Notes under the pieces: generated by a model
What the model was told of the DNA's origin: nothing
Database searches by the model: none
The model's input: only the letters and a program-made list of their open reading frames with translations
Position numbers and translations under genes: made by a program
Origin: Anaerostipes caccae L1-92
GTDB taxonomy: Bacteria > Bacillota > Clostridia > Lachnospirales > Lachnospiraceae
Length of the DNA: 64,000 bases
Direction of reading: 5' to 3'
Assembly (NCBI RefSeq): GCF_014467075.1
Contig: NZ_AP023027.1
Span: 2,049,501 to 2,113,500, forward strand
In this document: piece after piece, positions 1-64,000 of the stretch
Layout: every line of letters starts with the position of its first letter
Position numbering within the stretch: position 1 is the stretch's first letter

Positions 1-265
1 CGAGAGCATCAATCGCCATAAGCAGAGGGGTATTGGCTGCAGATTGATCAGGGTCATTCAGATCAAAGCCCTGCTTTACCATCCGTCTGATTTCTTCCTT
101 GTTATTATAGAAAATATTGTATTGGACCGTTCCATTTTTATATACAGATTTTTTGGCTGTTTTTTTTCCGGATATATATAGAACACCCGTCAGAAAACAG
201 CCCACCAATAAGACAAACAGCAGGACAGCTGCCAATTTTTTATGTACTGTCGGTATTTTTTTCAT
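1..265 (-). CDS. Membrane-anchored ankyrin-repeat protein (C-terminal part outside window)
   Basis: The gene reads leftwards off the window edge; only about 88 codons are present. The ATG at 265 follows a GAGGTGAT ribosome site. The N-terminus is basic (MKKIPTVHKK), then a hydrophobic segment of about 20 residues (AAVLLFVLLVGCFLTGVLYI) serves as signal anchor or, with its LVGC tetrapeptide, perhaps as a lipoprotein signal. After a spacer the sequence VKQGFDLNDPDQSAANTPLL looks like the start of an ankyrin repeat (G-x-D-x-N-x-x-D ... N-T-P-L). Inference: an extracytoplasmic ankyrin-repeat binding protein. Partner and function cannot be told from this fragment. An upstream TATAAT lies at 287-292 without a clear -35 box. 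Confidence 0.6.
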   Translation of the reverse strand, partial: MKKIPTVHKKLAAVLLFVLLVGCFLTGVLYISGKKTAKKSVYKNGTVQYNIFYNNKEEIRRMVKQGFDLNDPDQSAANTPLLMAIDAL

Positions 266-437
266 AAGAATCACCTCGCAGCTACCATTATATAAAACTC
301 TTTCTGGCTAATTCTTATGAAAATACTTATGATTTTATTATAGTTTGATAAGAAATCGGTTCACCGCAATTCCACCCTGCCTATACTTTCCTGACAATAA
401 TATCATAAAAAGAGCCTGATGTCTGCCCAAAATATGA

Positions 438-467
438 TCAGAAGAAGGCAAGACAGCCTCCTTCTGA
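438..467 (-). terminator. Intrinsic terminator-like hairpin after the CmpB-like gene
   Basis: A 12-bp stem (TCAGAAGAAGGC / GCCTCCTTCTGA, one G-U pair) with a 6-base loop lies just downstream of the minus-strand gene ending at 481. The following minus-strand sequence is only moderately T-rich (TCATATTTT), so termination may be weak. Confidence 0.5.
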
Positions 468-480
468 CTGCTGGAAAGAA

Positions 481-906
481 TCAAAGGATTTTGTAATGAG
501 GTTTTTCTTCATGAAACAGTTTATACCTTAAAAAATCATCCATGACAATCGCCACGCTGGACGCAAAAAACCAGAGCACCGAGTACAAAAGGCAGATCTG
601 CCCTTTAAAATTATATGGCAGATCAGAGTAATCCCAAATATCCCAGCCAAGCCATACGTTAACGATCAGCCCCGTGATCAGCTCAAGCCCTGTGATAATA
701 AACGTAGAGAGAACCATCTGGCTTACAAAGCTCATCTTGATCTTTACACTCTCGTTTAAAAGCCCGATGCACAAAAAACAGGCTCCTCCGCACAGGAACA
801 TCGTATAATGGGAATATCCCCTCACTAAAACTTCCAGGAAGAAATATCCCATCCCGCCCAAAACAAATAAAATTAAATGCTTTTCTATTTTTAATCTTCG
901 TTCCAT
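481..906 (-). CDS. CmpB-like putative ABC-transporter permease (PF06541 type)
   Basis: A 141-residue integral membrane protein with about four hydrophobic segments. I recognise the family by the block LELITGLIVNVWLGWDIWDY followed by SDLPYNFKGQICLLYSVLWF, typical of the small Firmicute membrane proteins annotated as putative ABC-transporter type IV / CmpB. Its molecular function is not established. An upstream ATG at 993 would add 29 residues, but the start at 906 (MERRLKIEK) has a GGGTGA site about 5 bases upstream and gives the usual family length. No ATP-binding partner is adjacent. It is transcribed divergently from argH. Confidence 0.65.
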   Translation of the reverse strand: MERRLKIEKHLILFVLGGMGYFFLEVLVRGYSHYTMFLCGGACFLCIGLLNESVKIKMSFVSQMVLSTFIITGLELITGLIVNVWLGWDIWDYSDLPYNFKGQICLLYSVLWFFASSVAIVMDDFLRYKLFHEEKPHYKIL

Positions 907-1060
907 TCTATTCACCCGTTTTTTAAATATTGTGTGCGATGCCGGGTTTTGATATACGCTCTTTTTCCAATAAAAATATAGTAAATATTGCATTTATAGT
1001 GTAAAATATTATGGTTAGAATTTATCAAAAGACAAAATAATAAGAAATGAGGAAATACAT

Positions 1061-2440
1061 ATGGCACAATTATGGGGTGGCAGGTTCACCAAGGAAACCG
1101 ACCAGCTGGTTTACAACTTCAATGCATCCATCGGATTTGACCAGAAATTTTACCGTCAGGATATCGAGGGCAGCATTGCACACGTTACGATGCTTGAAAG
1201 TATCGGTGTCCTCTCAGCGGCTGAGAGAGACCAGATCGTCGGCGGTTTAAACAGTATCCTCTCAGACATCGAGTCAGGAACCATTGAGATCACAAGTGAG
1301 TATGAAGACATTCACAGTTTTGTGGAAGCCAATTTAATCGACCGCATCGGCGATGCCGGAAAGAAGCTTCACACCGGAAGGAGCCGAAACGATCAGGTGG
1401 CTCTGGACATGAAACTTTATACCAGAGACGAAATCACTTCTCTCAAGGAACTTTTAAAGGATCTTATGGAAAATCTGCATCAGATCATGAAAGACAATCT
1501 TGATACATTTATGCCCGGCTTTACCCATCTGCAAAAGGCACAGCCGGTGACACTTGCCCATCACGCGGGCGCTTATATGGAGATGTTCAAAAGGGACTAC
1601 TCCCGCCTTACCGATATCTATGAGAGAATGAATTACTGTCCGTTAGGTTCCGGAGCACTCGCCGGGACAACCTATCCGCTGGACAGAAAAATGACCGCAG
1701 ATCTTCTGGACTTTTACGGGCCAACCTTAAACAGCATGGATTCTGTTTCCGACCGGGATTATATCATAGAACTATTATCTGCTCTTTCCACTGTTATGAT
1801 GCATTTGAGCCGGTTCAGTGAAGAGATCATTATATGGAACTCCAATGAATACCAGTTTGTGTCCATCGACGATGGCTTCAGTACCGGAAGCAGCATTATG
1901 CCGCAGAAGAAAAACCCGGATATCGCAGAGCTGGTACGCGGAAAGACCGGCCGTGTCTATGCGGCTCTTAATTCCATCCTCACGACTATGAAGGGAATTC
2001 CGCTGGCCTATAACAAAGACATGCAGGAAGATAAAGAATATACTTTCGATGCCATTGATACGGTAAAAGGCTGTTTAAGCCTGTTCACAGGAATGATAAA
2101 GACGATGACGTTTCATAAAGACCGCATGGAAAACAGCGCAAAGAACGGCTTTACCAACGCCACCGATGCAGCGGATTATCTGGTAAACCACGGAGTTCCT
2201 TTCCGGGACGCTCACGGTATCGTAGGTCAGCTGGTGCTTTTATGTATTGAAAAAGGCATTTCCCTAGATGAGCTCTCTCTTGAGGAATATCAGGAGATCA
2301 GCCCTGCCTTTGCGGAAGATATTTATGATGCGATCAGCATGAAGACCTGCGTAGAAAAGCGAAATACCATCGGAGCTCCGGGACAGGATGCGATGAAAAA
2401 AGTAATCAAAATAAACGAAGCATATTTAAAGGAATTGTAA
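1061..2440 (+). CDS. argH: Argininosuccinate lyase
   Basis: 459 residues, the normal family length. It splits argininosuccinate into arginine and fumarate, the last step of arginine synthesis, as a cytoplasmic homotetramer. Visible family features: N-terminal LWGGRF, HTGRSRNDQ near residue 105, the FTHLQ/AQP block near 160, and the fumarase/lyase-superfamily signature GSSIMPQKKNPD near residue 276, which holds the catalytic serine loop. GAGG precedes the ATG. No other arg gene is nearby. The stop codon abuts the ATG of the next gene (TAAATG), so the following lipoprotein and methyltransferase probably share its transcript. Confidence 0.95.
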   Translation: MAQLWGGRFTKETDQLVYNFNASIGFDQKFYRQDIEGSIAHVTMLESIGVLSAAERDQIVGGLNSILSDIESGTIEITSEYEDIHSFVEANLIDRIGDAGKKLHTGRSRNDQVALDMKLYTRDEITSLKELLKDLMENLHQIMKDNLDTFMPGFTHLQKAQPVTLAHHAGAYMEMFKRDYSRLTDIYERMNYCPLGSGALAGTTYPLDRKMTADLLDFYGPTLNSMDSVSDRDYIIELLSALSTVMMHLSRFSEEIIIWNSNEYQFVSIDDGFSTGSSIMPQKKNPDIAELVRGKTGRVYAALNSILTTMKGIPLAYNKDMQEDKEYTFDAIDTVKGCLSLFTGMIKTMTFHKDRMENSAKNGFTNATDAADYLVNHGVPFRDAHGIVGQLVLLCIEKGISLDELSLEEYQEISPAFAEDIYDAISMKTCVEKRNTIGAPGQDAMKKVIKINEAYLKEL

Positions 2441-4174
2441 ATGAAAAAGAAATGTTTGCTGTCTCTTATGCTGTTCTCTCTCATTTTTTTGTGGGGATGC
2501 GGACTCGAGCTGAACAGCCGCATGGAACTGAATAAAGATTTTTCCGGACACAGGCTCATGACCTGTACGGTCAGTTCTGCCGATCTGGCAAGATATTTTT
2601 CCGGTTCCAAAAAAGATTTAGACAAGGTCATACGGGATGCCTGCCCGAAAGCCCTTGTCTATAAGCAGACCACGGAAAAAGACGACACGGTCTACACCTT
2701 CCGCATGGACTTTTCTTCCCTGAAAGATTACAGAAAAAAAGTCGAGTCCCTGCTGAATTTTGCCCCGGAGATCAGTTACAGCTATGCAGATTCTCCGTTT
2801 GCAAAGGGACTTCGCTATTCAGAAAATTTCTCCACGAAAGATCTGATGTCCTGGCTCTATACAGCTCTCTATGAGAAGGGGTATGTGGATCAGAAATCTG
2901 TCAATGACCTGTGGAACCTGAAGAGCACAGAATTTACGTTCGCAGGAAAAAAATACGAGACAGATGAAAAGATCAGCATTGATGAAATGACTTATGTACC
3001 TGTCACATCCATTGATATCAAAACCCGGGAGACAAGCAGCAGAAAACTCAAAAGGACGATTTCCTTCAGGCTGCCGAAAGAAACCCTGGAAAAACATTCA
3101 TCTGCCGTCAACAGCTATTTTTCCGGCTCCTCTTATAAGAAAAGCTGGAAAAATGAAAAAGACGGAAAAACCCTGATCATCACCTTTACCAAAGATAATT
3201 TTTCCGATCTGTGCGCCGTCACACGAAAGGTGCTTCACACATCAGATACGAGAGGCACATACCGGGTAGAGACAAAGAGCGGCAGCCCCTTTGAATTCCT
3301 CCTGGACTATGAAGAGACATTAGATTTTAAAAACTTTGCAGACGAATCCGGAAAAGTCCCCGTCACCTACACTCATATTTCCAACGCCGCCTATTCCGGC
3401 AGCGGCGAACAGACTCTGATCGACGGAAAAACAGGCAAAAAGAAAGTAAATTTCTCATCTTCCTTTGGACAGCCGGTGAGAAAGTATGAGATTGCGGAAG
3501 TTTACAAAAATAAAAATGATATCCGAAGAAGTTTCAGCTTTATTTTCTCTTCTGTCTGTAACAAACGGGAACTTGCTAAACTCAAAGAAGCCTTTATGGG
3601 CAGTACTGTCTCCAATGTTTCACTGGACAAAGAGGATGACTACCGCCTCTCTTTCACACAGAAAGGCACCGTAGACCAATGCGATGCAGATTTGAAAAAG
3701 ATCTGGAAGGGCAGTTCTTCTTCCTATGAGACCAAGAAGACCCTTTTCCGCGGACAGACATCCGGCTATACCGGAAAATTCAGACTGCATCTGAACAATA
3801 AGAAAGCCAAAGGCACTTTCACTTTTGCCTCCGTGAGCAAAGATTCCTCTGTTGATATTTCTGTGACCGCAGATCATTCCAAAAACATTAAAATGGCACA
3901 GAACGTAGCGGATAAACCGATCTCCGCCCTGATGGAGGGAGACGAGGCAATAGCTTCTATTCATAAGGTAGAACTCACAGGCGATTCTTTTACTGTAAAC
4001 TATGAAGGAAGCACTTCGGGTCATTTCTTATTAAATGCACTGAAATTCCTCCTGCCCCTAGTCCTTCTGCTCGTTGCCGGAATCCTTGTGTATGTCAAAC
4101 AAAATTCGGTCCTCTATTGGCTGAAGAGAACAAAGGAAAAGATTCAGGAACAGCTAAAGAAATTTCAGAGGTGA
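2441..4174 (+). CDS. Lipoprotein with C-terminal transmembrane anchor, function unknown
   Basis: 577 residues. The N-terminus is a lipoprotein signal: MKKK, a hydrophobic stretch, then lipobox FLWGC with Cys near residue 20. Most of the protein is a hydrophilic, beta-rich extracytoplasmic region. Close to the C-terminus one transmembrane helix (LKFLLPLVLLLVAGILVYV) precedes a short basic tail, so it is anchored at both ends. The opening after the lipid Cys (polar strand with a SGH turn) recalls LppM-type domains, but I cannot assign a family. It starts immediately after argH and has no separate ribosome site, suggesting translational coupling. I propose no role. Confidence 0.7.
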   Translation: MKKKCLLSLMLFSLIFLWGCGLELNSRMELNKDFSGHRLMTCTVSSADLARYFSGSKKDLDKVIRDACPKALVYKQTTEKDDTVYTFRMDFSSLKDYRKKVESLLNFAPEISYSYADSPFAKGLRYSENFSTKDLMSWLYTALYEKGYVDQKSVNDLWNLKSTEFTFAGKKYETDEKISIDEMTYVPVTSIDIKTRETSSRKLKRTISFRLPKETLEKHSSAVNSYFSGSSYKKSWKNEKDGKTLIITFTKDNFSDLCAVTRKVLHTSDTRGTYRVETKSGSPFEFLLDYEETLDFKNFADESGKVPVTYTHISNAAYSGSGEQTLIDGKTGKKKVNFSSSFGQPVRKYEIAEVYKNKNDIRRSFSFIFSSVCNKRELAKLKEAFMGSTVSNVSLDKEDDYRLSFTQKGTVDQCDADLKKIWKGSSSSYETKKTLFRGQTSGYTGKFRLHLNNKKAKGTFTFASVSKDSSVDISVTADHSKNIKMAQNVADKPISALMEGDEAIASIHKVELTGDSFTVNYEGSTSGHFLLNALKFLLPLVLLLVAGILVYVKQNSVLYWLKRTKEKIQEQLKKFQR

Positions 4175-4181
4175 AGATACA

Positions 4182-4958
4182 GTGAAACGTGATTCATATG
4201 AGAGCATAGAACGTACAAAAAAAGGATTTGAAGAAAGTTTTAAGTCAGGAACCTTTTACAATGAACAGACTCAGGACCAAAATCATCTGGAGTTGATCCT
4301 AAATTTCCTGAATATAAGCCCTGGAATGAATGTTCTTGATCTCGGCACAGGGACAGGCTATCTGGCTTTTCCCATTGCCGGGAAATATCCGGAAGCCGAA
4401 GTTACCGGACTGGACATCGTGGAAAACGCATTGAATCATAACAGAAAAAGGTCTGAAACCGAGGGCTTAAGAAATCTGATTTTTTTAAGTTATGACGGTC
4501 TTGCCTTCCCTTTTGCCGATGAGACATTTGATCTGGTTATTACCCGGTACGCTCTGCATCATTTTCCGCAAATCGCCGATACTTTCCATGAAATCAACAG
4601 GGTATTGAAACCAAACGGAAAATTATTTCTTGCCGATCCCGCTCCGAATGATAATGATGACAAACGGTTTGTGGATGCATATATGCAGATGAAAAAAGAC
4701 GGACATATCAAGTTCTATACAAAAGAGGAGTGGCTTAAACTCGGCGAATTGACAGGATTACAGTTTGCAGACAGCTTTGAAACCCAAATACGGTTTCCTA
4801 AGAAAAAGGAGAATGCTCCGGAGTTTGATGAAATAATACACCGGTTCGATCAGCAGGTCATTGCCGGATACGATATCGAAATCACAGAAAGTGAAATCTG
4901 GATCACTGAGAAAGTAAACAATCTTTTGTTTCAAAAAAGAAATGGAGAAAATCTGTAA
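4182..4958 (+). CDS. Class I SAM-dependent methyltransferase
   Basis: 258 residues from a GTG start 7 bases after the previous stop, with AGAGGTGAAG as ribosome site. Motif I is VLDLGTGTGYLAFPIAGKYP (about residues 51-70), followed by the acidic post-I residue in VTGLDIVENA, motif II FDLVITRYALHHF and the post-motif LKPNGKLFLADP. This is the Methyltransf_11/UbiE-like fold. The substrate cannot be deduced; small-molecule methylation is the usual role of this group. It is last in the argH transcript and ends inside an 18-bp terminator stem. Confidence 0.8.
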   Translation: MKRDSYESIERTKKGFEESFKSGTFYNEQTQDQNHLELILNFLNISPGMNVLDLGTGTGYLAFPIAGKYPEAEVTGLDIVENALNHNRKRSETEGLRNLIFLSYDGLAFPFADETFDLVITRYALHHFPQIADTFHEINRVLKPNGKLFLADPAPNDNDDKRFVDAYMQMKKDGHIKFYTKEEWLKLGELTGLQFADSFETQIRFPKKKENAPEFDEIIHRFDQQVIAGYDIEITESEIWITEKVNNLLFQKRNGENL

Positions 4959-4982
4959 ACCGCAGATTTTCTCCATTTCTTA
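4938..4982. terminator. Bidirectional terminator between methyltransferase and mscS
   Basis: A perfect 18-bp inverted repeat (4938-4955 with 4963-4980) has a 7-base loop that contains the methyltransferase stop codon. On the minus strand the stem is followed by six T residues, serving mscS; on the plus strand the T-run is short. It separates two convergent genes. Confidence 0.85.
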
Positions 4983-4997
4983 TGGATATTTTCGTCC

Positions 4998-5858
4998 CTA
5001 TACTGTAGCCTGTTCCCGATCTGTTCCCTTTATTTCCGTAACATTGACATCCAGTTTATTGTAAGGTATTTCAATGCCTTCCCGGTCAAATGCATCTTTG
5101 ATATGCTCCAGCAAAGACCACTTAGTGGAAACATACACCTCCGTAGATACCCATGCCCTCAGCCCCATGATCACGGAACTGTCGGCCAGATCACTGACAA
5201 ATACCTGAATATTTTCATCCTGGGTCATATGCTCTTTTTTCGCCACACCGAGCATCGTCTCTTTTACTTTCTGTATATCGCTGTCATAGGCAATCCCAAT
5301 CTTCAAATCAATCAGTCTGCTGTCCTGCTTTGTGTTATTAATCAAATTGCTGTTGCTCAGTGTTCCGTTTGGGATCACGATGACCCGATTGTCCACGGTC
5401 TTGAGCTTTGTGTAGAAAATGTCCATGGATGCCACTTCACCTTCACAGCCTGTGCCGTCCACCACAATATAATCTCCCACCTGGAACGGTTTCAGGATCA
5501 GCAGAAGAACTCCTCCTGCAATATTGGAGAGACTCCCCTGCAGGGCCAGACCTACGGCAACACCGGCTGATCCGAACAGAGCCACAATAGATGTTCCCTT
5601 CACTCCCAGACGCTCTACTGCCATGAATATGACAATGCACCTCAGGGCAATTTTCAGGAAGGAACAGCTGAAGGTTACAACTCCGAGATCTACTTTCCGC
5701 TTCTCCATTCCTTTCCGAAACAGAGAAACCAGCCATTTGCTCAGCTTAAACCCGACACCGACAATGATCAGTGCCACCAATATATTCAGTGCAAAATCTA
5801 AAATCTGATCTGTATAATGATTCAATACGACATTCCAATTCACGCTTGATGCTATCAT
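4998..5858 (-). CDS. mscS: Small-conductance mechanosensitive channel (MscS family)
   Basis: 286 residues, the same length as classical MscS. It releases osmolytes on hypo-osmotic shock as a heptameric inner-membrane channel. Three hydrophobic segments lie in the first 130 residues. The pore helix is the Gly/Ala-rich VALFGSAGVAVGLALQGSLS, continuing into the conserved NIAGGVLLL; then the beta domain opens with PFQVGDYIVVDG and VxxIxxxxT-like elements, ending in VIPNGTLSNS. The start has AGGAGAAG upstream. It is a single gene between two terminators. Confidence 0.92.
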   Translation of the reverse strand: MIASSVNWNVVLNHYTDQILDFALNILVALIIVGVGFKLSKWLVSLFRKGMEKRKVDLGVVTFSCSFLKIALRCIVIFMAVERLGVKGTSIVALFGSAGVAVGLALQGSLSNIAGGVLLLILKPFQVGDYIVVDGTGCEGEVASMDIFYTKLKTVDNRVIVIPNGTLSNSNLINNTKQDSRLIDLKIGIAYDSDIQKVKETMLGVAKKEHMTQDENIQVFVSDLADSSVIMGLRAWVSTEVYVSTKWSLLEHIKDAFDREGIEIPYNKLDVNVTEIKGTDREQATV

Positions 5859-5917
5859 CTTATGTTCTTCTCCTGTTATTTATAAGTATTTTTTATATCT
5901 TCGGCTTTAAAACAGAA

Positions 5918-5938
5918 GAAACACGCAGTGCGTGTTTC
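5918..5938 (-). terminator. Terminator of the CHAP/Big2 gene
   Basis: A perfect 9-bp stem GAAACACGC / GCGTGTTTC with a 3-base loop lies 10 bases past the minus-strand stop at 5949. The T-rich sequence TTCTGTTTT follows on the minus strand. Confidence 0.75.
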
Positions 5939-5948
5939 CCTATGTACT

Positions 5949-6989
5949 CTATTTTACGGTAACTTTGCATGTTTTCTTCGTGGATGTACCCGGAATCCAT
6001 GCGGTTATCGTTGCCTTTCCTTTTTTCTTCTTTTTGACAACTCCCTTGGAAGAGACTGTGGCGATCTTTTTATTGCTTGTCTTATACTTCAGTTTGTCCT
6101 TGGACCGTTTATTATAAATGACACCTTTCAAAGGATATTTTTTTACTTTCATCAGTGTCAGCCTGCTGGCGTTCAGCTTTATGATTCTGGAACCAAGGGA
6201 TACTTTGACCTTGCACTTCTTTGAAAGGCTGGTTCCATTGACTTTAACCGTTACATAGCATGTGCCCGTTTTGACTCCGGTTATCACTCCTTTTGAGGAG
6301 ACTGTGGCAATCTTTTTATTGGAAGAAGAGAATATCAATTTATCTCCGCTCCTCTTATTGCCGATCGTTGCCTTCAGGGCTGCAGTAGCTCTGGTTTTGA
6401 CCGAAAGGCTTGTCTTGTTAATACTCAATGTCCTTGGTTTGGACGTAGATGATGCCACCGGACTGCTGCCGTTTGACACTTCCCTGCCGCTTTTGTCATA
6501 GTAACGGAAATACTTCATCTCACCCTTTGATACGACTCTGTCCGCCTTGGCATAGGTCCTGCCTTTTTCCTGCCACTTCCAGTTCTGCTCAAGCAATGTG
6601 ACATTGTTTCCGGAAACATTCTGAACAATAGCCCAGTGTGTGCCTGCCGATGCGATATCTCCCACCTTTGGTGAAGAAACCTTTTTGAACTTACCGCCTT
6701 TTTCATACTCCTCCGGCGTTGCTCCGGAAAAAAGATTGTACGGTGTAAATCCATATCTGGCCTGATAATATTTCTTAACCAGGGCCGCACAGGAATAAGT
6801 CTTGTCATTTCCGTCCCACTTTCCCGGACGGTAAACCGCGTTCACTCCCTGAAACTCATCGACGACCTGTCCTGTCTTTTTTACTTCTACAACTGTCATG
6901 GCGGCCTTTAATTTCCCTCCTGCCGGAAAAGCAACTGCCAGACCCAGTACCAGTCCTAAAATCCCCCATCTTATCCTTTTCTTACTCAT
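5949..6989 (-). CDS. Secreted CHAP-domain protein with two Big2 Ig-like repeats
   Basis: 346 residues from the ATG at 6989, which has GGGAGA upstream; a longer in-frame ORF lacks a ribosome site. MSKKRIRWG plus a hydrophobic core is a signal peptide. Residues about 45-175 look like a CHAP/cysteine peptidase domain: YSCAALVKKYY carries the candidate Cys, GTHWAIVQNV the candidate His, then LLEQNW. Two bacterial Ig-like group 2 repeats follow (about 195-270 and 272-346), each with SNKKIATVSSKGV. Likely cell-wall amidase or endopeptidase activity with surface-binding repeats; the catalytic assignment is inferred from motif spacing. The mature protein is strongly basic. Confidence 0.75.
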   Translation of the reverse strand: MSKKRIRWGILGLVLGLAVAFPAGGKLKAAMTVVEVKKTGQVVDEFQGVNAVYRPGKWDGNDKTYSCAALVKKYYQARYGFTPYNLFSGATPEEYEKGGKFKKVSSPKVGDIASAGTHWAIVQNVSGNNVTLLEQNWKWQEKGRTYAKADRVVSKGEMKYFRYYDKSGREVSNGSSPVASSTSKPRTLSINKTSLSVKTRATAALKATIGNKRSGDKLIFSSSNKKIATVSSKGVITGVKTGTCYVTVKVNGTSLSKKCKVKVSLGSRIIKLNASRLTLMKVKKYPLKGVIYNKRSKDKLKYKTSNKKIATVSSKGVVKKKKKGKATITAWIPGTSTKKTCKVTVK

Positions 6990-7110
6990 CTGTCTCTCCC
7001 TTTGTCTCCGTAAAATGTTTTTACATTGAAACAATCTTATTATAATATAAATTGTGAACAAATACAATTGTTTTTGTAACATTTGTAACATCTCTGCCGA
7101 GGTAATTTGT

Positions 7111-7150
7111 GGAAGAAAAAACCAGCCATTAAACTGTTTAATGGCTGGTT
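7111..7150 (-). terminator. Terminator of the amino-acid biosynthesis operon (after asd)
   Basis: A perfect 14-bp stem (AACCAGCCATTAAA, 7120-7133, with 7137-7150) and 3-base loop are followed on the minus strand by TTTTTCTTCC. It lies 12 bases past the asd stop. Confidence 0.9.
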
Positions 7151-7162
7151 CGTTACATCTTT

Positions 7163-8248
7163 TTATTTTTTTGCAATGAATCCCTTGGCTTTCAAAGTCT
7201 CTGCACAGAGAACCGCTCCGCCGGCCGCTCCGCGGACCGTATTGTGGGATAATCCTACAAATTTATAGTCATAGACGGTATCTTCTCTGAGACGTCCGAT
7301 GGATACGCCCATTCCGTTCTCATAGTCCACGTCCATGCTTACCTGAGGGCGGTTGTCATCCTCTAAATACTGGATCATCTGTTTCGGCGCACTCGGAAGA
7401 CTTAATTCCTGAGGAATCCCCTTAAATGTTACAAGCTTTTCAATCAGCTGTTCTTTTGTAGGGTTCTTCTTAAACTTCACAAATACTGCCGCAGTATGCC
7501 CGTTTAATACCGGAACACGGATGCACTGGGTCGTAATGACCGGAGACTCTGCCTTTACTATCTCTCCATTTTCGATGTGCCCCCAGAGACGAAGCGGCTC
7601 CTGCTCACTCTTCTCTTCTTCTCCGCCGATGAACGGGATGATATTACCAACCATCTCAGGCCAGTCTGTAAAATTCTTTCCTGCCCCGGAAATCGCCTGA
7701 TATGTAGTTGCTACCACTTCATACGGCTCAAATTCCTTCCATGCGGTGAGGACCGGTGCATAGCTCTGGATCGAACAGTTCGGCTTTACGGCAACAAAAC
7801 CTCTCTTTGTGCCGAGACGTTTCTTCTGGCTTTCAATGACATCAAAATGTTCCGGATTGATTTCCGGCACAACCATCGGTACGTCCGGCGTCCAGCGGTG
7901 TGCACTGTTATTGGAAACTACCGGTGTCTCCGTCTTCGCATAGTCTTCTTCGATCTTCTTGATCTCTTCTTTTGACATATCCACCGCACTGAAAACAAAG
8001 TCTACTTCAGATGCTACTTCTTCCACTTCGTTTACATTTTTTACAATAAGCTTCTTCACTGCCTCCGGCATCGGGGTGTCCATTTTCCAGCGCCCGCCTA
8101 CTGCCTCTTCATAAGATTTTCCGGCAGATCTCGGACTGGCTGCCAGCGTAGTCACCTCAAACCAGGGATGATTCTCCAGAAGGGAAATAAATCTCTGACC
8201 TACCATTCCGGTAGCGCCAAGAATTCCGACTCTTAATTTTTCACTCAT
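7163..8248 (-). CDS. asd: Aspartate-semialdehyde dehydrogenase
   Basis: 361 residues from ATG 8248 (AGAGGTG site); an upstream GTG at 8257 overlaps that site and is unlikely. It reduces aspartyl phosphate to aspartate semialdehyde with NADPH, the branch point to lysine/diaminopimelate, threonine and methionine. NADP motif GILGATGMVGQRF at the N-terminus; catalytic Cys in KPNCSIQSY; C-terminal GAAGGAVLCAE. The length and the motif spacing fit the archaeal/fungal-type ASADH subgroup rather than the enterobacterial type. It is last in the operon, 11 bases after serA. Confidence 0.93.
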   Translation of the reverse strand: MSEKLRVGILGATGMVGQRFISLLENHPWFEVTTLAASPRSAGKSYEEAVGGRWKMDTPMPEAVKKLIVKNVNEVEEVASEVDFVFSAVDMSKEEIKKIEEDYAKTETPVVSNNSAHRWTPDVPMVVPEINPEHFDVIESQKKRLGTKRGFVAVKPNCSIQSYAPVLTAWKEFEPYEVVATTYQAISGAGKNFTDWPEMVGNIIPFIGGEEEKSEQEPLRLWGHIENGEIVKAESPVITTQCIRVPVLNGHTAAVFVKFKKNPTKEQLIEKLVTFKGIPQELSLPSAPKQMIQYLEDDNRPQVSMDVDYENGMGVSIGRLREDTVYDYKFVGLSHNTVRGAAGGAVLCAETLKAKGFIAKK

Positions 8249-8259
8249 ATTTTTCACCT

Positions 8260-9420
8260 CTATAATACTCTTAAACGAATGACACCATCGATCTGTTTCA
8301 TTTTTGAAAGCACTTTCTCTGAAGGACGCTTCTCCACATCAAAGATAGAATATGCATAATCTTTTTTGGACTTGTTGAGCATGTTTTCAATATTATATCC
8401 TTCTTCTGCCAGAGCTGATGTAAGCTGTCCGATCATGTTCGGAAGGTTTTTGTGATGAACCGTAATCCTGCATTCTGCCTCGATGTCTCCCAAATCACAG
8501 TTTGGATAGTTAACAGAATTTACAATGTTTCCTTTTTCCAGATAGTTCATCAGCTGATCGACTGCCATCTCCGCACAGTTTTCTTCAGATTCTTCTGTGG
8601 AAGCTCCGAGATGAGGGATCGTAATCACGCCGTCTGCCGCTGCTACTGCCGGATTCGGGAAGTCTGTCACATAATGTTTAATCTTCTTGGATGCGAGTCC
8701 GTCCAGTACCGCCTGATCGTCCACCAGCTCACCTCTTGCAAAGTTTAAGATGGTCGCTCCGTCTTTCATCTTCTGGACAGCTTCTTTTCCAATCATTCCC
8801 TTTGTGCTCTCCATATACGGAACATGGATGGTCAGAAAATCACATTTCTCATAGATTTCGTCTAAGGAACTGCTGTGGTTTACCATTCTTGACAGACTCC
8901 ATGCAGAACGTACAGATACATACGGATCATATCCGTAGACATTCATGCCGAGACGATTGCAGATATTTGCAACCAGAACACCGATGGCTCCGAGCCCGAT
9001 GACACCGATGCTCTTTCCTTTCAGCTCATTTCCTGCAAATTCTTTCTTCTTCTTCTCGATCATCTTTGCAAGATCTGCCTCTTTTGCATTCTCTTTTACC
9101 CAGTTCACACCGCCGATGATGTCCCTGGAAGCCAAAAGAAGCCCTGCAACTACTAATTCTTTCACACCATTTGCATTGGCACCCGGCGTATTAAAAACGG
9201 TGATTCCTTTTTCAGCATATTCATTCAGCGGAATATTGTTGACTCCCGCTCCCGCACGTGCCACTGCAAGCATAGAATCCGGCACTTCCAGATCATGCAT
9301 AGATGCACTGCGGACTAAAACTGCATCGGCAGCGTTTAAATCGTCGATTACCTCAAACTCGCTTGTAAATAAATCCAAACCGCGGTTTGAAATAGGGTTT
9401 AAGCATTTTACTGTATACAT
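8260..9420 (-). CDS. serA: D-3-phosphoglycerate dehydrogenase
   Basis: 386 residues from ATG 9420, with AAGGAGTG 8 bases upstream. It oxidises 3-phosphoglycerate to phosphohydroxypyruvate, the first step of serine synthesis. The NAD-binding core shows GVIGLGAIGVLVAN; the active-site Arg is in NFARGELVD and the His in HLGAST. The C-terminal 75 residues form an ACT domain (RITVHHKNLPNMIGQLTSAL), the usual site of serine feedback. This is the short form without the intervening domain. It follows serC by 12 bases, so the two serine enzymes are co-expressed. Confidence 0.95.
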   Translation of the reverse strand: MYTVKCLNPISNRGLDLFTSEFEVIDDLNAADAVLVRSASMHDLEVPDSMLAVARAGAGVNNIPLNEYAEKGITVFNTPGANANGVKELVVAGLLLASRDIIGGVNWVKENAKEADLAKMIEKKKKEFAGNELKGKSIGVIGLGAIGVLVANICNRLGMNVYGYDPYVSVRSAWSLSRMVNHSSSLDEIYEKCDFLTIHVPYMESTKGMIGKEAVQKMKDGATILNFARGELVDDQAVLDGLASKKIKHYVTDFPNPAVAAADGVITIPHLGASTEESEENCAEMAVDQLMNYLEKGNIVNSVNYPNCDLGDIEAECRITVHHKNLPNMIGQLTSALAEEGYNIENMLNKSKKDYAYSIFDVEKRPSEKVLSKMKQIDGVIRLRVL

Positions 9421-9432
9421 TTTCAACACTCC

Positions 9433-10515
9433 TTATTTGTTTTCTTCTTCAAATTTTTTCATGAACTCAACTAACTTCTCTACGCCTTCTTTCGGCATTG
9501 CATTGTAAATACTTGCCCTCATTCCGCCGACGGTGCGGTGTCCCTTTAAGTTTTCAAATCCGGCTTCCTTCGCCTCTTTGACAAACTTGGCATCCATCTC
9601 ATCATCACCAGTGACAAACGGAACGTTCATGAGCGAACGGTCTTCTTTTACGACAGTTCCCTTAAACATTTCACTCTGGTCTAAGAAATCATAGAGGATC
9701 TTTGCTTTCTCTTCATTGTGCTTTTTCATTGCTTCAAGTCCGCCCTGTTTTTTCAGCCACTGGAATACTTTTCCGCAGATATAAATTCCATAGCACGGAG
9801 GCGTATTATATAAAGATTTGGCATCTGCCTGAGTCTTCCACTTTAACATAGTCGGTGTTCCCGGAAGCACATCGTCCGTAATCAGGTCTTCCCGGATGAC
9901 TGCAACTACAACTCCCGCAGGTCCTACATTTTTCTGTACTCCAAAGTAGATGACTCCAAAATCTTCCACATTTACCGGCTCAGACAAAATACAGGAAGAC
10001 ATGTCTGCAACCAGGATCTTTCCTTTTGTATCCGGCACCTGCTGATACTTAGTTCCGTAAATCGTATTGTTATAGCATACATACACGTAATCTGCATTTT
10101 CAGAAATGTTCAGATCAGAGCAATCCGGAATATATGTAAAAGTCTTGTCTTCAGATGAAGCGATGATGTTTGCTTTTCCATATCGGCTGGCTTCCTTATA
10201 TGCTTTCTTTGCCCACTGTCCCGTAATAATGAAGTCTGCCTCTTTGTTTTTCATCAGGTTCATCGGGATTGCAGAAAACTGTGAAGAAGCTCCTCCCTGC
10301 AAAAACAATACTTTATAGTTGTCAGGAATGTTCATCAATTCTCTCAAGTCAGCTTCCGCCGTCTCGATGATGTCAGAGAACATTTTAGATCTGTGGCTCA
10401 TCTCCATTACAGACATGCCGCAGCCTTTGTAGTCCAGCATCTCCTCTGCTGCTTCCTTTAACACTTCTTCCGGCAGCACTGCCGGACCTGCTGAAAAGTT
10501 ATACACTCTTGCCAT
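9433..10515 (-). CDS. serC: Phosphoserine aminotransferase
   Basis: 360 residues from the ATG at 10515 (MARVYNFSAGPAVLPEEVL, the classical SerC N-terminus). GGAGG is 9 bases upstream of this codon but only 3 bases from the ATG at 10521, which decides the start. It converts phosphohydroxypyruvate and glutamate to phosphoserine with PLP. The PLP lysine is in FGVQKNVGPAG (about residue 195), after DMSSCILS. C-terminal HRTVGGMRASIYNAMP is the conserved substrate-binding block. Confidence 0.95.
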   Translation of the reverse strand: MARVYNFSAGPAVLPEEVLKEAAEEMLDYKGCGMSVMEMSHRSKMFSDIIETAEADLRELMNIPDNYKVLFLQGGASSQFSAIPMNLMKNKEADFIITGQWAKKAYKEASRYGKANIIASSEDKTFTYIPDCSDLNISENADYVYVCYNNTIYGTKYQQVPDTKGKILVADMSSCILSEPVNVEDFGVIYFGVQKNVGPAGVVVAVIREDLITDDVLPGTPTMLKWKTQADAKSLYNTPPCYGIYICGKVFQWLKKQGGLEAMKKHNEEKAKILYDFLDQSEMFKGTVVKEDRSLMNVPFVTGDDEMDAKFVKEAKEAGFENLKGHRTVGGMRASIYNAMPKEGVEKLVEFMKKFEEENK

Positions 10516-10533
10516 TTTCATAATCCTCCAAAT

Positions 10534-12222
10534 TTACTTTGTTGTTTTTTCCAAGTCTTCTTTTGTATACGCTTCCTGGATTGCGGCTCCCGGATTCACC
10601 ATCGGCCAGACTTTGTCGTCCAGATCCACATGACAGTCCAGAACAACCGGTCTTCCTGCTTCGAGTGCCTCCTCGAACGCAAACTCGAACTCTTCAAGAG
10701 TCGTCACCCGTTTCGCCAGCGCACCCATACCTTCCGCAACCTTCACAAAGTCCACCGGATCCTCGAAGGTCGTGTAAGAATAATGCTCTGAATAAAACAG
10801 ATTCTGCCACTGGCGTACCATTCCGAGCACACTGTTGTTGATGATCACTTCAATGATCGGAATATTATATCTGGTCGCCGTTGCAAGTTCATTTAAATTC
10901 ATACGGAAACATCCGTCTCCTGCGATATTAATAACGGTCTTTTCAGGGCTGCCCACTTTTGCTCCTATGCTGGCTCCCAGACCGTATCCCATAGTTCCAA
11001 GCCCCCCCGATGTCAGGAATGTCCTCGGCTTTTTATATTGATAGAATTGGGCTGCCCACATCTGGTGCTGTCCCACTTCGGTAACAATCACCGCATCCCC
11101 TTTTGTTCGATTGTAGATCGCCTCTACGATTTGAGGACCGGAAAGCTTCGATTTGTCATAGGTCAAAGGATAATTTACTTTATCCACCATGACATTCTTT
11201 ACCCAGGTATTGTGGTTCTGCTGTCCGAGCCTGCGGTTTACCATCGTGAGTACCGCCTTGATATCACCGATGATATGGGTATGTGCCATAATATTTTTAT
11301 TGATCTCCGCAGGATCGATATCGATCTGCAGGATCTTTGCATTCTTTGCGAAAGAATCCGGATTGCCCAATACTCTGTCGCTGAATCTGGTTCCGATGGC
11401 GATCAGCAGATCACAGGCCGAGACTCCCAGATTGGACGTTTTGGTCCCGTGCATGCCGAGCATGCCGGTATACAGGGCATCTGTCCCGTCAAAGGCGCCT
11501 TTGCCCATCAGTGTATCGGCAACCGGAGCGTGGACTTTTTCTACAAATTCTCTGAGTTCTTCCGATGCGTCCGAGAGCACGGCTCCACCGCCCACAAGTA
11601 TAAACGGTTTTTTGGACGATTCGATCAGTTCAATGGCCTGCCGGATATCCATTTCTTTGATATTATCAATCTTTCTTTTGATTTCTTTTGGCTTGTGTTC
11701 TTTATAATTCGTGACTGCTGCCGTCACATCCTTCGGAATGTCGATGAGGACCGGCCCTTTTCTTCCGGTCTGGGCAATCCTAAATGCCCTTCGGATCGTG
11801 TCTGCAAGGTCTTCTACATTCTTGACAATAAAGTTATGTTTTGTGATGGGAAGCGTGATCCCTGTAATGTCTACTTCCTGGAAGCTGTCCTTTCCGAGAA
11901 GATTGACTCCTACATTACATGTAATCGCCACCATAGGGATAGAATCCATATATGCGGTTGCAATCCCCGTAACAATATTCGTCGCTCCCGGACCGGAAGT
12001 TGCAAAACACACGCCTACCTTTCCGGTGGATCTGGCATAACCGTCCGCCGCATGGGAAGCGCCCTGCTCATGTCCGGTAAGAATATGGTTAAAGCAGTCC
12101 TGCTGCTTATATAATTCATCATAGATATTTAAGATGGCACCGCCCGGATAGCCGAAAACCGTATCGACCCCCTGCTCTTTCAAGCACTCTAAAACAATCT
12201 GTGATCCCGTCAATTGCTTCAT
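10534..12222 (-). CDS. ilvB: Acetolactate synthase large subunit
   Basis: 562 residues. A ThDP/FAD enzyme condensing pyruvate to acetolactate, or with 2-oxobutyrate to acetohydroxybutyrate, for valine, leucine and isoleucine. The catalytic Glu is in TGHEQGASHAADGYAR (about residue 51). The ThDP/Mg site is GDGCFRMNLNEL ... INNSVLGMVRQWQ. The FAD-domain region with LLIAIGTRFSDRVLG distinguishes it from catabolic AlsS-like forms. No small regulatory subunit (IlvN/IlvH) is adjacent, so that must lie elsewhere or be absent. GAGAGG is upstream of the ATG. Confidence 0.93.
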   Translation of the reverse strand: MKQLTGSQIVLECLKEQGVDTVFGYPGGAILNIYDELYKQQDCFNHILTGHEQGASHAADGYARSTGKVGVCFATSGPGATNIVTGIATAYMDSIPMVAITCNVGVNLLGKDSFQEVDITGITLPITKHNFIVKNVEDLADTIRRAFRIAQTGRKGPVLIDIPKDVTAAVTNYKEHKPKEIKRKIDNIKEMDIRQAIELIESSKKPFILVGGGAVLSDASEELREFVEKVHAPVADTLMGKGAFDGTDALYTGMLGMHGTKTSNLGVSACDLLIAIGTRFSDRVLGNPDSFAKNAKILQIDIDPAEINKNIMAHTHIIGDIKAVLTMVNRRLGQQNHNTWVKNVMVDKVNYPLTYDKSKLSGPQIVEAIYNRTKGDAVIVTEVGQHQMWAAQFYQYKKPRTFLTSGGLGTMGYGLGASIGAKVGSPEKTVINIAGDGCFRMNLNELATATRYNIPIIEVIINNSVLGMVRQWQNLFYSEHYSYTTFEDPVDFVKVAEGMGALAKRVTTLEEFEFAFEEALEAGRPVVLDCHVDLDDKVWPMVNPGAAIQEAYTKEDLEKTTK

Positions 12223-12234
12223 AAGAATACCTCT

Positions 12235-13905
12235 CTATTTGTCCTGATTGATTTCTAAGATGGCACCGCGGTTTCCGGAAGTCACAAGAGACGCATATCT
12301 TGCCAGATATCCTGTTGTGATCTTCGGCTCTCTCGGCACCCAGTTTTCTCTTCGTCTCTGCATCTCTTCGTCAGACACTTTTACATTCAGTGTATTTGCA
12401 TTAATGTCGATGGAGATCATATCTCCTTCTTCCACAAGGGCGATCGGTCCGCCGACCGCTGCCTCCGGAGAAACGTGTCCGATGCATGCGCCTCTGGAAG
12501 CCCCTGAAAAACGTCCGTCTGTGATAAGCGCCACACTGGAGCCGAGTCCCATGCCCATGATGGCTGAGGTCGGATTGAGCATCTCTCTCATTCCCGGTCC
12601 GCCTTTCGGTCCCTCATAGCGGATGACTACCACATCTCCGGCATTGATCTCTCCGCCTTTGATCGCTTTGATGGCATCTTCCTCACAGTCGAACACTCTT
12701 GCAGGCCCTTCCATCTTTAACATTTCCGGAGCCACGGCAGAACGTTTTACGACACCGGAATCCGGTGCAAGATTTCCTTTAAGCACTGCGATTCCGCCGG
12801 TCTCGCTGTATGGATTCTCCACCGGACGGATGACTTCCGGATCTCTGTTGACACACCCTTCAATATTCTCTGCCACCGTTTTTCCGGTTGCGGTGATCAG
12901 ATCTGTATGTAACAGTTCTTTCTTATTTAGTTCATTCATAACTGCGTAAACGCCGCCAGCCTCATTTAAATCTTCTATATAAGTATGGCCTGCCGGAGCC
13001 AGATGGCAGAGATTTGGTGTCTTCGCACTGATCTCGTTTGCCAGCTCCAGGTTCAGTTCTACGCCTGCTTCATGGGCGATGGCCGGCAGATGGAGCATAC
13101 TGTTGGTGCTGCATCCCAGTGCCATATCCACAGTCAGTGCATTCAAAAATGCCTTTTCGGTCATGATGTCTCTCGGGCGGATATTTTTTTCAAGAAGCTC
13201 CATAACTTTCATTCCTGCATGCTTCGCGAGCTTGATTCTCTCTGAATATACTGCCGGAATGGTTCCGTTTCCTTTCAGTCCCATGCCCAGCACTTCTGTC
13301 AGGCAGTTCATAGAATTTGCCGTGTACATGCCGGAACAGGAACCGCAGGTCGGACATGCCTTGTTTTCAAATTCATCCAGTTCTTCCTTGGAGATAGAAC
13401 CGGCAGCATAGGAGCCCACCGCCTCAAACATGCTGGACAGACTGGTTTTCTGTCCCTTTACACGTCCTGCGAGCATTGGTCCGCCACTGACGAACACTGT
13501 GGGTACATTGACGCGTGCCGCTGCCATCAAGAGTCCCGGAACATTTTTGTCGCAGTTGGGGACCATGACCAAGGCGTCAAACTGATGGGCCAGTGCCATT
13601 GCCTCTGTGGAATCAGCGATCAGATCCCTTGTCACAAGAGAATATTTCATTCCGATATGCCCCATGGCAATTCCGTCACAGACTGCAATCGCCGGAAAGA
13701 CGACCGGGGTTCCGCCTGCCATAGCGACTCCCATTTTTACTGCTTCTACGATCTTATCCAGGTTCATGTGTCCCGGCACGATTTCATTGTATGAGCTGAC
13801 GATACCGACTAGCGGCTTTTCCATCTCTTCTTTGGTATAACCCAATGCATTAAACAACGATCTCTGAGGAGCAAAATTCTCTCCATTTGTATAAGTATTA
13901 CTCAT
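12235..13905 (-). CDS. ilvD: Dihydroxy-acid dehydratase
   Basis: 556 residues, normal length. It dehydrates dihydroxy acids to the 2-oxo acid precursors of valine and isoleucine and carries an iron-sulfur cluster. Candidate cluster Cys residues are in [11 protein letters not shown] (about residue 118) and [20 protein letters not shown] (about 190). Also present are [19 protein letters not shown] near the C-terminus. AGGAGG lies 10 bases before the ATG. The gap to leuB (84 bases) holds an isolated hairpin. Confidence 0.95.
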
Positions 13906-13933
13906 ATCGCACTTCCTCCTAAATATTATCTAT

Positions 13934-13958
13934 GCCTCCGGGATTCCGGAGGCTTTTT
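13934..13958 (+). terminator. Terminator-shaped hairpin in plus orientation inside the minus-strand operon
   Basis: An 8-bp perfect stem GCCTCCGG / CCGGAGGC with a 4-base loop is followed by TTTTT on the plus strand, between leuB and ilvD. In the direction of operon transcription the T-run precedes the stem, so it would not terminate the operon. It could block antisense transcription or stabilise mRNA ends. Confidence 0.5.
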
Positions 13959-13989
13959 ATATGCCTATGGCACTTTATATCATATTGTC

Positions 13990-15072
13990 TTATATCCTCT
14001 CGATGATCAGATCTCCCATCGCTTTGGTTCCCACCTGGACCATTCCGTCGGACATAATATCCACGGTGCGGTATCCGTCTTTCAGCACTTTCTTCACTGC
14101 CATTTCGATCATGTCGGCCTCTGCGTCCAGATCGAACGAATATCTGAGCATCATGGCTGCCGACAGGATTGTAGCGATCGGGTTGGCAATATCTTTTCCT
14201 GCGATGTCAGGGGCAGAACCATGGCTCGGCTCATATAATCCGAATTTGCCCTCTGCAAGGCTGGCCGATGAGAGCATCCCGATGGACCCGGTAATCATAC
14301 TGGCCTCGTCTGATAAAATATCTCCAAACATATTCTCTGTCAGGATCACATCAAACTGTTTTGGGTCGTTGACCAGCTGCATGGCACAGTTGTCAACCAG
14401 CATGTGCTCGTAAGTTACATCCTCATAGTCCTTTGCAACCTCTTCCACTACCTGTCTCCAGAGTCTTGAAGAGTCCAATACGTTGGCCTTGTCAACACTG
14501 ATAACATGTTTCTTTCGCTTGCGGGCGATATCAAAGGCTTTGACTGCAATTCTTCTGATCTCATTTTCATTGTATGTGAGAGAATCTTTCGCTACCCGGA
14601 TGCCGTCCACCACTTCGGTGCTTCTCTCTCCAAAATAAAGTCCGCCTGTCAATTCTCTCATAATCACCATGTCAAAACCGTCGCCGATGATCTCGTCTCT
14701 CAATGGACATGCCTTCTTTAACTCTTCATATAAATAAGCCGGACGGATGTTTGCAAACAGCCCCAATCCCTTTCTCAGGGCAAGAAGCCCTGCCTCCGGA
14801 CGAAGCTCAGCAGGCAGCCGATACCACGGCGATGTGGTAGTGTTGCCTCCGATCGACCCCATCAGGACTGCATCACTGTTTCTGGCAGTCTCCAGTGTCT
14901 CCTCTGTGAGAGGTTTTCCATAGGCGTCAATGGATGCCCCTCCCATTAAAATCTGCTTATATGTAAATTCATGTCCCGACTTCTCTGCCGCTGCATCCAG
15001 AACTCTCACAGCCTGGTCTACAATCTCAGGGCCGATCCCATCTCCTTTGATAACTGCTACATTAAAATTCAT
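13990..15072 (-). CDS. leuB: 3-isopropylmalate dehydrogenase
   Basis: 360 residues, normal length. It oxidatively decarboxylates 3-isopropylmalate in leucine synthesis with NAD+. N-terminal IKGDGIGPEIVDQAVRVL; substrate-binding RELTGGLYFGER; Mg2+-binding Asp residues in the LSDEASMITGS block; NAD-specific GLYEPSHGSAPDIAGKDIAN. AGAGGAGAAG precedes the ATG. leuA and leuCD are not in the window, so the pathway is split. It is 16 bases downstream of azlD. Confidence 0.95.
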   Translation of the reverse strand: MNFNVAVIKGDGIGPEIVDQAVRVLDAAAEKSGHEFTYKQILMGGASIDAYGKPLTEETLETARNSDAVLMGSIGGNTTTSPWYRLPAELRPEAGLLALRKGLGLFANIRPAYLYEELKKACPLRDEIIGDGFDMVIMRELTGGLYFGERSTEVVDGIRVAKDSLTYNENEIRRIAVKAFDIARKRKKHVISVDKANVLDSSRLWRQVVEEVAKDYEDVTYEHMLVDNCAMQLVNDPKQFDVILTENMFGDILSDEASMITGSIGMLSSASLAEGKFGLYEPSHGSAPDIAGKDIANPIATILSAAMMLRYSFDLDAEADMIEMAVKKVLKDGYRTVDIMSDGMVQVGTKAMGDLIIERI

Positions 15073-15088
15073 AGTCTTCTCCTCTTCC

Positions 15089-15406
15089 TTATAATATCAC
15101 TGATACCATCTCCGCTGCCAAAGCTGCCGCACAGCTTAAACAGGCTACCGTGACGATGTTCATTTCTCTGTATGAGAGAATCACCGCTGCCGCAAAACCT
15201 GTGACGGATGATCCAAAACTCTTTGTAGCTGAAAACACTGCCGGTATGACCATGGCTGCCAAAACAGCATATGGCACATAGAAAAGAAACGATCGAAAAA
15301 AACGATTGGTTATCTTTTTCTGGAAGACCGTCAGCGGAATCATTCTTACAAGATATGTAGTCACTGCCATTGCAATGATATACAAAAATAATCTCCAAAG
15401 ATTCAT
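15089..15406 (-). CDS. azlD: Branched-chain amino acid exporter small subunit AzlD
   Basis: 105 residues with four hydrophobic segments, typical of AzlD (MAVTTYLVRMIPLTVFQKKI, then FLFYVPYAVLAAMVIPAVFS). It forms the LIV-E type branched-chain amino acid export pair with AzlC. The ATG overlaps the azlC stop (ATGA), and the AGGAGGAAGAGG ribosome site is also the coding sequence for the acidic azlC tail, so translation is tightly coupled. Confidence 0.88.
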   Translation of the reverse strand: MNLWRLFLYIIAMAVTTYLVRMIPLTVFQKKITNRFFRSFLFYVPYAVLAAMVIPAVFSATKSFGSSVTGFAAAVILSYREMNIVTVACLSCAAALAAEMVSVIL

Positions 15407-16110
15407 TCCTCTTCCTCCTTCACCGGAAACAATACAGCCCCTGCCCCCGCTGCGATCAGCGTGCAGAGAATAATGGAAAATCCACTGGAAATGAAAGAAA
15501 ACAGTTTTACATAATGAAATAATAAACTAAAACATACAGACACAATGATAACTGCCACTATTTTTTTATTATGCTTTGCCGGCGGAATAATGATCGCAGT
15601 CAGCATTCCATAGATAGCAATCCCCAGCGCGTTCATCACCATCTGGGGCAGCAGCCCGCTTGCAGTGGCTCCCAGGAAGGTACCTAACGTCCATGCGAGC
15701 CATGAGAAACTCATGAGTCCATAAAAATATTTTGGACCTATCTCACCTTTTCGGCCGCAGGCCATGGCAAAAATCTCGTCGGTGACTCCAAATGCCATCA
15801 AAAATCTGTTCCAAAGTTTTGTCCTTGATTCAAGCTTCTGTCCAATCGCAATAGACATAATAGAATATCTTAGGTTGATGATAACCTGAGACAGAACCAG
15901 CTCGATCAGAGATCCTCCTGCGGTAATGGAAATCAGTCCTGCAAACTGGCCCGCTGATGTAAGGCATGTGGCAGAGATCAGCGTTACCGCCCAGACAGGA
16001 ACACCCTTGGCACTCCCGGCGATTCCAAAAGCAAAAGAAACTGCCAGATACGCAAGCGCTATCGGAATGGAATCCAAAGCTCCCCGGCGAAAGCTGTTCT
16101 CTACTTTCAT
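15403..16110 (-). CDS. azlC: Branched-chain amino acid exporter large subunit AzlC
   Basis: 235 residues with about seven hydrophobic segments. AzlC hallmarks: ALDSIPIALAYLAVSFAFGI near the N-terminus, then SATCLTSAGQFAGL and GVTDEIFAMA. It exports branched-chain amino acids or analogues with AzlD. AGGAGAAG precedes the ATG. First gene of the amino-acid operon; an overflow exporter encoded with leuB, ilvD and ilvB suggests that export balances synthesis. Confidence 0.88.
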   Translation of the reverse strand: MKVENSFRRGALDSIPIALAYLAVSFAFGIAGSAKGVPVWAVTLISATCLTSAGQFAGLISITAGGSLIELVLSQVIINLRYSIMSIAIGQKLESRTKLWNRFLMAFGVTDEIFAMACGRKGEIGPKYFYGLMSFSWLAWTLGTFLGATASGLLPQMVMNALGIAIYGMLTAIIIPPAKHNKKIVAVIIVSVCFSLLFHYVKLFSFISSGFSIILCTLIAAGAGAVLFPVKEEEE

Positions 16111-16196
16111 TTTCTTCTCCTGTCGCTATTACATTAATTGTTCTTCTTCTATAATATAGGGGGTTTCAACTCCCTCCTGAAGCGAACTTATATAAT

Positions 16197-16226
16197 AGAA
16201 TACCATATTTTAATATAGATTGAAAA
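16197..16226 (-). promoter_or_regulatory. Candidate promoter of the azlC-asd operon
   Basis: On the minus strand TTTTCA (16221-16226) and TATTCT (16197-16202) are 18 bases apart, about 85 bases upstream of azlC. The match to the vegetative consensus is moderate. The leader has no T-box antiterminator sequence. Confidence 0.35.
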
Positions 16227-16439
16227 TAGTTTTTTCATTGAATATGTGATTCTCTGGGCCTTTTTGCTGTTTTAACAAGAATTATGACAATATTTTAAAA
16301 TCTTCAGATCAAAGAAAACAGGGTCGCTTCGTCTCCCATGTCACTCACTACTTCAAAGGCCTTTAAACTTTGCACGCCGAATGCTGATTGGCGAAACCGG
16401 ATACTCCCGTTCCATGATCTTCCATTAATGATTACGCTG

Positions 16440-16468
16440 TTGTTTCAGACAGAAAAATATATTATAAT
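16440..16468 (+). promoter_or_regulatory. Promoter of the first amidase gene
   Basis: TTGTTT (16440-16445) and a perfect TATAAT (16463-16468) are separated by 17 bases. The -10 box ends 37 bases before the ATG at 16506, and AAAAGGGGAG lies between them. Confidence 0.75.
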
Positions 16469-16505
16469 AGCAGAAAGAGAATAAAAAAGGAAAAGGGGAG
16501 TCCAT

Positions 16506-17969
16506 ATGAATCGAAAAACACTTCTGTGCTTTGGCCTGTCAGCATTGATGCTTGCCTCAAGCATCCATCCTGCTTCTGCCATCAGCGCGGGGACAAAATT
16601 TAAAGTACAATATACACACAACAAAAAAACCTACACAAAGAAAGCTCTGAACGCAAGATATAATAACACAGTCATTAAAACAAACATGCCCGGCTTTCTG
16701 GACGGATCTACTTCTATGTATTCTGCCTACTGGATTTTTGGCAGGTGCAAATCTCTTGGTACTTCATATAAATATACAAGCAAAACGAAAAAAATTACTC
16801 TGAAAAGAGGCAGCAAGACGGTTGTCATGACTTTGAACAGCAAGAAAGCTACTTTAAACGGTAAATCATTCACTCTTCCGGCTGCCCCCAGAAAAGTCCG
16901 TTATGTGAAAAAAAAGAAAAACTATATCATGGTACCCGGACAGACTGTGGCCGGAAAGCTGGGCATCTCATACACCTGGAACAACCGGCTCTTGTCCGGA
17001 GTGATGAAGGCATCTTCTTCGTCTTCTCCCTCATCCGGAACACCATCCGCCCAAGCACCGTCTGCCTCACAGACCACGGCACCGAAGACAAAAATAACCG
17101 CAGGCAGCGGCAATTATTCCATACGTTTAAAAAAACCGTCGGGCCTGTCATCCTCAGCAGTTACTTCAGAAGATGATTATTGGAACAAACGGCTTATCTT
17201 AAATATCAACGGCAATTATAAAACCCATTTTTCCTCTTCTGCCAACCGGAATATAAAAGACAGCCTGACCTATTCTGTATCTTACACAGGAGGAAAGACC
17301 AAGATCTACCTGAAGACAAGCTCTATCAAAGGATTCAGCATTACACAGGATTCTAATTATATCTATGTGAAATATGCTGCCCCGAAATCTATGTTCTCAA
17401 GGGTTATTGTCGTAGATGCCGGACATGGTGGCAGCGATCCGGGAGCCATTGGAAACGGTCTTCAGGAAAAAAACATGACACTCTCCATCGTACAGAAAAC
17501 GAAATATTACTTTGATCGGAATGCCAATTATAAAGTCTACTATACGAGACTGTCTGACTGGTATCCGTCTCTTTCGGAGAGGTATCAGATGGCAAACAAC
17601 GTAGGTGCAGACCGCTTTGTCAGTGTTCATATCAACGATGTAGGCAAAATCAGTTATTCAGCAAAAGGTACCGAAACACTCTATAACCCAAAAGGCGGAA
17701 AAGCTCCTTCCCCGTACAGCAGTCTGACCGGCAAAGCCCTGGCCAGTGATGTACATAAGAAAATCAGAAGTGCCACCGGTTTTACAGACCGCGGTTTAAA
17801 GCAAAGAGTCCCCGGAGTAAACGGAGTCGCTGTCCTGACTTATTCCAAAACTGCGGCAACTCTCGGAGAAGTAGGGTTCATATCCAACCCTACGGAGGCG
17901 TCCTCCATGAAAAACAATTATACAAAGATCGGAAAGGCATTTTATGATGGAATCCTGGCTTCCTTTTAG
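16506..17969 (+). CDS. Secreted N-acetylmuramoyl-L-alanine amidase (AMIN + Amidase_3), paralogue 1
   Basis: 487 residues. A signal peptide ends about residue 25 (ASA-ISA). Residues about 30-165 resemble the copper-amine-oxidase-like N-terminal domain used as a wall-associated module. A Ser/Pro/Thr linker follows, then an AMIN-like beta domain (about 200-295) and the zinc amidase (about 298-487). Catalytic-site motifs: VVDAGHGGSDPG (Zn His), GLQEKNMTL (Zn Glu), RFVSVHIND (Zn His) and LGEVGFISN (catalytic Glu). It cleaves the amide bond between muramic acid and the stem peptide. It has its own promoter and terminator. The neighbouring paralogue has the same architecture. Confidence 0.9.
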   Translation: MNRKTLLCFGLSALMLASSIHPASAISAGTKFKVQYTHNKKTYTKKALNARYNNTVIKTNMPGFLDGSTSMYSAYWIFGRCKSLGTSYKYTSKTKKITLKRGSKTVVMTLNSKKATLNGKSFTLPAAPRKVRYVKKKKNYIMVPGQTVAGKLGISYTWNNRLLSGVMKASSSSSPSSGTPSAQAPSASQTTAPKTKITAGSGNYSIRLKKPSGLSSSAVTSEDDYWNKRLILNINGNYKTHFSSSANRNIKDSLTYSVSYTGGKTKIYLKTSSIKGFSITQDSNYIYVKYAAPKSMFSRVIVVDAGHGGSDPGAIGNGLQEKNMTLSIVQKTKYYFDRNANYKVYYTRLSDWYPSLSERYQMANNVGADRFVSVHINDVGKISYSAKGTETLYNPKGGKAPSPYSSLTGKALASDVHKKIRSATGFTDRGLKQRVPGVNGVAVLTYSKTAATLGEVGFISNPTEASSMKNNYTKIGKAFYDGILASF

Positions 17970-18003
17970 TATTACTGAATGACGACGATCGTAGCCTCAT
18001 CCG

Positions 18004-18065
18004 GAATCCCATGATATTTCTTTTGGAGAGTCCTCCAAAAAGCAAAATATTATGGGATTTTTTAT
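18004..18065 (+). terminator. Terminator after the first amidase
   Basis: A long hairpin: AATCCCAT (18005-18012) pairs with ATGGGATT (18052-18059), with inner pairing of ATATTT / AAAATAT and TTTTGGAG / CTCCAAAA. TTTTTT follows. Confidence 0.75.
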
Positions 18066-18072
18066 ATGATTA

Positions 18073-18101
18073 TTGCATTTTTATTACGATTATGTTACAA
18101 T
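18073..18101 (+). promoter_or_regulatory. Promoter of the second amidase gene
   Basis: TTGCAT (18073-18078) and TACAAT (18096-18101) have exactly 17 bases between them, 22 bases upstream of the ATG at 18124. The promoter follows directly on the preceding terminator, so the paralogue is expressed independently. Confidence 0.7.
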
Positions 18102-18123
18102 TTACGCGAAAGGACGGGAAAGT

Positions 18124-19614
18124 ATGAATAATTTAAAAAAATCTATCGCTTATTTATCAATTATGATGCTGACAGCAGCTACGATCCCTGCATCCACCGT
18201 AAACGCAGCCTCTGTACCAAAAGCAGGCAAGTATTATACACTAAAGATTGCAGGAAAAAAGCAGAAAAAGAAATGCCGAAATGTAAAAGTCAACGGCAAA
18301 ACAGTAAAAACCTATGCCCCCGGATTCTCCCGGGCCAACACTTCTATGTATTCAGCATACTGGCTATTTAAAAAACAGAAAAGCTTAGGGGTGTCTTACA
18401 GCTATTCGTCTAAAACAAAAAAAGTTACGCTGAAACGTGGAAGTAAATCTGTTGTCATGACACTCGACAGCATGTATGCCTATGTAAACGGGAAAAAGAC
18501 AAAGATGCCTACTCCGGCAAGGAAAGTATATTCTTACGCAAAGAAAAAGAATTATATCTATGTGCCAGGGGCGTTCTGTGCAAAGAACTTAGGCCACAGT
18601 TACAAATGGAGCGGTTCACAGAAAAGCGGCCTGATAACAACGAAGAAACTGCCTTCCACTAATACAGGGGGCAGTTCAAATTCAGGAGCCTCCTCTTCCT
18701 CTGGTACTTCAAGTATCACTCCCGGGACAAGGATCACTGCTTCTGCATCTAACTACAGTGTGAGGATAAAAAAGCCAAAAGGGCTTGCGTCATCTGCCAT
18801 CTCAACCTCGGACGATTACGATAACCGCAGGCTGATCATTAAGGTAAAGGGCAACTATAAGACACACTTTAGCTCCAGTTCCAACCGCTACATAAAAACG
18901 GACAAGTACTTCCGTTCCTATACGGTCACATACAGCGGCGGCTATACGAATATCTATATCCGTCCGAGAAAAGACGTGATAAAGGCTTATGCAGTCTCAC
19001 AGACGTCCGACTATATCTATATAAAGTATGATTCACCGAAGAAGATATATAACCGTATCGTCGTGTTGGATGCGGGCCACGGAGGATCTGATTCCGGAGC
19101 TACCGGAAACGGGCTCAGGGAAAAGGATCTGACACTTAAAATCGTCAAGTCTGCCAAATCATACTTTGACAAGAATTCCGGATATAAAGTCTACTACACA
19201 CGGCTGTCCGACTGGTACCCATCTTTGTCATACCGCTCAGATCTGGCAAACAATGTAGGGGCTGACCGTTTTATCAGTGTCCACATAAACTCAGCGACTC
19301 CTTCCGCCCACGGGACGGAGACTCTCTATAACTCCAAAGGTTATAAGTCAACCTCAGGTCTTACCAGCTACAACTGGTCAAACAAGATTCATGGATATGT
19401 ACGGCCTGCCACAGGCTTTACGAACCGTGGACTTAAAAACAGGACTGGACTGGCTGTCCTGAGAAATACAAAGACTGCTTCCAGCCTTACAGAAATCGGC
19501 TTCATCTCTAACAAGACAGAAGCAAAAAAAATGAAAAGCAATACTGGTACTTATGGAAAAGCCGTGTACAACGCTATCGTAAACTCTTTTTCTACATATC
19601 CGAGCAAACGATAA
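18124..19614 (+). CDS. Secreted N-acetylmuramoyl-L-alanine amidase (AMIN + Amidase_3), paralogue 2
   Basis: 496 residues from ATG 18124 (AAAGGACGGGA upstream; a TTG at 18073 would place the start inside the promoter). Signal peptide ending near VNAAS. Same order as paralogue 1: N-terminal stalk-like domain, Gly/Ser/Thr linker, AMIN-like domain, Amidase_3. Motifs: VLDAGHGGSDSG, GLREKDLTL, RFISVHINS and LTEIGFISN. It differs mainly in the linker and in a shorter loop before the C-terminal helix. Likely a peptidoglycan amidase with overlapping function, perhaps at a different growth stage. Confidence 0.9.
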   Translation: MNNLKKSIAYLSIMMLTAATIPASTVNAASVPKAGKYYTLKIAGKKQKKKCRNVKVNGKTVKTYAPGFSRANTSMYSAYWLFKKQKSLGVSYSYSSKTKKVTLKRGSKSVVMTLDSMYAYVNGKKTKMPTPARKVYSYAKKKNYIYVPGAFCAKNLGHSYKWSGSQKSGLITTKKLPSTNTGGSSNSGASSSSGTSSITPGTRITASASNYSVRIKKPKGLASSAISTSDDYDNRRLIIKVKGNYKTHFSSSSNRYIKTDKYFRSYTVTYSGGYTNIYIRPRKDVIKAYAVSQTSDYIYIKYDSPKKIYNRIVVLDAGHGGSDSGATGNGLREKDLTLKIVKSAKSYFDKNSGYKVYYTRLSDWYPSLSYRSDLANNVGADRFISVHINSATPSAHGTETLYNSKGYKSTSGLTSYNWSNKIHGYVRPATGFTNRGLKNRTGLAVLRNTKTASSLTEIGFISNKTEAKKMKSNTGTYGKAVYNAIVNSFSTYPSKR

Positions 19615-19633
19615 GAAATTTATCTGTTACAGG

Positions 19634-19673
19634 AGGCCGGAACAACTCAATGCCGAGTTGTTCCGGCCTTTTA
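19634..19673 (+). terminator. Strong terminator after the second amidase
   Basis: A perfect 15-bp stem (AGGCCGGAACAACTC / GAGTTGTTCCGGCCT) with a 6-base loop is followed by TTTTATT. Confidence 0.9.
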
Positions 19674-19716
19674 TTCAGCTTCCAAAGTAATTCATAATCT
19701 TATACTCATCACAGAA

Positions 19717-20016
19717 TCATTTGTAATATGGGACAACCAGGTACATACCTTCTTTGATCTCCCCGTCATAGATATGGTTGGTCTCGCATACTTCTTCCAC
19801 ATACTCACCAATAGAACTGTATTCCTCCGATATACGGCTTTTTGCTATACTCCAAAGACTGTCCCCTTTTTTAATCCGGATACTGGTAAAATACTTCTCT
19901 CTGCCGTCGGCAGCCCCCGCCACCTGCCGGCTCTCCGCCACAACAGCACCGGCGATACCCAAAATCGTAACAATAAATAAGACTGTGATCAAAACTTTTA
20001 TCTTCAGTGTTTTCAT
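19717..20016 (-). CDS. YneA-like SOS cell-division suppressor (TM + LysM)
   Basis: 99 residues: short basic N-terminus, one transmembrane segment (about 7-28), then a LysM domain (about 47-97) with KKGDSLWSIA and MYLVVPY. Size, topology and position fit YneA, which delays division during the SOS response in Bacillus and is encoded divergently from lexA. Here too it faces lexA and carries a palindromic SOS box inside a consensus promoter. The yneB resolvase-like gene and ynzC are missing. The function is inferred from context and architecture, since LysM membrane proteins are common. Confidence 0.75.
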   Translation of the reverse strand: MKTLKIKVLITVLFIVTILGIAGAVVAESRQVAGAADGREKYFTSIRIKKGDSLWSIAKSRISEEYSSIGEYVEEVCETNHIYDGEIKEGMYLVVPYYK

Positions 20017-20031
20017 AACGCATCCTCCTAT

Positions 20032-20045
20032 CGAACATTTGTTTA
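20032..20045. promoter_or_regulatory. Secondary LexA-like box proximal to the YneA-like gene
   Basis: CGAACATTTGTTTA keeps CGAAC-N4-GTTT and lies 16 bases upstream of the YneA-like start. It is weaker than the palindrome. Confidence 0.55.
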
Positions 20046-20052
20046 TAGTTCT

Positions 20053-20081
20053 ATTATAACGAACGCGCGTTCGTTTGTCAA
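20053..20081 (-). promoter_or_regulatory. Consensus promoter of the YneA-like gene with the SOS box in its spacer
   Basis: On the minus strand TTGACA (20076-20081) and TATAAT (20053-20058) are perfect consensus boxes with a 17-base spacer. The spacer is filled by the LexA palindrome at 20058-20075, so bound LexA would exclude RNA polymerase. Confidence 0.9.
20058..20075. promoter_or_regulatory. LexA operator (18-bp perfect palindrome)
   Basis: AACGAACGCGCGTTCGTT is a perfect palindrome containing CGAAC-N4-GTTCG, the Gram-positive SOS-box form (CGAACRNRYGTTYC). Confidence 0.9.
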
Positions 20082-20089
20082 TGTCTTTC

Positions 20090-20117
20090 CGAAAATTTGT
20101 TCGGGAACACTTGTTTC
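20090..20117. promoter_or_regulatory. Two adjacent LexA-like boxes at the lexA promoter
   Basis: CGAAAATTTGTTCG (20090-20103) and GGAACACTTGTTTC (20104-20117) both resemble the SOS consensus. The second overlaps the probable lexA -35 box TTGTTT (20111-20116), which is 17 bases from TAAGAT (20134-20139). This suggests autoregulation. Confidence 0.6.
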
Positions 20118-20167
20118 AATCTGTAATATATGGTAAGATAATAACAAGAAAATAAAGGAGGCACATT

Positions 20168-20785
20168 ATGAGCAAACAAAAGCTGAGCCCAAAACAAGAA
20201 CAAATCTTAGAATATATAAAATCTCAGATACTGGAAAAGGGATATCCGCCCGCAGTCCGTGAGATTTGTGCCGCTGTCAGTCTGAAGTCCACATCTTCCG
20301 TTCATTCCCATCTGGAGTCTTTAGAGAGCAAGGGCTATATTCGAAGAGATCCGACGAAGCCAAGAGCCATTGAGATCATAGACGATGACTTCCAGCTCAC
20401 GAGACGCGAGGTAGTGAACATTCCTATAGTGGGAACCGTCACTGCAGGAGAGCCGATCATCGCTACTGAGAACGTTGAAGACTACTTTCCCATGCTTCCT
20501 GAGTTTATTGGCTCCAAAAACACCTTTATTCTCCATGTGAAAGGCGACAGCATGATCAACATCGGCATCTATGACGGTGACATGGTGATCGTCGAGGAAA
20601 CTCCTTCCGCTGAGAATAACGATATCGTCGTAGCCCTCATAGAAGATTCCGCCACCGTCAAACGATTCTTCAAGGAAGACGGGCATTACCGCCTTCAGCC
20701 GGAAAACGATTTTATGGACCCGATCATTGTAGATGAAGTTTCTATATTAGGAAAGGTTATCGGCCTTTACCGCAGCATGTCATGA
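20168..20785 (+). CDS. lexA: LexA repressor
   Basis: 205 residues, start after AAAGGAGG. It represses the SOS regulon and self-cleaves when RecA is activated. The N-terminal winged HTH (1-65) includes [18 protein letters not shown]. The cleavage bond is Ala93-Gly94 in VTAGEPI. The catalytic dyad is Ser128 (KGDSMI) and Lys165 (ATVKRFF), at nearly the same positions as in Bacillus LexA. It is divergent from the YneA-like gene, with four SOS-like boxes between them. Confidence 0.97.
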
Positions 20786-20818
20786 TCCGACAGTTATACA
20801 TTACGCAGTCTTACATAC

Positions 20819-20860
20819 AAAAAAGAAGAAAAGCCGCATTCAGCTTTTCTTCTTTTTCAT
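20819..20860. terminator. Bidirectional terminator between lexA and the BspA-like gene
   Basis: A 14-bp stem AAAAGAAGAAAAGC / GCTTTTCTTCTTTT with an 8-base loop is flanked by A- and T-runs, so it can serve both convergent genes. Confidence 0.8.
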
Positions 20861-20863
20861 TAT

Positions 20864-23800
20864 CTAAAGTTTTCTTCTCTTTCTATACAGCAGCGCCATT
20901 ATAACAATACTTATTCCCATACGCCCTGCACTATTAAAAGTCATAGAATCTTCTGTTTTCGGCAGAAATTTTGATTTTTTGCTGCTGTTATTCGTAACAC
21001 TCAGTGACCCTCCCACATCTGCGGACTCCTTCCACCCCGCGTACAAGACCCTGTTTTCTGTGATGATATCCTCATTAAAATTCCATTTATCTTTACATTC
21101 CTTTTGTTTATACCAGCCTGTAAACGAAAAACCTTTTCTGTTCGGAGTATGCGGAGCCTGAATGTGATCACCATATTTAATATTTTTTATACTCGGCACG
21201 CTGCTGCCGCCCCGGCTGTCAAACACTACCTCGTACCGTTCTTCTTTTGGTGTCTGTATTTGCGGATCCTTCCCTGAAATTCCACTGTCCTTATAGGCGA
21301 TCGCATAGACAGAGTATTGATCACTGTCCACTGTAACTGTAGCGTCGCTGTCGTCCTGATCCGTCAGCAGTTCTGCTGTTATCTTTCCGTCCGCCTTATG
21401 TGCTCTTATGATAAAAAATTCTCTTTCGGCTCCTGACTGAGGAGCTCTGATTTCTTCCGGTATATCAAATACAATACGGATTGGAGAACGCAAGACTGAC
21501 AGGTCCTCTATCGTTTTTTTATTATTTTCCACAACGGTCTTTATTACTCGGATATCCATATTTTTATATATAGTGGCTCCGTGAAGCTGTCCCTCTATCG
21601 CTTTTGCTTCTCCCCGATCCGGTCTCGTATCTGCGGCCACTACTTCAATTTTAAAGCTTCTGTCATTTTGATAAAGCTTCTGTACATCCGCGGAAGTCAT
21701 ATTATCCAGAAGCAGAGACTGATCGTTCAGCTGCAGGTTGCCGCTCACTTCGGTCTGCACCTGGGGCAGGCTTAAAATTGCTTCTCTCAGCTTTTTCTTC
21801 GATGCCTCCGGAACTTCTTCCTGTGATGTTTCCGGCAGAGCATCAAAATGCTGTTTCGCATCCAGAATCGAAATTTTTTCTTCCTCATTCAAAGGCTTTC
21901 CGCTGGCAGCCTGCGGCAGCTGATCTGCAATCTTCTTCATATCTGCCGCTGACAGTGGAGCAAATACTGCACTGATCTCATAGTCTGACTGAATATTATG
22001 AAGCGTATAAACATCATTTTCAATCTCTCCGGTTACATCTCGGCCATTCATGCTGACAGATTTAAGCCGATAACCCGCATCCGGTTTAATTCGAAACTCA
22101 GTCAGGCTTCCCTGCGCAGTCTCAAACTCGCCTTCCGGAGTGATGTGTCCGTGTTCTGCTTGATGCACTGTGGCTTTGAATACTTTTCCATCCACCAGAT
22201 TCAGCACTGCTGTACCAGATTTAGAGGCATAATTATAATTTCCGTCCGTATTTTTATCCGGCACAAAGGTCCATCGGTACTCTTTTTTTCCAACCTCAAA
22301 GATCTGGTCTTTGTCCCAGCTTATAGTACCCTTGGTATCTCCTTTTGAGAGAGTAATCTGAGGCATACCTTCCGAGATATTTGTCATTCCTTTTGGATAT
22401 ACAGGATTCACTTCCGGTTCAGCCTGTCGCAAATGCACCGTAAAATCATGATCAACTGTATAGAACGGAGTTGCTTTCGTGCCATTTACAAGACACGCCT
22501 GAACACGAACACCGCACGAAATAGGGAATCTTGGTTCCCTGACATCTGTCACATTATAAGTATTCTCATCAAAGCCTTTTAAAACTGCCGAAGATGATGT
22601 GATCGTTCCCCATGACCATGTATAATAAAACACTACATCCCCTGTTTTCGCCTTCCCTATGGGCTTTGCCATCGGGTGTTCCGCCGTCACTTTTAACGCT
22701 GCCGGTTCACCGTCATATACTTTATCAATTCCGTCTCCGAAGGTAATGACCGGATCTTCCAGTGCACTGATGGGATACAGTTTCTCCTGCTTTATAATAT
22801 CCGTTTCAGACACCGGGCTGACTGCATTTTCTGTGAGCCCCCACTTTTTCCCCTGTATCTGCGGAAACCTGTATGTACTGTCTGCACTCCACACTCCCTG
22901 ATCATCTTTCGTATAATTATAGGGAAGGTTATACAGCCGATCAATCGGTTCAGCACTTCCTCCGTTTACAAAACTGACAGAAATTTCATATCCTGTCTTT
23001 TTGCTGAACTGAGATCCTAATGTACTGCAAACCACACTGAAATCCTCTTTATGACACACGATTGCCGTCAGTTTGCTGTTTGAGAACGTGCCGAACGTAC
23101 CCGAGTTGATAAACGCTGTATTGCTTTCATCCGTCCTTTTTGGCAGATAGATCGTTTTTAAATTAGTGGAATCAAATACATTTCTTCCTATCTTTTGGAC
23201 AGAAGGCGGTATCACAACCGCGCCGTTCAGACCGCAGTAACGGAAAACAGAATCCGGTATCTGAGTCAGCTTGTTCCCCTCAAATTCAACCGATGTTATC
23301 TTTTTATTTCCGGAAAAAGCAACGGAACCCAAACTTTCAACACTTGCCGGTATTGTCAGCTTCCCTGAGAAACCGACGAGGCTGCTGTCGCTGATCTTAA
23401 ATGCATTTGACCCGATGGAGGTTACTTGATCGGGTATCTGTAAAGTTCCTCCAAGTCCCACATCAAAAAATGCGTAATCTCCGATCGTCTTTAAATTCCC
23501 AGGAGCACAAGTGTTCCGGTAAATCCGGTACATCCCCGAAAAGCACTGTTGCCGATCGCCGTCACCTTAGAAGGTATTTTCAGTGATCCGCTTATGCCGG
23601 AAGCTCCGTAAAATGCATTCTCTCCAATACTGGTAAGCCCTGATGCATTTGAAAGATCCAGGCTTACGAATCTGCACCCTGAATACTTTGTATTATAACT
23701 GAGTTTAAAAGCATCTTTTGCAATCGATGTTACCGTCTGTCCGTTGATCGTACCCGGAATCACCAAATGAATATTCTGTTTCTGCTCATCTGTCAATCCG

Positions 23801-23970
23801 CTTAAAAAGTCGGTACTCAGACCAGTAATCGCCCCTGCGCTGAACATATAGTCCTCCTCCTTAGGCATTATATGATCAGCTCCGCCATTCTCAGCCATTA
23901 TGGCTCCTGTTGTACGTATTGACAATATTAAGACGAGCAAAATAATAAGCGGCTTTTTTATCCCCTTCAT
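20864..23970 (-). pseudogene. BspA-type leucine-rich-repeat surface protein, broken by a frameshift
   Basis: The gene starts at ATG 23970 (GGAGGGG site) with a signal peptide, then BspA/LRR_5 repeats such as LTSIGENAFYGASGISGSLK and ITAIGNSAF-like units. In the repeat ending GCTGFTGTL the frame stops (stop near 23491). The repeat resumes one frame over as PGNLKTIGDYAFF, so one base seems lost near 23500-23506. The remaining about 880 codons hold more LRRs, Ig-like and InlB-like beta domains (GHITPEGEFE...; FTGWYKQKECKDKWNFNE) and a C-terminal sorting-like end FLPKTED, hydrophobic segment and RKRRKL. Intact it would be a wall-anchored adhesin of about 1035 residues. A sequencing error is possible. 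Confidence 0.8.
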
Positions 23971-24084
23971 TCTATCCCCTCCATTATACTATGCTTCCCT
24001 GTAGAATCCCCTTTAATTTACCTTTATTATACATCATAACCCAAAGAAAAGTCTCTTAATTTTTAATTTTATAAAAGAAAAAAA

Positions 24085-24121
24085 CTGCCGCACAGCCATA
24101 TTATTTCAGCCATTGCGACAG
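24085..24121 (-). terminator. Terminator after rsfS
   Basis: Minus-strand stem CTGTCGCA / TGCGGCAG (one wobble pair) closes a 21-base loop and is followed by TTTTTTTCTTTT. It lies 35 bases past the rsfS stop and ends the rplU-rsfS cluster. Confidence 0.65.
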
Positions 24122-24156
24122 CAATCTTCACCTATTTTTTTCTTTATAACAGCGGG

Positions 24157-24510
24157 CTAGACACCGGTCTCCATTGAGACCTCCACCCCGTCCTTCCAGA
24201 TTCTCTCAAGATCATAAAACAAACGGTTTTCCTGATCAAAGATATGAATTACAATATCACCGAAGTCAATCAAAACCCAGGTTCCATTTTGATATCCCTC
24301 CATCTGTTTCATCTCATATCCTGCTTTCTGCAAAGCATCCTGTACATTGTCGACTATCGCCTGCACCTGATTCTTATTTTTTCCGTTGGCGATGATAAAA
24401 TAATCGGCAATGACGGAGATCTGGCGGATATCTAAGACCTTGATCTCCTCGGCCAGCTTTTCTTCTAACGCTTGATACGCAATTTTTGTCATTTCTAAAG
24501 ACTGATTCAT
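24157..24510 (-). CDS. rsfS: Ribosomal silencing factor RsfS
   Basis: 117 residues, usual length. RsfS binds ribosomal protein L14 and blocks subunit joining under nutrient limitation. Family features: IKVLDIRQISVIADYFIIANGKNKNQVQAI, then GTWVLIDFGDIVIHIF near residue 80 and RLFYDLERIW. The ATG overlaps the yqeK stop (ATGA). Adjacent nadD-yqeK-rsfS is the classical Firmicute order. Confidence 0.94.
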   Translation of the reverse strand: MNQSLEMTKIAYQALEEKLAEEIKVLDIRQISVIADYFIIANGKNKNQVQAIVDNVQDALQKAGYEMKQMEGYQNGTWVLIDFGDIVIHIFDQENRLFYDLERIWKDGVEVSMETGV

Positions 24511-25088
24511 GTGTGATCACCCTCCTTGTAGTATTCATAAGTCTCTGTGGTCCTTGGATCAATCGCCTGATCCCTGCTTTTCAGATACTGCATGGTATTT
24601 TCAATTATTTTAAGAAGACATCGGTCGATATCCGAGAATGCCAGCCGCCTGATCTCGGAAAGACCCTGTATGTCTTTTCTGCCGGGCTCTATATAGTCGG
24701 CAATAAATATAATCTTATCTAAAAGACTCATTCCCGGCTTTCCGGTTGTATGACATTCTACCGCAGATGCAATCTCTGCATCCTCATTGCCGTAGCAGTC
24801 CCTTGCTATATACGGTGCCAGTGCAGAATGAAGAAGCTGCGGACTTTTTTTCATTTCTCTTGTGAGTATGATCCCATATTGACCGCAGAATTTCATCTGC
24901 TGTTCTATGGAATATCCTTTGGCACAGTCGTGGAGCAGCCCTGCCCTGAATGCCTTCTGAATGTCTGCTCCCATTGCCATTGCCATTGCAGATGCGGTGT
25001 AGGCCACACCGAGCGTATGTGTATAACGGCCCTCTTTCAGGTTTCCCGACAGTTTTTTCTTTATTTCATTGAGTTCCATACAAATCAT
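24507..25088 (-). CDS. yqeK: YqeK-type HD-domain hydrolase (diadenosine tetraphosphatase)
   Basis: 193 residues from ATG 25088; family alignment makes the ATG at 25079 (MELNEIKKKL) equally likely. Characterised YqeK proteins are symmetric Ap4A hydrolases with iron. Metal-binding motifs: the His in RYTHTLGVAYTA, LLHDCAKG (HD), HSALAPYIA and IIFIADYIEPGR. The start overlaps the nadD end by 14-23 bases, so there is coupling. Partner genes fit the NAD and stress context. Confidence 0.88.
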   Translation of the reverse strand: MICMELNEIKKKLSGNLKEGRYTHTLGVAYTASAMAMAMGADIQKAFRAGLLHDCAKGYSIEQQMKFCGQYGIILTREMKKSPQLLHSALAPYIARDCYGNEDAEIASAVECHTTGKPGMSLLDKIIFIADYIEPGRKDIQGLSEIRRLAFSDIDRCLLKIIENTMQYLKSRDQAIDPRTTETYEYYKEGDHT

Positions 25089-25671
25089 TTCTTTCTATAT
25101 AAAGTCTGACTTTTTCCGGTACAAAATAGCGGATGCTCTGTCCTCTGGACGCCCTCTTTCTGATCTCATTCGATGAGATTTCCAAATCCGGACTGTCCAA
25201 ATGATAAATACGTCCCTGATACTTGTCCTGAATGTATTCAATCTGTGCATCCAATGCACTCCTGGAATCATTTCTGGATGCAACCAAAATCGTTGCCATT
25301 GACAAGATCTGTCCCGGATCTTTCCACAATTCGATCTGATACAGAGAATCTGCGCCCATGATAAAATAGTACTCCGCATCAGGATGCAGTCTGGTAAGCT
25401 TTCTCAGTGTATCTACTGTATAAGTATATCCTTCCCTGTCCAGTTCAATGTCAGAAAATTCAAAGCCGGGATGGTTCTCTATGGCCATTCTGACCATATT
25501 AACACGGTCTTCGATCTCTACATTTTTAGATATTTTTTTGTAGGCCGGATTTTTGGTCGGGACGATCAGCACCTTGTCCAACCCAAAATCCTCAAGGGCA
25601 GTCTGCCCCAGGATCAGATGTCCGTGATGGATCGGGTTGAATGTCCCGCCAAGAATTCCTATTTTCTTCAT
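25066..25671 (-). CDS. nadD: Nicotinate-nucleotide adenylyltransferase
   Basis: 201 residues, start after CGGAGGGATT. It adenylates nicotinate mononucleotide to deamido-NAD. The nucleotidyltransferase motif GGTFNPIHHGHL (HxGH) is at residues about 8-19, and the second motif ISSNEIRKRASRG (ISSTxIR-like, with Asn for Thr) is near residue 168. It lies between yhbY and yqeK on the same strand. Confidence 0.95.
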   Translation of the reverse strand: MKKIGILGGTFNPIHHGHLILGQTALEDFGLDKVLIVPTKNPAYKKISKNVEIEDRVNMVRMAIENHPGFEFSDIELDREGYTYTVDTLRKLTRLHPDAEYYFIMGADSLYQIELWKDPGQILSMATILVASRNDSRSALDAQIEYIQDKYQGRIYHLDSPDLEISSNEIRKRASRGQSIRYFVPEKVRLYIERNDLYGTQ

Positions 25672-25700
25672 AATCCCTCCGAAAAGCCCCTTCCATGATA

Positions 25701-25991
25701 TTATTTCGGCAGCTGGATCTTCTTGTGATCCCTGGACTCTTTATATAACACGATCTTCTTTCCGATAACCTGGACCACTTCTGATCTGGTCCGCTCGGCT
25801 AAAGTCTGCGCCACTTCCTTCGGGTCATCCATACAGTTTTGAAGAACTGCGATCTTTATCAGTTCCCTAGCATCTATGGCCTCTCTTACCCCCTCGATCA
25901 GTTCCGGGGATATGCTGTCTTTTCCAACCCTGAAGACAGGATCTATCTTCATTGCCAGGCTTTTTAAATAAGCTCTCTGTTTACTCGTCAT
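25701..25991 (-). CDS. yhbY: YhbY-family RNA-binding protein (CRM domain)
   Basis: 96 residues forming one CRM domain: LKSLAMKIDPVFRVGKDSIS, then VREAIDARELIKIAVLQNC. These proteins bind pre-50S ribosomal RNA and aid assembly. It is placed between obg and nadD, as in many Firmicutes. Confidence 0.9.
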   Translation of the reverse strand: MTSKQRAYLKSLAMKIDPVFRVGKDSISPELIEGVREAIDARELIKIAVLQNCMDDPKEVAQTLAERTRSEVVQVIGKKIVLYKESRDHKKIQLPK

Positions 25992-26000
25992 TGCTTCTCC

Positions 26001-27284
26001 TTACTTGTAATAATCAAACTCTAAATCATATAATTTTACGGTATCCCCTTCTTCAATTCCCATGGCTTCCAGCTCTTCAAGGACTCCGTTTCGTTTCAAA
26101 AATTTCTGGAAGAAATCGAATCCCCGCTCTGACTCCAGGTTTGTGTAGCCGAGCATTCGCTCTACCTTCGGGCCTTCCACCGTGAAGACTCCTTCTTCCG
26201 GGTTTGCCACATTGATTCCGCCCTCTTCTTCCTCGAAGTCAAGGTCGTACTCCTGCTCGAATTCCATCGCGCCTTCCGGAAGTTCATCTAAAAGCTTCCT
26301 CACATGCCACAAAAGCTCTTTGACTCCCTCTCCGGTAACAGCCGAGATTGGAAATACTTCAATGCCGTTCTCTGCAAATTCTTCCTTCAGCAGATCCAGC
26401 ACGGTTTCCCGGTCTTCTTCGGTCATAGCGTCGATCTTATTGGCCGCAATGACTTGTGGTCTCTTTAAGATCTCCGGATTATATTTTTCCAGTTCGCCGT
26501 TGATGGCCCGGATATCCGCAATCGGATCTCTGCCTTCCACAGAAGCCGCATCCACCAGGTGAATCATGACCTTCGTCCTGTCGATGTGGCGGAGAAATTC
26601 AAATCCCAGGCCGACTCCCTCAGAAGCTCCCTCTATGATTCCGGGAATATCGGCGATGACAAAGCCTTTTCCTCCCGCCAGGTCTACGACCCCCAGATTA
26701 GGATTCAGTGTTGTAAAATGATAGTTTGCAATCTTGGGCCTTGCATTGGTGACCCTTGATAAGAACGTGGATTTCCCCACATTTGGAAAGCCTACCAGTC
26801 CCACATCGGCAATTACTTTTAGTTCAAGGGTCACCTCGAGTTCCTGGCATTTGCCTCCCGGCTGGGCATATTTAGGTGCCTGCATCACGGCCGTGGCATA
26901 ATGCTGATTGCCTTTTCCTCCGCGGCCTCCCTTTAAAAGCACTACCGGTTCTTTTTTATTTGACATATCAAGGATTACTTTCCCTGTTTCTTTCTCTTTT
27001 ATGATCGTTCCCGGCGGAACCTTCAGTACAATGTCCTCTCCGTCTGCGCCATGGCAGCGTCTCTTTCCGCCTTCTTCGCCGTCTCCGGCCTTATATTTTC
27101 GTTTATGACGGTAATCTGCCAGAGTATTCATCCCTTCGTCCACAGCGAAGATCACGTCGCCGCCGCGTCCTCCGTCTCCGCCGTCCGGACCGCCGTTGGG
27201 CACATAGAGCTCTCTTCGGAAACTCACATGGCCGCTGCCGCCTTTTCCTGATCTGATATATATATTTGCTCTGTCTGCAAACAT
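26001..27284 (-). CDS. obgE: GTPase Obg
   Basis: 427 residues from the ATG at 27284 (MFADRANIYIRSGKGGSGH); AAAGGA is 9 bases upstream, and a start at 27308 lacks a site. Three domains: Gly-rich Obg fold (1-158), G domain (159-330) with GFPNVGKST (G1), DIPGIIEGA (G3) and NKID (G4), and C-terminal OCT domain (about 350-427). It acts in 50S assembly and stress control. Confidence 0.96.
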   Translation of the reverse strand: MFADRANIYIRSGKGGSGHVSFRRELYVPNGGPDGGDGGRGGDVIFAVDEGMNTLADYRHKRKYKAGDGEEGGKRRCHGADGEDIVLKVPPGTIIKEKETGKVILDMSNKKEPVVLLKGGRGGKGNQHYATAVMQAPKYAQPGGKCQELEVTLELKVIADVGLVGFPNVGKSTFLSRVTNARPKIANYHFTTLNPNLGVVDLAGGKGFVIADIPGIIEGASEGVGLGFEFLRHIDRTKVMIHLVDAASVEGRDPIADIRAINGELEKYNPEILKRPQVIAANKIDAMTEEDRETVLDLLKEEFAENGIEVFPISAVTGEGVKELLWHVRKLLDELPEGAMEFEQEYDLDFEEEEGGINVANPEEGVFTVEGPKVERMLGYTNLESERGFDFFQKFLKRNGVLEELEAMGIEEGDTVKLYDLEFDYYK

Positions 27285-27305
27285 CGGCTTTTCCTTTCTG
27301 ATTTT

Positions 27306-27343
27306 CAAAAAAACGGCTCCAAATTGTGAAATTTGAAGCCGTT
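27306..27343 (-). terminator. Terminator or attenuator between rpmA and obg
   Basis: A 14-bp stem AACGGCTCCAAATT / AATTTGAAGCCGTT (one mismatch) with a 4-base loop is followed on the minus strand by seven T residues. It probably reduces read-through from the ribosomal protein genes into obg. Confidence 0.8.
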
Positions 27344-27383
27344 AAACATTCAACTGTCTGCCTGTACAAACTTAAGTCGACAA

Positions 27384-27665
27384 TTATGCAACTGGGTGTA
27401 CAGAACACTGTTTCTTATCTCTGCCTTTTCTCTCGAAACGAACGATACCATCTGTCAATGCAAATAAAGTATCATCACCACCGCGGCCTACGTTGACTCC
27501 CGGATGGATCTTTGTTCCTCTCTGGCGGTAAAGAATATTTCCAGCTTTTACAAATTGTCCGTCAGCTCTTTTCGCACCTAATCTCTTAGACTCAGAATCT
27601 CTTCCGTTCTTTGTGGAACCCATTCCCTTTTTATGAGCGAAAAATTGAAGGTTCATTTTCATCAT
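27384..27665 (-). CDS. rpmA: Ribosomal protein L27 with Prp-cleavable N-terminal extension
   Basis: 93 residues from ATG 27665, 9 bases after AGGAGG; the site itself is the end of prp. The N-terminus [20 protein letters not shown] carries the Firmicute extension. Prp is known to cleave after LQFF to expose AHKKG, which reaches the peptidyl-transferase centre. The remainder matches L27 ([20 protein letters not shown]). It lies 4 bases from the prp stop. Confidence 0.96.
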
Positions 27666-27669
27666 TGTC

Positions 27670-27996
27670 TTACACCTCCTCAAATACTACGTGAATATAT
27701 GGACGATACTCCGATTCAATGTTGGTTATCCCAAGAACCAGAGAATCCAATAAAATCTGTCCTTCTTCAGAACATGTACCTGAAACTCTGAACTCGATCA
27801 CCGCATCATCTTCCGATGTACGGCATGTGCCGGCATCCTCTGTCAGCTGTTCAAAAGAATTCAGGAAATTGATGACCAGTGCAGATACCGCAGAACAGAC
27901 AATATCCTGTCCTTCCTCTGCATATCCGGCATGGTCCTTCGCCTGAAAGCCCACAGGCTTTCCTTTATGGTCCCGGTAGAATGTAATCTGTGTCAT
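27670..27996 (-). CDS. prp: Ribosomal-processing cysteine protease Prp
   Basis: 108 residues. It removes the N-terminal extension of L27. The catalytic dyad is visible as His22 ([11 protein letters not shown]) and Cys34 ([11 protein letters not shown]), exactly the spacing known for Prp. It lies between rplU and rpmA, the standard arrangement, so substrate and protease are made together. Confidence 0.95.
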
Positions 27997-28011
27997 CCTC
28001 TCGGTCCTTTA

Positions 28012-28320
28012 TTATCCAACAATGTTATCGATCTTCACTTGTGTGAATAACTGTCTGTGACCATTCTTCTTATGGTATCCGGTTTTTCTCTTATACTTGT
28101 AAACAATGACTTTTTTGTCTTTGCCTTCGCTTACAACTGAAGCTTCAACCTTTGCACCATCTACGTTCGGTGTTCCTACCTTTACAGTATCCCCACCAAC
28201 TAATAAAACATGATCAAAAGTAATCTTTGCTCCGACTTCCGCGTCAAGTTTTTCAACTTTGATCACGTCACCTTCGCTTACTTTATACTGTTTTCCTCCT
28301 GTTGCAATAATGGCGTACAT
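28012..28320 (-). CDS. rplU: Ribosomal protein L21
   Basis: 102 residues, start after [31 protein letters not shown] at the N-terminus and [20 protein letters not shown] at the C-terminus are the L21 signature. It binds 23S rRNA. First gene of the rplU-prp-rpmA ribosomal group, behind a consensus promoter and leader. Confidence 0.97.
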
Positions 28321-28396
28321 CTATGGCACCTCCTATAATCAAACTCGCCAGCTTTGGTGATCCTTGCAGATTCTTATACCTCGCTGTGCGGCATAC
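28321..28396 (-). ncRNA. L21 leader (autoregulatory 5' UTR)
   Basis: The about 75-base leader before rplU contains AGCGAGGTATAAGAA and CTGCAAGGATCACCAAAGC, which resemble the conserved L21 leader of low-GC Gram-positives. That RNA is thought to bind L21 or a related protein to repress the operon. Assignment is from sequence resemblance and position. Confidence 0.65.
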
Positions 28397-28402
28397 TGTT
28401 AC

Positions 28403-28431
28403 AGTATAGCAACTTATTTTTTCCATGTCAA
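28403..28431 (-). promoter_or_regulatory. Promoter of the rplU operon
   Basis: Minus-strand TTGACA (28426-28431), a 17-base spacer and TATACT (28403-28408). Strong vegetative promoter directly after the rng stop. Confidence 0.9.
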
Positions 28432-28440
28432 GCAATAATC

Positions 28441-29574
28441 TTACAGAAAATCTTCTTTTTCTAGGGGTCTCCTGATCTTTTTTCTCGTAATCTCCATTAG
28501 TCCAAGCTTCGTCATGTCTACGGCCACCGCTTTCTTGGAATCCCGGTTCAGCATCGTCTGCATATAGGAGAGGAGCCTGCCCTCTTCTTCTTTTTCTTTC
28601 ATATCAATAAAATCCACGAGAATGATCCCGGATAAGTTCCGAAGCCTGATCTGTCTGGCCGTCTCCCTTGCCGCCTCCCGGTTGATTTTTATGATATGGC
28701 CTTCCTTTTGTCCACGCCCGATCGACTTTCCTGTATTTACATCGACCACTGTCATGGCCTCTGTGCGCTCGATGATCAGGAACCCTCCCGACCTGAGCCA
28801 CACTCTCGTATGAAACACTGCCTCAAGTGCGTGAGAAAGCCGGTATCCTCTCTCGATAGACTGATCCTGTCTGTCCATCCGGCGGACCTGATATCCATTC
28901 TCCTCTGCCTCTCTTAAGATCACCTCATCGTCGGAGATGATACGTTCCGCCCGGGAAGGAGAAAGTCCAAACACATAACGGGATGAGAAACTCTGATTTG
29001 TGGCCAGAAGCCGGCATGGCTTCATATACTGCTGTTTCTCCCGGATCTGAACATATCTCTCAGCCAGACTTGCTGCTTCTCTCCCGATTTTGTCTTGATC
29101 CGCATTTTCAGCCTCTGTTCTCACAATAAATCCATACTCCCCGGTGACAAAAGCAGAGACAAATCTCTTTAAGTCTTCTTTTTTTTCTTTGTCCCGAATT
29201 TTCCCTGATATGCCAACAAACGGCTTGTCAGAGGACAGCACAAGATATTCTCCGGTCAGTTCAATGTTCTCTGTGGCTAACGGCTCCTTCTTATCTGTAC
29301 CGTCTTTTTTTACCTGAATGAGGATTTCTTCTTCGTTTTTGAGTTTTCCCGGTTTTCTTCGTTCGTCCAGAGGATAAAAACAGAGCCTGCCCTCGTCGAT
29401 CTCCACAAAAGCTCCGTGAATATTTCCTACGATATTCTTCACCCTGGCCTTGTAAATATTTCCGACCAGACTGCCTTCCTCAGCCGGTTCAGAGGAAAAT
29501 TCCGCGAATTCTCCGTCCTCAAGCCATGCGCTGACAATATGTCTTCCGAGCCTTGTAATGATTACTTCATTCAT
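28441..29574 (-). CDS. rng: Ribonuclease E/G family protein (short form)
   Basis: 377 residues. An S1-like domain (about 38-120) starts the protein: LVGNIYKARVKNIVGNIHGA. The DNase I-like catalytic domain has the two metal-binding Asp residues D278 (VVDVNTGKSIG) and D321 (ILVDFIDMKE). RNase G processes 16S rRNA and decays mRNA. The protein stops soon after the catalytic domain (LGLMEITRKKIRRPL), so the CPxCxG Zn-link and small domain of E. coli RNase G (489 residues) are absent. It is upstream of rplU, a common Firmicute location. Confidence 0.88.
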   Translation of the reverse strand: MNEVIITRLGRHIVSAWLEDGEFAEFSSEPAEEGSLVGNIYKARVKNIVGNIHGAFVEIDEGRLCFYPLDERRKPGKLKNEEEILIQVKKDGTDKKEPLATENIELTGEYLVLSSDKPFVGISGKIRDKEKKEDLKRFVSAFVTGEYGFIVRTEAENADQDKIGREAASLAERYVQIREKQQYMKPCRLLATNQSFSSRYVFGLSPSRAERIISDDEVILREAEENGYQVRRMDRQDQSIERGYRLSHALEAVFHTRVWLRSGGFLIIERTEAMTVVDVNTGKSIGRGQKEGHIIKINREAARETARQIRLRNLSGIILVDFIDMKEKEEEGRLLSYMQTMLNRDSKKAVAVDMTKLGLMEITRKKIRRPLEKEDFL

Positions 29575-29577
29575 ATA

Positions 29578-30774
29578 TTATTCTGCGTCCGGTATACTCG
29601 GGATATTCACGGAAGGGTCCAGATCTTTTTCATAATCCACTCCGTCCATATGAAAGCCAAACATCTGGTAAAAGTCTTCCCAGTATCCCTCAATATCGGC
29701 ATACTCCCTGACATTTTCTGTATTGATCTTCTCCCAGCGCCGTTCCACTTCTGCCTGTACTTCCGGCTTTAACTCCCAGTCATCCAGACGGATCAGCCCC
29801 TGACCGTCTGTCTCTGCCTGTCCAAACACAGCCTTTTCTCCGAACAGCCTGGTAATCTGTTCGATGCATCCTTCGTGGAGTCCTTTTTCCTTCATGACAC
29901 TGTAAAGCACCGCCATATACAGGGGAACGATCGGAATTGCAGAACTCGCCTGAGTGACGAGACCCTTGTTGACCGAAATATATGCACTGATTCCATTTTC
30001 TTTAAATTCTTCACTGATCTCACCTGCAGTCTTGTGCAGATGTTTCTTTGCAGCGCCGATGGTACCCTCAAAATAAATGGGATAAGTGAGTTCCGGTCCG
30101 ATATAAGAATAGGCGAATGTAACAGCGTCCTCTTCAATGGCATCGGCATCTGTGAGGGCCCGAATCCATGCCTTCCAGTCCTCTCCGCCCATCACCTTCA
30201 CCGTCGCTTCCACTTCTTCCTCTGTGGCAGCCTCGATGGTTTTCTCTCCGATGGTATTGTCTTTCAGATTCAGATTCTTATTTGTAAAATCTTCTCCTGT
30301 CGTCTTTAGCACAGACTGGTACACGGTGCCGTCTTCGGCCGTTCTTCTCGGTGCTGCCAGACTGTAAATGACGGCGTCGACTTTTCCCAGATCTTTCTTA
30401 ATCAGATCGATCACCTGATCTTTGACTTCCTTTGAGAATGCATCGCCGTTGACTGTCTTGGCATACAGATCCTCATTGGCTGCCGCATGCTCAAATGCAG
30501 CTGTATTATACCAGCCCGCCGTAGCAGTCCTCTTTCCTGCAGCCTGTCTCTCAAACATGACGCCGATCGTAGCAGCACCGCATCCGAATGCCGCGTTGAT
30601 CCTTGATGCCAGTCCGTATCCGGTGGACGCTCCGATGATCAGGACTTTCTTTGGCCCGTTCTTAACTTCACTGTGCTTCTTTACATATGTAATCTGATTC
30701 TCAACGTTTTTTTGGCAGCCCTCTGGATGTGCGGTCAGGCACAAAAATTCCCGGACTTTTGGACTTATTTTCAT
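29578..30774 (-). CDS. fabV: Trans-2-enoyl-CoA / enoyl-ACP reductase (FabV/TER)
   Basis: 398 residues, typical length. NADH-dependent reduction of trans-2-enoyl thioesters, for fatty acid synthesis (FabV) or crotonyl-CoA reduction (TER). Cofactor motif VLIIGASTGYGLASR (about 45-58); catalytic Tyr234 and Lys243 in the Y-x8-K pattern YFEGTIGAAK. A classical AAGGAGATATACAT site precedes the ATG and a perfect promoter drives it. In a butyrate-forming Lachnospiraceae either role is possible; sequence alone does not separate them. Confidence 0.92.
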   Translation of the reverse strand: MKISPKVREFLCLTAHPEGCQKNVENQITYVKKHSEVKNGPKKVLIIGASTGYGLASRINAAFGCGAATIGVMFERQAAGKRTATAGWYNTAAFEHAAANEDLYAKTVNGDAFSKEVKDQVIDLIKKDLGKVDAVIYSLAAPRRTAEDGTVYQSVLKTTGEDFTNKNLNLKDNTIGEKTIEAATEEEVEATVKVMGGEDWKAWIRALTDADAIEEDAVTFAYSYIGPELTYPIYFEGTIGAAKKHLHKTAGEISEEFKENGISAYISVNKGLVTQASSAIPIVPLYMAVLYSVMKEKGLHEGCIEQITRLFGEKAVFGQAETDGQGLIRLDDWELKPEVQAEVERRWEKINTENVREYADIEGYWEDFYQMFGFHMDGVDYEKDLDPSVNIPSIPDAE

Positions 30775-30814
30775 GTATATCTCCTTTTCTTTTCCTGTTC
30801 ATTCATTACTGAAA

Positions 30815-30843
30815 ATTATAATCGTTCCTCATTCCACTGTCAA
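30815..30843 (-). promoter_or_regulatory. Consensus promoter of fabV
   Basis: Minus-strand TTGACA (30838-30843) and TATAAT (30815-30820), both perfect, with a 17-base spacer, 40 bases upstream of the start. Confidence 0.93.
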
Positions 30844-30856
30844 GTTTCCCCAATAT

Positions 30857-33433
30857 TTAGGAAAGCCTGCTGGCCATCTTGTCAAACAATTCATTCAAAT
30901 CGATCGGCTTATTGATATGGTCATCCATACCACTCTGCCTGCTTTTCTCCATATCTTCAGCAAACGCATTTGCCGTCATAGCAAAGATTGGCACAGTCCC
31001 TGCGTCCGGCCGTTCCAGGGAACGAATCTTGCGGGCAGCTTCATAACCGTCAAGGACAGGCATCTGTATATCCATAAGAATCAGATCAAAAAATCCCGGA
31101 TCTGAAGCGTTAAAGATGTTCAGTGCTTCTTCCCCGTTCTCAACTGCAGTTACTTCTGCACCGGACATGGCAACCAGTTCCACCGCGATCTCCCTGTTTA
31201 TTTCATTATCTTCTGCAATTAATATATGTCTGCCTGTAAAGTCGTGCCGCGCTTCTCTCTTAGACTGCGGCGGATTGGCCGGATCTGTCATTCTTATCGA
31301 CTCAAATGCCTGCGACAGCGTCGTTTCAAATAAAGGTTTGCTGATAACCCCGACTGCTCCCGCTTCCTTCGCCGCCTCTTCAATCTCCCCCGGATCATAG
31401 GCAGTGATCAGTACGACAGACGTGCATTCATTTCCTACAATGTTTTGTATACGGCGTGTAGTCTCCAGCCCATCCAAGCCCGGCATTTTCCAATCCACAA
31501 AACACACATCAAAATCCTCGCCTTTATTATGAGCCTGTTCTACACGTGATACGGCATCATATCCATTATCCGTCCATGCAGAACGAATCCCCATATTGTT
31601 AAGGAGCAGTGAGACATGCTCACAAGTGACCATATCATCGTCTGCGACCAGAACTCTCAGTTTTCCATAATCAACGGCCGGAGCTTTTTTCTTCTCTGAA
31701 ATCTGAAATGGGATATCTGCCGTAAAAACACTGCCTTTTCCAACTTCACTGTTCAATATCAGACTGCCGCCCATCAATGAGGCAAAACGCCTGGAAATAG
31801 ACAGTCCCAGACCCGTGCCTCCATATTTCTGTGCCACATCTGATGTTTCCTGTTCAAAAGCATTGAATATTTTTTCCATATTTTCCGGTGCTACGCCGCA
31901 TCCGGTGTCCTCTACCTGAAATCTGAACCAAACCAGCTCATCTTCTTCTCTTAATTCCTGAATTCTGAGCGTCACATTCCCGCCCTCCGGTGTAAACTTA
32001 ATAGCATTGGAAAGCAGATTTGTAATAATCTGATTCAATCTCAAAGAATCTCCTATCAATTCTTCCCGCACTTCTCCAATCAGAATCGTGTCAAAATTCA
32101 ATTTTTTGGACACGGCCTGAGCATAGTAAACCGTCGTCAAAGATTCAATGAAAACCTTAAAGTCGAATACTTCGTTTTTGATCTCAATCTTACCGCTTTC
32201 AATCTTTGACATATCCAAAACATCATTGATAAGTGCCAGGAGATGTTTTGAGGAAAGGCTGATCTTTTTCAGACAGTCGCTGATCTTCGCCGAATTTTGA
32301 AGATTTTGCCCGGCAATCAGCGTCATGCCGATAATGCCATTCATTGGTGTCCTGATCTCATGAGACATTCTTGAGAGGAATTCGCTCTTTGCCAGATTTG
32401 CCTTTTCCGCATGTTTAAATGCCTCCTCCGCCCTGTTTTTCTCTGCTGCCAGAAGCTCTGCGTTGCGCCGGATCAGATGAATGTACACCAGAGAAAAGCC
32501 CATAATGAGAGCCGTTATAAACAATACAGCCGCCACTGTACTGCGGGACATAAACCCACTGAGAGATTCAATCTGTGAATCTACCCCTCCGGAACGCATC
32601 GTCACGCATACCGTCCATTCGGTTTCCGGAATAGGACCGTAATAGACATATTCATGTACTCCGTCAATCGAAAGCGCTGCCATTCCCTCTCTGCGGCCGG
32701 AAATCTGATCCTGCATTTTTTTGAGAGAGAATCCCTTGTCAAGAACGGCCCTGTTCTCCAGCATTCCAAAATAATTCACACCTGCCCGGGTCTAAGCTCC
32801 CTTGGCGGAACGCATAACAAATGCACCCTTTTTCGATATGACATCAGCATAAGAATTCGTATTGTCCTTGTGAAGAACCAGTTTTTCACTGAGTATATGG
32901 GTATCCATTCCGACCAAAACCGCGGTAATCTGCTTCCCTCTGAATTTAATATCAGAAACCGGAGTTCCAAGTAAGATCATGTCGTCTCCAAGAATCGTTT
33001 CATTGGAAGAAATTAATCTTCCCTTTCCGCTTAAAAGCGTATCTAAAGAGTTGATCTTTGATATGGCTGAGTAAACATCATCAGGAGTATAGCACATACC
33101 ATCGCTGTCCAGCACGGCCACATAGGAAAATCGATTGTTCTTCATCTGTTTTTTCAAAAACCGCTGCAGCGAATTCAAGTCTTTCAGGTCAGCTTCATTG
33201 ATACTGTCCACAGTCGTGACGATCTGGGCAAACTGGCTGTCCAGACTCGTCTTCAAATGACCTACCGTCTGACTGCTCAGCTCACTCAGATAAGCTTTGC
33301 TGATACTGGAAACAGTGTCATCTGTCCGGCTCTGGAATTTTTGCAGCATAAAGAACATCAGGAAAGCACAGATTAATATCAAAATGAACGCCGGCGCACT
33401 GCTTCCCATATGCCTGCTTGATTTTTTGGCCAT
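30857..33433 (-). pseudogene. Membrane hybrid histidine kinase (extracellular sensor, two receivers), split by an in-frame TAG
   Basis: From ATG 33433 (GGGAGGAAG site) a membrane kinase of about 858 codons can be read, but codon 214 is TAG at 32792-32794 and the same frame continues open after it. Order: TM1 (about 14-33), Cache-like extracellular domain (about 40-300) interrupted by the stop, TM2 (about 301-320), coiled coil, HisKA with FLSRMSHEIRTPMN (His about 358), HATPase (N box LLSNAIKFTPEGG, GTGLGLSI), receiver 1 (FVDWKMPGLDG) and receiver 2 (LMDIQMPVLDG). Without suppression the sensor half ends before the kinase. A GTG at 32779 might restart the kinase half. It lies in one operon behind the SBP fusion. 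Confidence 0.82.
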
Positions 33434-33444
33434 AAACTTCCTCC

Positions 33445-35415
33445 CTAATCGTCATTGATGTCTGTAATACGCCCCTCGGCTTTGACAGCTTCCAAAGCAT
33501 CCGCATGTTTCTGAATAAAATTTTGCATAGCATCACGGTAAGTACCCACATTTTGTTTTACCGGCGTAACACCTTTTGCTTTCGGGTCTTTTTCACTGAA
33601 AAGATTGAGCATCGTATATCCGTCGCCGTTGCCCTCTAAATATCCTTTGGAACCTGCCATATAATCTGTGATCGCCACAGTATAGTCTTTCTTGTTCTCG
33701 ATGTTTGTCCCATCCTTCAGCTTTGCATCTAAAAGTCTGTGTCCGACCGGCTTGGCGCTGTCATAAGTGAATGTGATACCGGATACCTGCAGGAATCTTC
33801 CTCCCGGAATTCCACGGCTGCCGTCAATTTCGGATAAACTGTGCTCCAGCATCTCCCTGAGCACTGAACCTGTCATTTTTACTACAAGAATCTGGTTATC
33901 AAAAGGACATACTGCCTTCAGATCATCTCCAAGAATATTGCCTTTGTATAAGCTTGCCCGGATTCCCCCTCCATTTGCCACGGCAATCGGAGCATCAGAA
34001 TAATCGGCAATACTGTCGGCCACGAGATTTCCAAGAATCGTCTCCTTCAGCCGAGTGTTATAATTCTGATAAATAAAATCTTTCGGGGAGGTACCCACAA
34101 CCGTAAGGTCCTGATCAGCCTCCTTTGATCCGTTAAGATAGTAATCATCCACAGCCGCCAAAACATCTTTTACACTTTTTTGTCCACTCAGATATTGTGT
34201 TCCCTGCAATCCCAGATACTCCACCACTTTCCCCGGAAATTTTACATAATAGACGTATCCGTCCTTAACTGTGCTCTCAAGTCCGGAAGGAGCTTTACTG
34301 TCACTTCTGTCAAATTGCTTTAAATAGGAGTTATCAAGCCTTAAATCTTTCATGAGCGCTTCCTGCCCTTTTTGAGTAGAAATAATATCCATTACCTTAA
34401 GACAGGCATCCATCTTTTCTTCATTACCCTCCTTTTTCAGAGCTGAATTAAGTCCAACATAGCCTGCCGGAAGCGTCAGCGTCCAATTCTTTGTTTTCTT
34501 TTCTCCCAGGAAAGGGAGCATTACATATTCATACTTTTTACTAGTCCCCGCTTTCACTTCTTTTTCATTCATCTGCCGGCACTCTTCAAGAAATGCCGAA
34601 CTTCCATAGGCTGCGATCATTTTCCCTCTGCCCATATAGATTGTATTGTTGATCAAGTTGCCCTGCTTGCGCAGAGGCTCCAGGTTCATCAGATCCTTTT
34701 TCTGTAACTGTTCAAACAAAGAAAATGCTTTTTCCCATGTACCCGTCATCTTCCCTTCCTTTTTTTCATAGGCGGCCAGCCACTTTACCCCTTTTGCATT
34801 CCCCAAAAACTCAGGTGTTATACAGCCCGCAAGAAAGGTTCCGATATTTTCATTTGTCATTTCTCTAATGCCAAAAACGTGTCCGGTATCAGACAGGCCA
34901 ATCTTTTTCTTACGGAATTATTCAAGATCCGATACTAGCTCCCGATTATTTTTTGGCAGACTAAGACCTGCTTCCTCAAATAAGGTCTTATTGATCACAT
35001 AGCAATTATACTGTCCCGGCATAGGCAGGTAATAAAGCCTTTCATTTACTGTCAGATTTTTCAGCATAGTGCTCTCATAACGGTCACTGAATTCATATCC
35101 GTCCAGAGGAAGCACATCCGCTGAGCTCTCCTCATCTGCCGGCTGGGTGGAGACAACCAAATCCGGGCCATGTCCGGCTTTTAACCGCCGTTTGATCGTA
35201 GTGCTCAGCGGACTGGAAGCCATATGTTCCCACTGCAGATCTACATCAGGAAGTTTACTTTCCACATATTTTTCAAAATTATTTAACTTTTGATTATAGA
35301 CAAGTGTCACTACTGTCTTCTTTTTGCTCTCATTGCTTTTCTTTAAACTGCACCCTGTAAATATAGAAGTCAAACATGCTATGCTTAATATGACCGCCAA
35401 TACTCTTCTTTTCAT
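33445..35415 (-). pseudogene. Lipoprotein fusing a solute-binding domain to a 5'-nucleotidase C-terminal domain, split by an in-frame TAA
   Basis: ATG 35415 overlaps the upstream kinase stop (ATGA). Lipobox IFTGC at about residue 21. Residues about 35-420 read as an ABC-type solute-binding protein (GHGPDLVVSTQPADE; AGLSLPKNNRELVSDLE). After codon 165 there is TAA (34918-34920); the same frame continues as FRKKIGLSDTGHVFGI and the rest of the fold (TLTLPAGYVGLNSALKKEGN). Residues about 453-640 are a 5'-nucleotidase C-terminal domain: LGNLVADSI, ANGGGIRASLY and GNGDGY. The metallophosphatase domain is absent, so binding of nucleoside or nucleotide rather than hydrolysis is inferred. No ABC permease is near; the neighbours are kinases, which suggests a sensory role. 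Confidence 0.8.
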
Positions 35416-38400
35416 TTCCTCCGTTTCTGTTCTCCGGAAGTTTCCAGTTCCTTTCCTGATTCATCCAAAACCTTCTGCAGTGTGTTCATAAGTACATTTA
35501 AATCGATAGGTTTTGCTATATGGGCATTCATCCCCGCCTGAAATGCGTTCTGAACATCCTCATTAAAAGCATTGGCCGTCATGGCAATAATCGGTATCTC
35601 CTCCGCATCCTCCCGCTCCATTCCTCTGATAGCGCGGGCGGCATCATATCCGTTCATCTTAGGCATCTGGATGTCCATGAGAATGGCATCATATGTTTCC
35701 GGCTCTGTATCCTGAAATGCCTTTACCGCCTTAGCTCCATCCGTCATGAGCACAGTTTCTGCTCCGCAAAGTCCAAGCAGTTCACAAAGTATTTCTGCAT
35801 TAATGGCGTTATCCTCGGCCACCAGAAAACAGCAGCCGGAAAATGCCCTTTTCCCGGAAGAAAGGCTGAATGACGGCTCTGCATTCTTTATATAAGAACT
35901 GTTTTCTGCCTGTGCCCGGTCAAACTCTAATTCCACTCTAAAAACAGATCCCTCATTGATCCAGCTTTCCACAGAAATTTTTCCACCCATCAGATCAATC
36001 AGTCCTTTTGTAATGCTGAGACCAAGCCCTGTCCCCTCAATATGCGCCGCATTTCCGCTGCGGCTGAACGGCTCGAAGATTTTGGAAACAAACTCCTCCG
36101 GCATGCCGATCCCTGTATCTCTGACCGTAAAATGGTAACTCACACGCCCGGCTGATCCTTCTGTTTCAACTTCTTCTGCCAGCAGTTCCACCATGCCTCC
36201 CTTATTTGTAAATTTTACAGCATTGCTCAGCAAATTAATAAGGATCTGATTGATGCGGAGAGGATCTCCATAAAAATCTTCATGATTCACCCCTTCCGCC
36301 CGTATGCTAAGTGTAAGGCCTGCTTCCTCTGCCTGAGATAAAATCATAACAGAAAGCTGATCCAACAGTTTAGGAATAGATACCTTCGAGAGATTCAAAG
36401 TGATCTGTGCCCTCTCAATTTTGCTCATATCCAGAATATCGTTGATCAGGCTGAGCAGGTGCCTTGAAGACACTTCTATCTTATCCAGATATCCGGCCAC
36501 CCGTTCATCGTCACCAAGATAGGCGGATGCCAGTGTTGTCATCCCCATAATCGCATTCATAGGGGTCCGGATATCATGGCTCATAGCAGAGAGAAAATCA
36601 CTCTTTGCTTTATTGGCTTCTTCTGCCGATGCGAGCGCATGTTCCAACCGTTTTTTCGCCTGTCTCTCCGCAGTCAGCATTTCCGTCACATCCGCCCTCA
36701 CCAGGCAGAGTGTCCTATGATTTACGTCTCCCCACAGGACATTGATCTGCTTAAAACGTTCCCCGTTATCTCCTTCATAGGAGAACAGAAAATCATAACC
36801 GTTAGGCTTCTCTCTGAGGCGCTCCGTCATTGTCTCAATCCTAAACTGTGTCCGTGCTTCTTCCTTATGTTCTGAAGTACCGTGGTGCTCAACAAATTTA
36901 AGAATTGTCCTGTCGTAGTTTTCTACATAATGGGGCTGTAAATTGTCAAGTACGCTCTCCCTCGTATATAATGTCAGGCTTCTGCTGCTTAAATTAATGA
37001 ACGCAGCCAATTCAAATGTATACGCAATCATATGGAGCAGTCCCTGCTGCTCCCGGATGGAGTCTGTGATATCGCTTCTGGACAGGCAGACCCTGCCAAG
37101 TCTCAGATCGACGGCTGAAACTGTCATGTTTTTTGTTCTGATATCCCCTTTATCATCCGAGATGCAAAAGGCAAATGTATACGGCCCGTCTTTTTGAAGC
37201 CTGCTCATCATTTTTTCCGGTTCCAGCCCGTTCTTATACTGCTCCCGGTCTCTTGGGACAACCCTTGACCGCAGCATATAGGCGGTCCATTCGGAATGTC
37301 TGCCCCTATGCGGCGGAACACAGAATGCATTCTCACTGCAGGAAAGCAATTTATAACGGTCTGCGGTCAGATCAACATCGACAACAAAATCACATCCTGT
37401 CACTGACAGCTGCCTGAGGATCAGATCCGAAATCTTCCGCTCGGTGATATCCGTTACCGTCAGAATCCCTGTGATATCTCCGCTGTCAGGCGCTGCTACC
37501 ATATTCATATTAAATTGTACATATCTGCCCCTCTGATCCTTCGGCAGGCGGACAAAGCACTCAAGCTTCCGCTCTAAGTCTCCCCGCTCAAAGGCCTTTA
37601 GAGACGGCTCATTTAAAAATGTCTCCCGGAATGTTTTCCGTTCTTTCTCATCCGTCACCAGACTTGAAAGGCCCATAAAAAAACATTCTCTGTCGTCACT
37701 GAAGGTTTCCATCAGATCCGAACCGGTATAATCTAAAATATCGAGAATCCTGCTCTTCGTGACATTGCAGTGCCCCACGACCAGTGCATCGGGACCGGGA
37801 GTCCGGTAATGCTTCAGAAGCAGGTCTTTATACTGATTCCTGATCCTCTCCTGCTCTCTCACCGTCTGTGTGATATCCTTAACATACTGCACATAGGCGG
37901 GAATTCCATTCCAAACTGTTTTGTGGCAGCGGGCGCTGTACACCCTGTCTGAGCCGGGAATCTTTATCTCATGTTCTTCGCTTCCGGGTTCATATTGTAT
38001 AATGTTGCAGTATTCACAAGGACTGTCTTTACCGTGGAGGACTTTAAAACATTTTTGACCGGTACATTCCTTTTTTTCCATAAAAAGATTTAAAGATTCA
38101 TTTGCATAGAGCAGTTCAAAGTTCGATCTGTCAATCACATAGATGCCGTCGGCCGTTTCATTAGCAATCTCCTGAAACAGCCTGGCCTCAGCAGACATTC
38201 CGGTAAACACGGCATAAAATCTCATCTTCTCCGCCAAAGGCCCCATGCGCCGGCCATTTAAATGAATCCAGATCAGATTTCCATCTTTATGATACATCCG
38301 ATATGAGACGTCCAGCACTTCCCCGCTTATAAGAGCAGTTTTTGCGGCTTCCAGCACTCTCTTCCTGTCTGGCTCATAAATAACATCAAATGCATTGCGC

Positions 38401-39326
38401 CGGACCATTGCTTCAAATTCCATCCGTGTATGGCCTGAAATCATCATCACACCGTCAGAATAAAACTCGGGTATGAATCGTTCCCCTTCCACCCGATAGC
38501 TGGCAATCCCTCCCGGTATAGAGTTAATCAGATGTTCCTTCTCCAGCTGAGCTTCTTTAAGATCGGTAATATTATGAAATACACAGAGCACAAGCGGGCA
38601 CCCATCTTCTTCTCCAATCCACTTCATTTGTACATGGACCCAGACAATCTGCCCATTCCGGTGCTTTTTGCGGAATTCAAATTCTGAAGTTCCTTTTGTC
38701 TGAACCACTTCCCCTGCCTTGGAGATGATCATTTCTCTGTCTTCACGGCAGGTCATCTCAACAGCGTCCCTTTTGATCAGCTCCCTGTATTCTAAAGCTG
38801 AATATCCGGATAACTCCGATACACCGTCCGAAAAATATACGGTCTCAAAGAAATCAGATACTTTGTAGATCGCCACGCCTCCGGGAATCAAATTTATAAT
38901 ATCCTGCATCTGTTCATTGGAACGGACCAATTCCTCTTTCAGCTGTATCTGTTCACTCACATCTCTGTAAACAGCATAAAAGAGCACGCTGCCATCTTCA
39001 CCGTGCTCTGCGGACCCATCGATATGGACCCACCGGTATCTTCCCTGATTGTCATTAAAAATACGGCAGGTATGTGATAATGCCGTGCCCTTACGCAATA
39101 ATCTGTTTACTTTTTCCTTCACTTCCGGAAGGTCTTCCCTGTGTATTCCCTGAAATGCCGTCTCCCGGCTTATTTCCCCGGTATACTCCTCAAAACAGCC
39201 TAATGTTTCATAGAATGAGGAGTTGCGGAACACCGGATAAATCCGACCTTCTTTATACAAATACACACACACTCCGCCTGGAATCATCTCCAGGGCCTCC
39301 TGGACCTCACGCCTTATCTTCTCCAT
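35412..39326 (-). CDS. Large soluble multi-PAS hybrid histidine kinase
   Basis: 1304 residues from ATG 39326; an ATG at 39359 adds 11 residues but has no ribosome site. No transmembrane segment. At least four PAS/PAC units span about residues 5-510 (repeated IPGGV/IPGGI openings and VHIDG/WIHLNG endings), with further PAS-like domains to about 880. One PAS has a C-x4-C-x10-C-x2-C cluster. HisKA has FLSAMSHDIRTPMN (His917), HATPase has LLSNAVKFTNKGG and GTGLGLSI, and a C-terminal receiver has Asp1218 in LMDIQMPKMNG. First gene of an operon with the SBP-nucleotidase lipoprotein and a second kinase. No DNA-binding output regulator is present. The ligands of the PAS domains are unknown. Confidence 0.9.
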   Translation of the reverse strand: MEKIRREVQEALEMIPGGVCVYLYKEGRIYPVFRNSSFYETLGCFEEYTGEISRETAFQGIHREDLPEVKEKVNRLLRKGTALSHTCRIFNDNQGRYRWVHIDGSAEHGEDGSVLFYAVYRDVSEQIQLKEELVRSNEQMQDIINLIPGGVAIYKVSDFFETVYFSDGVSELSGYSALEYRELIKRDAVEMTCREDREMIISKAGEVVQTKGTSEFEFRKKHRNGQIVWVHVQMKWIGEEDGCPLVLCVFHNITDLKEAQLEKEHLINSIPGGIASYRVEGERFIPEFYSDGVMMISGHTRMEFEAMVRRNAFDVIYEPDRKRVLEAAKTALISGEVLDVSYRMYHKDGNLIWIHLNGRRMGPLAEKMRFYAVFTGMSAEARLFQEIANETADGIYVIDRSNFELLYANESLNLFMEKKECTGQKCFKVLHGKDSPCEYCNIIQYEPGSEEHEIKIPGSDRVYSARCHKTVWNGIPAYVQYVKDITQTVREQERIRNQYKDLLLKHYRTPGPDALVVGHCNVTKSRILDILDYTGSDLMETFSDDRECFFMGLSSLVTDEKERKTFRETFLNEPSLKAFERGDLERKLECFVRLPKDQRGRYVQFNMNMVAAPDSGDITGILTVTDITERKISDLILRQLSVTGCDFVVDVDLTADRYKLLSCSENAFCVPPHRGRHSEWTAYMLRSRVVPRDREQYKNGLEPEKMMSRLQKDGPYTFAFCISDDKGDIRTKNMTVSAVDLRLGRVCLSRSDITDSIREQQGLLHMIAYTFELAAFINLSSRSLTLYTRESVLDNLQPHYVENYDRTILKFVEHHGTSEHKEEARTQFRIETMTERLREKPNGYDFLFSYEGDNGERFKQINVLWGDVNHRTLCLVRADVTEMLTAERQAKKRLEHALASAEEANKAKSDFLSAMSHDIRTPMNAIMGMTTLASAYLGDDERVAGYLDKIEVSSRHLLSLINDILDMSKIERAQITLNLSKVSIPKLLDQLSVMILSQAEEAGLTLSIRAEGVNHEDFYGDPLRINQILINLLSNAVKFTNKGGMVELLAEEVETEGSAGRVSYHFTVRDTGIGMPEEFVSKIFEPFSRSGNAAHIEGTGLGLSITKGLIDLMGGKISVESWINEGSVFRVELEFDRAQAENSSYIKNAEPSFSLSSGKRAFSGCCFLVAEDNAINAEILCELLGLCGAETVLMTDGAKAVKAFQDTEPETYDAILMDIQMPKMNGYDAARAIRGMEREDAEEIPIIAMTANAFNEDVQNAFQAGMNAHIAKPIDLNVLMNTLQKVLDESGKELETSGEQKRRK

Positions 39327-39417
39327 CCACAGCACCGCCTTTGTTACTGCTTTCCACATTGGACAGGAATAAAAATTCTTATCCCGGCACCAACTCTGTC
39401 CATATATATATTAATTA

Positions 39418-39446
39418 ATTTTACCATACAAGGTATAAAAGTGCAA
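39418..39446 (-). promoter_or_regulatory. Promoter of the sensor-kinase operon
   Basis: Minus-strand TTGCAC (39441-39446) and TAAAAT (39418-39423) are 17 bases apart, about 90 bases upstream of the kinase start. Confidence 0.6.
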
Positions 39447-39472
39447 TGATCACACACGGATCAAGGGCGAAA

Positions 39473-39518
39473 CAAAAAAACTGCTGTATCAGTAGTATAA
39501 ATACTAATACAACAGTTT
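39473..39518 (-). terminator. Terminator after the NlpC/P60 gene
   Basis: An imperfect stem of about 18 bp (AAACTGCTGTATCAGTAGTAT with ATACTAATACAACAGTTT) is followed on the minus strand by TTTTTTTG. Confidence 0.8.
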
Positions 39519-39533
39519 TATGTTTATGTATAC

Positions 39534-39995
39534 TTATTTAAAAATTCTTCTTACTGCGACGATCTTTCTGTATTTTGCATTCTTGGAGATCTTGATTCCC
39601 CCTCTGGGATACGGTGCAGAGTTGCTTGCGTGGACAATTTTATTTTTTCCCATATAAATTGCTACGTGTCCGCTGTAACAGATGATGTCTCCCGGCTTCG
39701 CCTTCTTGATTCCGCCTTTTACTTTCTTTCCTACTTTTCTCATTCCGTAAGAAGAGTGCGGAAGTCTTTTTCCGAATTTTCTGTAAACAGACATTACATA
39801 TCCGGAACAGTCGGCTCCTCTCGTCAAACTGGTTCCGCCATATCTATATTTATTACCGACAAAGCGTTTTGCATAATTCACAACTTTCTGCCCTTTATTG
39901 GAAGCAGCTTCTGTCTCTCTTGTTCCGCCGATCGCTGAACATCCCACTACAGTGAGCATTATGACTACCATTGCTTTTACTACCAAACGTTTCAT
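39534..39995 (-). CDS. Secreted NlpC/P60 cysteine peptidase
   Basis: 153 residues: signal peptide (lipoprotein-like VVGCSAIGG, Cys about 19), then an NlpC/P60 domain over most of the chain. Catalytic Cys in GADCSGYVMSVYRKFG, His in GHVAIYMGKN, and the third polar residue in HASNS. It hydrolyses peptidoglycan stem-peptide bonds (D-Glu to diamino acid). The mature protein is strongly basic. It has its own promoter and terminator. Confidence 0.92.
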   Translation of the reverse strand: MKRLVVKAMVVIMLTVVGCSAIGGTRETEAASNKGQKVVNYAKRFVGNKYRYGGTSLTRGADCSGYVMSVYRKFGKRLPHSSYGMRKVGKKVKGGIKKAKPGDIICYSGHVAIYMGKNKIVHASNSAPYPRGGIKISKNAKYRKIVAVRRIFK

Positions 39996-40060
39996 GTGTT
40001 CTCCTAATCAATCAATACAAATACTACAATAATGTTTCATGTATTTCTTTCACTGTTGCT

Positions 40061-40090
40061 ATTGTAGCTTATATGTAATAAAACTGTCAA
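40061..40090 (-). promoter_or_regulatory. Promoter of the NlpC/P60 gene
   Basis: Minus-strand TTGACA (40085-40090) and TACAAT (40061-40066) with an 18-base spacer, about 65 bases upstream of the ATG. Confidence 0.8.
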
Positions 40091-40115
40091 GAGTTTTTTA
40101 ACATTTGTGTAACAA

Positions 40116-42158
40116 TTATATTTTTTTCTTTAATATATCGACAAATCTCTTCACATATCTTAGTTCTTCGTCAGTGATTTCATGCTGGCTGAATCTGCCT
40201 TTTTCCGAGATTTTACGCACTTTTTCGAGAGTCAGGACATATTTTTCGTCCAGCTTCTTGCCTTCTGTCAGAGAATTTATTAAATTTTGATAAACTATGA
40301 CTTTCTCCTTGTTCGTGCTCTTTCTCCAGTTTCTGTACCGGATAATTTCTGCCGTAATCTTAACAATTGTAACAATTACGAAAAAAGATAAGAGCAGTGC
40401 AGCCAGGCTCTGAAGAACCAGATTTTTTTTCAAAAAGGAATCCTTCCCGTGTTCTGTGTATGATGCATCCCTCTCTGTCTGATCCTGTTCGGACAGCAGA
40501 TTCCGGGTATTGGTCACTTCCACCGGAACCCACCCCACATTCTCTACGTATATTTCGGGCCATGCGTGAGCATAAAAATCCGTAACCTGGGCCGTATGAT
40601 CCCTCTTAAACTTCCTTTCATCAATCCGATATCCCTCCACATATCTGGAAGGAATCCCCGCAGAACGGAACATCATGACCGCAGCGGAGGCATACTGCGT
40701 ACAGTAGCCTTTTTTATTCTCATTCAGAAAATACCAGATGGGATCTTTCCCCTCCGGGGTAGTTCCGGAGTCGCTTGTATACTGATAGTTCTCTCTCAAA
40801 AGTGTCTGAATCATCCCGGTCTTTTTCCTCATGGAGACCACCTGCAGCAGTTCCGGAAATTTCTTTGTAAGCTTCTTCTTTAAATCTCCGGGAACCTTCA
40901 AATATTGGCTCCTGACATATTGATTGTAGGAATCCATCGCCTCAAAATATTCCCTTTCCAAAGTTACATCCCCGGTCTGTCCGTCCAGAAGGGCATCGGT
41001 GATCCTCCCGTCTGCCTTCAGGATATTGTCTAAGGATACAGGATAGTATGTAAGCGTTTCCTTTTCCCTCTTTCCGTTCCTTTTTATATTGTAATCTCCG
41101 TAGTATCTCCCCTTTTCCGGAGAAATACTGCTGAAATAAGGCCAAAGATAATATTCATCCGTAAATTTCTGATAGCGGATCTCTGCATTTTCCGTTTTTT
41201 TCTGAAGACCGGTATCTAAAAGTTCAAGGCTGAGCTCAGGAATCTTCAGATCAAAAAACTGGTAGGGCAGATCCAGGCTGTTCTCTCCCAGAATCACCTT
41301 TGCGTCTTTCTTTTCCTTTTTCCACATTCCTTTTTCATAAACACCGCTTGTGAATCCCTTCAGATACAGCGTCTCCGGTTTTGAAAGCTTTACTTGAAAC
41401 AGCTTCGTTCCCCTGGGTGCCACGGAACCGATCTTTCCGATATCGCCGCTTCCGATCCCTCCTGCCACCTGATAATCTTTGCCCTGTGACAGCGTCCTTA
41501 CAAGTTCCAGTGCCGTCTCCTTCACCGGATTGCTTTCTGCAGGCTCTCCGGCAGTTCCGGATACTGCGACAGCCCCCAGAAGAAGGCATACGGATATGAC
41601 CGATGCGCTGAATGTCTTTTTGCGTGTCCAAAGGACATAGCCAGTCAATCCGCATAAAAACAGCAGAAACGGTCCCGTGATAGAGTACGGAGTCAGGATC
41701 AGCAGACAGGCTTCGACGGCAGATACCACTGCCGCAAAGATCTTCGTCTTCTTCGTCAGATAATGAAATACCACACTGCCCAGCAGGAATAAAAGCAGGA
41801 TAAAGAGGATACTGTCCCGCCGCGTATACTCAGGCCGGATATCCACGTAATAATAAAATCCCATATCAAACACTTGATTTACTGCATCGGCCATCCGGTT
41901 GCTGATCACCTGAAATCCATTGGCAAGAGCGCTCCTTAAAAAAAATGCAGCCGCTACCGCAAAGCCGACTGCGCCGAAGACGGCTTTCGGATACCTTTCT
42001 AACAAAACGCAGAGCACTGTCAGGATCGCCACACCGGCACAAAGCAGATAATATTGAAAGGCTCTCGTAAAAAACCCGACAAACACACTGTCTGTCAAGC
42101 CAAGAAATATCATGCTCAGAAATATATATTTCATATATGGTTGAATTTTTTCCTTCAT
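40116..42158 (-). CDS. Membrane transglutaminase-like protein of a MoxR/DUF58 system
   Basis: 680 residues from ATG 42158 (AAGGGG upstream; the longer frame overlaps DUF58 coding and lacks a site). Six or seven TM helices occupy residues about 5-215, then a periplasmic region with the transglutaminase core (about 445-540): candidate Cys in KKGYCTQYASAAVMMF, His in HAWPEIYVE, Asp/Thr in VPVEVTNT. A final TM (about 590-612) precedes a cytoplasmic tail like the DUF4129 region. In other bacteria the MoxR-DUF58-transglutaminase trio acts in envelope stress or protein maturation; the exact substrate is unknown. Confidence 0.88.
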   Translation of the reverse strand: MKEKIQPYMKYIFLSMIFLGLTDSVFVGFFTRAFQYYLLCAGVAILTVLCVLLERYPKAVFGAVGFAVAAAFFLRSALANGFQVISNRMADAVNQVFDMGFYYYVDIRPEYTRRDSILFILLLFLLGSVVFHYLTKKTKIFAAVVSAVEACLLILTPYSITGPFLLFLCGLTGYVLWTRKKTFSASVISVCLLLGAVAVSGTAGEPAESNPVKETALELVRTLSQGKDYQVAGGIGSGDIGKIGSVAPRGTKLFQVKLSKPETLYLKGFTSGVYEKGMWKKEKKDAKVILGENSLDLPYQFFDLKIPELSLELLDTGLQKKTENAEIRYQKFTDEYYLWPYFSSISPEKGRYYGDYNIKRNGKREKETLTYYPVSLDNILKADGRITDALLDGQTGDVTLEREYFEAMDSYNQYVRSQYLKVPGDLKKKLTKKFPELLQVVSMRKKTGMIQTLLRENYQYTSDSGTTPEGKDPIWYFLNENKKGYCTQYASAAVMMFRSAGIPSRYVEGYRIDERKFKRDHTAQVTDFYAHAWPEIYVENVGWVPVEVTNTRNLLSEQDQTERDASYTEHGKDSFLKKNLVLQSLAALLLSFFVIVTIVKITAEIIRYRNWRKSTNKEKVIVYQNLINSLTEGKKLDEKYVLTLEKVRKISEKGRFSQHEITDEELRYVKRFVDILKKKI

Positions 42159-42183
42159 ATAAAAAGACCCCTTGCAGTCTGAT

Positions 42184-43176
42184 TTAAAATAATTCCAGAT
42201 CATAGATTCCCTGTTCCAGCCCGCTCCTGTCAACTGTATTCGTCTCCGATTCTGTTTCGACATAAATCAGGTCAGGCTCTGTCTCTCTCATATAAATATG
42301 AATTCCCTCATACTCCCTGTTTTCAAAGTTTCCGTCGAAGTCTGAGGCAAACATCTCCCCAAACAATTCTTCATACTGCTGATACCGTTCCAGGTAGTAT
42401 TCCTTTGTCCCCCAGTAAATTGTCTGAGGCATTCCCTGCTCTAAAAAAAACTTTGAGACAGAGAAAAATACAGCAAAAAAATCATCATATGCCTCTCCCC
42501 GCTCCGGAAGACTTAGAAAAATTAAGAGCTTTTCTTCCCTTTCTTCCTCCGTGTCCTTCACCATCAGCAGATTTTTTCCCGCGAGCAGTTTCCAGTGAAT
42601 CCTGGAGCCTTTGTCTCCGGGCCGGTATTCCTTGAGGCCGTCATACTCATACGGGTCCATGGTCTTTGCCTCCACCGACTGATCTGACATCCGGCCCAGC
42701 GGATACGCATCCGGCATGATAAGCACCCCGGCTTTGACTTTTACAAATTTATCTGCCCAAAACAGGCCCGTCATATCCCGCATTTTTATTTTAGCTACCG
42801 TTATGTGCACCTCGTCACAGTGGTCAAATTTAAGCGGGATCAAAAAGCCCTCTGACTCCTTCCCGGAATACTCAAATCTCTCCTTTATGACTTTTTTCCG
42901 GCCCATGAGCCAGTAGCGCACCTGGTAAGTCACCTCGCACTCTGCGGCATCCAGACACCGGATTCCTTCAAAGATTCCCTTTAAATGAATCTCTTCCTTC
43001 CTTGAAGCCGCTTTCCGGTCAAGAGACACTTCAATCTTAAGCTTTGATGTCTTCCTCCGCACGTTCCACCAGGAAAATAACACCAAAACAAATAAGGATG
43101 CCAGAAGGCATCCTCCGATGATATTTTGATATAAGATAACATAAATCACGCTTAGGATGATGATTCCAATGATCAT
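42184..43176 (-). CDS. DUF58 domain-containing protein
   Basis: 330 residues: two hydrophobic segments at the N-terminus (1-37), then a cytoplasmic domain with the DUF58 signature DPYEYDGLKEYRPGDKGSRIHW followed by AGKNLLMVKDTEEE. VWA-like fold, usually partner of a MoxR ATPase. AAGGAG precedes the ATG. It lies between moxR and the transglutaminase, 25 bases from the latter. Confidence 0.9.
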   Translation of the reverse strand: MIIGIIILSVIYVILYQNIIGGCLLASLFVLVLFSWWNVRRKTSKLKIEVSLDRKAASRKEEIHLKGIFEGIRCLDAAECEVTYQVRYWLMGRKKVIKERFEYSGKESEGFLIPLKFDHCDEVHITVAKIKMRDMTGLFWADKFVKVKAGVLIMPDAYPLGRMSDQSVEAKTMDPYEYDGLKEYRPGDKGSRIHWKLLAGKNLLMVKDTEEEREEKLLIFLSLPERGEAYDDFFAVFFSVSKFFLEQGMPQTIYWGTKEYYLERYQQYEELFGEMFASDFDGNFENREYEGIHIYMRETEPDLIYVETESETNTVDRSGLEQGIYDLELF

Positions 43177-43185
43177 GGATGCTCC

Positions 43186-44118
43186 TTATCTGCTCTCTGG
43201 GACAGGGATCTCTTCGGCTATGGACGTAAGAATCTCCCTGACCGTCCTGCGTTTGATCCTCGCCTCTTTGCTTTTCATGACACGGTGGGCGGATGCGGCA
43301 TAGAAAATCTGCTTAATATCATCCGGTACCATATAATCTCTGTCATCGAGATATGCATTTGCCTTGGCCATCTGAAGAAGAGAGATAGTTCCTCTGGGAC
43401 TGATCCCCATGCTAAGATCCGGATGATTTCTGGTGGCACATACAAGATCGACAATATACCGGTACAGATCCTCGTGGACATATATCCGCTCCGCCTGCTG
43501 TTTCATCAGTATGAGATCCGTCACCTGTATGATCTCTTCCAGAGAATCGATGGCAACATTGACTCTCTCCTGTTTGAGCATCGCCACCTCACTCTCCCGG
43601 TCCGGGTATCCCATGGAAATCCGGATCATAAACCGGTCAAGCTGGGCCTCCGGGAGTGAATGGGTCCCCACCGCTCCCAGAGGGTTTTGTGTGGCAATGA
43701 CCACATATGGATCGGGAAGTTCTCTCGTCACCCCATCTACGGTGATTCTTCCTTCCTCCATGGCTTCAAGGAGAGCCGACTGGGTCTTGGGCGAAGTCCG
43801 GTTGATCTCATCTGCCAGGAGAAGGTTGGTGATGGCCGCCCCCTTTTGGTATTCAAAGGATTCACTGCCCTGCTTATAGACAGAAAACCCGGCAATATCC
43901 GCAGGCATCACATCCGGCGTAAACTGTATCCTCTGATAATCCAGACCCAGAACCTTAGAAAATGCAATCGCCAGCGTAGTCTTTCCCACACCCGGAATAT
44001 CCTCGATCAGAATATGGCCGTTGGCCAGGATCGCAGTCATGACCTGCCTTATGATATGATCTTTTCCGATGATCACTTTTCCTATTTCTTCTATTGCTCT
44101 TGTGGCCAAATTGCTCAT
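43186..44118 (-). CDS. MoxR-family AAA+ ATPase
   Basis: 310 residues. Walker A IEDIPGVGKTTLA (about residue 40), Walker B LLLADEINR (about 105), sensor 1 VIATQNPLG (about 143), and a C-terminal lid with GISPRGTISLLQMAKA. It remodels or activates VWA-domain partners such as DUF58. Its GAGGTGATAAG ribosome site lies at the end of the upstream NhaC gene, 10 bases away, so co-transcription is likely. Confidence 0.95.
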   Translation of the reverse strand: MSNLATRAIEEIGKVIIGKDHIIRQVMTAILANGHILIEDIPGVGKTTLAIAFSKVLGLDYQRIQFTPDVMPADIAGFSVYKQGSESFEYQKGAAITNLLLADEINRTSPKTQSALLEAMEEGRITVDGVTRELPDPYVVIATQNPLGAVGTHSLPEAQLDRFMIRISMGYPDRESEVAMLKQERVNVAIDSLEEIIQVTDLILMKQQAERIYVHEDLYRYIVDLVCATRNHPDLSMGISPRGTISLLQMAKANAYLDDRDYMVPDDIKQIFYAASAHRVMKSKEARIKRRTVREILTSIAEEIPVPESR

Positions 44119-44128
44119 CTTATCACCT

Positions 44129-45613
44129 CTAAGCCTTCTTTTTTAGATTCCACACGATGGAAGCCATGGCCACAGCCAGGGCTCCGGCCGCAACCGCCAG
44201 GCCTAAAAATCCGTTATTCAACGCTCCCGCCGTCAGGTATCCGACTACAGCGCAGACTGCCACAATAAGCGCATAAGGCATTTGTGTTGCAACATGGTCA
44301 ATATGGCGGCATCCGGCTCCCGCAGAGGCCAGAATCGTTGTATCGGAGATCGGAGAAATGTGGTCTCCGCATACGGCTCCGGACAAAACAGACCCCACCA
44401 GCAGCGTCAGCGCAGAAATATCATTCCCCACGACAGCTACGGAGATAGGAATCAGAATTCCAAATGTTCCCCAGGAAGTTCCCGTGGCAAAGGACAGGCC
44501 CAGAGCAGCCAGGAAAAACAGGGCCGGAAGCACAGCCGCTGCGGATGTATTTCCGCTGATAATCCCGCTGACAAACTGTCCGATCCTTAAATACTCTTCT
44601 CCGCATATGCCGGAAAGAGTCCATGCCAGGCAAAGAATCATGATGGCCGATGTCATCGACTTAAATCCCTGGCTGAAACTCCCGCAGAAATCCACGAAGG
44701 CCACGACCTTCCTCGGAATATACAGAAGAAATGTAAAGATCAGCGTTGAAAAGGACCCCAATACAAGACTTCTTCCGCTGCTGCATTCGGACAATGCCGT
44801 TATAATATCTTTTCCCTCAAAAAATCCTCCGGTATAAAGCATAAATCCAATACAGGAAGCAATCAGAAACAGAATCGGAAGGATCAGGTCCTTTACCTGT
44901 CCTTTTCCGACGACCGGAACATCTGCCTCATGCTTTTGATCGTGTGTCTCATTCCCTTTCTCCTCCTCATACCGCTTCATCTTAGAAAAATCAGCATTCA
45001 GGATCATTAAAAATATAAGGAATACAAGTGTCAGCAGTGCATAGTAATTAAACGGAATTGCCTTTACGAACAGGGAAAATCCGTCGATATTGCTGCCCGA
45101 AGGCAGGGAAGATCCCACCGCAGCGGCCCAGCTGGAAATCGGTGCGATAATACAGATAGGAGCCGCGGTGGCATCGATCACATAGGCAAGCTTTGCCCTG
45201 GTGATCTTATATTTGTCTGTGATAGGCTTCATGACGGTTCCCACTGTCAGACAGTTAAAGTAATCGTCCACAAAAATAACCGTCCCCAGAAGAGAGGTTG
45301 CAAACATAGCCTGTCTCTTTGATTTGATTGCCTTCAGCGCCCATTTTCCGTATGCCCTGGAGGCACCTGATTTTGTAATCAGGGCCACCAGGATACCGAG
45401 CATCACGAGAAAGATCAGGATATCACAGTTGCTCCCGATCTTTCCGGTCATGATTTCAAATATGGTATTCATCGCTTCCACAGGCTGAAAATGTTCAAAC
45501 ATCAAAGCCCCGGAGGCGATCCCCACCATCAGGGAAAGGTAAACTTCTTTTGTGATCAATGCCAGTCCAATGGCAATGACAGGCGGTATCAGCGCCCAAA
45601 TAGTTCCGACCAT
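44129..45613 (-). CDS. nhaC: Na+/H+ antiporter NhaC family protein
   Basis: 494 residues, about 11-12 hydrophobic segments, ion-transporter superfamily. Features: VIFVDDYFNCLTVGTVMKPI, DATAAPICIIAPISSWAAAV and the C-terminal GAVCGDHISPISDTTILASA. Exchanges sodium, or possibly an organic acid or amino acid, against protons; members of the same family include malate/lactate and amino-acid transporters. It follows the aconitase-family hydratase by 12 bases, which makes carboxylate-related exchange a second possibility. Confidence 0.82.
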   Translation of the reverse strand: MVGTIWALIPPVIAIGLALITKEVYLSLMVGIASGALMFEHFQPVEAMNTIFEIMTGKIGSNCDILIFLVMLGILVALITKSGASRAYGKWALKAIKSKRQAMFATSLLGTVIFVDDYFNCLTVGTVMKPITDKYKITRAKLAYVIDATAAPICIIAPISSWAAAVGSSLPSGSNIDGFSLFVKAIPFNYYALLTLVFLIFLMILNADFSKMKRYEEEKGNETHDQKHEADVPVVGKGQVKDLILPILFLIASCIGFMLYTGGFFEGKDIITALSECSSGRSLVLGSFSTLIFTFLLYIPRKVVAFVDFCGSFSQGFKSMTSAIMILCLAWTLSGICGEEYLRIGQFVSGIISGNTSAAAVLPALFFLAALGLSFATGTSWGTFGILIPISVAVVGNDISALTLLVGSVLSGAVCGDHISPISDTTILASAGAGCRHIDHVATQMPYALIVAVCAVVGYLTAGALNNGFLGLAVAAGALAVAMASIVWNLKKKA

Positions 45614-45625
45614 TTATACTGCTCC

Positions 45626-47914
45626 TCAGTTCTCCTCTTTATAGTAATTGATCAGGCATCCCTTCAGGATGATCTCTCTTTCGTCATCGGTGAGTTCCCC
45701 CAGAGTCAGAGCAAACTCCCTGAGTCCTCCGTCTTCCACAACAAAAGCCCTGATCCTGCTGTCTTTGTTCTCTACTGCCTTTCTGATACCAGGCAGGAAT
45801 AAGAAGTCTTTATTCTTAAACGGAAGTTCTCCTTCTTCGATCGTAAGCGGCAACATGCCCCAGTTGATCAGATTGGAACGGTAGCGCTTTGTTGCATATC
45901 CGTTGGCGATATTCGCCCATCCTCCCAGGACTTTCTGGCAGGAAGCCGCCTGTTCTCTGGCAGAGCCGTCACCGGGCTTCACTGCAAATATCGTGCTTCC
46001 GACGCCGATATTTCCTTCGCCGGCTTCCGGATACTTCGTATGAACCGCTTCCATCACAGATTTTAATTCTTCCACGGCATCCAGAGGACAGTTCCCCGCC
46101 TCTATGGCTTTCTGTGCTTTCTGGATCTCCTTTGCGAGTCCCACATAGGCCGGATCTTTCCTGGACAGTGTAAACTCTGCGAGTCCGAGTGGATTAGAGC
46201 GGTAAGAAGAAGTCTCCCCTGACGGGATCAGTTCATCCGTGGTTGTCACTGGGTCATGGATCTCAGACACGACCTTCAATACCAGATTCTCCGGAAGTGC
46301 AGACATCTCCGGCCAGTCCTTGATGTTCGGCCCGAACTGTACTTCCACGGAAGGATCTGCCACACCTTTGCTGTCAAAGACACGGTTTTCGTAGATCGTC
46401 TTGTCAAAGAAATACTTCGGCACGCTGAAGTCTGTATCAATGTCTGTCGCCGGAGTCAGGTAACCTTTGTTTGCCGCAGTGGCTGCGATCGATCTTGCAT
46501 CCATCAGTGCAACTGATGCGATCTGTCCGCTCTGCAGCTTGGAGCCTTCTCTGTTCGGGAAGTTTCTTGTAGAGTGGCGGATACTGAACGCATTGTTGGC
46601 CGGTGTATCCCCTGCTCCAAAACACGGTCCGCAGAAGGCCGTCTTCACAACTGCGCCTGTAGCCATCAGGTCTGCCACTGCCCCGTTCTTTACAAGTTCC
46701 ATGAATACAGGCGTACTTGCCGGGTAAACGCTCAGGGTGAATTCATCGGAGCCGATGCTGGCACCCTTTAAGATATTGGCTGCCTCACAGATATTCTCAT
46801 ATCCGCCTCCTGCACATCCAGCGATGATCCCCTGATCCACATACAGCTTTCCGTCTTTGATCTTATCCTGAAGAGAGTAGTCTACGGCTCCGTCAAGGCT
46901 GACCAAAGCACGTTTTTCAACTTCTGCCAGGACATCCTTAAGATTTGCATTGACTTCTTCTATTGTATAGGTGTTGCTCGGGTGGAACGGCATGGCGATC
47001 ATCGGCTTGATCTTTGACAGATCCACTTCCACCATTCCGTCGTAGTATGCGACTGCTCCCGGATTTAATTCTTTGTAATCTTTTTCTCTTCCGTGTATCT
47101 CGTAAAATTCTTTGATCGTGTCATCGGTCTTCCATATAGAAGAAAGACAGGTAGTCTCTGTGGTCATAACGTCGATGCCGATCCGGAAATCGGCAGACAG
47201 GTTTGCCACACCCGGTCCTACAAACTCCATCACCTTATTGTTAACATATCCGCATTCAAACACGGCTCCGATAATGGCCAGAGCCACGTCCTGAGGGCCT
47301 ACCCCTTTTTCAGGTTTCCCGGTGAGGTAAACACCTACCACGGAAGGCATATTAATGTCATAAGTACGGTTCAGAAGCTGTTTTACCAGCTCCGGTCCTC
47401 CCTCGCCCATGGCCATTGTTCCCAGTGCTCCGTAGCGGGTATGGCTGTCGGACCCGAGAATCATTTTCCCGCCTCCGGCCAGCATCTCCCTGGCAAACTG
47501 GTGGATGACAGCCTGATGAGGAGGCACATACATGCCGCCGTAGCGCTTTGCTGCAGTCAGCCCAAACATGTGGTCATCTTCGTTGATCGTCCCGCCCACG
47601 GCACAGAGGCTGTTATGGCAGTTAGTGAGCACATAAGGAACCGAGAATTTCTCGATCCCTGACGCTCTCGCCGTCTGTATGATCCCTACAAATGTAATAT
47701 CGTGGGAAGTCAATGTATCAAATTTAATCATCAGCTTGTCCATGTTTCCGGATGTATTGTGATCGCTGAGGATTCCATATGCAATGGTATTCTGTCTGGC
47801 TTCTTCTTTTGACAGTGCAGACCCTGTAAGCTGTGCTAATTTTTCTGTGTTATCTTCATCTACCAATTCGGTGCCGTTCACTAAATAAGCACCTTTTTCA
47901 TACAAATTAATCAT
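45626..47914 (-). CDS. Aconitase-family hydratase
   Basis: 762 residues. Iron-sulfur dehydratase fold: candidate [4Fe-4S] Cys residues in [13 protein letters not shown] and in [15 protein letters not shown] (CxxC). Substrate-binding regions include [20 protein letters not shown] and the C-terminal swivel domain ([15 protein letters not shown]). Length and motifs resemble the YbhJ-like hydratase group rather than citrate-cycle aconitase. Substrate unknown. Start after TCAGGAGGAAAG; an extended -10 TGATATAAT lies 27 bases upstream. Confidence 0.85.
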
Positions 47915-47940
47915 ACTTTCCTCCTGAATCTTTTTAGGAG

Positions 47941-47949
47941 ATTATATCA
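47941..47949 (-). promoter_or_regulatory. Extended -10 promoter of the hydratase gene
   Basis: Minus strand TGATATAAT gives the TGn extended -10 (TATAAT at 47941-47946). No good -35 box is seen. Confidence 0.45.
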
Positions 47950-48085
47950 TAAGATCATGTTTTAGGAAAGAAAAACAGTCTGGCACCATCAAAAACATTA
48001 TAACTGGCATTTTAAAAGATGCCACATATTGTATTAAGATAAATGAAAATAATCGATATGATTTCGCAAGAGGAGGACTGATGTT

Positions 48086-48616
48086 ATGAATCAAACAAAA
48101 AAACTTGTATATACTGCTCTGTTTACCGCACTCTGCTGCGTGGGAACCATGGTTATCCAGATTCCCACCCCTGCCACTCACGGATATATCCATCTGGGGG
48201 ACGCCTTCGTTATTTTGAGCGGTGTGATCTTAGGGAAAAAGTACGGTTCCCTGGCCGCCGGTATCGGCTCCGCCTTTGCCGACATTTTCTCCGGCTATGC
48301 TTACTATGCTCCCACGACTTTTATTGTCAAATTCCTAGTAGCATTGACTGCAGCAACCCTTTACAAAATATTGACAAACCACGGAGTTAAAGAACTCATT
48401 GCCATGATTCCCTGCGGGCTGGCAGATATCTTTTTTGTGGTAACCGGCTATTTTATTCATTCTTATATCACTGAGGGCGTGGGACCGGCACTTTTAAGCG
48501 TTCCTTCCAATGCGGTACAGGGATGCTCCGGCCTGGTCGTCGCAGCGATCCTGCTTCCTATTTTAACTGCGGTTCCTGATATCAAACGCGCAAAATTGTG
48601 CATGAATCACGAGTAG
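48086..48616 (+). CDS. ECF transporter S component
   Basis: 176 residues, six hydrophobic segments, start after AGAGGAGGACTG. The N-terminus MNQTKKLVYTALFTALCCVG and the GYIHLGDAFVILSGVILG / GSLAAGIGSAFADIFSGYA blocks are typical of substrate-binding S subunits that share the EcfAT module. The convergent neighbours are thiamin salvage genes, so hydroxymethylpyrimidine or thiamin precursor uptake is a reasonable inference; other S subunits with this pattern take pyridoxine or pantothenate. EcfA/EcfT are not in the window. Confidence 0.85.
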   Translation: MNQTKKLVYTALFTALCCVGTMVIQIPTPATHGYIHLGDAFVILSGVILGKKYGSLAAGIGSAFADIFSGYAYYAPTTFIVKFLVALTAATLYKILTNHGVKELIAMIPCGLADIFFVVTGYFIHSYITEGVGPALLSVPSNAVQGCSGLVVAAILLPILTAVPDIKRAKLCMNHE

Positions 48617-48621
48617 ACTTT

Positions 48622-48673
48622 AAAAACTGCTGCTCCATGACTTTATTCGTTTGTCATGAAGCAGCAGTTTTTT
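48622..48673. terminator. Bidirectional terminator between the ECF S gene and thiD
   Basis: A 19-bp stem with one mismatch (AAAAACTGCTGCTCCATGAC / GTCATGAAGCAGCAGTTTTT), 11-base loop, with T-runs on both strands. Serves two convergent genes. Confidence 0.92.
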
Positions 48674-48694
48674 GATCTGTTTTAGATAAAAAAT

Positions 48695-49477
48695 CTATTT
48701 CAACCGATACATATGATTCAAAGGACCGCTGCCTTTTCCCAGGTCCAGCCCGTCAAGCAGTGCGCCGGTAATATACTCTTTTCCATTCTGAATGCTCGTC
48801 TCCATATCACATCCCATTGCCAGATTGGAAGCAATAGCAGATGAGAGCGTACAGCCTGTCCCATGGGTATTTTCATTTTCCACCCTCGTGCCGCGGAACA
48901 TCTTTTTCTTTCCGTGATAAAAAAGATAATCGTTTGCATCTTCCACCGAGTGTCCGCCTTTCATCAGGATATATCCGTCAAAATATTCTCCGATCTTTGA
49001 CGCGGCTTCTTCCATATCCTCTTTTGTCCTTATACTGACTCCAGAGAGCACTTCCGCTTCCGGCACATTGGGCGTAATGATATCAGCCAGCGGAAACAGC
49101 ACCTCCTTTAAGGTCCCGATGGCATCCCCGCTTAACAGCCTGCTGCCGCTGGTAGACACCATAACCGGGTCCAGGACAATATTTTTTGCACCATACTGTT
49201 TCAGTTTTCCGGCAATTCCCTCGATTAGTTCTTTTTCCGAAACCATACCGATCTTCACCGCATCCGGATAAATGTCCGTAAAAATACAGTCCAGCTGCTG
49301 TTCCAGAAAATCTCTGGATACATGATAGATTCCCGCAACCCCTGTGGTGTTTTGTGCCGTCAGCGCCGCAATGGCCGACATGCCGTACACACCGTGGGCG
49401 GCCATGGTTTTTAGATCAGCCTGAATCCCTGCCCCGCCGCTGCAGTCAGATCCCGCAATGGTCAATACTGTCTTCAT
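48695..49477 (-). CDS. thiD: Hydroxymethylpyrimidine/phosphomethylpyrimidine kinase
   Basis: 260 residues. It phosphorylates HMP and HMP-P for thiamin synthesis. Ribokinase-fold motifs: TIAGSDCSGGAGIQADLKTM at the N-terminus and ENTHGTGCTLSSAIASNLAM (anion hole, catalytic Asp replaced by Cys in GTGC, as is normal for ThiD). The start overlaps the thiE stop by 4 bases. Confidence 0.95.
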   Translation of the reverse strand: MKTVLTIAGSDCSGGAGIQADLKTMAAHGVYGMSAIAALTAQNTTGVAGIYHVSRDFLEQQLDCIFTDIYPDAVKIGMVSEKELIEGIAGKLKQYGAKNIVLDPVMVSTSGSRLLSGDAIGTLKEVLFPLADIITPNVPEAEVLSGVSIRTKEDMEEAASKIGEYFDGYILMKGGHSVEDANDYLFYHGKKKMFRGTRVENENTHGTGCTLSSAIASNLAMGCDMETSIQNGKEYITGALLDGLDLGKGSGPLNHMYRLK

Positions 49478-50094
49478 CGTATTCTCAACTCCTCTGCTTT
49501 CTTTCGCAATTCTTCCGTCTCTTTTCTAATGTTCTCGGCTCCGAAAATGGCAGAGACCACTGCGATCCCGTCCACATGGCTGCCTTTCAGTTCCATCATG
49601 TTATCCTTTTTGATCCCTCCGATGGCTACGACCGGTATGTTCACTGCATCGCATACCTTTTTTATCTCTTCGAACTCCACCACCCTGGCATCGGTCTTTG
49701 TGGGCGTGGCTTTCACGGCTCCAAGGCCCAGATAATCTGCTCCGTCGGCCTGTGCCTTTAATGCCTCTTTTACATTGTGGACCGATACTCCTATGATCTT
49801 ATCCGGCCCCAGAATATCTCTGGCATTCCGGCATGCCATATCCTCCTGCCCCACATGAACACCGTCTGCTCCGCATTTAAGGGCAATCTCCACCTCGTCA
49901 TTGATAACAAACGGCACCCCGTACTTCCTGGACAGCTTTGCCATCTCTATTGCTTCCTGTAAGAACGCATCATACTCCAAATCCTTCTCCCTGAGCTGGA
50001 GGAATGTTATACCTCCGTCCAGTGCATCTTTCACCTGTTCCATCAATGTCTGCCCGCCTGTCCATGCGGAATCTGTCACCGCATAGAGGGTCAT
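49474..50094 (-). CDS. thiE: Thiamin-phosphate synthase
   Basis: 206 residues from ATG 50094 (MTLYAVTDS); upstream GTG (50124) or TTG alternatives in the thiM end are possible because the ribosome site is close. It joins HMP-PP with thiazole phosphate. Motifs: FLQLREKDLEYDAF, DGVHVGQEDM and YLGLGAVKATPTK. The ATG lies 4 bases after the thiM stop, so thiM-thiE-thiD are translationally coupled. Confidence 0.92.
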   Translation of the reverse strand: MTLYAVTDSAWTGGQTLMEQVKDALDGGITFLQLREKDLEYDAFLQEAIEMAKLSRKYGVPFVINDEVEIALKCGADGVHVGQEDMACRNARDILGPDKIIGVSVHNVKEALKAQADGADYLGLGAVKATPTKTDARVVEFEEIKKVCDAVNIPVVAIGGIKKDNMMELKGSHVDGIAVVSAIFGAENIRKETEELRKKAEELRIR

Positions 50095-50098
50095 TGCC

Positions 50099-50914
50099 TC
50101 AGATTCTACTCTCAACCTTTGCACCCCTTTCTAATTCCTCTGCCGTCAGGCTGCTCATGGCGTCGATCAGATGCATCCTCAGAGAAGAAGTTCCTTCGCA
50201 TTTTGTCCTGGCCTTCTCCCCGCAGTATCCCATGGCACACACTGCTGCCGCTGCTGCTTCCAGAACCCTGTCCTGATTGGACCCCACAAATCCGGCGACG
50301 ACTCCGTCAAGCATACATCCGGTTCCGGTGATCTTTGCCATCATCGGATTGCCGTTTCTTAAAACAAAAACCTTGTGCTCGTCGGCTACTATGTCAATGG
50401 CTCCTGTGATCACAATGACTGCACCGGTCTGTGCAGACAGACACTTTGCCATATCCGCTGCTTTCCAAAGGTTTTCTTCCGTCACGGCATCTGCTTCGCT
50501 GGCGTCCACACCAAGCGTAGCACCGCTGCCTTCAAATACCGTCTTGATCTCGGAAATATTTCCCCGGATCACGCTGAAGCGAACCTCTCTTAACAGTCTC
50601 TTAACAGTCTCCGTTCTCATAGAGGATGCGCCTGCTCCCACCGGATCAAGGATCACCGGATGACCCAGCTCATTGGCTTTCTTCCCTGCCAGCACCATCG
50701 CCTCAACGGTCCTCGCGTTCAGCGTCCCGATATTGATCACAAGTGAGGTACAGATACTCGTGATCTCCTCCACCTCACCCTTGTCATCCGCCATGATCGG
50801 CGAACCGCCGGATGCCAGCACAATATTGGCCACATCATTGACCGTCACATAGTTTGTCATACAATGGACAAGAGACGGATGCTTTTGTACATTATGTAAT
50901 ATGTCTTTAAACAT
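50099..50914 (-). CDS. thiM: Hydroxyethylthiazole kinase
   Basis: 271 residues from ATG 50914 with AGGAGG 7 bases upstream (the ATG at 50920 is too close). It phosphorylates thiazole in salvage. Motifs: VHCMTNYVTVNDVANIVLAS, SPIMADD, VILDPVGAGAS and KITGTGCMLDGVVAGFVG. No TPP riboswitch precedes it. With thiE and thiD it allows thiamin formation from scavenged HMP and thiazole; thiC and thiG are not in the window. Confidence 0.95.
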   Translation of the reverse strand: MFKDILHNVQKHPSLVHCMTNYVTVNDVANIVLASGGSPIMADDKGEVEEITSICTSLVINIGTLNARTVEAMVLAGKKANELGHPVILDPVGAGASSMRTETVKRLLREVRFSVIRGNISEIKTVFEGSGATLGVDASEADAVTEENLWKAADMAKCLSAQTGAVIVITGAIDIVADEHKVFVLRNGNPMMAKITGTGCMLDGVVAGFVGSNQDRVLEAAAAAVCAMGYCGEKARTKCEGTSSLRMHLIDAMSSLTAEELERGAKVESRI

Positions 50915-50954
50915 AAACATTCCTCCTGATCATAATTTTTGAAAAAGCACAGAC

Positions 50955-51003
50955 AAAATCCCTGCGTCTCTTATTATACCTTATCGCGCGAAACACAGGG
51001 ATC
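50955..51003 (-). terminator. Possible terminator after the subtilase gene
   Basis: ATCCCTG (50958-50964) can pair with CAGGGAT (50996-51002) around a long loop, followed on the minus strand by TTTT. Weak. Confidence 0.4.
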
Positions 51004-51015
51004 TTTTTTATATTG

Positions 51016-54000
51016 TTATCGGATTTTTACTTTGATTTTAGCATAGGACCGGGAACCATCCTTTGCCTTGGCATAGATCGTAACCGTCTTTCCTCTGCCC
51101 GCCTTCTTCGCCTTTACTACGCCCTTTTTAGAAACCGTGGCGTATTTGCTCTTACTCGTCTTCCATGTAACCGACTTCTTTTTGCCAACTGTCTTTACTT
51201 TTGCTTTGAGACGGTATTTATCTCCGGCTTTGAGAGTCAGTTTTTTCTTATTCAGTTTCACCACAGTCTTTTTAAATACTGCGGACACGGTTACATTTCC
51301 CGTGATGCGGAAGGAATAGCTGCTACCTTTCACCTTTTTGCCTGCTGCTTTCATAGTGGAAGGCTTATAGCAGTAATATTTTGCGGCCTTCGGCTTTACC
51401 GTTACCTTCTGCCCCGGCAGGTATCCTCCTTTTCCGGAGATAGTTCCATGCTTAGTTTTTGCTTTTACCGTCACAAGCCCGGAAGTTACAGGATAAGAAT
51501 ACACCGTACAGCTGTCGTCATAATCCTCGTCGTCTACATCGCTCTGTGCTTTGGCCTGAACCGATGTCTTCTTCCTGTTTAAATTTTTATAATCGAAATC
51601 TTCCTGCTCCGTCACAGGCATGAAGAGAAACCTTGAGCCAACAGTGGTTCCTATGAGATCTTCTTTAAAGGCTGCCTGATAGTCCATGGCTTCAAAACGA
51701 TCTTTGGAAACAGAATACCGGAACACATTTCCGCAGCCGTCTGTATTAAGCCCCACGTAGGCCAGACCATCTCTGCATACGCCCACAATGGCCGTATAGA
51801 TCTCTTCGCCCTTATTTTTTGGTATCAGAGAAGCTGATTTTTTCACCCATTTCCTGCTCTTATCGCTGTAAACAAGATTCTTTGGAATCTCCCCTTTCTT
51901 TCCGCTGCTGCCCAGGGTAAGGATCAGCTGATTTCCCGACTGGACGGCCACACTCTGGCAGCGCCCTTCCGGAAGTCCCGGGGCTTTGGACCACTGTTTT
52001 TTCTCCTTGTCGTAACAAAAGACACTCTTTTCCATAGCTCCGGTCTTTTTATTCCGGCCTCCGATCACATAAATCTTCCCATTGTAGGCGGTCAGAGCTG
52101 ATCCCTCCAGTTTGGCCCCGCCTGTTTTCGTCACATAGGAGTCAACTCTCGACCACGATTTCGTCTGAAATGAGTAGCTCACAAGAGATCTTTTTGTCTC
52201 ATATCCCAAATCCGCCTCGGCTATCGCATAGACAGCCCTGTCACAGTAGACCGGTGCTGAATCCAGACTGAGATCTGACCGGTCCAGTTCTCCCTTCTTT
52301 ATGCCTGCAAATGCTTTCTCCCGTGCCATAGAGGATATTCTGGAAAATTCCTGTTCCTCCTCATCCATCACATAAAGATTCAGCTCTTTGTCCAGATAAT
52401 ACATCTTCCTGCCGTCGGAGACTGCACCCCCGCCGTCTGTAATATCCTCGGCTGAAAAGACTTTTTTCGGCCCGTTTTTACCTTTTATAAAATAAAATGA
52501 ACCAGTGACAGATTTTCCGCTGCCGGTCAGGATCTCGACTTCGCCCACCCGGTTTACTAACTGTCTGTTTTCCAGAACGATCTTTGTATCACTCCAGGAT
52601 ACTGCCTTTTCTGCCTTACCGTTGACCTTTACAGTACCTCCAGTTCCGAATCCTTTCCCTGAGAGAACGACTCTGCCCCCGGAAACTGCTGCGCCGGTGA
52701 GGATTGCATTCTGATCAGACAGCTTCCTGCCGTCCAGAACTCCCCTGGTAATCACGGGCAGATCCTTCACTGTTCTTGTCATTCCAAGGACTGTCTCCCT
52801 GTTGGAGAGTGCATCCTTCTTCCCATAGTACCAGGAAGTGTTTGCCACCGCACCGCTCACCAGAGGGGCAGCCATGGATGTCCCGCTGGAAAAATCGTAT
52901 TTCCCGAAATCCCGGCTTAATACACCTGCCTTGCTGACTGCAGTGTCATCCAGACGGATCGTAAAATCCTGCTTCTCTAATACTACCAGTGAAATACCAA
53001 CCGCACGCTTTTCATTCTTTGTTGTGCTGCGGGTTGGATAGGACAGATGTCCCCATACATCCGACTCGCCGTTGGCTGCCATCATAGGGATCGTACCCGT
53101 TATCATGTTTATGGTGACATCTTCCGACGTCAGAGGATCTTCGATCTGACCTTCTTCATCCAGCTTATAGTCCTTTGCCATGACCAGTCCGGCCCCGTCT
53201 TCCACTGCCAGACTGCTGGAAGCCTTGAGCATCGTGCTCAAATAGGAATCTGTGCTGCCCTTGGCGCTGTCATAAGGAAGATATACCGTATAGATATCTC
53301 CGGGCTCTGCATTCTTCACTGAAATCTTCGCTGACTTTCCGGCAGATTCTTTTCCAAAATAGTCACTGTCCTCAGAAACCGCCACCGTACCTTTTCCGAT
53401 GCTGCCTGATCCCTCTGTCTTAATCTCTGAGACATCACCGTCATTATAGTTTTTATAAAACTGGCAGTTTGAATTTCTCTCCCCGTCACTGTAAATCGAA
53501 GGATTAAAACAGTCTTCATTGACCGTAGACAAAATCTGATTTCCCGGCGCGGCCATATGTACAGACTCTTTCCCATAGTTTGAATAGGACGCCAGTCCGT
53601 CTTTCTCATTGGATGCCGCAACCGATATCACATAATCGCTGTCAATGCCTGCCGGAATGGATGCGTTCCCTTCATTGTCCTCACTGTCGTTTCCGGCGGC
53701 ACAGACTGTCACCGCCCCTTTCTTTCCTACAAGTTCGATCAAATATTTCATCAATTCCTGTTCGTCAGCCTCATCGATTCCCCAGGAATTGTTTATAGCC
53801 GCCACATTGACACCTTCCATCTGCTGCTTATAGATGTAATAATAGGCATCGATCACGTCAGATAATTCACCGTCTCCGTCTTCGTCCAGCACCTTCAGTG
53901 CCATCAGCTTAACATCGCTGCTCTGGCTGATACCCGCAACGCCCCTGCCGTTGCCTGCCTGAGCCGCAATAATACCGGCACAGTGGGTTCCGTGACCGTA

Positions 54001-54681
54001 ATCATCGGAAGGATCTGCATCATGGTTGACAAAATCATAGCCATGTCTGCCGTAGAGCACATCTGACCTGTTTGTCCACAGCCTGTCTCTGAGATCCTCA
54101 TGTTCAAGGTCAATTCCTGTGTCAACTACCGCCACAACCGTTTCTTTGCCTTTGGACCCGGATGTCTTGTCATAAAACTGATCATAGCCGACATCCTTCC
54201 CTGTACTGCCTCCATTCTGACCGCTGTTTTTATTTGCCCACTGAAAGTCAAAATAGGGATCGCTGCCTCCCAAAATCCTAATCTTATAATTGGGCTGTGC
54301 GGCAATCACCTGCGGATCCTTCTTCAGCTGTCTGACCAGATCCTCCGTGCTCTTTTGTGAAGTCACTCTGGCAATGGAAACTGCGGAATTCTGAGAAGCG
54401 CTCCTCGTCTTCTTTTTGGTATCCGCCGAAAAGTTCCAGGCCTGCTTAACCTTTATTCCGGAGGAAAAAGGAGCGGATCTGCCCTTTTGCCCTGATGCCG
54501 TCGTCCGGTACATGACCAGTGCTTCTCCCTCCTCATATCCTGCTTCCTGTCTGCCGGAAAGCAGCTTTTTCATCTCTGTCACCTGGTCTTTGCCGGAAGC
54601 CGCGCTGACCGCAGCGGGAGCCGATGTTCCCAAAAGAACCGCCGACATCAGCCATGCTGCCCATCTTTTAAAATACCTCAT
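51016..54681 (-). CDS. Secreted subtilisin-family serine protease with Kelch, InlB-like and Big2 domains
   Basis: 1221 residues from ATG 54681 (AAGGAGAGAG site). Signal peptide ending about ASA-29, then an inhibitor-like propeptide (to about 135). Peptidase S8 catalytic triad: Asp187 (VVDTGIDLEHED), His230 (DDYGHGTHCAG), Ser602 (FSSGTSMAAPLVSG), with oxyanion Asn in AINNSWG. A long insert separates His and Ser. After the catalytic domain: an IPT/TIG-like stretch (about 645-735), Kelch-like repeats (FCYDKEKKQWSKAPGLPEGR), an InlB/Flg_new-like repeat near 1070-1140, and a C-terminal Big2 domain ending AKIKVKIR. No sortase signal. Likely a surface protease held by binding modules. Confidence 0.9.
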   Translation of the reverse strand: MRYFKRWAAWLMSAVLLGTSAPAAVSAASGKDQVTEMKKLLSGRQEAGYEEGEALVMYRTTASGQKGRSAPFSSGIKVKQAWNFSADTKKKTRSASQNSAVSIARVTSQKSTEDLVRQLKKDPQVIAAQPNYKIRILGGSDPYFDFQWANKNSGQNGGSTGKDVGYDQFYDKTSGSKGKETVVAVVDTGIDLEHEDLRDRLWTNRSDVLYGRHGYDFVNHDADPSDDYGHGTHCAGIIAAQAGNGRGVAGISQSSDVKLMALKVLDEDGDGELSDVIDAYYYIYKQQMEGVNVAAINNSWGIDEADEQELMKYLIELVGKKGAVTVCAAGNDSEDNEGNASIPAGIDSDYVISVAASNEKDGLASYSNYGKESVHMAAPGNQILSTVNEDCFNPSIYSDGERNSNCQFYKNYNDGDVSEIKTEGSGSIGKGTVAVSEDSDYFGKESAGKSAKISVKNAEPGDIYTVYLPYDSAKGSTDSYLSTMLKASSSLAVEDGAGLVMAKDYKLDEEGQIEDPLTSEDVTINMITGTIPMMAANGESDVWGHLSYPTRSTTKNEKRAVGISLVVLEKQDFTIRLDDTAVSKAGVLSRDFGKYDFSSGTSMAAPLVSGAVANTSWYYGKKDALSNRETVLGMTRTVKDLPVITRGVLDGRKLSDQNAILTGAAVSGGRVVLSGKGFGTGGTVKVNGKAEKAVSWSDTKIVLENRQLVNRVGEVEILTGSGKSVTGSFYFIKGKNGPKKVFSAEDITDGGGAVSDGRKMYYLDKELNLYVMDEEEQEFSRISSMAREKAFAGIKKGELDRSDLSLDSAPVYCDRAVYAIAEADLGYETKRSLVSYSFQTKSWSRVDSYVTKTGGAKLEGSALTAYNGKIYVIGGRNKKTGAMEKSVFCYDKEKKQWSKAPGLPEGRCQSVAVQSGNQLILTLGSSGKKGEIPKNLVYSDKSRKWVKKSASLIPKNKGEEIYTAIVGVCRDGLAYVGLNTDGCGNVFRYSVSKDRFEAMDYQAAFKEDLIGTTVGSRFLFMPVTEQEDFDYKNLNRKKTSVQAKAQSDVDDEDYDDSCTVYSYPVTSGLVTVKAKTKHGTISGKGGYLPGQKVTVKPKAAKYYCYKPSTMKAAGKKVKGSSYSFRITGNVTVSAVFKKTVVKLNKKKLTLKAGDKYRLKAKVKTVGKKKSVTWKTSKSKYATVSKKGVVKAKKAGRGKTVTIYAKAKDGSRSYAKIKVKIR

Positions 54682-54883
54682 ACTCTCTCCTTTCCCCTGC
54701 TTGTATCTCATTGTTAGAGTATAACATACCTTCTCATTACGTTTGTTACATTTGGTTTACAATTCTTTAAACCCCGTTTTCCCCCAGAAAAGCAGCAGGC
54801 AAATAAAAAGATTTTCTTTTTTCGGCACACATTGGAAGAGACCGAATAATATAAACTGTAAATATAATCAAGGAGGAAACAAC

Positions 54884-55105
54884 ATGAGTGATTTAGCTGC
54901 AACAGGTTGCGGAACATCATGCAATTCAGGATTCGGAGGAAACAACTGTCTTCTTCTTATTCTCTTATTATGCTGCTGCGGAGGCGACGGCGGATTCGGA
55001 GGAGGAGACGGATGCGGATGTGATTCTATCCTTTGGATCATCATCTTACTGTGCTGCTGCGGAGGCGGATTCGGCGGCGGCAGTGGCTGCGGATGCGGAT
55101 GCTAA
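54884..55105 (+). CDS. Small Gly/Cys-rich duplicated hydrophobic protein (chorion class high-cysteine HCB-type)
   Basis: 73 residues with 14 Cys and 23 Gly. ATG 54884 follows AAGGAGGAAACAAC. It has two modules, each a hydrophobic run ending in CCC (CLLLILLLCCC; SILWIIILLCCC) followed by a Gly/Asp/Cys tail (GGFGGGDGCGC; GGFGGGSGCGCGC). Similar Clostridia proteins are named chorion-class high-cysteine proteins from composition; no function is known. It has no signal peptide with cleavage site. The hydrophobic runs may insert in membrane or drive assembly with disulfides. Flanked by its own terminator. Confidence 0.85.
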   Translation: MSDLAATGCGTSCNSGFGGNNCLLLILLLCCCGGDGGFGGGDGCGCDSILWIIILLCCCGGGFGGGSGCGCGC

Positions 55106-55126
55106 TCTGATATGTCCTGATAAACC

Positions 55127-55160
55127 AAGGGCAGCGGGTAACAAACCTGCTGCCCTTTTT
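55127..55160 (+). terminator. Terminator after the Gly/Cys-rich gene
   Basis: 8-bp stem AGGGCAGC / GCTGCCCT plus inner GGT/ACC pairs, followed by TTTTT. Confidence 0.88.
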
Positions 55161-55169
55161 GCGTGCCGT

Positions 55170-55206
55170 AAAATAAAAAGTGTCCGGAAATGATCCTCCG
55201 GACACT
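55170..55206 (-). terminator. Terminator after the 58-residue gene
   Basis: Perfect 10-bp stem AGTGTCCGGA / TCCGGACACT with an 8-base loop; the minus strand continues TTTTTATTTT. Confidence 0.85.
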
Positions 55207-55216
55207 GAAATATCTA

Positions 55217-55393
55217 TTATTTAAAACAGCATAAAAGGGCAGCGATCAAAATCAGTATGCTTCCGCCTTCCATACTCTGCTTTTTCATGATTCCATTTCT
55301 CTGTCCTGAAAATCCCATTTCTCCTTTTCTTCTGAGACATTCCTCATCCAGTTCGTAAACGGTATTTTCTTCTTCTACAAAAATTTCACTCAT
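55217..55393 (-). CDS. 58-residue protein with hydrophobic C-terminal CC motif
   Basis: ATG 55393 lies 11 bases after AGGAGG; a GTG at 55405 overlaps the site. The first half is acidic (MSEIFVEEENTVYELDEECL); the C-terminus is hydrophobic, GGSILILIAALLCCFK. That ending resembles the SILWIIILLCCC module of the adjacent convergent Gly/Cys-rich protein. Family unknown. It is convergent with that gene and divergent from the 164-residue gene. Confidence 0.65.
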   Translation of the reverse strand: MSEIFVEEENTVYELDEECLRRKGEMGFSGQRNGIMKKQSMEGGSILILIAALLCCFK

Positions 55394-55452
55394 AATTTTC
55401 TTCACCTCCTAATAATATAGGATATGAGAATGAAACCTAAGGTTGTGACAAA

Positions 55453-55947
55453 ATGGATCAAAAACAAACCCACTGGGAGCACTTTTTCCGTGACGACTCG
55501 TCCAATATGCTGGAAGACGCGCTCCCTTATCTCCCTCCCACTCTGAAAAAATCTGCAGCTCTTTACATCAAACTCCATGAACTGCAAAACATCATGGAAG
55601 ACTTTGACGATGAGGATACTCTCTCCGCATGCGGACTGGACCAGAACAATGCTTCTCTGGAAATGATGCTTACCGCGATGAGAATGCGGGCCCCCAAGGA
55701 AACCTCAAAACAAATCGATCAGATACTCCAGATGATGAAAATGGCAAAAATGTACCAGTCCTATCAGGATTTTCTGCAGGCAAATCCAAATGCCAATGCT
55801 TCGCCCGGCAATTCTTCAGCCGATTCAGACATGATGGCAAAACTAATGCCGCTGTTTATGTCCCAGTCTCAGCCTGAAAAGCAGGAAGCAGCAAATGCAC
55901 CCAACAGTGACCTGTTAAATCAAATCAATCAAATTCTGAAAAAGTGA
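55453..55947 (+). CDS. Hypothetical helical protein, 164 residues
   Basis: Starts at ATG 55453 with a weak AAGG upstream. Polar and Met-rich, predicted mostly helical: LPPTLKKSAALYIKLHELQN, then EMMLTAMRMRAPKETSKQID. A flexible Asn/Ser/Ala stretch (about 110-125) leads to the helical tail NSDLLNQINQILKK. No signal peptide or TM. I do not recognise a family. It is followed after 10 bases by another small gene, and both end before a strong terminator, so they form a two-gene operon. Confidence 0.7.
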   Translation: MDQKQTHWEHFFRDDSSNMLEDALPYLPPTLKKSAALYIKLHELQNIMEDFDDEDTLSACGLDQNNASLEMMLTAMRMRAPKETSKQIDQILQMMKMAKMYQSYQDFLQANPNANASPGNSSADSDMMAKLMPLFMSQSQPEKQEAANAPNSDLLNQINQILKK

Positions 55948-55957
55948 GGTATCCCGC

Positions 55958-56221
55958 ATGAATGAACAATGGAAAATGAACCGCGCGGTCCAGAGCATCG
56001 ACCCAAAGAAAATAGAAATCATGGAACTTCTCGTGAACCAATGCCGGGGCAAAAACCTGGAAGACATCCTGCCTGATCTTATGGCGGCCTCCAGCCGCCT
56101 GGCAGAACAGGGCATCGCATTTACCAACGAAGAAACCGGCATCATCATCGACGCTCTCTCGGAAACTATGACCGGTCAGGAAAAGCAGAGACTTGAAATG
56201 CTGAGAAATATGATACTTTAA
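55958..56221 (+). CDS. Hypothetical protein, 87 residues
   Basis: ATG 55958 follows AAAAAGTGAGGTATCCC. An all-helical polar protein: SIDPKKIEIMELLVNQCRGK, then EDILPDLMAASSRLAEQG and the C-terminal TGQEKQRLEMLRNMIL. No TM or signal. Family not recognised. Co-transcribed with the preceding gene; the compositional similarity of the pair suggests that they act together. Confidence 0.72.
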   Translation: MNEQWKMNRAVQSIDPKKIEIMELLVNQCRGKNLEDILPDLMAASSRLAEQGIAFTNEETGIIIDALSETMTGQEKQRLEMLRNMIL

Positions 56222-56223
56222 AA

Positions 56224-56263
56224 AAATTTCCGGATACTTTTAAAAAGTATTCGGAAATTTTTT
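56224..56263. terminator. Terminator between the small-gene pair and the ABC permease
   Basis: 17-bp stem (AAATTTCCGGATACTTT / AAAGTATTCGGAAATTT, one G-U pair) with 3-base loop and TTT after; A-rich on the other side, so it works for both convergent units. Confidence 0.9.
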
Positions 56264-56273
56264 ATTTCATAAA

Positions 56274-58712
56274 TTATTCTTCGTATCTGATCCTTTCAAC
56301 AAGAGAATCCTTCTGCAGTTTTCTGCTCATAAATGCGGACAAAAGAATCTGCAGCATCAGAAGAATGCCTGCCATCACAAGGATCTCGGCCATAGGAAAA
56401 TGATAGTCATTGATACCGATCATTCCGGTATCCTTACATTTCAGGAACAGCATGTATCCGGCGGCATTTCCAAAGGTAAGCGATATCAGCAGAGTCCCCG
56501 CCGTAAAAATCAGCCCTTCCATCTGGAGCATTCTGGCCAGCTGCCGATTGGTCATACCCAATGCCTGCAGGATTCCCAGTTCTTTTTTCCGGGTAACAAT
56601 GCTTGTGATCAGTGTATTGGCCATATTCATGAATCCAATGATCCCAATGACAAACAGCAGGGCATATAAAGAGTCCCTGAGAAGCCCGATGCCAAGCTGC
56701 GCAGTGCGGTATGCATCATCGTAAGAGAGCAGGTCATAAAACTCGCTGCCTCCTGTCAGATTCCTCAGCTGTTTTTCCACTGCCGTCTTTTTTTCCGGAA
56801 GGCAGGAAATATAAATTTCGCTGGTCAGATTCCCTTTCACGCGGAGTTTCTTAAATGTCTCCTCTGTCATAGCCCAGCTGGCTTCCAAATGTGCATTTGC
56901 AGAACCGGTGATTTTTAAAGTAAGCGGCACTTTTCTCTCTCCGTCCAGCAGATCCATAGATATCTTGTCTCCGATGTGATAGCCATTTTCATCGAAGAAG
57001 TGATCCCAAAGATAGACGGTTCCGCTTTCTTTTACTAATTGCTCATAGTCCGCACTGCCGCGCTCTAATCCGCTTTTTACAAAAGCATTAAAATCCTTTT
57101 TGGATAAGATCTGAATGACTGAAGTTCCTTCTTCTTCGTTACCACGGACTTTTACTGCGGCCCATTTACCAGTTTCTACTCTTGTAACACCATCGATCTT
57201 TTTGATCTTCTCTACTACCGAAGCATTCATGAGTCCCTGTTCCTGGACCCGGTTCAGATTTTTCTCCGGATAGGTTTTATCATCCAGTTTCGTATCCAGT
57301 GTCAGATAAAAGTCCCCTTTTTTCACATCTTTTTTAGCCTCATAGGCCGGATCCATATTGCCGCACAGATTAGCGATGGTGACGAACATTACACAGCTCA
57401 GCCCCATAGTAAGGATGGTCATCAATGTCCGTTTCCGGTTGCTTGACAAATTTGCCCTGGTAAGACCGATCAGCTTTACCTGCCTGCATCCTTTCCTCTT
57501 CTGTTTCTTTTTCCCGGTGTTTTCCTGATACCGCACCGCTTCCACCGGAGACACTTTGGCTGCAATCTGCATCGGCCGTTTCACGGAAAGACAGACGGTA
57601 ATCAGCGAAAGGATCCCTGCTCCGGCCAAAACAGGTATGCTGAACAGCTGAGTATTTGCGATCGCTTCGTTGATGGACTCGTTTACACTGCTGAACCCGG
57701 CAATCTTCGTAAAAAACAGATCTGTTCCAAAATAACCCACAATCAGTCCAACAGGTATACTGATGCCGGACAATATCATGCCTTCCCGGAAGATCATCTG
57801 TTTCATCTGCTTCTTCGTCATTCCTATGGCCCGCAGTTTCCCGTATTCCTGTACTTTCTGTATCATACCGACATAGAAAATATTGTAGATCACAACGATG
57901 CTGAATAAGATGACAACCGCCGCAATAAATACTCCCGCAGCCACGGTTTCTGCCCCCGGGTCCGTATCCCACATAATAAAAATCGTATTGAGAGAAACAT
58001 TTTTTTCAGGGATGGAAAGTTTCTCTGCCAGCTGATTGATACTTTCCTTCAGCCCGTTTTCTGTGACTTTGTCTGCCTTCTTCATCTTTACACAGAGCGT
58101 ATAGGATCTTTGTTCCACAGGGACAGCCTTTTCAAAAAATTCTTTTGATACTACGGCCCCGTATGCCTGCTTCAGATCATTCATTTCACTGTCAGGCAGA
58201 AAGCCGGTAATTGTGAATTTTTTTCTCAGTACGGTTCCTTCCCCATTGATCCGGTAAGGAACTGTGACCGTGTCTCCTATCTTAGGTTTCTTTTTCATCA
58301 GCTTCTTAAAAAATGATTTCTGAACCATGATCTCATTTTCCCCGGTGGGAATTCTGCTCTGGCCGGTCATCTTTAAGTTCGACATTGCCCGGGCATTCTG
58401 GTCATAGTAGGAAAGTACGCCGCTGGCTTTCCCCAGCTCAACCGTGGCTACAGAGGACATGGAGCCTGTCTTTTCAATCTCGCCTCTGACGGAAATTTCC
58501 TGCTTCTTTTCTTCACTGATTCCGGTAAATGCGGCATGAAAATCTCCATAGAGGACAGAGCTGTTGTGACTGTTCATTTTCATTATTCCATTGCAGCTTA
58601 AACCGATGATCGTTAAGAGAGCCGTCGTCAGCATAATGGAAATCCCGATGAGGATACTTCTGCTTCTGGTCTGCGTTAAATTCTTTTTCGACAACTGTGT
58701 GACTGCTTTCAT
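56274..58712 (-). CDS. ABC transporter permease with two FtsX domains
   Basis: 812 residues. One N-terminal TM (about 20-40), a large extracytoplasmic region, three TMs (about 258-390, FtsX domain 1), a second TM and extracytoplasmic region (about 430-680), then three C-terminal TMs (about 680-800, FtsX domain 2) with LGILQALGMTNRQLARMLQM. The first FtsX domain has the matching YGKLRAIGMTKKQMKQMIF. This MacB/FtsX type couples ATP hydrolysis to mechanical work or export of peptides and lipids. Its ATG directly follows the ATPase stop (TAAATG). An upstream kinase and regulator suggest an antimicrobial-peptide or envelope-stress response. Confidence 0.92.
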   Translation of the reverse strand: MKAVTQLSKKNLTQTRSRSILIGISIMLTTALLTIIGLSCNGIMKMNSHNSSVLYGDFHAAFTGISEEKKQEISVRGEIEKTGSMSSVATVELGKASGVLSYYDQNARAMSNLKMTGQSRIPTGENEIMVQKSFFKKLMKKKPKIGDTVTVPYRINGEGTVLRKKFTITGFLPDSEMNDLKQAYGAVVSKEFFEKAVPVEQRSYTLCVKMKKADKVTENGLKESINQLAEKLSIPEKNVSLNTIFIMWDTDPGAETVAAGVFIAAVVILFSIVVIYNIFYVGMIQKVQEYGKLRAIGMTKKQMKQMIFREGMILSGISIPVGLIVGYFGTDLFFTKIAGFSSVNESINEAIANTQLFSIPVLAGAGILSLITVCLSVKRPMQIAAKVSPVEAVRYQENTGKKKQKRKGCRQVKLIGLTRANLSSNRKRTLMTILTMGLSCVMFVTIANLCGNMDPAYEAKKDVKKGDFYLTLDTKLDDKTYPEKNLNRVQEQGLMNASVVEKIKKIDGVTRVETGKWAAVKVRGNEEEGTSVIQILSKKDFNAFVKSGLERGSADYEQLVKESGTVYLWDHFFDENGYHIGDKISMDLLDGERKVPLTLKITGSANAHLEASWAMTEETFKKLRVKGNLTSEIYISCLPEKKTAVEKQLRNLTGGSEFYDLLSYDDAYRTAQLGIGLLRDSLYALLFVIGIIGFMNMANTLITSIVTRKKELGILQALGMTNRQLARMLQMEGLIFTAGTLLISLTFGNAAGYMLFLKCKDTGMIGINDYHFPMAEILVMAGILLMLQILLSAFMSRKLQKDSLVERIRYEE

Positions 58713-59387
58713 TTAATCCACCACCTTGCCGTCTTCGATCAGGATAATACGGTCAGCCATCTGTGCAATCTCCTCATCATGGGTAATCATAACCAATGTC
58801 TGTCCATATTTCCTGGCCGTCATTTTTAAGAGGGAAATTACCTCATCCCCGGTCTTTGTGTCCAGATTTCCGGTCGGTTCGTCCGCCAGTATGATATCAG
58901 GCTTTGACGCAATCGCTCTGGCAATGGCAACTCTCTGCTGCTGGCCGCCGGAAAGCGTATTGGGAAGATTGTGCTTCTTCTCTTCGATACCCAGTGTACA
59001 CAAAATCTCATTCACGAATGCCTCATTCACGTTTCTTCCATCCAGCCCAATGGGAAGAACGATGTTTTCCCACACATTCAGGGAAGAAATCAAGTTAAAG
59101 GACTGAAAGATAAATCCGATCTTTCTTCTCCGGAAAACAGCTACCTCTTCTTCCTTCATACAGCTGATGTCCTTATCTCCGATCAGGATCTTTCCTTTTG
59201 TAGGGCAGTCCAGTCCTCCAAGCATATGAAGAAGTGTACTTTTTCCCGAACCGCTCTTTCCTACAATCGCAGCAAATTCACCCTGATAGATTTGGAGGGA
59301 TGTGTGGTCGATAGCACGCACCTCATTTTCTCCGCTGCCATAATATTTACATAAATCCTTTGTCTCTAGAATAACTGTATTCTGCAT
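58713..59387 (-). CDS. ABC transporter ATP-binding protein (MacB/LolD type)
   Basis: 224 residues, start after AGGAGGTATG. Walker A VGKSGSGKSTLLHML, Q-loop IFQSFNLI, signature LSGGQQQRVAIARAI, Walker B DIILADEPTGNLD and H-loop MITHD. It energises the following two-FtsX permease. The gap upstream to the kinase gene contains an inverted repeat that may be a regulator site. Confidence 0.96.
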   Translation of the reverse strand: MQNTVILETKDLCKYYGSGENEVRAIDHTSLQIYQGEFAAIVGKSGSGKSTLLHMLGGLDCPTKGKILIGDKDISCMKEEEVAVFRRRKIGFIFQSFNLISSLNVWENIVLPIGLDGRNVNEAFVNEILCTLGIEEKKHNLPNTLSGGQQQRVAIARAIASKPDIILADEPTGNLDTKTGDEVISLLKMTARKYGQTLVMITHDEEIAQMADRIILIEDGKVVD

Positions 59388-59417
59388 TTTTTCATACCTC
59401 CTGTTCTTACTGTCTAT

Positions 59418-59443
59418 GATAAATGCCTCCTCTTACATTCATC
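59418..59443. promoter_or_regulatory. Inverted repeat upstream of the ABC transporter genes
   Basis: GATAAATG and CATTCATC form an 8-bp imperfect inverted repeat (7 of 8 positions pair) separated by 10 bases, 30 bases before the ATPase start. It may be the operator of the adjacent response regulator. Confidence 0.35.
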
Positions 59444-59452
59444 TTTCAATCC

Positions 59453-59479
59453 AAAAGAAAAAGCCTTACAAATCTGTAA
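59453..59479 (-). terminator. Weak hairpin at the end of the kinase gene
   Basis: CTTACA / TGTAAG (6 bp, 4-base loop) spans the kinase stop and is followed by GCTTTTTCTTTT on the minus strand. Partial termination before the ABC genes is possible. Confidence 0.5.
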
Positions 59480-60710
59480 GACTTACATGTATCGTAAAAA
59501 TACTTCCCTGCTTCCCCGCAGAAACAGAAACAGACCCTCCCTGTGCCTCCAGGATACTTCTGGTAAGATAAAGACCGACTCCGGATCCATCCGCCTCTTT
59601 TACCTGCGGCGCTGTTCCCCGATAGAACCGCTGAAAAATCTTGGTATAGTCTCTGCTGTCAATTCCGATCCCCTGATCCTCAATTTCTATCCTCAAAAAA
59701 CTGGTCCGTTTCATCATGCGGATCTGGATACACGTATCCCTTCCGCTGTACTTCACTGCATTTTCCAAAATATTTGCAATCGCTTCTCTGGTCCAGTGGG
59801 GATCATGGGGGATTGCCATATCCGCAGCCTCATCGCTGTTTTTCACCACTTCTATCTCGATATTCTTCTCCTGGGCCTTCACATACACGCTGCTGACCGC
59901 CTGTGCGATGGTATCCATGATAGGTGCCTGAATCTTTTTCACTGAGATCATGCCTGTTTCCATTCTGGAAATATTAATAAGGGCTTTTGTGAGACTGTCC
60001 AGGCGCTGGGTCTGCCCCACTGCCTGTCCGAGAAACTCTTTCTCCTCTTCCTTTGACAGATCTTCTTCCGCTAAAAGCTCCAGACACATTTTCAGGGATG
60101 CCACAGGTGTTTTCAGCTGATGGGATATGTCAGTTACCAGGGACTTTGTGGTTTCCTTTTCGTCCTGGATTTTCTTCTCCTGCACTTCCAAACGTTTTCC
60201 AAGGGAGTTGAGCCTGCTGAACAGTCTGCTTTTCATCCCCTCTTCCTCACGATAAGCGACCTGATAATGTCCTGTATAAAATTGTTCAATGACGCTCCCG
60301 AATTGTTCGAATTCCTGCTCTTTTCTTCTGACGGCCTCTCTCATTCGGATATATGCAGCCGCTGTGATCAAAAGGTACGCACCTAAAAAAACTCCTCCGG
60401 AACGGACGATGTACTGCACCATGCGGCTTTGATACCTTGCTTTCATCTCTTCTTCAAAACCTGCCCTGGCATAAACCTGTCTTCCCTTTTTCTGCAGTGC
60501 TTTTTCTTCTTCTCCCTGAAAGATATGATACAATATCTCTTCCTGAGTCTTTCCATCTTCCATCATTCCTGCCGTTTCCAGCTGCTGCTTTTCTTCCCGG
60601 ATCAGCTTTCTGTTTTCTGAAAATAATCCATATCCAAAGATACATAAGAAAATAGCTGCTGTACAGACAGAAAATCTGACCCAGCCGATCTTTTCCCTCT
60701 TTCCAATCAA
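59466..60710 (-). CDS. Sensor histidine kinase of the ABC-transporter two-component system
   Basis: 414 residues from a TTG at 60710 that overlaps the regulator stop (TTGA) with AAGGAG 11 bases upstream; a GTG at 60722 sits on the ribosome site. TM1 (about 13-31), an extracellular region of about 65 residues, TM2 (about 100-118). HisKA with LVTDISHQLKTPVASLK, N box NILENAVKYSGRD, G boxes DQGIGIDSRD and GSGVGLYLTR. It phosphorylates the adjacent OmpR-type regulator. Confidence 0.92.
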   Translation of the reverse strand: MIGKREKIGWVRFSVCTAAIFLCIFGYGLFSENRKLIREEKQQLETAGMMEDGKTQEEILYHIFQGEEEKALQKKGRQVYARAGFEEEMKARYQSRMVQYIVRSGGVFLGAYLLITAAAYIRMREAVRRKEQEFEQFGSVIEQFYTGHYQVAYREEEGMKSRLFSRLNSLGKRLEVQEKKIQDEKETTKSLVTDISHQLKTPVASLKMCLELLAEEDLSKEEEKEFLGQAVGQTQRLDSLTKALINISRMETGMISVKKIQAPIMDTIAQAVSSVYVKAQEKNIEIEVVKNSDEAADMAIPHDPHWTREAIANILENAVKYSGRDTCIQIRMMKRTSFLRIEIEDQGIGIDSRDYTKIFQRFYRGTAPQVKEADGSGVGLYLTRSILEAQGGSVSVSAGKQGSIFTIHVSLTDL

Positions 60711-61399
60711 TTTCCGGTACACTCCTTATCCCATAAATATCCGATCCCCCGTATATTTTTAATATACTCCGGTTTGGACGGATCTGGCTCAATCTTTTCC
60801 CTGAGCCTTCTGATGTTGACTGCTACCGTGTTTTCATCGGCAAACTCGCCGTCCATGTCAAACATCTGCTCTAAAAGCTGGCCTTTGGAAAACACCTGCC
60901 TTGGATGGGAGATAAACAAAAGCAGCAGTTTCCATTCATTTTTGGTAAGGCTTCTCTCTTCTCCCGATACCATGACCTTCATCTCTGTCTTATGGACACA
61001 GACTTTCCCGGATTCTATCTTTTCCTCTTTTACATCCATCCGGGCAAATACCGCGTGTATCTTCGAGATGAGAACGGCAAGACTGAATGGTTTTACCACA
61101 TAGTCATCCGCCCCCGCCTCATATCCCATGACAATGTCGATCTCCTGATCCATGGCAGTCAGGAACATGAAACGCACATTGCTGATCCTGCGTATTTCTC
61201 TGCAGAAATCCAATCCACTTCCGTCTTCCAGCGTTATATCACAGATGACCAGATCAATCTCACTGTTATTCCATAGTCTCATGCCTTCCTGAATCCCCGC
61301 ACAGGCCAGGACCTCATATCCTTCTTTTTCTAATTTAAAGCATATGCCGCGTCTCAGGCTCTCATCGTCTTCCAGCAGCAGGATTCTGCCTTTCATCAT
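60707..61399 (-). CDS. OmpR-family response regulator
   Basis: 230 residues. Receiver (1-120) with acidic pocket LLLEDDES, phospho-acceptor Asp in LVICDITLEDGSG (about residue 53) and Lys in VVKPFSLAVL. C-terminal winged-helix (about 130-225) with LTKNEWKLLLLFISHPRQVF and NIRRLREKIEPDPSKPEYI. It likely controls the ABC genes. GGAGG is upstream of the two adjacent ATG codons. 29 bases separate it from the acetyltransferase. Confidence 0.95.
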   Translation of the reverse strand: MMKGRILLLEDDESLRRGICFKLEKEGYEVLACAGIQEGMRLWNNSEIDLVICDITLEDGSGLDFCREIRRISNVRFMFLTAMDQEIDIVMGYEAGADDYVVKPFSLAVLISKIHAVFARMDVKEEKIESGKVCVHKTEMKVMVSGEERSLTKNEWKLLLLFISHPRQVFSKGQLLEQMFDMDGEFADENTVAVNIRRLREKIEPDPSKPEYIKNIRGIGYLWDKECTGN

Positions 61400-61428
61400 G
61401 TCCTCAATCCTCCGTCTATGTATTCCTG

Positions 61429-61902
61429 TCAGTTTAGTTCATACTGCATAAAATTCTTATTTTTCCGAAACCCGAAGTCTTTATACAGTAAAACTCCCAT
61501 ATCCGATGCAGTCACATGAACAACACCGCATCCATAATTTCTCGCTTCATCCATTACTTTCTTTAATAGAACCCGTGCAATCCCTCTTCTTCTGTGCTTT
61601 TCCACTGTATACATACTGGATAGAATACCGATCTTTCCAGTTGGATTTTTATAATACGGAGGTTTCTCTGTAAATGACATTCCGCTGGCAGCCACGATTT
61701 CCTCACCGCACACTGCAAGCCATGAAATATACAGTCCGGTTTCTAAATTTCTCTCATAAAACTCTGTCAGATATGGTTTCAGCTCAAAATCAGCCTGTGC
61801 TCCTTCATCTTTCAGCTGTTGTACTCTCATCCGAACGACTGCCGGTATATCACATACGGTCATCCTCCGGTAAGAAATTCTTTTTGAAGAATACTCATCC
61901 AA
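61429..61902 (-). CDS. GNAT-family N-acetyltransferase
   Basis: 157 residues from ATG 61902 with AGAGG 7 bases upstream. Acetyl-CoA-binding motif A: IGILSSMYTVEKHRRRGIAR followed by VLLKKVMDEARNYGC; motif B: LYKDFGFRKN. Substrate not predictable. It precedes the response regulator on the same strand with a 29-base gap, so it may share their transcript. Confidence 0.88.
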   Translation of the reverse strand: MDEYSSKRISYRRMTVCDIPAVVRMRVQQLKDEGAQADFELKPYLTEFYERNLETGLYISWLAVCGEEIVAASGMSFTEKPPYYKNPTGKIGILSSMYTVEKHRRRGIARVLLKKVMDEARNYGCGVVHVTASDMGVLLYKDFGFRKNKNFMQYELN

Positions 61903-61949
61903 ACGCCTCTTGTCCTCCTTCCTCCTGTTATTTTATAAATTAGATCAAA

Positions 61950-62066
61950 GTGGGCAAGCCCACACTAAAGCTCTTAGGCCCCTCAATCCTTGAGGGGCTT
62001 GACAACTTTGCGTACCAGATGCGATTTGACGCAGTCAAATAATTTCCTTACGCATCTGTGTACAGC
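61950..62066. other. Multi-hairpin intergenic element (candidate structured RNA or miniature repeat)
   Basis: Three hairpins follow each other: GTGGG caag CCCAC (61950-61963); GCCCCTCAA tcc TTGAGGGGC (61978-61998); and a compound hairpin 62010-62066 in which GTACCAGATGCG pairs with CGCATCTG(t)GTAC around an inner stem ATTTGAC gca GTCAAAT plus a 10-base bulge. A 20-bp terminator stem follows. No coding frame of note. It may be a mobile miniature repeat or non-coding RNA. Confidence 0.55.
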
Positions 62067-62076
62067 CCGCGGAGCG

Positions 62077-62125
62077 TTTTTTATTTCCTAGGGAAGGTCA
62101 CAGAACTTTCCTAGGAAATAAAAAA
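62077..62125. terminator. Bidirectional terminator next to the DUF1294 gene
   Basis: 20-bp near-perfect stem (TTTTTTATTTCCTAGGGAAG / CTTTCCTAGGAAATAAAAAA, one G-U pair) with 9-base loop. The DUF1294 stop codon lies within the stem. Confidence 0.85.
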
Positions 62126-62374
62126 GTATGTGTAAAGTCCCATCTGACACAAAAGAATGACCGGGATGCCATACATAAACACCGGCTTTCTTGTCTTATG
62201 CCGGAACATCCGCATAGCCAGCCAGGCTCCCACAGATCCCCCTGCTGCTGCCAGCAAAATCAATGTCTTTTCCGGAATCCTCCATCTGTTCTTTTTTGCC
62301 CTTTGCTTGTCACTCCCATATATAAAAAATGTAATTACATTTATAAAAACAAGACAGACGATAAATAATTTCAT
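62111..62374 (-). CDS. DUF1294 membrane protein
   Basis: 87 residues, three hydrophobic segments. Family hallmarks: FFIYGSDKQRAKKNRWRIPE, then LILLAAAGGSVGAWLAMRMF and RHKTRKPVF. These small membrane proteins are of unknown function and sometimes fused to cold-shock domains; this copy is not. It sits alone between the hairpin element and the collagen-like gene. Upstream (62375-62639) I see nothing except the terminator of that gene. Confidence 0.88.
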   Translation of the reverse strand: MKLFIVCLVFINVITFFIYGSDKQRAKKNRWRIPEKTLILLAAAGGSVGAWLAMRMFRHKTRKPVFMYGIPVILLCQMGLYTYFFIS

Positions 62375-62587
62375 GAAAACTCCTTTCCATCCTCTAATTC
62401 AAAAGGTAAAAATCTTAGTTCATTATAACATAGTCCCATTTTCTGTGTTAGTGTTAGAACTTTCTTTTTTTATCCTTTTCAGCATTGTCCTGACACAGAC
62501 AGCTTTTGCCTGAACAGAATATATCCCTTTTATTTTTACGAAGAGTAAGGTATCAGGGATGTCTCCTTTCAATACATCCAAATATTG

Positions 62588-62623
62588 AAAGAAACCGGCT
62601 GCTGTATGACAGCCGGCTTCTTT
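62588..62623 (-). terminator. Terminator of the collagen-like gene
   Basis: Stem CCGGCTG / CAGCCGG (7 bp, 8-base loop) lies 17 bases past the stop; TTTCTTTC follows on the minus strand. Confidence 0.6.
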
Positions 62624-62639
62624 GAAGACCTTTGTTTTT

Positions 62640-63686
62640 TTATGGCAATGGAGATGATCGTTCTACTGTAAGAGTAGCATTTGTCAATGAAGTCAGATCA
62701 AAGCCTGCGGCTCCGGTGGAATAAAACGCCAAATCAATTTGGCCGTCCAGGAATTCAATGACGCTTCCCTGCAAGATTGTGATATCATCTGCAGAAATTG
62801 TAGTGTATTGCAGCGTGGAGTCAATAAATCTGCCGTTTTGCCGCACTCCCGCCGAAATTGTCTGGCCTGCTGTTTCAGCCGGATCGATACGGATCATATA
62901 ATTGATTTCATATTCGCCCGGCATATAAATTTGTATTTCATTTTGGCCCGCTCCAACATTAAAAGATGGCATATAATTGTTAAATTGTACCTGTTCCACC
63001 TGGTCACTGACAGAAAAATCAAATGATTGAACCATGTTGGAATAAAGACCGCCGAACGCAGTTTCCACTGCCTTACCATCTATTTCGACAGTGGCTGGAT
63101 AATCATGCAAAAATATATTCAGATTTGGAGATATAAAGTTTAAATCCTCTCCAAACCTGATAGGTATGGGACCGCCGTTGCCATTAATATAAAACAAGAC
63201 ATCCCCCGGATTAAAGGTGCCTTCCGGCCCTTGTTCTCCCTGTGGACCTTGTTCTCCCTGCGGACCCGGTTCTCCCTGTGGACCTTGTTCTCCCTGCGGC
63301 CCTGATTCTCCCTGCGGACCCGGTTCTCCCTGTGGACCCGGTTCTCCCTGCGGACCTGATTCTCCCTGTGGACCCGGTTCTCCCTGCGGACCCGCTTCTC
63401 CCTGCGGACCCGGTTCTCCCTGCGGCCCTGGCATCCCCTGTGGACCCGCTTCTCCCTGCCGACCCGGTTCTCCCTGCGGCCCTGGCATCCCCTGTGGGCC
63501 TGGTTCTCCCTGCGGACCCGGTTCTCCCTGCGGACCCGGTTCTCCCTGCGGCCCTGGCATCCCCTGTGGGCCTGGTTCTCCCTGCGGACCCGGTTCTCCC
63601 TGCGGGCCTCGGCAGCATCTGCAATTACAGCAGTCACAGCAATTCTTTTGAAGTTTTTCGTTTTTACAGTTACTGTTTATATTCAT
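62640..63686 (-). CDS. Collagen-like surface protein with Cys-rich N-terminus
   Basis: 348 residues. N-terminal 26 residues are Cys-rich ([11 protein letters not shown]) without a signal peptide. Residues 27-158 are 44 uninterrupted Gly-X-Y triplets built from a six-residue unit GPQGEP with variants GMP, GEA, GES and GEQ. The C-terminal about 190 residues form a beta-rich globular domain reminiscent of BclA/TNF-like exosporium domains. AAAGGA precedes the ATG. Such proteins form trimers and, in spore formers, hair-like exosporium layers; a spore-surface role is inferred, not shown. The Cys cluster might anchor or cross-link trimers. Confidence 0.9.
63213..63608 (-). repeat. 18-base minisatellite coding for the Gly-X-Y repeat
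   Basis: Twenty-two tandem 18-base units encode the collagen repeat (6 residues each). Unit sequences are near-identical, so length variation by slippage is expected. Confidence 0.92.
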
Positions 63687-63840
63687 ATTATAATCCTTTC
63701 TACACGCATTTGAGAAACTATATTTGTATTAAATATGTAATATAAGTTTATGCCGAAAAATGGCAGGCTGTTCTTGTTCAATGTCTTTCCTTGTTATGTA
63801 AGACCAGATGAAATTTCCATCAAAATACAACAATGCGCTC

Positions 63841-63864
63841 AAAAACAGCCGGCTCATTTGCTGT
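63841..63864 (-). terminator. Possible terminator of the edge gene
   Basis: ACAGC / GCTGT (5 bp, 10-base loop) followed by TTTT on the minus strand, overlapping the stop codon of the partial gene. Weak. Confidence 0.35.
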
Positions 63865-64000
63865 CTGATTTCGTCATTGCTTCGATCTTTACCTCACCTT
63901 TTAGATTTTTAATCTGATCTCTGCCCGACACCGTCTCCCCAAGTTCATACAGGCCGCTGGCACCTCTGCATTCTCCGTAAAAAACTGCGACGTCTCCCCA
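63854..64000 (-). CDS. C-terminal end of a cyclophilin-like-fold protein (partial)
   Basis: Only the last 48 residues are inside the window; the gene begins beyond position 64000. The order GDVAVFYGE, then LYELGETVSG and KNLKGEVKIEA resembles the end of the small bacterial cyclophilin-like domains (PF18050/PF04126 type), in which an IFYG-like strand is followed by a LG-turn and a final beta strand. Enzyme activity is not established for the group. Confidence 0.5.
   Translation of the reverse strand, partial: WGDVAVFYGECRGASGLYELGETVSGRDQIKNLKGEVKIEAMTKSDSK

Follow-up and report, generated by a model that had tools for sequence, protein, structure and literature searches.

A conserved lipoprotein–hybrid kinase gene pair of Clostridia and its interrupted copy in Anaerostipes caccae L1-92

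The conserved unit at this locus is a gene pair, present in many gut Clostridia and encoding a lipoprotein and the membrane hybrid kinase HK2, and the neighboring soluble kinase HK1 is not part of it. We consider it likely that the pair is a two-gene co-receptor/kinase system resembling LuxP/LuxQ, whose copy in this genome has decayed and next to which HK1 probably acts on its own. The original prediction, made from the 64,000-nucleotide stretch of DNA analyzed here (the window), had instead described a three-gene sensory operon.

Layout of the locus and its in-frame stops

Five ORFs cover the set, the lipoprotein gene and the HK2 gene each consisting of two ORFs in one frame. The features are as follows.

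35412..39326, minus strand: HK1, uninterrupted gene of a soluble hybrid histidine kinase with several PAS domains and one receiver (Pfam; start as in P0241)
33445..35415, minus strand: lipoprotein gene of class 1, joining a solute-binding (SBP) domain to a 5'-nucleotidase C-terminal (5NTC) domain, interrupted (two ORFs, one frame)
34918..35415, minus strand: N piece of the lipoprotein, 165 aa, with signal peptide/lipobox and the first part of the SBP domain (SBP_bac_1, E 4.7e-8)
34918..34920, minus strand: in-frame TAA within the SBP domain, which the genome search likewise tallied ("1 TAA")
33640..34101, minus strand: PF02872 (5_nucleotid_C) in the C piece of the lipoprotein (E 9.8e-37; residues 254-407 within the 471-aa ORF)
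30857..33433, minus strand: HK2, interrupted gene of a Cache-type hybrid kinase of the membrane carrying two receivers (two ORFs, one frame)
32792..32794, minus strand: in-frame TAG inside the extracellular Cache region of HK2 (frame reading)
30815..30843, minus strand: promoter-like sequence TTGACA-17-TATAAT of the following gene, for trans-2-enoyl-CoA reductase, 12/12 match

HK1 counts 1304 aa from the start of database entry P0241, an alternative longer ATG being located at 39359. Its matches in the Pfam search (PAS_3, PAS_9, HisKA, HATPase_c and one Response_reg) and the absence of any hydrophobic 19-residue window of at least 1.6 agree with the soluble multi-PAS hybrid kinase initially proposed, and HK1 is intact and probably an independent intracellular PAS sensor. 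As also proposed, its stop codon shares bases with the ATG of the lipoprotein gene (ATGA overlap), and the Pfam search gave no permease or DNA-binding domain for any of the five ORFs. The single promoter assigned to the set is left unproven: the best candidate upstream of HK1 (39402-39375) has 9/12 consensus matches, and shuffled sequence contains candidates of this quality almost as often (21 in the region vs a shuffled mean of 15.9, sd 4.1). A terminator-like hairpin of 18 pairs (39519-39477) sets HK1 apart from the preceding gene, and no RNA family reaches gathering score within the window.

The lipoprotein had been described as one gene joining an SBP domain to PF02872 without the phosphatase domain, a description that holds for the domains but not for the gene, which the TAA splits. 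The N piece carries a hydrophobic segment (4-25) and a lipobox-like FTGC and stops inside the SBP domain; the C piece, of 471 aa, starts at the next ATG after the TAA and lacks a hydrophobic segment and with it a signal peptide. Metallophos (PF00149) is matched by neither piece, nor by the relative P0003, in the Pfam search. The pieces are 61-64% identical to the intact 656-aa relatives P0003 and P0004, and an identity of 58-68% to relatives persists across the 19 codons behind the TAA, although they would be left untranslated by separate ORFs; the stops are therefore recent or tolerated.

HK2 is divided by its TAG into pieces of 213 aa and 640 aa, 65-67% identical to the relatives P0122 and P0123. 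The 640-aa part (30857-32779) matches HisKA, HATPase_c and two Response_reg stretches in Pfam and retains one hydrophobic segment; it has a possible GTG start, while the database entry begins at another codon (635 aa). The kinase domains and both receivers of the predicted Cache-type hybrid kinase are thus present, although the gene is not intact and the Cache match is weak, dCache_1 reaching E 0.041, below cut-off, in the window's own piece and 1.9e-5, yet still below the Pfam cut-off, in P0122. Many full-length HK2 relatives carry the database annotation PF02743, PF00512, PF02518 and PF00072, and thereby have the extracellular PAS/Cache and receiver arrangement of a LuxQ-type kinase; the structure model of one relative has a pLDDT of 83.5 and a pTM of 0.47.

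Probable decay of the pair in this genome

With one nonsense codon in each gene (TAA and TAG), no full-length lipoprotein can be produced, and HK2 would be left without the greater part of its sensor. This copy is therefore most likely a recently decayed remnant, dead or dying, and the system as first described is probably not working in this genome. In the database, the nearest proteins are the cut ORFs themselves, which represent clusters of 139 and 110 members, and the next-closest, intact proteins are only 62% (lipoprotein) and 67% (HK2) identical; judging from these cluster representatives, with one genome of the species searched, both stops appear to be fixed in it. A second intact copy of the pair was not found in the genome. 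In the genome designated G860, the "1 TAA" counted proved to be the last codon of the gene itself.

Three other explanations of the stops were weighed against decay. That one or both are sequencing or assembly errors could be entertained with a single genome of the species searched, but the cut ORFs that represent the two clusters, the absence of a near-identical full-length protein for either gene among the database matches listed, and the assembly of the genome as one contig of 3.59 Mb make this very improbable. We give just as little credit to a system kept working through readthrough or suppression of the stops, even though the frame continues unchanged past both of them, no other decay is seen and the codons behind the TAA remain conserved, since two different stop codons would have to be bypassed and no PylS match in the genome passes the cut-off. 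Indeed, pyrrolysine insertion at the TAG was rejected on the two PylS_Cterm matches of this genome, both far below cut-off, in a search whose control gave matches in 13 of 14 control genomes, above cut-off in 1. Slightly less improbable, while still quite unlikely, is that the truncated products have taken new roles, the 640-aa part of HK2 serving as a sensor-less hybrid kinase with HK1 and the lipoprotein remnant being irrelevant. The domains retained by this part and its possible GTG start are in line with this proposal, and the truncated HK2 might still act through its kinase domains and two receivers; its translation is, however, only putative, the database entry using a different start.

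The conserved gene pair among class-1 and class-2 loci

HK2 directly follows the lipoprotein gene in all 18 other class-1 loci examined, in which hybrid kinases are the only partners, compared with no transducer neighbor for the 20 ordinary nucleotidases used as controls, all with Metallophos (PF00149). Both the placement of the fusion beside hybrid kinases and its PF02872 match thus withstood the gene-neighbor survey and the domain search. The loci of both classes were taken from among the matches listed, plus L002, and are not a random sample; HK2 also follows in L046, where the class-1 lipoprotein is cut by the contig end and which stands outside the 18. Class 2, composed of divergent long SBPs, has a transducer neighbor in 40 of 45 cases, the other 5 lacking one under a 250-base rule, and kinases on both sides in 7/45; two of the transducers are dCache-GGDEF-EAL proteins (L047 and L048). 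The 5NTC tail was recognized in 19/45 class-2 proteins with the first profile and in 45/45 only after two profile rebuilds from the same proteins, a procedure that can overreach. SBPs shorter than 560 aa were dropped before the counts (n=6: L089, the second one in L091, L092, L096, L097 and L137), three of the six being cut where a retrieved stretch ends, while L126 (506 aa, contig end) was retained in class 2; L140 gave no SBP match.

The proposed three-gene unit did not survive this comparison. The sensor part of HK1 has no match in 22 loci (40% coverage required), and HK1 was rejected on this ground as a partner of the pair elsewhere. Two of the 18 class-1 loci (L168 and L170) have a hybrid kinase directly before the pair; it is of the SBP_bac_3 type, resembles HK1 in its kinase and receiver regions alone, and was rejected as a relative. 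Furthermore, a congener (G720) has the same flanking genes and HK1, but both the lipoprotein and HK2 are absent. The promoter-like sequence at 30815..30843 marks the breakpoint, being found directly after HK1 in G720 (alignment with L116).

Presumed ligand, mode of action and known systems

The nucleotide-like ligand suggested at the outset is plausible for class 1 only. The nucleotidase substrate motif (N-G-G-x-I-R) is present in 14/14 class-1 and 0/45 class-2 proteins. In P0003 numbering, R455, N481 and R486 are conserved in 62/62 class-1 proteins, position 505 is Y or F in 58/62 and H in 4/62, and position 600 is Y or F in 56/62, positions which we take to correspond to the substrate-binding residues of CD73. 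In the P0003 model, residues 591-600 are uncertain (pLDDT about 50) and adjoin one of the presumed pocket positions. The SBP part, on the other hand, folds like oligosaccharide binders and is nearest to sugar-transport binding proteins in the model comparison, the full-model VIA-align 2 comparison spanning the SBP part only.

Sensing through a lipoprotein co-receptor, as initially put forward, is the interpretation that suits the family best, with the reservation that both genes are interrupted here. The lipoprotein, whose domains and lipobox are seen in the sequence, would be anchored outside the cell, where its SBP and 5NTC domains may bind an extracellular ligand. Loaded or empty, it would then touch the dCache domain of HK2 and set the kinase/phosphatase balance in the way that LuxP acts on LuxQ, a contact that we infer because the pairing is near-invariant; gene adjacency need not mean a complex. 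Phosphate would pass via the HK2 receivers to a regulator encoded elsewhere, and the cyclic-di-GMP enzymes or GntR-type regulator neighboring the pair in some relatives may hint at the output.

The main competing proposal, which we judge unlikely, holds that the lipoprotein serves mainly in uptake or scavenging and that the kinase only regulates uptake, the two proteins making no contact. The resemblance of the SBP fold to sugar-transport binding proteins would fit such a role. Yet permease genes are lacking from the fetched flanks of 14/15 class-1 loci and from 4 more, the exception being L036 with a permease five genes away from the SBP, in a scan of two queries in which some flanks were short and remote types may be missed. 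By comparison, ordinary-length SBPs recovered in these searches lie beside permeases in L092 and L137, and beside a hybrid kinase in L089. Moreover, the C-terminal extension accompanies a transducer neighbor, even of the GGDEF-EAL kind.

A literature search found no description of sensing by an SBP-5NTC lipoprotein with HK2, and the pair is best read as a new, LuxP/LuxQ-like variant of SBP-dependent sensing. Like HK2, LuxQ and TorS belong to the hybrid kinases, and their genes neighbor those of the binding proteins, as is the case in the 18 class-1 loci. LuxP-LuxQ, TorT-TorS and XylFII-LytS are SBP-activated sensor kinases (PMC6321045), in which, as presumably here, an extracellular binding protein acts on a membrane sensor kinase; unlike LuxP, TorT and XylFII, the present protein is a lipoprotein with an SBP of the SBP_bac_1/8 sugar-binding kind and a 5'-nucleotidase C-terminal domain, and in class 2 a dCache-GGDEF-EAL protein may take the place of the kinase. 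The class-2 pairs of L047 and L048, unlike class 1, are comparable to the SBP-dependent c-di-GMP receptors that PMC9602780 mentions. The secreted 5'-nucleotidases UshA and CD73 combine PF00149 with PF02872 (excerpts of PMC8475336); the C-terminal domain is homologous and class 1 retains its motif and aromatic positions, but SBP replaces Metallophos and the neighbors are sensors. The dCache_1UR sensors of gut bacteria bind uracil, a nucleobase, directly (PMC12415202), whereas for HK2 a lipoprotein would be the first to bind. In eukaryotes, receptors of the glutamate family carry SBP_bac_1 outside or, in one Capsaspora protein, 5_nucleotid_C, so that the same two domain families appear in outward-facing receptor parts, albeit in another kingdom, with another output and with no report of both in one protein in the sections at hand (PMC3251606). 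In the accessible part of PMC8477406, the searched terms stand only in separate table rows.

Much more tentatively, the two classes may constitute a large and so far undescribed clostridial class of surface co-receptors in which the substrate half of a 5'-nucleotidase, fused behind a sugar-type SBP, replaces the catalytic half. Class 1 would sense a nucleotide (sugar) with both pockets and signal to a dCache hybrid kinase, while in class 2, where the motif is lost, the domain would be a docking piece for dCache receptors acting by phosphorelay or c-di-GMP. If the co-receptor reading holds, an outside sensor widespread in gut Clostridia could be recognized from sequence alone, by an SBP some 590-680 aa long whose tail derives from a 5'-nucleotidase and whose gene lies beside that of a dCache receptor; the substrate domain of an enzyme would have been recruited for signaling, and nucleotides or nucleotide sugars would be a testable ligand class for class 1. 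Receptor loss is visible in the window, as stops in one species and absence in its congener.

Gene content of the window

The gene set originally predicted to be sensory stands in part: the lipoprotein, which joins a solute-binding (SBP) domain to a 5'-nucleotidase C-terminal (5NTC) tail, forms with the hybrid kinase HK2 a real family, and the other hybrid kinase, HK1, was wrongly included. The genes concerned and their flanks are:

39534-39995: NlpC/P60 gene, flanking the HK1 side of the three-gene stretch
35412-39326, minus strand: HK1, hybrid kinase
33445-35415, minus strand: lipoprotein gene, interrupted
30857-33433, minus strand: HK2, hybrid-kinase gene, interrupted
29578-30774: trans-2-enoyl-CoA reductase gene (Pfam), flanking the HK2 side

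Pfam confirms the domain content predicted for all three products. HK1 comprises PAS, HisKA and HATPase_c domains and one receiver, the first lipoprotein piece carries SBP_bac_1, and the second piece of HK2 has HisKA, HATPase_c and two receivers; the nucleotidase-like part, for which a PF02872 match had been anticipated, gives one in the second lipoprotein piece (E 9.8e-37). Among the matches listed, no NCBIfam family exceeded the cut-off for the window's genes. Elsewhere in the window are a 1231-aa protein that combines Kelch repeats with one subtilase and one Big_2 domain (51016-54711) and, close to its end, a gene product with three collagen triple-helix stretches (62640-63686).

A conserved pair of lipoprotein and kinase

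Relatives were divided into class 1, strong matches to the window's lipoprotein, and class 2, roughly 21-30% identical to it, whose SBPs are 590-684 aa long apart from one truncated at 506. A dCache-HK-REC gene lies immediately downstream of the class-1 lipoprotein in 14 of 14 loci, and again in all four further class-1 loci taken from a class-wide sample, each of them from another family. Furthermore, among the best 120 matches of each protein, 15 lipoproteins share the size of their longest contig with an HK2 (e.g., 11067, 8980, 561450), which fits lipoprotein and HK2 being encoded on one and the same contig. For class 2, 40/45 proteins have an adjoining, co-directional hybrid kinase or GGDEF-EAL gene no more than 250 bases away; the exceptions are L093, where a split kinase gene comes next, two on one 5.4-kb contig (L088), L139, where another long SBP lies between lipoprotein and kinase, and L127, where the kinase is two genes off. 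None of 20 ordinary nucleotidases from the same searches, all with both Metallophos and PF02872, has such a transducer neighbour. Class 1 is matched in 14 of the 397 genomes of the family sample (one in fragments, G220) and, at E up to 1e-60, in 6 of the 391 of the class sample, the window's genome being counted in both.

Activation of receptors by loaded SBPs is established for kinases, c-di-GMP enzymes and others (PMC9602780, PMC6321045). A search of the accessible literature, subscription papers and preprints aside, found no description of a sensor with an SBP-PF02872 fusion; database entries already show the combination through names such as "extracellular solute-binding protein" and "5'-nucleotidase C-terminal domain-containing protein". 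The SBP-5NTC family is real and apparently a new form of SBP-dependent sensing.

Several loci (L093, L094, L098, L117) share the order 271-aa protein, hybrid kinase, long SBP with diverged 5NTC tail, dCache hybrid kinase; the 271-aa protein checked, that of L094, is an SBP_bac_3 protein, and L095 is similar with a receiver-HD gene interposed. Two genomes of another family have hybrid kinase, SBP-5NTC and HK2 in succession (L168:5949-13659, L170:5342-12795); their first kinases, 96% identical to each other, are of the SBP_bac_3 type and not counterparts of HK1.

The 5NTC tail and the possible output

The class-1 tail was also aligned to solved nucleotidases. At positions matching the nucleotidase substrate site, R455, N481 and R486 occur in 62/62 aligned class-1 proteins; 58 have Y or F at position 505 (the other 4 have H), and 56 have Y or F at position 600 (the other 6 have N). 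We take these five positions to correspond to substrate-site residues of CD73. The nucleotidase C-terminal domain binds the base (PMC8475336). The motifs N-x-G-G-x-R and GDG[YF] occur in 14/14 and 11/14 class-1 proteins, respectively, and each in 0/45 of class 2. A 5NTC-family tail was nevertheless recovered in 45/45 class-2 proteins after repeated profile building (19/45 in the first round), and Pfam reports PF02872 in four of five checked (L047, L048, L053 and L118, not L051). Because class 2 keeps the tail yet lacks the motifs, only in class 1 is nucleotide binding plausible, and the tail could additionally act as a docking piece. In the predicted structure of P0003, an intact lipoprotein relative (pLDDT 87.1, weak around 591-600), an SBP part resembling stachyose-, raffinose- and maltose-binding proteins precedes the nucleotidase C-domain; since a sugar site and a base site would thereby meet in one protein, our guess is that nucleotide sugars are the ligand. 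Among the matches listed, and leaving the fusions themselves aside, the C-domains with the highest scores against class 1 are those of two SLH-Metallophos-PF02872 proteins, nucleotidases that carry an S-layer homology domain (L084:6445-8622, L085:6292-8379).

No response regulator was seen adjoining HK1, the lipoprotein or HK2 in the window. Beside HK2 in four relatives lies a protein about 490 aa long in which Pfam finds two separate GntR helix-turn-helix matches, and a similar one, recognized by similarity only, lies beside the pair in class-2 locus L102:

L034:4577-6064, GntR-type protein
L036:12583-14043, GntR-type protein
L037:12947-14401, GntR-type protein
L038:4801-6267, GntR-type protein
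L102:12802-14271, GntR-type protein

Other genes near the pair encode receiver-HD-GGDEF (L037, L102), receiver-GGDEF (L043), HD-GGDEF (L038) and receiver-HD (L095) proteins. Two class-2 lipoproteins adjoin dCache-GGDEF-EAL proteins (L047:9078-13275, L048:9017-13225) and would be the same sort of co-receptor with a c-di-GMP output. For the window's own kind, the relatives' neighbours point to a possible output through c-di-GMP or transcription.

The pair in Anaerostipes caccae and its congeners

The predicted working operon is broken twice, the lipoprotein by a TAA (34918-34920) and HK2 by a TAG (32792-32794), with the same frame open on either side of each. In protein searches, the 471-aa lipoprotein piece and the 635-aa HK2 piece represent clusters of 139 and 110 members, and HK1 falls in a cluster of 208 with a full-length representative; among the matches listed, the next lipoproteins are full length (655-678 aa, 58-62% identical) and the next HK2 has 873 aa (67%), bar one 424-aa partial match (P0142). 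From these representatives, as distinct from individual cluster members, we infer that both stops are fixed in the species. Recoding is unlikely, given that two different stop codons are involved and that PylS has no match over the cut-off in this genome. Similarity to intact relatives does not differ between the pieces before and after a stop (61-64% to P0003/P0004 for the lipoprotein, 65-67% to P0122/P0123 for HK2), so the lesions look recent. The window's copy of the receptor pair is most likely a remnant.

Among the 11 genomes of the genus, the class-1 lipoprotein occurs only in the window's genome, class-2 proteins occur in G718, G722 and G723, and HK1 (E up to 1e-100) is confined to the window's genome and G720. 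The G720 locus, L116, has flanking genes collinear with window positions 24157 to 47914, the last one truncated where the L116 sequence stops; an 889-aa gene (window 20864-23533) has no counterpart there. HK1 directly precedes the reductase gene in L116, from which lipoprotein and HK2 are absent, all significant tblastn matches of HK2 lying inside HK1; inclusion of HK1 in the operon is therefore not upheld. A promoter-like site of the reductase gene (TTGACA-17-TATAAT) stands behind HK2 in the window and behind HK1 in G720, where its -35 box contains the HK1 stop codon. We read this junction as a putative deletion scar, the pair having probably been present earlier and now disappearing from the genus; that the window's lineage gained it by insertion, rather than that of G720 losing it, is possible. 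The G720 HK1 (L116:8480-12871; 1463 aa) contains an additional segment of about 133 residues that is missing from that of the window.
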